DNA of 17,276 nucleotides from contig NZ_CAMLFY010000100.1 in the NCBI RefSeq assembly GCF_946479415.1, positions 1 through 17,276 of the forward strand. The letters run 5' to 3'. The notes under the pieces were generated by a model. It had not been told where the DNA came from, did not search any database, and saw only the letters and a list, made by a program, of their open reading frames with translations. The position numbers and the translations under genes were made by a program. Positions 1-17,276 of the stretch are shown here, in pieces (position 1 is the first letter of the stretch; every line of letters starts with the position of its first letter). Source of the stretch: an uncultured Shinella sp. GTDB lineage: Bacteria; Pseudomonadota; Alphaproteobacteria; Rhizobiales; Rhizobiaceae.

Positions 1-362
1 AGGATGCGGGCGGCGCCATGGGCGTTGTCGGTGCGGATCGGGATCTGCCAGCCCTGCCAGGAACGGGCGTCAACGCCCATCGACTGGAGCGCGATAGCGA
101 GAAGGCCAGCGGTGACGAGTTCGCCCGAAGCGACGATGGCGTCATATTCGCGCGCATCGTAGAAGGGCGAGTTGGCGCCCGTCACCTTCGGCATGTTCTG
201 CACCCAGGCGACAAGCTCGTTCGTCTTGCCCGACATGGCCGAAACGACGACGGCGACCTCGTGGCCGGCATCGACCTCGCGTTTCACATGGCGGGCCACA
301 TTGTGGATACGGTCGAGGTCAGCGACGGACGTTCCGCCGAATTTCATCACGATGCGTGCCAT
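1..362 (-). CDS. lysC: Aspartate kinase, N-terminal part (truncated by window edge)
   Basis: Aspartate kinase phosphorylates L-aspartate to 4-phospho-aspartate, the first committed step toward lysine, threonine, methionine and diaminopimelate. Translating from the ATG at 362-360 gives 120 residues with no stop before the window edge. The start [15 protein letters not shown] carries the family's nucleotide-binding KFGGTSVA motif at residues 7-14. [13 protein letters not shown] lies near residues 37-49, and the [12 protein letters not shown] segment (about 88-99) matches the substrate-binding SxGE region. The regulatory ACT domains would lie beyond the edge. No strong Shine-Dalgarno sequence precedes this ATG (the nearby upstream reads GGTACACACCC), but the protein begins exactly where LysC homologues begin. 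It is transcribed in the same direction as the glycerol operon but is separated from it by two likely terminators. The family call is very secure. Confidence 0.95.
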
Positions 363-388
363 GGGTGTGTACCGCTATTTTCGATGTA

Positions 389-438
389 CGCGCGAGCGCG
401 CGGGAGAAACCGCGGGGTTCTTAGCGGAAGACCCCGCG
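389..438 (-). promoter_or_regulatory. GC-rich stem-loops in the lysC leader
   Basis: Bases 411-438 fold into a stem with CGCGGGG (411-417) against CCCCGCG (432-438), one bulged T (418), then TCTT (419-422) against AAGA (428-431), closed by a five-base loop. A second GC dyad, CGCGCG-AG-CGCGCG (389-402), follows in the direction of transcription. Both lie between the proposed promoter and the lysC start, so they would form in the mRNA leader. Neither has a T-run after it, so they are not classical terminators. They match no riboswitch I recognise. Confidence 0.4.
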
Positions 439-453
439 CTGTGCAATGCGCAA

Positions 454-481
454 ACTGTACCAATCGGTACGGTTCGGACAA
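454..481 (-). promoter_or_regulatory. Possible lysC promoter with an embedded inverted repeat
   Basis: On the minus strand TTGTCC (481-476) and TACAGT (459-454) are separated by 16 bases, giving a sigma70-like promoter with its start near 447. An inverted repeat GTACC-AATC-GGTAC (457-470) overlaps the -10 side and the spacer and could be an operator. This is pattern matching only; alphaproteobacterial promoters are loosely conserved. Confidence 0.35.
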
Positions 482-528
482 AAGGAGGGGAAACCGGCCG
501 CTCCAGACTCCGCGCCAGGAACGAAAAG

Positions 529-556
529 GCCCGCGCGCCTTGTCGGGCACGCGGGC
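529..556 (-). terminator. Second stem-loop terminator after glpV
   Basis: GCCCGCG (529-535) pairs with CGCGGGC (550-556), and an inner three-base stem follows after a mismatch. Reading the minus strand, the hairpin is followed by CTTTTCGTT, a short T-rich tract, as expected for an intrinsic terminator of the glp transcript. It backs up the stem-loop at 579-602. Confidence 0.6.
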
Positions 557-578
557 AAGAAGGGATCGGATGATAAGA

Positions 579-602
579 GGACGGGCGGCGAACCGCCCGT
601 CC
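579..602 (-). terminator. Terminator-like perfect hairpin just after glpV
   Basis: A perfect 10-bp stem (579-588 with 593-602) with a four-base loop, TTCG on the minus strand, begins 9 bases after the glpV stop codon. The minus-strand sequence after it, TCTTATCATCC, is only moderately T-rich. Its position at the end of the long glp operon supports termination or 3'-end protection of the mRNA. Confidence 0.65.
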
Positions 603-610
603 CAGGATTG

Positions 611-2332
611 TTACTTCTGCCAGCTCTTGACGAGTTCGTCATAGTTGACGGTGAGCGGCTTTTCCTTCTCGTTTTCGATCTTCAGCTGCGGAGCGAGGTT
701 GCCCTTTTCGACGGCATCCTTGTTCCAGTAGGCGAGATCATGCTCTTCGGCGAGCTTCGGACCCATGTCGCCCTGAACGCCGGCGCGCTCAAGGCGTTCC
801 AGAACCTTTTCCTGCTCGGCGCAGAGCGAGTCCATGGCTTCCTGCGCGGTCTTGGCGCCCGACGACGCATCGCCGATCGCCTGCCACCAAAGCTGGGCCA
901 GCTTCGGATAGTCCGGAATGTTCGTGCCGGTCGGCGACCACTGAACGCGGGCCGGCGAACGGTAGAATTCGACCAGACCGCCGAGCTTCGGCGCGCGGTC
1001 CGTGAAGGACTTGTGGTCCAGCGTGGACTGGCGGATGAAGGTCAGGCCGACATGGCTCTTCTTCACGTCGACGGTCTTGGAGGTCACGAACTGCGCGTAG
1101 AGCCAGGCGGCCTTGGCGCGGTCATCCGGGGTGGACTTCATCAGCGTCCAGGAACCCACGTCCTGATAGCCGAGCTTCATGCCGTCCTTCCAGTAGACGC
1201 CGTGCGGCGACGGGGCAAAGCGCCACTTCGGCGTGCCGTCCGCATTGACGACCGGCAGGCCTTCCTTGACGAAGCTCGCCGTGAAGGCGGTGTAGGTGAA
1301 CATCTGCTGGGCAACTTCGCCCTGCGACGGAACCGGACCGGATTCGGAGAAGGTCATGCCGGCGGCAGACGCCGGAGCATAGGCCTTCAGCCACTGCAGG
1401 TACTTCTCGATCGAGTAGACGGCTGCCGGGCCGTTGGTGTCGCCGCCGCGGGCAACGCACGAACCGACCGGCTGCGACTTTTCGTTGACCTTGATGCCCC
1501 ATTCGTCGACCGGCAGGCCGTTCGGGATGCCCTTGTCGCCGTTGCCGGCCATCGAGAGCCAGGCGTCGGTGAAGCGCCAGCCGAGCGACGGGTCCTTCTT
1601 GCCATAGTCCATATGGCCATAGACCTTCTTGCCGTCGATCTCGCGGCCGGTGAAGAACTCGGCAATGTCCTCGTAAGCCGACCAGTTGACGGGAACGCCG
1701 AGGTCGTAGCCGTACTTCGCCTTGAAGTCCGCCTTGTTCTTCTCGTCGTTGAACCAGTCGTAGCGGAACCAGTAGAGGTTCGCGAACTGCTGGTCGGGCA
1801 GCTGGTAGAGCTTGCCGTCAGGCGCGGTCGTGAAGGACGTGCCGATGAAGTCCTTGAGGTCGAGGTTCGGGTTGGTGACGTCCTTGCCTTCATTGGCCAT
1901 GAAGTCAGTCAGCGAGCGAGCCTGCTGGTAGCGCCAGTGCGTACCGATGAGGTCGGAGTCGTTGACATAGGCGTCGTAGATGTTTTCGCCCGACTGCATC
2001 TGCGTCTGCAGCTTTTCGATGACGTCGCCTTCGCCGATCAGGTCGTGCGTGATCTTGATGCCGGTGATGGCGGTGAAGGCCGGTGCGAGAACCTTCGATT
2101 CGTATTCATGCGTGGCGATCGTTTCCGAAACGACCTTGATGTCCATGCCAGCAAACGGCTTGGCGGCATCAACGAACCACTGCATTTCCGCTTCCTGGCC
2201 GGCGCGGTCGAGCGAGGACATATCGCCGACTTCCGAATCCAGGAACTTCTTTGCGGCATCCATGTCCGCGAATGCGGAACCGGTGAACGCCAGCAACAGG
2301 ACTGCCGTCGTCGTCAGAAGTTGCTTTCGCAT
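611..2332 (-). CDS. glpV: Glycerol ABC transporter, periplasmic substrate-binding protein GlpV
   Basis: This is the binding protein that captures glycerol in the periplasm and delivers it to the GlpPQ permease. It has 573 residues, the size of rhizobial GlpV, and begins with a clear Sec signal peptide: positive residues RK, a hydrophobic stretch (about 5-20), and a likely AFA cleavage site after residue 22. The mature protein is an extracellular solute-binding protein of the sugar/glycerol type, rich in aromatic residues (for example NLYWFRYDWF at 185-194) that suit polyol binding. Two cysteines, at 292 and 504, could form a disulfide. The start is the ATG at 2332, with GGGAGG a few bases upstream. 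It is the last gene of glpSTPQUV, 83 bases after glpU. Identification rests on the protein's character and the complete match of gene order with the R. leguminosarum glycerol locus. Confidence 0.93.
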   Translation of the reverse strand: MRKQLLTTTAVLLLAFTGSAFADMDAAKKFLDSEVGDMSSLDRAGQEAEMQWFVDAAKPFAGMDIKVVSETIATHEYESKVLAPAFTAITGIKITHDLIGEGDVIEKLQTQMQSGENIYDAYVNDSDLIGTHWRYQQARSLTDFMANEGKDVTNPNLDLKDFIGTSFTTAPDGKLYQLPDQQFANLYWFRYDWFNDEKNKADFKAKYGYDLGVPVNWSAYEDIAEFFTGREIDGKKVYGHMDYGKKDPSLGWRFTDAWLSMAGNGDKGIPNGLPVDEWGIKVNEKSQPVGSCVARGGDTNGPAAVYSIEKYLQWLKAYAPASAAGMTFSESGPVPSQGEVAQQMFTYTAFTASFVKEGLPVVNADGTPKWRFAPSPHGVYWKDGMKLGYQDVGSWTLMKSTPDDRAKAAWLYAQFVTSKTVDVKKSHVGLTFIRQSTLDHKSFTDRAPKLGGLVEFYRSPARVQWSPTGTNIPDYPKLAQLWWQAIGDASSGAKTAQEAMDSLCAEQEKVLERLERAGVQGDMGPKLAEEHDLAYWNKDAVEKGNLAPQLKIENEKEKPLTVNYDELVKSWQK

Positions 2333-2415
2333 TTTGATCCTCCCTTAGGGTTTTGCGATTGCGACTGCACGTGCGAAGGCCCCATTTCTCCCCGAGGCCT
2401 CCATTTTCTTTTGCC

Positions 2416-2835
2416 TTAGACGAAGCGGAACACGCCGATGGCGTAGACCACGGACAAGGCAAGAGCCCACCACAGGTTGGGACCGACAAGGCCCAGCCAT
2501 GCGAGATGAATGAACGCCGAGCCGAGCAGCGACACGAAGAGCCGGTCGCCGCGGGTCGTCTCGAAGCGCAGGATGCCGACGCGCGGAGAACCGCCCGGAC
2601 GGGCATATTCCCAGACCGCCATCAGCGCGATCAGAAGAAAGATCGTCAGGAAGAACATGGCCGTCGGGAACGACCAGGCCATCCAGCCGCCGGGGATCAG
2701 CGAGGCGAACCAGTCGCGCGCGCCGTCCTTGACGGGGATCGACATCACAAGGAATCCGGTGATGAGGGCGTAGATGCCGAGCACGGCGGCAAGAGCCACG
2801 GGCCAGCGGTTGTTGTGGTTGGCGACGGCGGCCAT
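2416..2835 (-). CDS. glpU: DUF2160 small membrane protein of the glycerol transporter, GlpU
   Basis: A 139-residue integral membrane protein of the DUF2160 family, always met in this type of glycerol ABC operon but without a defined biochemical role. Four hydrophobic segments can be seen, near residues 12-34, 52-75, 97-115 and 119-137, with a charged loop (about 77-98, including GGSPRVGILRFETTRGDR) between the second and third. The start is the ATG at 2835, preceded by an AGGGGGAGGGG ribosome binding site. The gene starts 14 bases after the glpQ stop, so it is translated with the permease genes. It may be an accessory subunit of the permease or a stabiliser of its assembly; that is inference. 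A longer open frame upstream in the same phase runs antiphase to glpQ and is not used. Confidence 0.9.
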   Translation of the reverse strand: MAAVANHNNRWPVALAAVLGIYALITGFLVMSIPVKDGARDWFASLIPGGWMAWSFPTAMFFLTIFLLIALMAVWEYARPGGSPRVGILRFETTRGDRLFVSLLGSAFIHLAWLGLVGPNLWWALALSVVYAIGVFRFV

Positions 2836-2849
2836 CGGACCCCTCCCCC

Positions 2850-3692
<843 letters not shown>

Positions 3693-3703
3693 GGTTTCCT
3701 CCC

Positions 3704-4570
3704 TCACGCCTGTTCGTCGCTGCTGGTCATGACCGTGTAGAAGATCCACGAGAACAGCAGGATGATCAGGAAGTAGATGATGGACATGGCCGCGGCCGGG
3801 CCAAGGTCGAACTGGCCGATCGCCATCTTGACGAGGTCGATCGAAAGGAACGTGGTCGAGTTGCCGGGACCGCCGCCGGTGACGACGAAGGGTTCGGTGT
3901 AAATCATGAAGCTGTCCATGAAGCGCAGCAGGAAGGCGATGAGCAGCACGCGCTTCATCTTCGGCAGCTGGATGTAGCGGAACACTGCCCAGCGCGAGGC
4001 GCCGTCGATCTTGGCGGCCTGGTAATAGGCCTCCGGGATCGAGACGAGGCCGGCATAGCACAGCAGCACGACAAGGCTCGTCCAGTGCCAGACGTCCATG
4101 ACGATGAGCGTCGCCCAGGCGTCGAAGACGTCGTTGACATAGTTGTAGTCGAAGCCGAGGCCATCCAGCACGCGGCCGAGCAGACCGATATCGACGCGGC
4201 CGAAGACCTGCCAGATCGTACCGACGACGTTCCACGGAATGAGCAGCGGCAGCGCCATCAAAACGAGGCAGACCGGCACGCCCAGCCCCTTCTTGGGCAT
4301 GTTGAGCGCGATCAGGATGCCGAGCGGAATCTCGATGGCGAGAATGATGCCGGAGAAGAGCAGATTACGGCCAAGCGCCTGCCAGAAGCGGTCGGATTCC
4401 AAGACGTCCGAGAACCAGCCCACGCCATTCCAGAAGAACGCGTTGTTGCCAAACGTGTCCTGCACCGAATAGTTCACCACCGTCATCAGCGGGATCACCG
4501 CCGAAAAGGCGACGAGCAGCAGGACGGGCAGGACCATGAACCAGGCCTTGTTGTTCCAGGTCTTGTTCAT
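3704..4570 (-). CDS. glpP: Glycerol ABC transporter permease GlpP
   Basis: First inner-membrane permease of the glycerol importer, in the MalF/UgpA-like family. It has 288 residues with about six membrane segments, the first at about 11-31. The EAA loop lies near 180-204 (EAYYQAAKIDGASRWAVFRYI), the contact helix for the nucleotide-binding subunits. The ATG at 4570 begins two bases after the glpT stop codon, and its AGGGAGG ribosome binding site lies inside the end of glpT, so the two genes are tightly coupled. VVTGGGPGNSTTFLS (about 228-242) is a typical MalF-class sequence. In Rhizobium nomenclature this is GlpP of GlpSTPQUV, not an antiterminator. Confidence 0.93.
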   Translation of the reverse strand: MNKTWNNKAWFMVLPVLLLVAFSAVIPLMTVVNYSVQDTFGNNAFFWNGVGWFSDVLESDRFWQALGRNLLFSGIILAIEIPLGILIALNMPKKGLGVPVCLVLMALPLLIPWNVVGTIWQVFGRVDIGLLGRVLDGLGFDYNYVNDVFDAWATLIVMDVWHWTSLVVLLCYAGLVSIPEAYYQAAKIDGASRWAVFRYIQLPKMKRVLLIAFLLRFMDSFMIYTEPFVVTGGGPGNSTTFLSIDLVKMAIGQFDLGPAAAMSIIYFLIILLFSWIFYTVMTSSDEQA

Positions 4571-4572
4571 CG

Positions 4573-5643
4573 TCAGCCCTCCCTGCCGACACGCCAGCTA
4601 TCGGCGTAGATGTTGATGGCAGCGGGATCGAAGGTAATGCGCGGCTCGGCCGGGATCTCGCCGTCCTCCGGCACGACGATCGCGATCGGCTTGCCGGCGA
4701 ATTCGGCACGCACGATCTTCTGGCGGCCGATATCCTCCACCTTGCTGATCGAAACCGGCATGCCCTCGCGCGACAGCGAGATGAATTCCGGGCGGATGCC
4801 GAGTTCCGTCTTCGCGCCGACGGCGATCTGCGGCCTGTAGTCAAGCGTAAGCGTCTGCTCACCAATCTTGATGCTGCTGCCGTCGATGGCGGCCGGCAGC
4901 ACGTTCATGCCCGGCGAGCCGATGAAGTAGCCGACGAAGGTGTGCTTCGGCTTTTCGAAAAGCTCGGCCGGCGTGCCGATCTGCACGATCTGGCCATCAT
5001 ACATGACGACGACCTTGTCGGCGAAGGTGAGCGCCTCGGTCTGGTCATGCGTGACATAAACCATGGTGAAGCCGAACTGGCGGTGCAGTTTCTTCAACTG
5101 CGAGCGCAGCACCCACTTCATATGCGGGTCGATGACCGTCAGCGGCTCGTCGAACAGGATGGCGTTGACGTCGTTGCGCACGAGACCTCGACCGAGCGAG
5201 ATCTTCTGCTTCTGGTCGGCGGTCAGGCCGCGCGCCGTCTTCTTCGCCCAGCCGGCAAGATCGATCATTTCGAGGATGTCGCGCACGCGGCGGTCGACTT
5301 CCGGCTCGGCGACGCCGCGGTTGCGCAGCGGGAAGGCCAGATTGTCGTAGACCGTCATCGTGTCGTAGATGACCGGGAACTGGAAGACCTGCGCGATGTT
5401 GCGCTGCTGCGTCGACAGGTACGTAACGTCCTTGCCGTCGAACAGGATGCGCCCCTCGGACGGCTGCAGCAGGCCCGAGATGATGTTGAGCAACGTGGTC
5501 TTGCCGCAGCCCGAGGGACCGAGCAGCGCATAAGCACCGCCGTCGTTCCACTCGTGATGGACTTCCTTCAGCGAATAATCGGCTTCCGACTTCGGCTTTT
5601 CGCCGTAGGCGTGGCGGATATGGTCGAGGGTGATGCGTGCCAT
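4573..5643 (-). CDS. glpT: Glycerol ABC transporter ATP-binding protein GlpT (degenerate signature motif)
   Basis: One of two distinct ATPases of the glycerol importer, 356 residues, MalK-like with a C-terminal TOBE-type region. The Walker A motif GPSGCGKT is at 42-49, the Q-loop Gln at 88, Walker B AILFDE at 161-166 and the switch histidine in VTHD at 199, all consensus. The ABC signature, usually LSGGQ, is LTADQ at 140-144, followed by KQK rather than RQR. The D-loop reads TVID. The start is the ATG at 5643, 10 bases after the glpS stop with GAGGAGG upstream; a longer frame adds 17 residues from the overlapping end of glpS and lacks support. The intact Walker A and switch His would pair with the good LSGGQ of GlpS. 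Do not confuse it with the E. coli antiporter GlpT. Confidence 0.93.
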   Translation of the reverse strand: MARITLDHIRHAYGEKPKSEADYSLKEVHHEWNDGGAYALLGPSGCGKTTLLNIISGLLQPSEGRILFDGKDVTYLSTQQRNIAQVFQFPVIYDTMTVYDNLAFPLRNRGVAEPEVDRRVRDILEMIDLAGWAKKTARGLTADQKQKISLGRGLVRNDVNAILFDEPLTVIDPHMKWVLRSQLKKLHRQFGFTMVYVTHDQTEALTFADKVVVMYDGQIVQIGTPAELFEKPKHTFVGYFIGSPGMNVLPAAIDGSSIKIGEQTLTLDYRPQIAVGAKTELGIRPEFISLSREGMPVSISKVEDIGRQKIVRAEFAGKPIAIVVPEDGEIPAEPRITFDPAAINIYADSWRVGREG

Positions 5644-5653
5644 GGTCTCCTCC

Positions 5654-6736
5654 TCAGGCCGCCGCGCCGGCCGGTTCAGCGATCGCCCTGCCATCCGTGC
5701 CGAAGGCCATCAGATGGCGCGTGTCGACGTGGACGGAGAGGACCGCATCCGGCTCGATGTCGTGGATGCCAGGCGAGAGCATGACCCAGCGGCTGCCCTC
5801 GAATTCGATATGGATGAAGCTTTCCGAACCCGCGATTTCCGAAATCGCCGTGCGGACCTGAAGGCTGGCTGAAGCAGCACTCTGGCTGGCCAGCGAGAGA
5901 TGATGCGGGTGAAACGCAATGGTGCAGGGACCGTCCGGCAATGCTGTAAGATGCGCCGGCACCGTCAGGACCGGCTTGCCGCCGATGTCGAAATGACCAC
6001 CGTTCTTGGCAACCTGCATCGTGTTGAGCGGCGGATCGGCAAAGGTGCGGGCGGTGACGAGATCGATCGGACGACGATAGACGTCGATCGTGCGGCCGAA
6101 CTGGGTGATGCGGCCTTGCGACAGCGCCGCCGTGTTGCCACCGAGAAGCAGCGCTTCGGAAGGTTCCGTCGTCGCATAGACGAAGATCGCGCCGGACGCG
6201 GCAAAAATCTTCGGCAGTTCGAGGCGCAGTTCCTCGCGCAGCTTGTAGTCGAGGTTGGCAAGCGGCTCATCGAGCAGCACGAGGCTGGCATTCTTAACGA
6301 TGGCACGGGCAAGCGCCGTGCGCTGCTGCTGACCACCCGACAGGTTGAGCGGCGTACGGTCGAGATAGGGCGTCAGCTTCAGCAGATCGGCCGCCTTGCG
6401 CACCTCGCGGTCGATCGTGGCCGTATCAGCCCCCTTGATGCGCATCGGCGAGGCGATGTTCTCGTAGACGGTCAGCGCCGGATAATTGATGAACTGCTGG
6501 TAGACCATGGCGACGCCGCGGTCCTGCACGCGCACGCCCGTCACGTCCTTGCCGTCGAACCAGACGGAGCCGGAGGTCGGCTTGTCGAGACCGGCCATCA
6601 GCCGCATCAGCGAGGTCTTGCCCGACAGCGTCGGGCCAAGCAGCACATTGAGCGAGCCGCGCTCGAGCACGAGATTGGTGGGGTGGATATGTGTTTCCGC
6701 CCCCGCCACCTTCGCGATGTTTCTAAGTTCCAGCAT
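5654..6736 (-). CDS. glpS: Glycerol ABC transporter ATP-binding protein GlpS (no switch histidine)
   Basis: The second ATPase of the glycerol importer, 360 residues. Walker A is GPTLSGKT (34-41), which fits GxxxxGKT but is unlike the usual GPSGCGKS. The Q-loop Gln is at 80, the signature LSGGQ at 132-136 with QQR, Walker B LVLLDE at 152-157 and the D-loop ANLD. Where most relatives have VTHDQ the protein has ATTEP (188-192), so the switch histidine is replaced by Thr190. The C-terminal third is the regulatory/TOBE-type region seen in MalK relatives. The start is the ATG at 6736 with GGAG at a normal distance, 42 bases after the glpD stop. These changes complement those in GlpT, so the pair should form one consensus and one degenerate composite ATP site. 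Confidence 0.93.
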   Translation of the reverse strand: MLELRNIAKVAGAETHIHPTNLVLERGSLNVLLGPTLSGKTSLMRLMAGLDKPTSGSVWFDGKDVTGVRVQDRGVAMVYQQFINYPALTVYENIASPMRIKGADTATIDREVRKAADLLKLTPYLDRTPLNLSGGQQQRTALARAIVKNASLVLLDEPLANLDYKLREELRLELPKIFAASGAIFVYATTEPSEALLLGGNTAALSQGRITQFGRTIDVYRRPIDLVTARTFADPPLNTMQVAKNGGHFDIGGKPVLTVPAHLTALPDGPCTIAFHPHHLSLASQSAASASLQVRTAISEIAGSESFIHIEFEGSRWVMLSPGIHDIEPDAVLSVHVDTRHLMAFGTDGRAIAEPAGAAA

Positions 6737-6778
6737 TCCTATCTCCGTCGTTCCTCCCAGCCACCGGATCAGGGTGAG

Positions 6779-8296
6779 CTAGTGGGGCGCCGCCTGTGCA
6801 GCCGCCATGTAGTCCTCCAGTGCGGCCGCTTCCGCGGCCGTCAGATGCAAGCCTCGTTTGGTCCGCCGCCACAGCACGTCTTCGGCGTGCCGGGCCCATT
6901 CCTCTTTCATCAGCCAGCGCACTTCGCGCTCGTAGAGATCGCTGCCGAAATGCTGTCCGAGATCCGCCGCACTTTTCACGCCCTCCAGCAGGACTGACGC
7001 ACGCGTACCATAGAGCCGTACGAGCCGGCGGGCATGGGCAGCGGCAAGGAACGGGAAGCGCGCGGAGAGTGCCTTCACTTCCGCATCGAAGCCATCGACC
7101 TTGAAATCGCCGCCCGGCAGGCGAGACGTCGCCGTCCAGCGGTCACCCTTGGCGCCGATCGATTCCGAAATCTTCTCCAGCGCCGATTCGGCGAGACGCC
7201 GGTAGGTGGTGAGCTTGCCGCCGAAAATATTGAGCAGGGGCGCCTGGCCATCACCGCCCTCGACCTTCAGCACGTAGTCGCGTGTCGCTTCCTGCGCCTT
7301 GCTGGCGCCGTCGTCGAAGAGCGGGCGCACGCCGGAATAGGTCCAGACGATATCGTCGCGCGTCACCGGTTCGGCGAAATATTCGCTGGCCGAGGCGCAA
7401 AGATAGCCGATTTCCTCATCGCTGATGCGGACATCGCGGGGATCACCCTGATAATCGCGGTCGGTCGTGCCGATCAGTGTGAACTCTTCCTGGTAGGGAA
7501 TGGCGAACATGATGCGCCCGTCCGGATTCTGGAAGAAGTAGGCGCGCGGGTCGGAGAACTTCTTCTTCACGACGATATGGCTGCCCTGCACGAGGCGGAC
7601 ATTGTGCACATCGTTGCGGCCGAAGGCGGAGGACAGGACCTTATCGATCCAGGGACCGGCCGCATTGACCAGCATGCGGGCACGCACGGTCTCGCGCGTT
7701 CCGGTCTCGACATTCTCCGTCTCGACATTCCAGTGACCATTCTCGCGGCGTGCGGCGACGACCTTCGTGCCGGTGCGGATATCCGCGCCACGGTCGGCGG
7801 CATCGCGGGCGTTCAGCACGACGAGGCGCGCATCGTCCACCCAGCCATCGGAATATTCGAAAGCCTTGCGAAACAGCTTCTTCAGCGGCCCGCCGGCCGG
7901 ATCCTTGGCAAGGTCCACCGTGCTGGTCGCCGGCAAAAGCTTGCGGCCTCCGATATAGTCATAGAGAAACAGGCCGAGGCGGATGAGCCAGGCCGGACGC
8001 GGCCCACCCTTCTGGAAGGGCAGCACGAAACGCATCGGCCAGATGACATGCGGCGCCATCGCCCAGAGCACTTCGCGCTCCATCAGCGCCTCGCGCACGA
8101 GGCGGAATTCGTAATGTTCGAGGTAACGCAGGCCGCCGTGGATAAGCTTGGTGGAGGCCGAGGACGTGCCGGAGGCAAAGTCCTTCATCTCGGCCAATAC
8201 GACCGAGTAGCCGCGACCGGCAGCATCACGCGCGATGCCGCAGCCGTTGATGCCGCCACCGATGACGAAAATATCGCGGATGCCGTTGCCGTCCAA
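6779..8296 (-). CDS. glpD: Aerobic glycerol-3-phosphate dehydrogenase GlpD
   Basis: GlpD is an FAD-dependent peripheral membrane enzyme that oxidises sn-glycerol-3-phosphate to dihydroxyacetone phosphate and passes electrons to quinone. The N-terminal dinucleotide-binding motif is IGGGINGCG (12-20), followed by the family blocks SSASTKLIHGGLRYLE (about 45-60) and NAAGPW, and by GGKLTTYR near residue 380; the C-terminal alpha-helical domain is present. I place the start at the TTG at 8296: it gives 505 residues, the normal family size, its second to fifth residues match those of rhizobial homologues, and GGGAGGGG stands just upstream. The reading frame stays open for 100 more codons, but that extension crosses the promoter and the end of glpR. 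No glycerol kinase gene lies in this window, so the intermediate step must be encoded elsewhere. Confidence 0.95.
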   Translation of the reverse strand: MDGNGIRDIFVIGGGINGCGIARDAAGRGYSVVLAEMKDFASGTSSASTKLIHGGLRYLEHYEFRLVREALMEREVLWAMAPHVIWPMRFVLPFQKGGPRPAWLIRLGLFLYDYIGGRKLLPATSTVDLAKDPAGGPLKKLFRKAFEYSDGWVDDARLVVLNARDAADRGADIRTGTKVVAARRENGHWNVETENVETGTRETVRARMLVNAAGPWIDKVLSSAFGRNDVHNVRLVQGSHIVVKKKFSDPRAYFFQNPDGRIMFAIPYQEEFTLIGTTDRDYQGDPRDVRISDEEIGYLCASASEYFAEPVTRDDIVWTYSGVRPLFDDGASKAQEATRDYVLKVEGGDGQAPLLNIFGGKLTTYRRLAESALEKISESIGAKGDRWTATSRLPGGDFKVDGFDAEVKALSARFPFLAAAHARRLVRLYGTRASVLLEGVKSAADLGQHFGSDLYEREVRWLMKEEWARHAEDVLWRRTKRGLHLTAAEAAALEDYMAAAQAAPH

Positions 8297-8337
8297 GTTC
8301 CCCTCCCATTTCGCATTGCACAATATGCGTGCAGTTG

Positions 8338-8388
8338 CGAAAGCAAGTGGAGTTAAAACGAAAACATTTCGAATGTCAAACGAATGCG
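8338..8388 (-). promoter_or_regulatory. glpD-operon promoter with candidate GlpR operators
   Basis: On the minus strand a perfect -35 TTGACA (8379-8374) is followed after 16 bases by TTTAAC (8357-8352) as -10. Between them lies the inverted repeat CGAAA-ACA-TTTCG (8359-8371). Copies related to AAAACGAAARCA stand at 8355-8366 (AAAACGAAAACA), 8377-8388 (CAAACGAATGCG, over the -35) and about 8334-8346 (core GCGAAAGCA, near the start of transcription). Their CG cores are 21 and 22 bases apart, two helical turns. A repressor bound here would cover the whole promoter. GlpR is the obvious candidate because its own promoter carries the same half-site. Confidence 0.6.
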
Positions 8389-8411
8389 AGAAGAAATAGC
8401 ACGCCGTTGTG

Positions 8412-9182
8412 TCAGGCCTGTGAAGCGGTCTCCACGAGACGCACGTCGTTCTCCTGGCAAATGGCCCGGATGCCCTCGAAAGGACAGCTGTCGGTGATGA
8501 AAGTGTGAACTTGCGAGAGGTGGCCGATGCGCACAGGAGCGGTCCTTTCGAATTTCGTCGAATCCGAAACCAGGATGACATGGCGGGCATTCGCAATGAT
8601 CGCCTGCGCCACCTTCACCTCGCGATAGTCGAAATCGAGCAGCGCACCATCCTCGTCGATGGCCGAAACGCCGATGACGGCGTAGTCCACCTTGAACTGG
8701 CGGATGAAATCGACGGCCGCCTCGCCGACGATGCCACCATCCGCGCCGCGCACCACGCCGCCGGCAATCACCACCTCGATCGAGGGGTAAACGCGCAAGC
8801 GATTGGCGACATTGATATTATTGGTAATGACCATCAATTCCTTGTGGTCGAGCAATGCCTCGCCGACGGCTTCCGTCGTCGTGCCGATATTGATGAAAAG
8901 CGAGGAATTATCGGGGATGACGGACGCTGCGGCGCGGCCGATCGCCTGCTTTTCCGGGGCGGCGATGGAACGGCGCGCCTCGTATTTGACATTCTCGTTG
9001 CCGCTCGGAAACAGCGCGCCGCCATGGATGCGCGTCAAAACCTTGTTGTCGCAGAGGTCGTTCAGGTCCTTGCGAATGGTCTGCGGCGTCACGGAAAAGC
9101 GTGATGCCAGGTCTTCGACGAGCACGCGGCCCTCGGTTTTGGCGAGATCCACGATCTCCGCCTGTCGACCCGTCAGAAACAT
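8412..9182 (-). CDS. glpR: DeoR-family glycerol-3-phosphate regulon repressor GlpR
   Basis: A DeoR/GlpR transcription factor of 256 residues. The N-terminal winged helix-turn-helix covers about residues 1-55 and includes LASRFSVTPQTIRKDLNDL and the DeoR-type RIHGGAL motif. The C-terminal DeoRC sensor domain has the INIGTTTEA phosphate-binding loop (about 95-103), which in this family recognises a phosphorylated sugar or polyol, here presumably glycerol-3-phosphate. I choose the ATG at 9182: GGGAGG lies five bases upstream, whereas the GTG six bases earlier (9188) sits inside that ribosome binding site. It heads the locus, 115 bases upstream of glpD in the same direction, and the palindrome in its promoter suggests it represses itself as well as glpD. 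Confidence 0.92.
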   Translation of the reverse strand: MFLTGRQAEIVDLAKTEGRVLVEDLASRFSVTPQTIRKDLNDLCDNKVLTRIHGGALFPSGNENVKYEARRSIAAPEKQAIGRAAASVIPDNSSLFINIGTTTEAVGEALLDHKELMVITNNINVANRLRVYPSIEVVIAGGVVRGADGGIVGEAAVDFIRQFKVDYAVIGVSAIDEDGALLDFDYREVKVAQAIIANARHVILVSDSTKFERTAPVRIGHLSQVHTFITDSCPFEGIRAICQENDVRLVETASQA

Positions 9183-9195
9183 AGGCACCTCCCAC

Positions 9196-9240
9196 TGCTT
9201 TCGTTTTGTTTCATCATATGCAAAAACGAAAGCACATCAA
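9196..9240 (-). promoter_or_regulatory. glpR promoter nested in a 12-bp-arm palindrome
   Basis: TGCTTTCGTTTT (9196-9207) and AAAACGAAAGCA (9223-9234) are perfect inverted repeats 15 bases apart. On the minus strand -35 TTGATG (9240-9235) and -10 TATGAT (9218-9213) are 16 bases apart. One arm fills the promoter spacer and the other lies at the transcription start. This is the layout of an autoregulated repressor promoter. The same half-site appears before glpD. The divergent SDR gene begins 86 bases further on and could share the control. Confidence 0.6.
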
Positions 9241-9319
9241 TTGATCGATCCTGCCTTCTTGGAGTGCGCGCCAGTTTTTGTGATACTGGGCGGATCGCAG
9301 GTGACCGGGAGGACAGACC

Positions 9320-10090
9320 ATGTTTCATCCAGCCTTGTTCAAGGGCGCCAATGTCGTCGTGACCGGTGCCGGCCGCGGCATCGGCCTGGAGATCGCCCGG
9401 CAGTTCCTCGATTGCGGCGCCCATGTTCTGCTGCATGGCGGCCGTGCCCCGGCGGGACCGCTTCCGGAGTTCCTCGACATCGCGGTGGCCGAAGCCCGCG
9501 CCCATATCGTCTATGCGGACTTTCTGGAGGAAGGCGGCATCGGCGCGATCCTTGAGCGGGTGGACAGCCTCTTTCCGCATGTCGACGTGCTCATCAACAA
9601 TGCCGGCACCATGGTCGGCCGCTTCCCGGCCGCCGATCTCACCGACGAACAGTACGAAACCGTCGTGCGCCTCAACCAGACCTCCGTCGTCGAGGTGACG
9701 CGCGCTTTGTTGCGGTCGCTGCGCCGCGCCCCGCACGCCGCCATCGTCAATACGGTGTCGATCTCGGCGCTAACAGGCGGCAGCCCCGGCTCGGCGATCT
9801 ATTCGGCGACGAAAGCCTTCGTTTCGACCTATTCGAAGGGCCTTGCCCGTGAGCTTGCGCCCGACGGTATCCGCGTCAACTGCGTCTCGCCGGGCACCAT
9901 CACCACGGATTTCCACGAACGCTACTCGTCCGCCGAGAAGCTGGAAGCGACCCGCAAGACGATCCCGCTGCAACGGCTCGGCACGGCGGAGGACTGCGCC
10001 CCCGCCTATCTCTTCCTCGCCTCCAACGCGCTGTCCGGCTACATCACCGGCCAGGTGCTGGAGGTGAATGGCGGCCAGCTCATCTGCTGA
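9320..10090 (+). CDS. SDR-family NAD(P)-dependent oxidoreductase
   Basis: A classical short-chain dehydrogenase/reductase of 256 residues; the substrate cannot be read from the sequence. The cofactor-binding motif TGAGRGIG is at 15-22, NNAG at 93-96, the probable catalytic Ser at 147, and the YSATK motif with Tyr161 and Lys165. A TITTDF segment follows PG at about 191, as in FabG-like SDRs, and the protein ends in a VNGGQ motif. There is no acidic residue clearly placed at the end of strand 2 (HVLLHGGR, about 35-42); the Arg there hints at NADPH. The ATG at 9320 has GGGAGG seven bases upstream. It is divergent from glpR across the palindrome at 9196-9234, so a polyol or keto-sugar substrate linked to glycerol metabolism is possible but unproven. 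Confidence 0.88.
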   Translation: MFHPALFKGANVVVTGAGRGIGLEIARQFLDCGAHVLLHGGRAPAGPLPEFLDIAVAEARAHIVYADFLEEGGIGAILERVDSLFPHVDVLINNAGTMVGRFPAADLTDEQYETVVRLNQTSVVEVTRALLRSLRRAPHAAIVNTVSISALTGGSPGSAIYSATKAFVSTYSKGLARELAPDGIRVNCVSPGTITTDFHERYSSAEKLEATRKTIPLQRLGTAEDCAPAYLFLASNALSGYITGQVLEVNGGQLIC

Positions 10091-10108
10091 CCGCAGCTGT
10101 CAGACCCG

Positions 10109-11104
10109 TCAGGCGTTGACGTCGACGACCACGCGCCCCTTCACCTTGCCCTCCAGGATCTGGTTGGCCAAATCCGGCAGGTCGGACAACCGGTGTTCGA
10201 CCACCATGGCCTCCAGCTTGTCCATCGGCAGGTCGGCGGCGATGCGGTTCCAGGCATCGACGCGCTGATTGTAGGGGCGGTTGACCGAATCGATGCCGAG
10301 CAGGCTGACGCCCCGCAACAGGAACGGAATGACCGTGAAGGACGGCACGACGGCGCCCGCCGCAAGGCCGACGGAGGCGACGGCACCGTCATATTTCATC
10401 TGCTTAAGCACCCGTGCCAGCATATCGCCGCCAACGGCATCCACCGCACCCGCCCAGCGCTCGGATTCGAGCGGCTTGCTGTTCGGTTCGGCCAGTTCCG
10501 CCCGGTCGATGATCGTATCTGCACCCAATCCCTTGAGATAATCCGCCGTTTCCGGCCGCCCGGTGACGGCTGCGACCGAATAGCCGAGCCGCGCCAGAAG
10601 CGCCACGGCCACCGAGCCGACGCCGCCGGCTGCTCCCGTCACCAAAACCTCGCCCTTCAGCGGCGAAAGCCCGGCCTTTTCGAGCGCGGTGACGGACAAC
10701 ATGGAGGTGAGCCCTGCCGTGCCGATCGCCATGGCCTGCCGCGTCGACAGCTCCTCCGGCAACGGCACCAGCCAGTCGGCCTTCACCTTGGCGCGGGTCG
10801 CATAACCGCCCCACCAGACCTCCCCGACGCGCCAGCCGGTCAGCACCACCCGGTCGCCCGGCCGGTAGCGCGGGTCGTCGGAGGCCTCCACCGTGCCGGC
10901 GAAATCGACGCCCGGCACATGCGGGAAGGTGCGCACCAGCCCGCCCTTGCCGTTGATGCAGAGCCCGTCCTTGTAGTTCAGCGTCGAATATTCCACCGCG
11001 ACGGTGACATCGCCATCGGGAAGCCGCGTGTCGTCAAGCGTCTGGATCGATGCCGTCACCGCGCCATCGGCGGCCTTTTCTACCAACAGTGCCTGAAACG
11101 TCAT
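10109..11104 (-). CDS. acuI: AcuI/YhdH-family acrylyl-CoA reductase (MDR superfamily)
   Basis: A zinc-free medium-chain dehydrogenase/reductase of 331 residues, closest to the YhdH/AcuI group, which reduces acrylyl-CoA to propionyl-CoA with NADPH and detoxifies this reactive intermediate. Family landmarks are STLNYKDG (40-47), FPHVPGVDFAGTVE (60-73), VVLTGWRVGE (86-95), IGTAGLTSM (127-135) and the Rossmann motif VTGAAGGVGS (155-164), with TGRPE (181-185) suited to NADPH. The start is the ATG at 11104 with GAGGAGG upstream; the longer open frame to 11284 runs into the divergent regulator gene. It converges on the SDR gene with only 18 bases between them and no visible terminator. An annotation as quinone oxidoreductase is common for this family, and I am less sure of the physiological substrate than of the family. 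Confidence 0.88.
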   Translation of the reverse strand: MTFQALLVEKAADGAVTASIQTLDDTRLPDGDVTVAVEYSTLNYKDGLCINGKGGLVRTFPHVPGVDFAGTVEASDDPRYRPGDRVVLTGWRVGEVWWGGYATRAKVKADWLVPLPEELSTRQAMAIGTAGLTSMLSVTALEKAGLSPLKGEVLVTGAAGGVGSVAVALLARLGYSVAAVTGRPETADYLKGLGADTIIDRAELAEPNSKPLESERWAGAVDAVGGDMLARVLKQMKYDGAVASVGLAAGAVVPSFTVIPFLLRGVSLLGIDSVNRPYNQRVDAWNRIAADLPMDKLEAMVVEHRLSDLPDLANQILEGKVKGRVVVDVNA

Positions 11105-11131
11105 CCTCGTCCTCCTCGTTTTCGCTGCGTT

Positions 11132-11184
11132 GCACCAGATATAGGGCGCAGGGCATTGGTGCCGCCACTGTTCTTTTGTATCAA
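11132..11184 (+). promoter_or_regulatory. Divergent acuI / regulator promoter region
   Basis: The 103-base gap between acuI and the LysR gene holds an inverted repeat GCACCA (11132-11137) and TGGTGC (11157-11162). A weak promoter toward the LysR gene can be drawn as TTGGTG (11156-11161), 17 bases, TATCAA (11179-11184). It would leave a leader of about 17 bases, beginning at the GGAGG site. No good promoter toward acuI was found. Low confidence. Confidence 0.25.
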
Positions 11185-11207
11185 GGGAACGGAGGCGCTC
11201 TTCTGAC

Positions 11208-12101
11208 ATGATAGACAAGCTCGAATATTTCATCGCGCTCGCCCGCGAGCGGCATTTTGCCCGCGCGGCAGAAGAGCTCGGCATCTCGCAGCCGACACTG
11301 TCGGCGGCGATCCGCCAGCTGGAGGACCAGCTCGGCGTGATGCTCGTCGTGCGCGGCTCGCGCTTTCAGGGCCTGACGCCGGAAGGCCAACGCGTACTGG
11401 AATGGGCGCGCCGCATCGTCGGCGACACCCGCACCATGCGCGAGGAAATGCGCGCCGCGCGAAAAGGCCTGTCCGGCCATATCCGCCTCGCGGCCATTCC
11501 GACAACGCTCGCCATGGTGCCGCGCATCACCGCGCCCTTTCAGGAAAAGCACCCCGACGTCACCTTCTCGATCGTCTCCACGACTTCGATCAAGATCCTC
11601 GGCCTGCTTGAAAACCTCGAGATCGACGCCGGCCTGACCTATCTCGAAAACGAGCCGCTCGGCCGCGTCACCAGCGTGCCGCTGCTGCACGAGCACTATT
11701 GCCTGATCACCGCCAAGGGCAACGCCTTCTCCGATCGCAAAACCGTGACCTGGCAGGAGGCCGGCAGCGTTAGGCTTTGCCTATTGACTGCCGACATGCA
11801 GAACCGCCGCATCATCAACCGCCACTTCGCCGAAGCGGGTGTTACGGTCGAGCCATCGCTCGAAGCCAATTCGATGATTGTGCTGTTCTCCCATGTGCGA
11901 ACCGGACGCTGGTCGAGCATCATGCCGCGCAATGTCGCAAAATCGTTTGGATTTCCTGAGGAAATCAGTATAGTTTCTCTCGTCGATCCCGAACCGCATC
12001 ATACGGTCGGCCTCGTCGCCACCCATCGCGAGCCTTTTACGCCGCTCGTCTCGGCCCTACTGCACGAAGCGCGCGTGCTGGCGGAAAAGGGGATCGATTG
12101 A
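11208..12101 (+). CDS. fdsR: LysR-family regulator of the formate dehydrogenase operon (FdsR-like)
   Basis: A LysR-type transcriptional regulator of 297 residues. The N-terminal winged helix-turn-helix is at about 3-60, with the recognition region FARAAEELGISQPTLSAAIR (17-36), followed by a linker helix and a two-lobed periplasmic-binding-protein-like effector domain from about residue 90. The start is the ATG at 11208 with GGAGG 12 bases upstream, rather distant but the only sensible site. It lies directly upstream of, and in the same direction as, fdsGB-fdsA, and its stop codon overlaps a perfect LysR box at 12099-12117. LysR genes next to fds operons (for example FdsR in Cupriavidus) control formate dehydrogenase expression in response to formate. 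The specific name rests on that context, not on a diagnostic residue. Confidence 0.82.
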   Translation: MIDKLEYFIALARERHFARAAEELGISQPTLSAAIRQLEDQLGVMLVVRGSRFQGLTPEGQRVLEWARRIVGDTRTMREEMRAARKGLSGHIRLAAIPTTLAMVPRITAPFQEKHPDVTFSIVSTTSIKILGLLENLEIDAGLTYLENEPLGRVTSVPLLHEHYCLITAKGNAFSDRKTVTWQEAGSVRLCLLTADMQNRRIINRHFAEAGVTVEPSLEANSMIVLFSHVRTGRWSSIMPRNVAKSFGFPEEISIVSLVDPEPHHTVGLVATHREPFTPLVSALLHEARVLAEKGID

Positions 12102-12117
12102 TAGGAATTTCCTATCA
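12099..12117 (+). promoter_or_regulatory. LysR-type box (T-N11-A) before fdsG
   Basis: TGATAGGAATTTCCTATCA is a perfect dyad with nine-base arms about one central base (12108). Its core ATAG-N7-CTAT fits the LysR consensus T-N11-A. It overlaps the fdsR stop codon and lies 64 bases before the start of transcription predicted from the TTGACC at 12136, the usual distance for the LysR recognition site. It is most likely the FdsR operator. Confidence 0.7.
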
Positions 12118-12135
12118 TCCAACGGCTTTCCTTTA

Positions 12136-12141
12136 TTGACC
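12136..12141 (+). promoter_or_regulatory. -35 element of a probable fds promoter
   Basis: TTGACC matches the -35 consensus in five of six positions. No good -10 hexamer stands 16-18 bases downstream, which is common for activator-dependent promoters. With this -35 element transcription would start near 12172, leaving a leader of about 114 bases before fdsG. Confidence 0.4.
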
Positions 12142-12190
12142 CGCCGTCTCCCGGCTGAGAAGCTGTCGGGATTATCCGCGGGGATCGACA

Positions 12191-12241
12191 GGGTTCCGGT
12201 CTTCGCCGAAGAATTTCAATAGTATCGGCGCGACGGAACCC
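12191..12241 (+). ncRNA. Potential structured element in the fdsG leader
   Basis: An outer stem GGGTTCCG (12191-12198) with CGGAACCC (12234-12241) encloses an inner stem CGCCGA (12204-12209) with TCGGCG (12225-12230), a 15-base AU-rich loop, and a small internal loop. That is 14 perfect base pairs within 51 bases, all downstream of the predicted start and ending 32 bases before the ribosome binding site at 12274. It matches no riboswitch I know by eye. It could be a regulatory RNA fold, or a DNA dyad for a second regulator. Confidence 0.4.
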
Positions 12242-12285
12242 CTATTCTGCCCGTGGTTCATTCGTGTCGGTTGGGAGGCCTGGCC

Positions 12286-12761
12286 ATGAATGTGCACGTT
12301 ACCGGCAGCGATGTCGGCACTCGAACCCTGGCAATCGTCAGTGAACTGAAGGGTCTCGAAGGGCCGCTTCTTCCCATCCTGCATGAAATCCAGGCCGAGT
12401 TCGGTTATGTGCCGCAGGAAAGCCTGCCGGTGATTGCGCGCGAACTGAACCTGTCACGCGCCGAAGTACACGGCGTCGTTACCTTCTATCACGATTTCCG
12501 CGACCACCCGACGGGCCGCCATGTGCTGAAGCTCTGTCGCGCCGAGGCCTGTCAGTCGATGGGCGGGGACGCGGTGGCCGAGCGCATCAAGGCGCTGCTC
12601 GGCATCGACTTCCACCAGACGACGCTGGATGGTGCCGTGACGCTCGAGCCCATCTACTGTCTCGGGCTCTGTTCCTGCGCACCCGCCGCTATGTTCGACG
12701 GCGAGGTGCATGGACGGGTCGATGATGATCTCGCGAAAGACCTCATTGCGGAGGCCCGCCG

Positions 12762-12765
<4 letters not shown>
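12286..12765 (+). CDS. fdsG: NAD-dependent formate dehydrogenase gamma subunit FdsG
   Basis: FdsG is the NuoE-like subunit of the soluble, NAD-dependent molybdenum formate dehydrogenase. Its 159 residues form a helical N-terminal part and a thioredoxin-like [2Fe-2S] domain. The cluster ligands are visible as C84-X4-C89 (CRAEAC) and C125-X3-C129 (YCLGLC), with a further Cys at 131. The conserved block VVTFYHDF is at 64-71. The start is the ATG at 12286, which has GGGAGG six bases upstream and gives the usual N-terminus; a GTG 11 codons earlier lacks a site. The stop overlaps the fdsB start (ATGA), so the two are translationally coupled. FdsG works with FdsB as the electron exit module that reduces NAD+. 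Confidence 0.94.
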
Positions 12766-14314
<1,549 letters not shown>

Positions 14315-14318
<4 letters not shown>

Positions 14319-14530
14319 GCGAGACGGAAAAGGTCAAAGGCCCGGCCTCCTATTTCCCCTCCATCGAGAAGAAATACGGCCAGCCGATCGAGCATTGGAA
14401 AGCCATCGTCCGCGCGCAGGATGGCAAGGCGCATATGCAGATCGTCGCCTTCCTCAAGGAAACGCACGGTCTTGGCCATGGCCATGCCAATGCCCTCGTC
14501 GCGGCGACGCTCGCCGAGACGAAATCGTAA
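14315..14530 (+). CDS. DUF4287 family small protein inside the fds operon
   Basis: A 71-residue soluble protein matching, as I recall the family, the DUF4287 domain over about residues 9-65: SYFPSIEKKYG at 12-22, EHWKAIV at 26-32 and the conserved HGLGHGHANALVA tail (51-63). It has no membrane segment, no signal peptide and no cysteine, so it is not an Fe-S carrier; the three histidines in HGLGHGH could bind metal or nucleotide, which is a guess. The ATG overlaps the fdsB stop in an ATGA, so it is made together with the diaphorase module. fdsA begins 54 bases later. Its function is unknown. Position suggests a helper in assembly or regulation of the dehydrogenase, but it could also be a passenger. 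Confidence 0.85.
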
Positions 14531-14545
14531 GAATTGAACCCAAGT

Positions 14546-14563
14546 CGCCGCTGAAACGCGGCG
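14546..14563 (+). promoter_or_regulatory. Intercistronic hairpin before fdsA
   Basis: CGCCGC (14546-14551) pairs with GCGGCG (14558-14563) around a TGAAAC loop, in the 54-base gap ahead of fdsA. There is no T-run, so it is not an obvious terminator. It ends 11 bases before the fdsA ribosome binding site and could affect mRNA processing or fdsA translation. Confidence 0.4.
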
Positions 14564-14584
14564 CGAGACGATCCGGAGGCTTCC

Positions 14585-17276
14585 ATGTCCCTCGTTCCTG
14601 AAATCGACTTCGGCACACCCGCCGCCCGCTCGGAAAAGATGGTGACGCTCACCATCGACGGGAACGAGATCACCGTTCCCGAGGGCACCTCCATCATGCG
14701 CGCCTCCATGGAGGCCGGCATCCAGGTGCCGAAACTCTGCGCCACCGACATGGTCGATGCCTTCGGCTCCTGCCGCCTCTGTCTCGTCGAGATCGAGGGC
14801 CGCAACGGCACGCCCGCCTCCTGCACCACACCCGTTGCGCCCGGCCTCGTCGTCCATACCCAGACGAGCCGGCTGAAGAGCATCCGCAAGGGCGTCATGG
14901 AACTCTACATTTCCGACCATCCGCTCGACTGTCTTACCTGCGCGGCGAACGGCGACTGCGAATTGCAGGACATGGCCGGCGCCGTTGGTCTGCGCGACGT
15001 GCGCTACGGTTATGAGGGCGACAATCACGTCAAGGCGCGCAGCAATGGCGAAACCAATGCCCGCTGGATGCCGAAGGACGAATCGAACCCCTATTTCACC
15101 TACGACCCATCAAAGTGCATCGTCTGTTCGCGCTGCGTGCGCGCCTGCGAGGAAGTGCAGGGCACCTTCGCGCTGACGATCGAAGGCCGTGGCTTCGACA
15201 GCCGCGTCTCGCCCGGCATGCACGAACATTTCCTCGAATCCGAATGCGTCTCCTGCGGCGCCTGCGTGCAGGCCTGCCCGACGGCGACGCTGACGGAAAA
15301 GTCGGTCATCGAGATCGGCCAGCCGGAGCATTCGGTCGTCACCACCTGCGCCTATTGCGGCGTCGGCTGCTCCTTCAAGGCGGAAATGCGCGGCGAAGAG
15401 CTGGTGCGCATGGTGCCGTGGAAGGATGGCCAGGCCAATCGCGGCCACTCCTGTGTGAAGGGTCGTTTCGCCTATGGCTATTCGACCCACCGTGACCGTA
15501 TCCTCAACCCGATGATCCGCGAAAAGATCACCGATCCCTGGCGCGAAGTGACCTGGGAAGAGGCCTATGCCCATACGGCCGCGGAATTCCGCCGCATCCA
15601 GTATCAATACGGCCGTGATTCCATCGGCGGCATCACCTCGTCGCGCTGCACCAACGAGGAGACCTATCTCGTCCAGAAACTGATCCGCGCCGGCTTCGGC
15701 AACAACAATGTCGATACCTGCGCCCGCGTCTGTCATTCGCCGACGGGCTACGGTCTCGGCCAGGCCTTCGGCACTTCGGCCGGCACGCAGAATTTCGATT
15801 CAGTCGAGTTCACCGATGTCGTCATCGTCATCGGTGCCAACCCGACGGACGGACACCCGGTCTTCGCCTCGCGCCTGAAGAAGCGTCTGCGCCAGGGCGC
15901 CAAGCTGATCGTCATCGATCCGCGCCGCATCGACCTCGTCTCCTCACCGCATATCAAGGCGTCGTACCACCTGCCGCTGCGCCCCGGCACAAACGTCGCG
16001 GTCGTCACCGCGCTCGCCCATGTCATCGTGACGGAAGGCCTCTACGACGAAAAATTCATCCGCGAGCGCTGCGACTGGTCGGAATTCGAGGACTGGGCGA
16101 GCTTCGTCGCCGAGCCGCGCCACAGCCCCGAGGAAACCGAAGCGCTGACCGGCGTGCCCGCCGAGACGCTGCGCGGTGCCGCCCGCCTCTTCGCCACCGG
16201 CGGCAACGGCTCGATCTATTACGGCCTCGGCGTCACCGAGCACAGTCAGGGCTCGACCACCGTCATGGCCATCGCTAACCTCGCCATGGCGACCGGCAAT
16301 ATCGGCCGCGAGGGCGTTGGTGTGAACCCGCTGCGCGGTCAGAATAACGTGCAAGGCTCGTGCGACATGGGCTCCTTCCCGCACGAATTGCCGGGCTATC
16401 GCCACATCTCGGACGATTCGACGCGCGAGATCTTCGAAAAGCTCTGGGGCGTGACGCTCAACGATGAGCCGGGCCTGCGCATCCCCAACATGCTGGACGC
16501 CGCCGTCGAGGGCACGTTCAAGGGCATCTACATCCAGGGCGAGGACATCCTCCAGTCCGACCCGGACACCAAGCATGTCTCGGCCGGCCTGGCCGCCATG
16601 GAATGCGTCGTGGTGCAGGACCTGTTCCTGAACGAGACCGCCAACTACGCCCATGTCTTCCTGCCGGGTTCGACCTTCCTGGAGAAGGACGGCACCTTCA
16701 CCAATGCCGAGCGTCGCATCAACCGCGTGCGCCGCGTCATGACGCCGAAGAACGGCTATGCCGATTGGGAAGTGACGCAGAACCTCGCCCATGCCATGGG
16801 CCTCGGCTGGAACTACAGCCACCCCTCCGAGATCATGGACGAAATCGCCGCGACGACGCCAAGCTTCGCGCTGGTTTCCTACGACTATCTCGAAAAGCAC
16901 GGCTCGGTGCAGTGGCCCTGTAACGAGAAGAACCCGCAGGGTTCGCCGATCATGCACATCAACGGCTTCGTGCGCGGCAAGGGCAAGTTCATCCGCACAG
17001 AATATGTCGCAACCGATGAGAAGACCGGTCCGCGCTTCCCGCTCTTGCTCACCACCGGCCGCATCCTCAGCCAGTACAATGTCGGCGCCCAGACGCGGCG
17101 CACCGACAATGTGCTCTGGCACGAGGAGGACCGGCTGGAAATGCACCCGCACGACGCGGAAAACCGCGGCATCCGTGATGGCGACTGGGTGCGGCTGGCG
17201 AGCCGCGCCGGCGAGACGACGCTGCGCGCACTCGTCACCGACCGCGTCTCGCCCGGTGTCGTCTACACGACCTTCC
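14585..17276 (+). CDS. fdsA: NAD-dependent formate dehydrogenase catalytic subunit FdsA (C-terminus beyond window)
   Basis: FdsA is the molybdenum bis-MGD subunit that oxidises formate to CO2. The window holds 897 residues of a protein usually around 950-980. In order: a [2Fe-2S] domain (C52, C63, C66, C80), the His-Cys cluster (H112, C116, C119, C125), two ferredoxin-type [4Fe-4S] clusters (C178/C181/C184/C188 and C221/C224/C227/C231), then the molybdopterin core with its own [4Fe-4S] cluster (C255, C258, C262, C290). The Mo ligand is C383 followed by H384 (RVCHSPTG); the codon is TGT, so cysteine, not selenocysteine. Arg584 in LRGQNNVQG corresponds to the second active-site residue. The ATG at 14585 has GGAGG five bases upstream. 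The frame is uninterrupted to the edge. fdsC and fdsD would be expected further right. Confidence 0.96.
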   Translation, partial: MSLVPEIDFGTPAARSEKMVTLTIDGNEITVPEGTSIMRASMEAGIQVPKLCATDMVDAFGSCRLCLVEIEGRNGTPASCTTPVAPGLVVHTQTSRLKSIRKGVMELYISDHPLDCLTCAANGDCELQDMAGAVGLRDVRYGYEGDNHVKARSNGETNARWMPKDESNPYFTYDPSKCIVCSRCVRACEEVQGTFALTIEGRGFDSRVSPGMHEHFLESECVSCGACVQACPTATLTEKSVIEIGQPEHSVVTTCAYCGVGCSFKAEMRGEELVRMVPWKDGQANRGHSCVKGRFAYGYSTHRDRILNPMIREKITDPWREVTWEEAYAHTAAEFRRIQYQYGRDSIGGITSSRCTNEETYLVQKLIRAGFGNNNVDTCARVCHSPTGYGLGQAFGTSAGTQNFDSVEFTDVVIVIGANPTDGHPVFASRLKKRLRQGAKLIVIDPRRIDLVSSPHIKASYHLPLRPGTNVAVVTALAHVIVTEGLYDEKFIRERCDWSEFEDWASFVAEPRHSPEETEALTGVPAETLRGAARLFATGGNGSIYYGLGVTEHSQGSTTVMAIANLAMATGNIGREGVGVNPLRGQNNVQGSCDMGSFPHELPGYRHISDDSTREIFEKLWGVTLNDEPGLRIPNMLDAAVEGTFKGIYIQGEDILQSDPDTKHVSAGLAAMECVVVQDLFLNETANYAHVFLPGSTFLEKDGTFTNAERRINRVRRVMTPKNGYADWEVTQNLAHAMGLGWNYSHPSEIMDEIAATTPSFALVSYDYLEKHGSVQWPCNEKNPQGSPIMHINGFVRGKGKFIRTEYVATDEKTGPRFPLLLTTGRILSQYNVGAQTRRTDNVLWHEEDRLEMHPHDAENRGIRDGDWVRLASRAGETTLRALVTDRVSPGVVYTTF

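Follow-up and report, generated by a model that had tools for sequence, protein, structure and literature searches.

A lopsided ATPase pair, of a design best known from export pumps, appears to be conserved in a bacterial glycerol importer family

The two ATPases of the glycerol importer encoded in the window (the whole analysed stretch of 17,276 nucleotides from an uncultured Shinella sp.), GlpS and GlpT, very probably form an obligate heterodimeric motor of the MalK type, in which one composite site would hydrolyse ATP and the other is predicted to be degenerate. GlpS carries its lesions on the nucleotide side and GlpT on the signature side, so that both come together in one composite site and neither a GlpS2 nor a GlpT2 homodimer could form a complete one. 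As judged from the sequences, this lopsided design appears to be conserved across a bacterial family, and it is best known from export pumps, not from MalK-type sugar importers.

The operon reads glpR-D-S-T-P-Q-U-V, with the two MalK-type ATPase genes, glpS and glpT, adjoining each other (Table 1), and its gene content, including a DUF2160 protein as GlpU, is that of the GlpSTPQUV glycerol importer family; the closest proteins are from Shinella. We take the ATG at 5643 on the minus strand as the start of glpT, from which the residue numbering of an earlier note on this DNA is exact, and a longer in-frame start at 5694, which would overlap glpS, is unlikely. No glpK was identified within the 17-kb window, whose edge lies some 610 bases past glpV.

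Table 1. Genes of the operon and nucleotide-site motifs of GlpS and GlpT in the window
Feature	Position	Strand	Description
glpS	5654..6736	-	MalK-type ATPase, 360 aa; LSGGQ donor, nucleotide side predicted degenerate
glpT	4573..5643	-	MalK-type ATPase, 356 aa; nucleotide side predicted complete, signature spoiled
glpP	3704..4570	-	permease, UgpA/GlcT-like
glpQ	2850..3692	-	permease, MalG/UgpE/GlcU-like; ATG at 3692 taken as start
glpU	2416..2850	-	small membrane protein, PF09928 (DUF2160); start approximate
glpV	611..2332	-	solute-binding protein, SBP_bac_1
glpD	6779..8296	-	glycerol-3-phosphate dehydrogenase; start approximate, ORF extends to 8596
glpR	8412..9188	-	regulator, DeoR/GlpR-type
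GlpS A-loop position, Ala11	6704..6706	-	alignment column; aromatic in GlpT and 72/72 control CUT1 ATPases
GlpS Walker A GPTLSGKT, residues 34-41	6614..6637	-	Lys, Thr unchanged throughout sets 1 and 2
GlpS signature LSGGQ, residues 132-136	6329..6343	-	162/162 distinct GlpS
GlpS Walker B VLLDEP (LLDEP 154-158), Glu157	6263..6280	-	Asp, Glu unchanged throughout sets 1 and 2
GlpS H-loop ATTEP, residues 188-192, Thr190 replacing switch His	6161..6175	-	Thr 157/162, Ser 5/162 distinct
GlpT A-loop HAYGE, Tyr13	5599..5613	-	Tyr in 161/161 distinct GlpT
GlpT Walker A GPSGCGKT, residues 42-49	5497..5520	-	
GlpT signature LTADQ, residues 140-144	5212..5226	-	position 4: Asp 160/161, Ala 1/161 distinct
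GlpT Walker B ILFDEP (LFDEP 163-167), Glu166	5143..5160	-	
GlpT D-loop TVID, residues 169-172	5128..5139	-	79/79 (set 1), 84/84 (set 2)
GlpT H-loop VTHDQ, residues 197-201, His199	5041..5055	-	161/161 distinct

Pfam places PF00005 in both ATPases and PF17912 (OB_MalK) in GlpT only, and the AlphaFold2 models (pLDDT 88.1 for GlpS and 88.2 for GlpT) are MalK-like in fold: the best PDB folds for GlpS are MalK-like ATPases, and both models match MalK-type chains over their full length, with TM scores against 1q12 of 0.88 (GlpS) and 0.81 (GlpT). The operon further holds the two MalF/MalG-like permeases and the solute-binding protein of a CUT1/MalK-type importer, and glpS and glpT are separate genes, not two NBDs fused in one polypeptide as in the CUT2 class (RbsA). 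At the sequence level the pair lacks the two equivalent consensus ATP sites of the CUT1/MalK class and is therefore a variant inside that class.

The motif readings of the earlier note hold for the window's proteins: GlpS carries LSGGQ and has Thr190, within ATTEP, instead of the switch histidine, and GlpT carries GPSGCGKT, His199, LTADQ and TVID. Its remarks on two other motifs stand in part, in that the GlpS Walker A, GPTLSGKT, is indeed unusual but fits GxxxxGK[ST] and is not itself defective, and the GlpT D-loop does read TVID but retains its aspartate; residues 160-163 of GlpS read ANLD. The note overlooked a further feature, namely that GlpS has lost its A-loop aromatic.

Conservation was followed in two sets of loci. 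Set 1 comprised 80 glpS loci drawn by similarity (the best 80 of 594), 79 of them with glpT; matches below 300 bits were left out before its motif counts and those below 180 bits before alignment of the A-loop column. It returned ATTEP and LSGGQ in 80/80 GlpS and LxAD in 79/79 GlpT, of which the ATTEP count is partly circular, since the peptide IFVYATTE was among the six seeds of the scan and only the best matches were kept. Sampling was therefore repeated through the neighbouring glpU (PF09928/DUF2160), with no use of ATPase motifs, and the resulting set 2 of 84 Pseudomonadota loci reaches pairwise identities as low as 39% (GlpS) and 47% (GlpT), with Thr in 79 and Ser in 5 of its 84 GlpS at the position of Thr190. 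The sets overlap at two loci (L035 = L111 and L039 = L127 by sequence) and merge to 162 distinct GlpS and 161 distinct GlpT. Separate protein searches gave ATTEP in 119 and ATTEA in 1 of the best 120 of 7994 GlpS matches, and LTADQ in 119 and LTADA in 1 of the best 120 of 7999 for GlpT, all of them close relatives and thus of little weight.

Throughout the merged sets, GlpS bears LSGGQ and lacks the switch histidine (162/162), and GlpT bears that histidine and never has Gly at signature position 4 (161/161), its A-loop Tyr, Walker Lys and Glu likewise being present in all sampled sequences. The A-loop aromatic is missing from 161/162 distinct GlpS (79/79 set 1 pairs and 83/84 set 2 pairs), the sole exception being a Phe at locus L131 of set 2. 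The pattern follows that of degenerate nucleotide-binding sites, with the signature altered in one subunit only (GlpT 161/161; the GlpS Gly kept in 162/162) and the switch histidine altered in the partner (Thr or Ser in 162/162 distinct GlpS); alteration of the partner's Walker B Glu, a frequent though not universal trait of such sites, is not seen, as GlpS keeps this residue. The combination of one complete and one degenerate site that the earlier note had predicted is thus supported, a histidine-less, LSGGQ-bearing GlpS standing beside a histidine-bearing GlpT with a spoiled signature in all pairs. The note had also suggested aligning homologues for joint conservation of Thr190 and LTADQ, and such conservation was found in 84/84 and 79/79 pairs as regards loss of the histidine and a spoiled signature, whereas the exact letters vary, with Ser190 in five cases and a variable last signature letter (LTADQ, LTADA, LTADE and others), the constant element being the loss of the signature glycines. 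Pairs with consensus motifs in both subunits number zero among the 84 of set 2 and the 79 of set 1, two loci being common to both. A mutation private to one genome is ruled out by the same pattern in 162 GlpS and 161 GlpT.

The gene arrangement bears on whether the two ATPases pair at all. They might instead form separate homodimers, each serving its own permeases or acting at another time, and the top-listed solved relatives (MalK, AlgS, SugC and others) are indeed single-ATPase systems; we hold this to be exceedingly improbable, however, as glpS and glpT are neighbours on one strand in 163/164 loci (the exception, L063, is a 3.9-kb contig ending just past glpS), the same operon offers one permease pair, and either homodimer would be without a complete site. 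In 163/163 pairs the two genes share a strand, and the distance between their stop codons is 833-1157 bases.

The control CUT1 ATPases look different. In all 72 distinct controls the fourth signature residue is Gly, and both the switch histidine and an aromatic A-loop residue are present; the sample was mostly chosen for its resemblance to a consensus ATPase and is therefore biased towards consensus. In a second, hand-picked control of 20 weaker matches, one (L299) lacks the histidine yet has LSGGQ, and the A-loop column holds Phe or Tyr in 12 of the 16 alignable sequences, so that lack of the A-loop aromatic alone is not unusual in ABC ATPases at greater distance.

These controls help to weigh whether both sites could hydrolyse ATP, with Glu157 of GlpS sufficing without a switch histidine, LTADQ contacting the gamma-phosphate and the altered motifs amounting to a divergent dialect. 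The Lys, Thr, Asp and Glu of GlpS are found in every row of both sets (the catalytic Walker B Glu in 80/80 and 84/84), one weak-match control, L299, lacks the histidine but has LSGGQ, and in class B (below), a related CUT1 family with two ATPases, the signatures wander to LSGGE, LSGGD and LAAGD with Glu and His retained, which shows that signatures in heteromeric pairs can drift. Against this, the A-loop aromatic, the switch histidine and the signature Gly are all lost in one site and none in the other, and they are the very elements kept throughout the 72 controls; we thus consider hydrolysis at both sites unlikely. The opposite extreme, in which the degenerate site is dead weight and GlpS acts as an LSGGQ donor without binding nucleotide, draws on the expectation that adenine would stack less firmly without the A-loop aromatic (a role of the A-loop given in PMC7756269), but is very unlikely, as Lys and Thr of Walker A and Asp and Glu of Walker B are invariant in GlpS down to 39% pairwise identity. 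Because these residues are invariant, GlpS has probably kept nucleotide binding.

We therefore favour a GlpS-GlpT heterodimer with a single hydrolytic site, which would drive the GlpSTPQUV glycerol importer. With residue partners assigned by homology with known NBD dimers, site 1 would bring together Tyr13, Lys48, Asp165, Glu166 and His199 of GlpT, closed by the LSGGQ of GlpS, and would be complete and hydrolyse ATP. Site 2 would consist of the nucleotide side of GlpS, where the A-loop aromatic is absent, Lys40, Thr41, Asp156 and Glu157 are kept and Thr190 replaces His, with the L-T-A-D-x of GlpT closing the site. This second site is predicted to be degenerate, most likely binding nucleotide without efficient hydrolysis and serving a structural or regulatory role. 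Some hydrolysis may occur at site 2, since GlpS retains the catalytic Glu; in human transporters whose sites include a degenerate one, replacement of this Glu by Asp ranks second in frequency among the changes (PMC7756269). If hydrolysis is confined to site 1, as we infer, import would cost about one ATP per glycerol.

Two more two-ATPase CUT1 families were found, class B near dihydroxyacetone kinase genes and class C near genes for an FGGY kinase and a GlpD-like oxidoreductase. Class B has a mild signature asymmetry with Glu and His kept in both ATPases; class C is strongly asymmetric, its first ATPase having undergone Glu-to-Asp and His-to-Gln changes. In the tree, GlpS and GlpT each form one clade (SH-aLRT 100 each) and are not sisters in the best topology, although the AU test does not reject a sister relationship (p 0.178); GlpS groups with the histidine-less class C ATPase with a support of 94, under the mark of 95, so that their histidine loss may have a common origin. 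It is conceivable, if doubtful, that MalK-class importers of C3 substrates repeatedly use two different ATPases, with GlpST as the extreme of a graded series and its asymmetry as an adaptation for importing a low-value substrate at one ATP per cycle, making it a natural one-site counterpart of MalFGK2. ATP saving is a hypothesis for the energetic side of this proposal and, as a general rule, is countered by the retention of Glu and His in both class B ATPases.

The GlpSTPQUV importer is described in PMC7912956, which refers back to the original Rhizobium operon study. The window's gene set is of the same kind as that for GlpSTPQUV in Rhizobium leguminosarum bv. viciae VF39 and as Cupriavidus metallidurans Rmet_2229-2234, with a pair of ATPases, a pair of permeases, one small membrane protein and one binding protein, together with GlpR and GlpD; deletion of the Cupriavidus transporter left growth on glycerol in place, and ATP-site asymmetry is not discussed in the portions of that source covered here (PMC7912956). 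The importer resembles the exporters TAP, TM287/288, CFTR and Pdr5 in having the signature altered in one NBD and the catalytic residues in the other, within the same composite site, and H-loop changes are known in exporters with a degenerate site (parts of PMC7756269). Unlike those exporters, GlpST is a MalK-class importer with a binding protein and separate subunits, and its degenerate site keeps the catalytic Glu and loses the A-loop aromatic. The earlier note held such asymmetry to be rarely discussed for carbohydrate importers, which must be qualified, as one ATP site has already been called degenerate from sequence in the CUT2 importers RbsA and NupO; there a single chain carries both NBDs and its second Walker A has no Lys (parts of PMC11466899), whereas GlpS and GlpT are two chains of CUT1/MalK class with the Walker A Lys intact. 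EcfA/EcfA' and DppD/DppF are likewise heteromeric NBD pairs in importers, though of other classes; nucleotide occupancy is asymmetric in ECF-FolT2 (parts of PMC10368641), and a supplement legend describes DppD/DppF as aligned against consensus and degenerate sites (parts of PMC12136057). Among the full-text literature matches listed, subscription papers being outside this scope, no report of asymmetric GlpS/GlpT sites or of a degenerate CUT1/MalK-class importer was recognised.

GlpST shares its ATPase fold and its permease and binding-protein types with MalFGK2 and other CUT1 importers (MalK, SugC, AlgS, MsmX), systems that have one ATPase gene and two consensus sites. The need for two hydrolytic sites, and the ATP spent per solute, in type I importers have been argued mostly from the symmetric MalK and HisP and from engineered mixed mutants. 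With one site apparently fixed as degenerate by nature in a MalFGK2 fold, the GlpST family would make this question testable by motif swaps between GlpS and GlpT, and, if our reading is correct, degenerate sites extend beyond exporters and the fused CUT2 ATPases.

Two MalK-type ATPases, GlpS and GlpT, serve the glycerol importer encoded in the window, and their motifs depart from consensus in complementary ways. GlpS combines a Walker A GPTLSGKT (residues 34-41), a signature LSGGQ (132-136) and a Walker B LLDEP with an H-loop ATTEP carrying Thr190, and GlpT, read from the ATG at 5643, has a Walker A GPSGCGKT (42-49), a signature LTADQ (140-144), a Walker B LFDEP, a D-loop TVID and an H-loop VTHDQ with His199. 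Translation reproduces exactly every motif position given in the earlier note and confirms the asymmetry it described, although two of its listed departures carry less weight: GPTLSGKT is unusual and TVID odd, but since the former still satisfies GxxxxGK[ST] and the latter retains its Asp, both are oddities and not lesions. A further lesion, absent from that list, is the loss of the A-loop aromatic in GlpS, documented below.

The operon is of the glycerol ABC importer type glpSTPQUV of Rhizobium leguminosarum VF39, as described second-hand in the accessible part of PMC7912956, and the closest named GlpS and GlpT relatives, among the protein matches listed, come from Shinella. On the plus strand, 12289-17275 holds formate dehydrogenase-type genes: one encodes a gamma subunit (NF004638, exceeding its cut-off), another a NuoF-like subunit that scores below its own, and a large reading frame starting at 14585 continues past the window end; an AcuI-type acrylyl-CoA reductase (NF051456, above cut-off) lies on the minus strand at 10109-11104, adjoined on the opposite strand by a LysR-like regulator (11208-12101).

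Genes of the glycerol importer operon in the window
Gene	Position	Strand	Remark
glpR	8412-9188	minus	
glpD		minus	between glpR and glpS in listed order
glpS	5654-6736	minus	
glpT	4573-5643	minus	ATG at 5643
glpP	3704-4570	minus	
glpQ	2850-3692	minus	
glpU	2416-2850	minus	DUF2160
glpV	611-2332	minus	

Conservation was followed in two sets of loci. The first, the best 80 of 594 loci from a protein-pattern scan of genome contigs, is partly circular because one of the six seed peptides included ATTE; here LSGGQ and ATTEP are each found in 80/80 GlpS, and glpT adjoins glpS in 79/80, the sole exception (L063) being a 3.9 kb contig that stops just past glpS. GlpT reads LTAD in 78/79 and LGAD in 1/79, with TVID and VTHDQ in all 79. 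The second set is independent of ATPase motifs: glpU (PF09928) was searched in 398 Pseudomonadota genomes, 84 of which gave a full-length match (32 differing in class from the nearest genome, G001, as counted by eye), and all 84 neighbourhoods, each with adjacent GlpS and GlpT genes, were examined. Despite pairwise identities down to 39% for GlpS and 47% for GlpT, the Lys and Thr of Walker A, the Asp, the Glu and LSGGQ are invariant in GlpS (84/84), whose switch position is Thr in 79, Ser in five and His in none; GlpT invariably keeps the A-loop Tyr, Lys, Asp, Glu, His and TVID (84/84 each), with signature position 4 being Asp in 83 and Ala in one. Five GlpS with ATSEP (L139, L142, L143, L147, L160) are paired with five GlpT with LSPDN and form a co-varying subgroup. 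As these genomes are related by descent and not independent, the counts show conservation and not repeated origin.

Two loci are shared between the sets (L035 = L111, L039 = L127), leaving 162 distinct GlpS and 161 distinct GlpT; all 163 pairs lie on the same strand, with stop codons 833-1157 bases apart. The absence of the switch His from GlpS (Thr 157, Ser 5) and the spoiled GlpT signature are conserved jointly, in 162/162 and 161/161 proteins respectively, with His retained in 161/161 GlpT and signature position 4 being Gly in 162/162 GlpS, and Asp in 160 GlpT and Ala in one. In the A-loop column every distinct GlpT has Tyr (161/161), and GlpS has Val in 146, Ala in nine, Met in two and Ser, Thr, Arg, Ile and Phe in one each. 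The full pattern, with a non-aromatic A-loop, no His and LSGGQ in GlpS and Tyr, His and a spoiled signature in GlpT, recurs in 83/84 loci of the second set and 79/79 of the first. The Arg of LSGGQxQR, retained in every GlpS, is Lys in GlpT, or Thr in 3/84 of the second set. GlpS and GlpT each form one clade (SH-aLRT 100 each); that the two clades are sisters is not shown, but it is not rejected either (AU p 0.178).

Among 72 distinct control ATPases of MalK-class carbohydrate importers (CUT1) outside two-ATPase loci, the switch His, signature position-4 Gly, aromatic A-loop and LSGGQxQR Arg are present in 72/72. Before one duplicate was dropped, 59 were best matches of two ATPase searches, eight came from loci of the second set, four from a further retrieval and two from the first scan. 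Because most were retrieved as top matches to a consensus ATPase, which biases them towards consensus, a second control was taken from 20 weaker matches of one search, hand-picked rows that include ATPases of other importer classes, with columns from pairwise alignment only. LSGG is present there in 20/20, the switch His in 19/20 and an A-loop Phe or Tyr in 12 of 16 alignable sequences (the other four having His or Thr); the His and signature losses therefore remain unusual even against this control, whereas that of the A-loop aromatic is so only when set against the CUT1 control. The single His exception, L299, is an ABC ATPase with LSGGQ and ATQDR. A natural comparison among systems with a GlpU-like protein is offered by six partial DUF2160 matches (L165-L170), each adjoining a fully consensus CUT1-type ATPase, with no GlpS-like gene seen in these loci. 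The DUF2160-like match at L165:7953-8195, a short membrane protein covering positions 28-87 of PF09928, is encoded in a CUT1 operon that has a single ATPase gene; with the similar matches in L166-L170 this suggests that GlpU-like proteins are accessory subunits beyond the glycerol importer alone.

In a GlpS-GlpT dimer, the nucleotide side of GlpT and the LSGGQ of GlpS would make a complete site, and the GlpS nucleotide side would face LTADQ of GlpT in a poor one with no A-loop aromatic, no switch His and no signature glycines. Every loss is thus predicted to map to one composite site, and neither homodimer should be able to build a complete one; taken together, these two points are the best case that the sequences make for the heterodimer being obligate. 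The invariance of Lys, Thr, Asp and Glu in GlpS suggests ongoing selection for nucleotide binding at the poor site. Single-chain models are MalK-type (pLDDT 88.1 for GlpS, 88.2 for GlpT), with TM-scores to ATP-bound MalK (1q12) of 0.88 and 0.81, respectively; since the best PDB sequence matches are only MalK-like ATPases (208 bits for GlpS, 221 bits for GlpT), that search found no solved structure of the GlpS/GlpT family itself. The earlier note's reading, one consensus and one degenerate site, is supported at the sequence level, and we consider it very probably correct.

By-eye inspection of rows listed from 17 genomes for adjacent CUT1 ATPase genes revealed, among the matches listed, at least two further two-ATPase kinds, classes B and C. 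Class B occurs in at least five genomes, at about 5.0-7.4 kb within loci L261-L265; its first ATPase has LSGGD, LAAGD, LSSGD or LAGGD, its second LSGGE, and all keep His and Glu. L261 fits the class more loosely (the class B query does not best match its first ATPase), and no Dak1 or Dak2 (dihydroxyacetone kinase) was seen at that 8.9 kb locus; one or both adjoin the other four (L262-L265). An enzyme I-like gene lies nearby in L263 and L265 (Pfam) and, by eye only, L264. A class search (E up to 1e-120) found the first ATPase in 13/190 genomes, two of them (G009, G017) repeating L264 and L265, with the second adjoining in each; first signatures are LSGGD, LAGGD, LSSGD or LTSGD, second LSGGE in 13/13, with His and Glu kept. 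Class C, seen at L266:5038-7289 where a GlpD-like oxidoreductase of the DAO family and an FGGY kinase are its neighbours, is rarer (3/289 genomes, E up to 1e-75: L266, L272, L273). In all three its first ATPase has LSNGQ, [RC]NVD, a Walker B DDP with Asp in place of Glu, and VTQDY with Gln in place of His, the aromatic A-loop being retained, and its second [IV]SGGQ, FEGY, GQLE and VTHDQ; by these motifs, class C is thus another CUT1 pair with strong asymmetry, and here too the degenerate nucleotide side belongs to the first gene. From few loci, we hypothesize that heteromeric CUT1 motors are tied to C3 substrates.

No report of GlpS/GlpT site asymmetry was recognised among the matches listed in the literature searched, and the accessible parts of PMC7912956 and PMC11223650 mention two ATPases and not asymmetry. 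Exporters with asymmetric ATP sites are well documented (PMC7756269, in part), and from sequence such sites are described for the fused ATPases of the importers RbsA and NupO (accessible part of PMC11466899), so the suggestion that such asymmetry is rarely discussed for carbohydrate importers can, on these sources, hold for CUT1 and not for carbohydrate importers generally. The GlpSTPQUV importer family is itself already established; what is new is its conserved, putatively one-site motor, in which the asymmetry lies in a CUT1 pair and not, as portrayed for RbsA and NupO, within fused ATPases.
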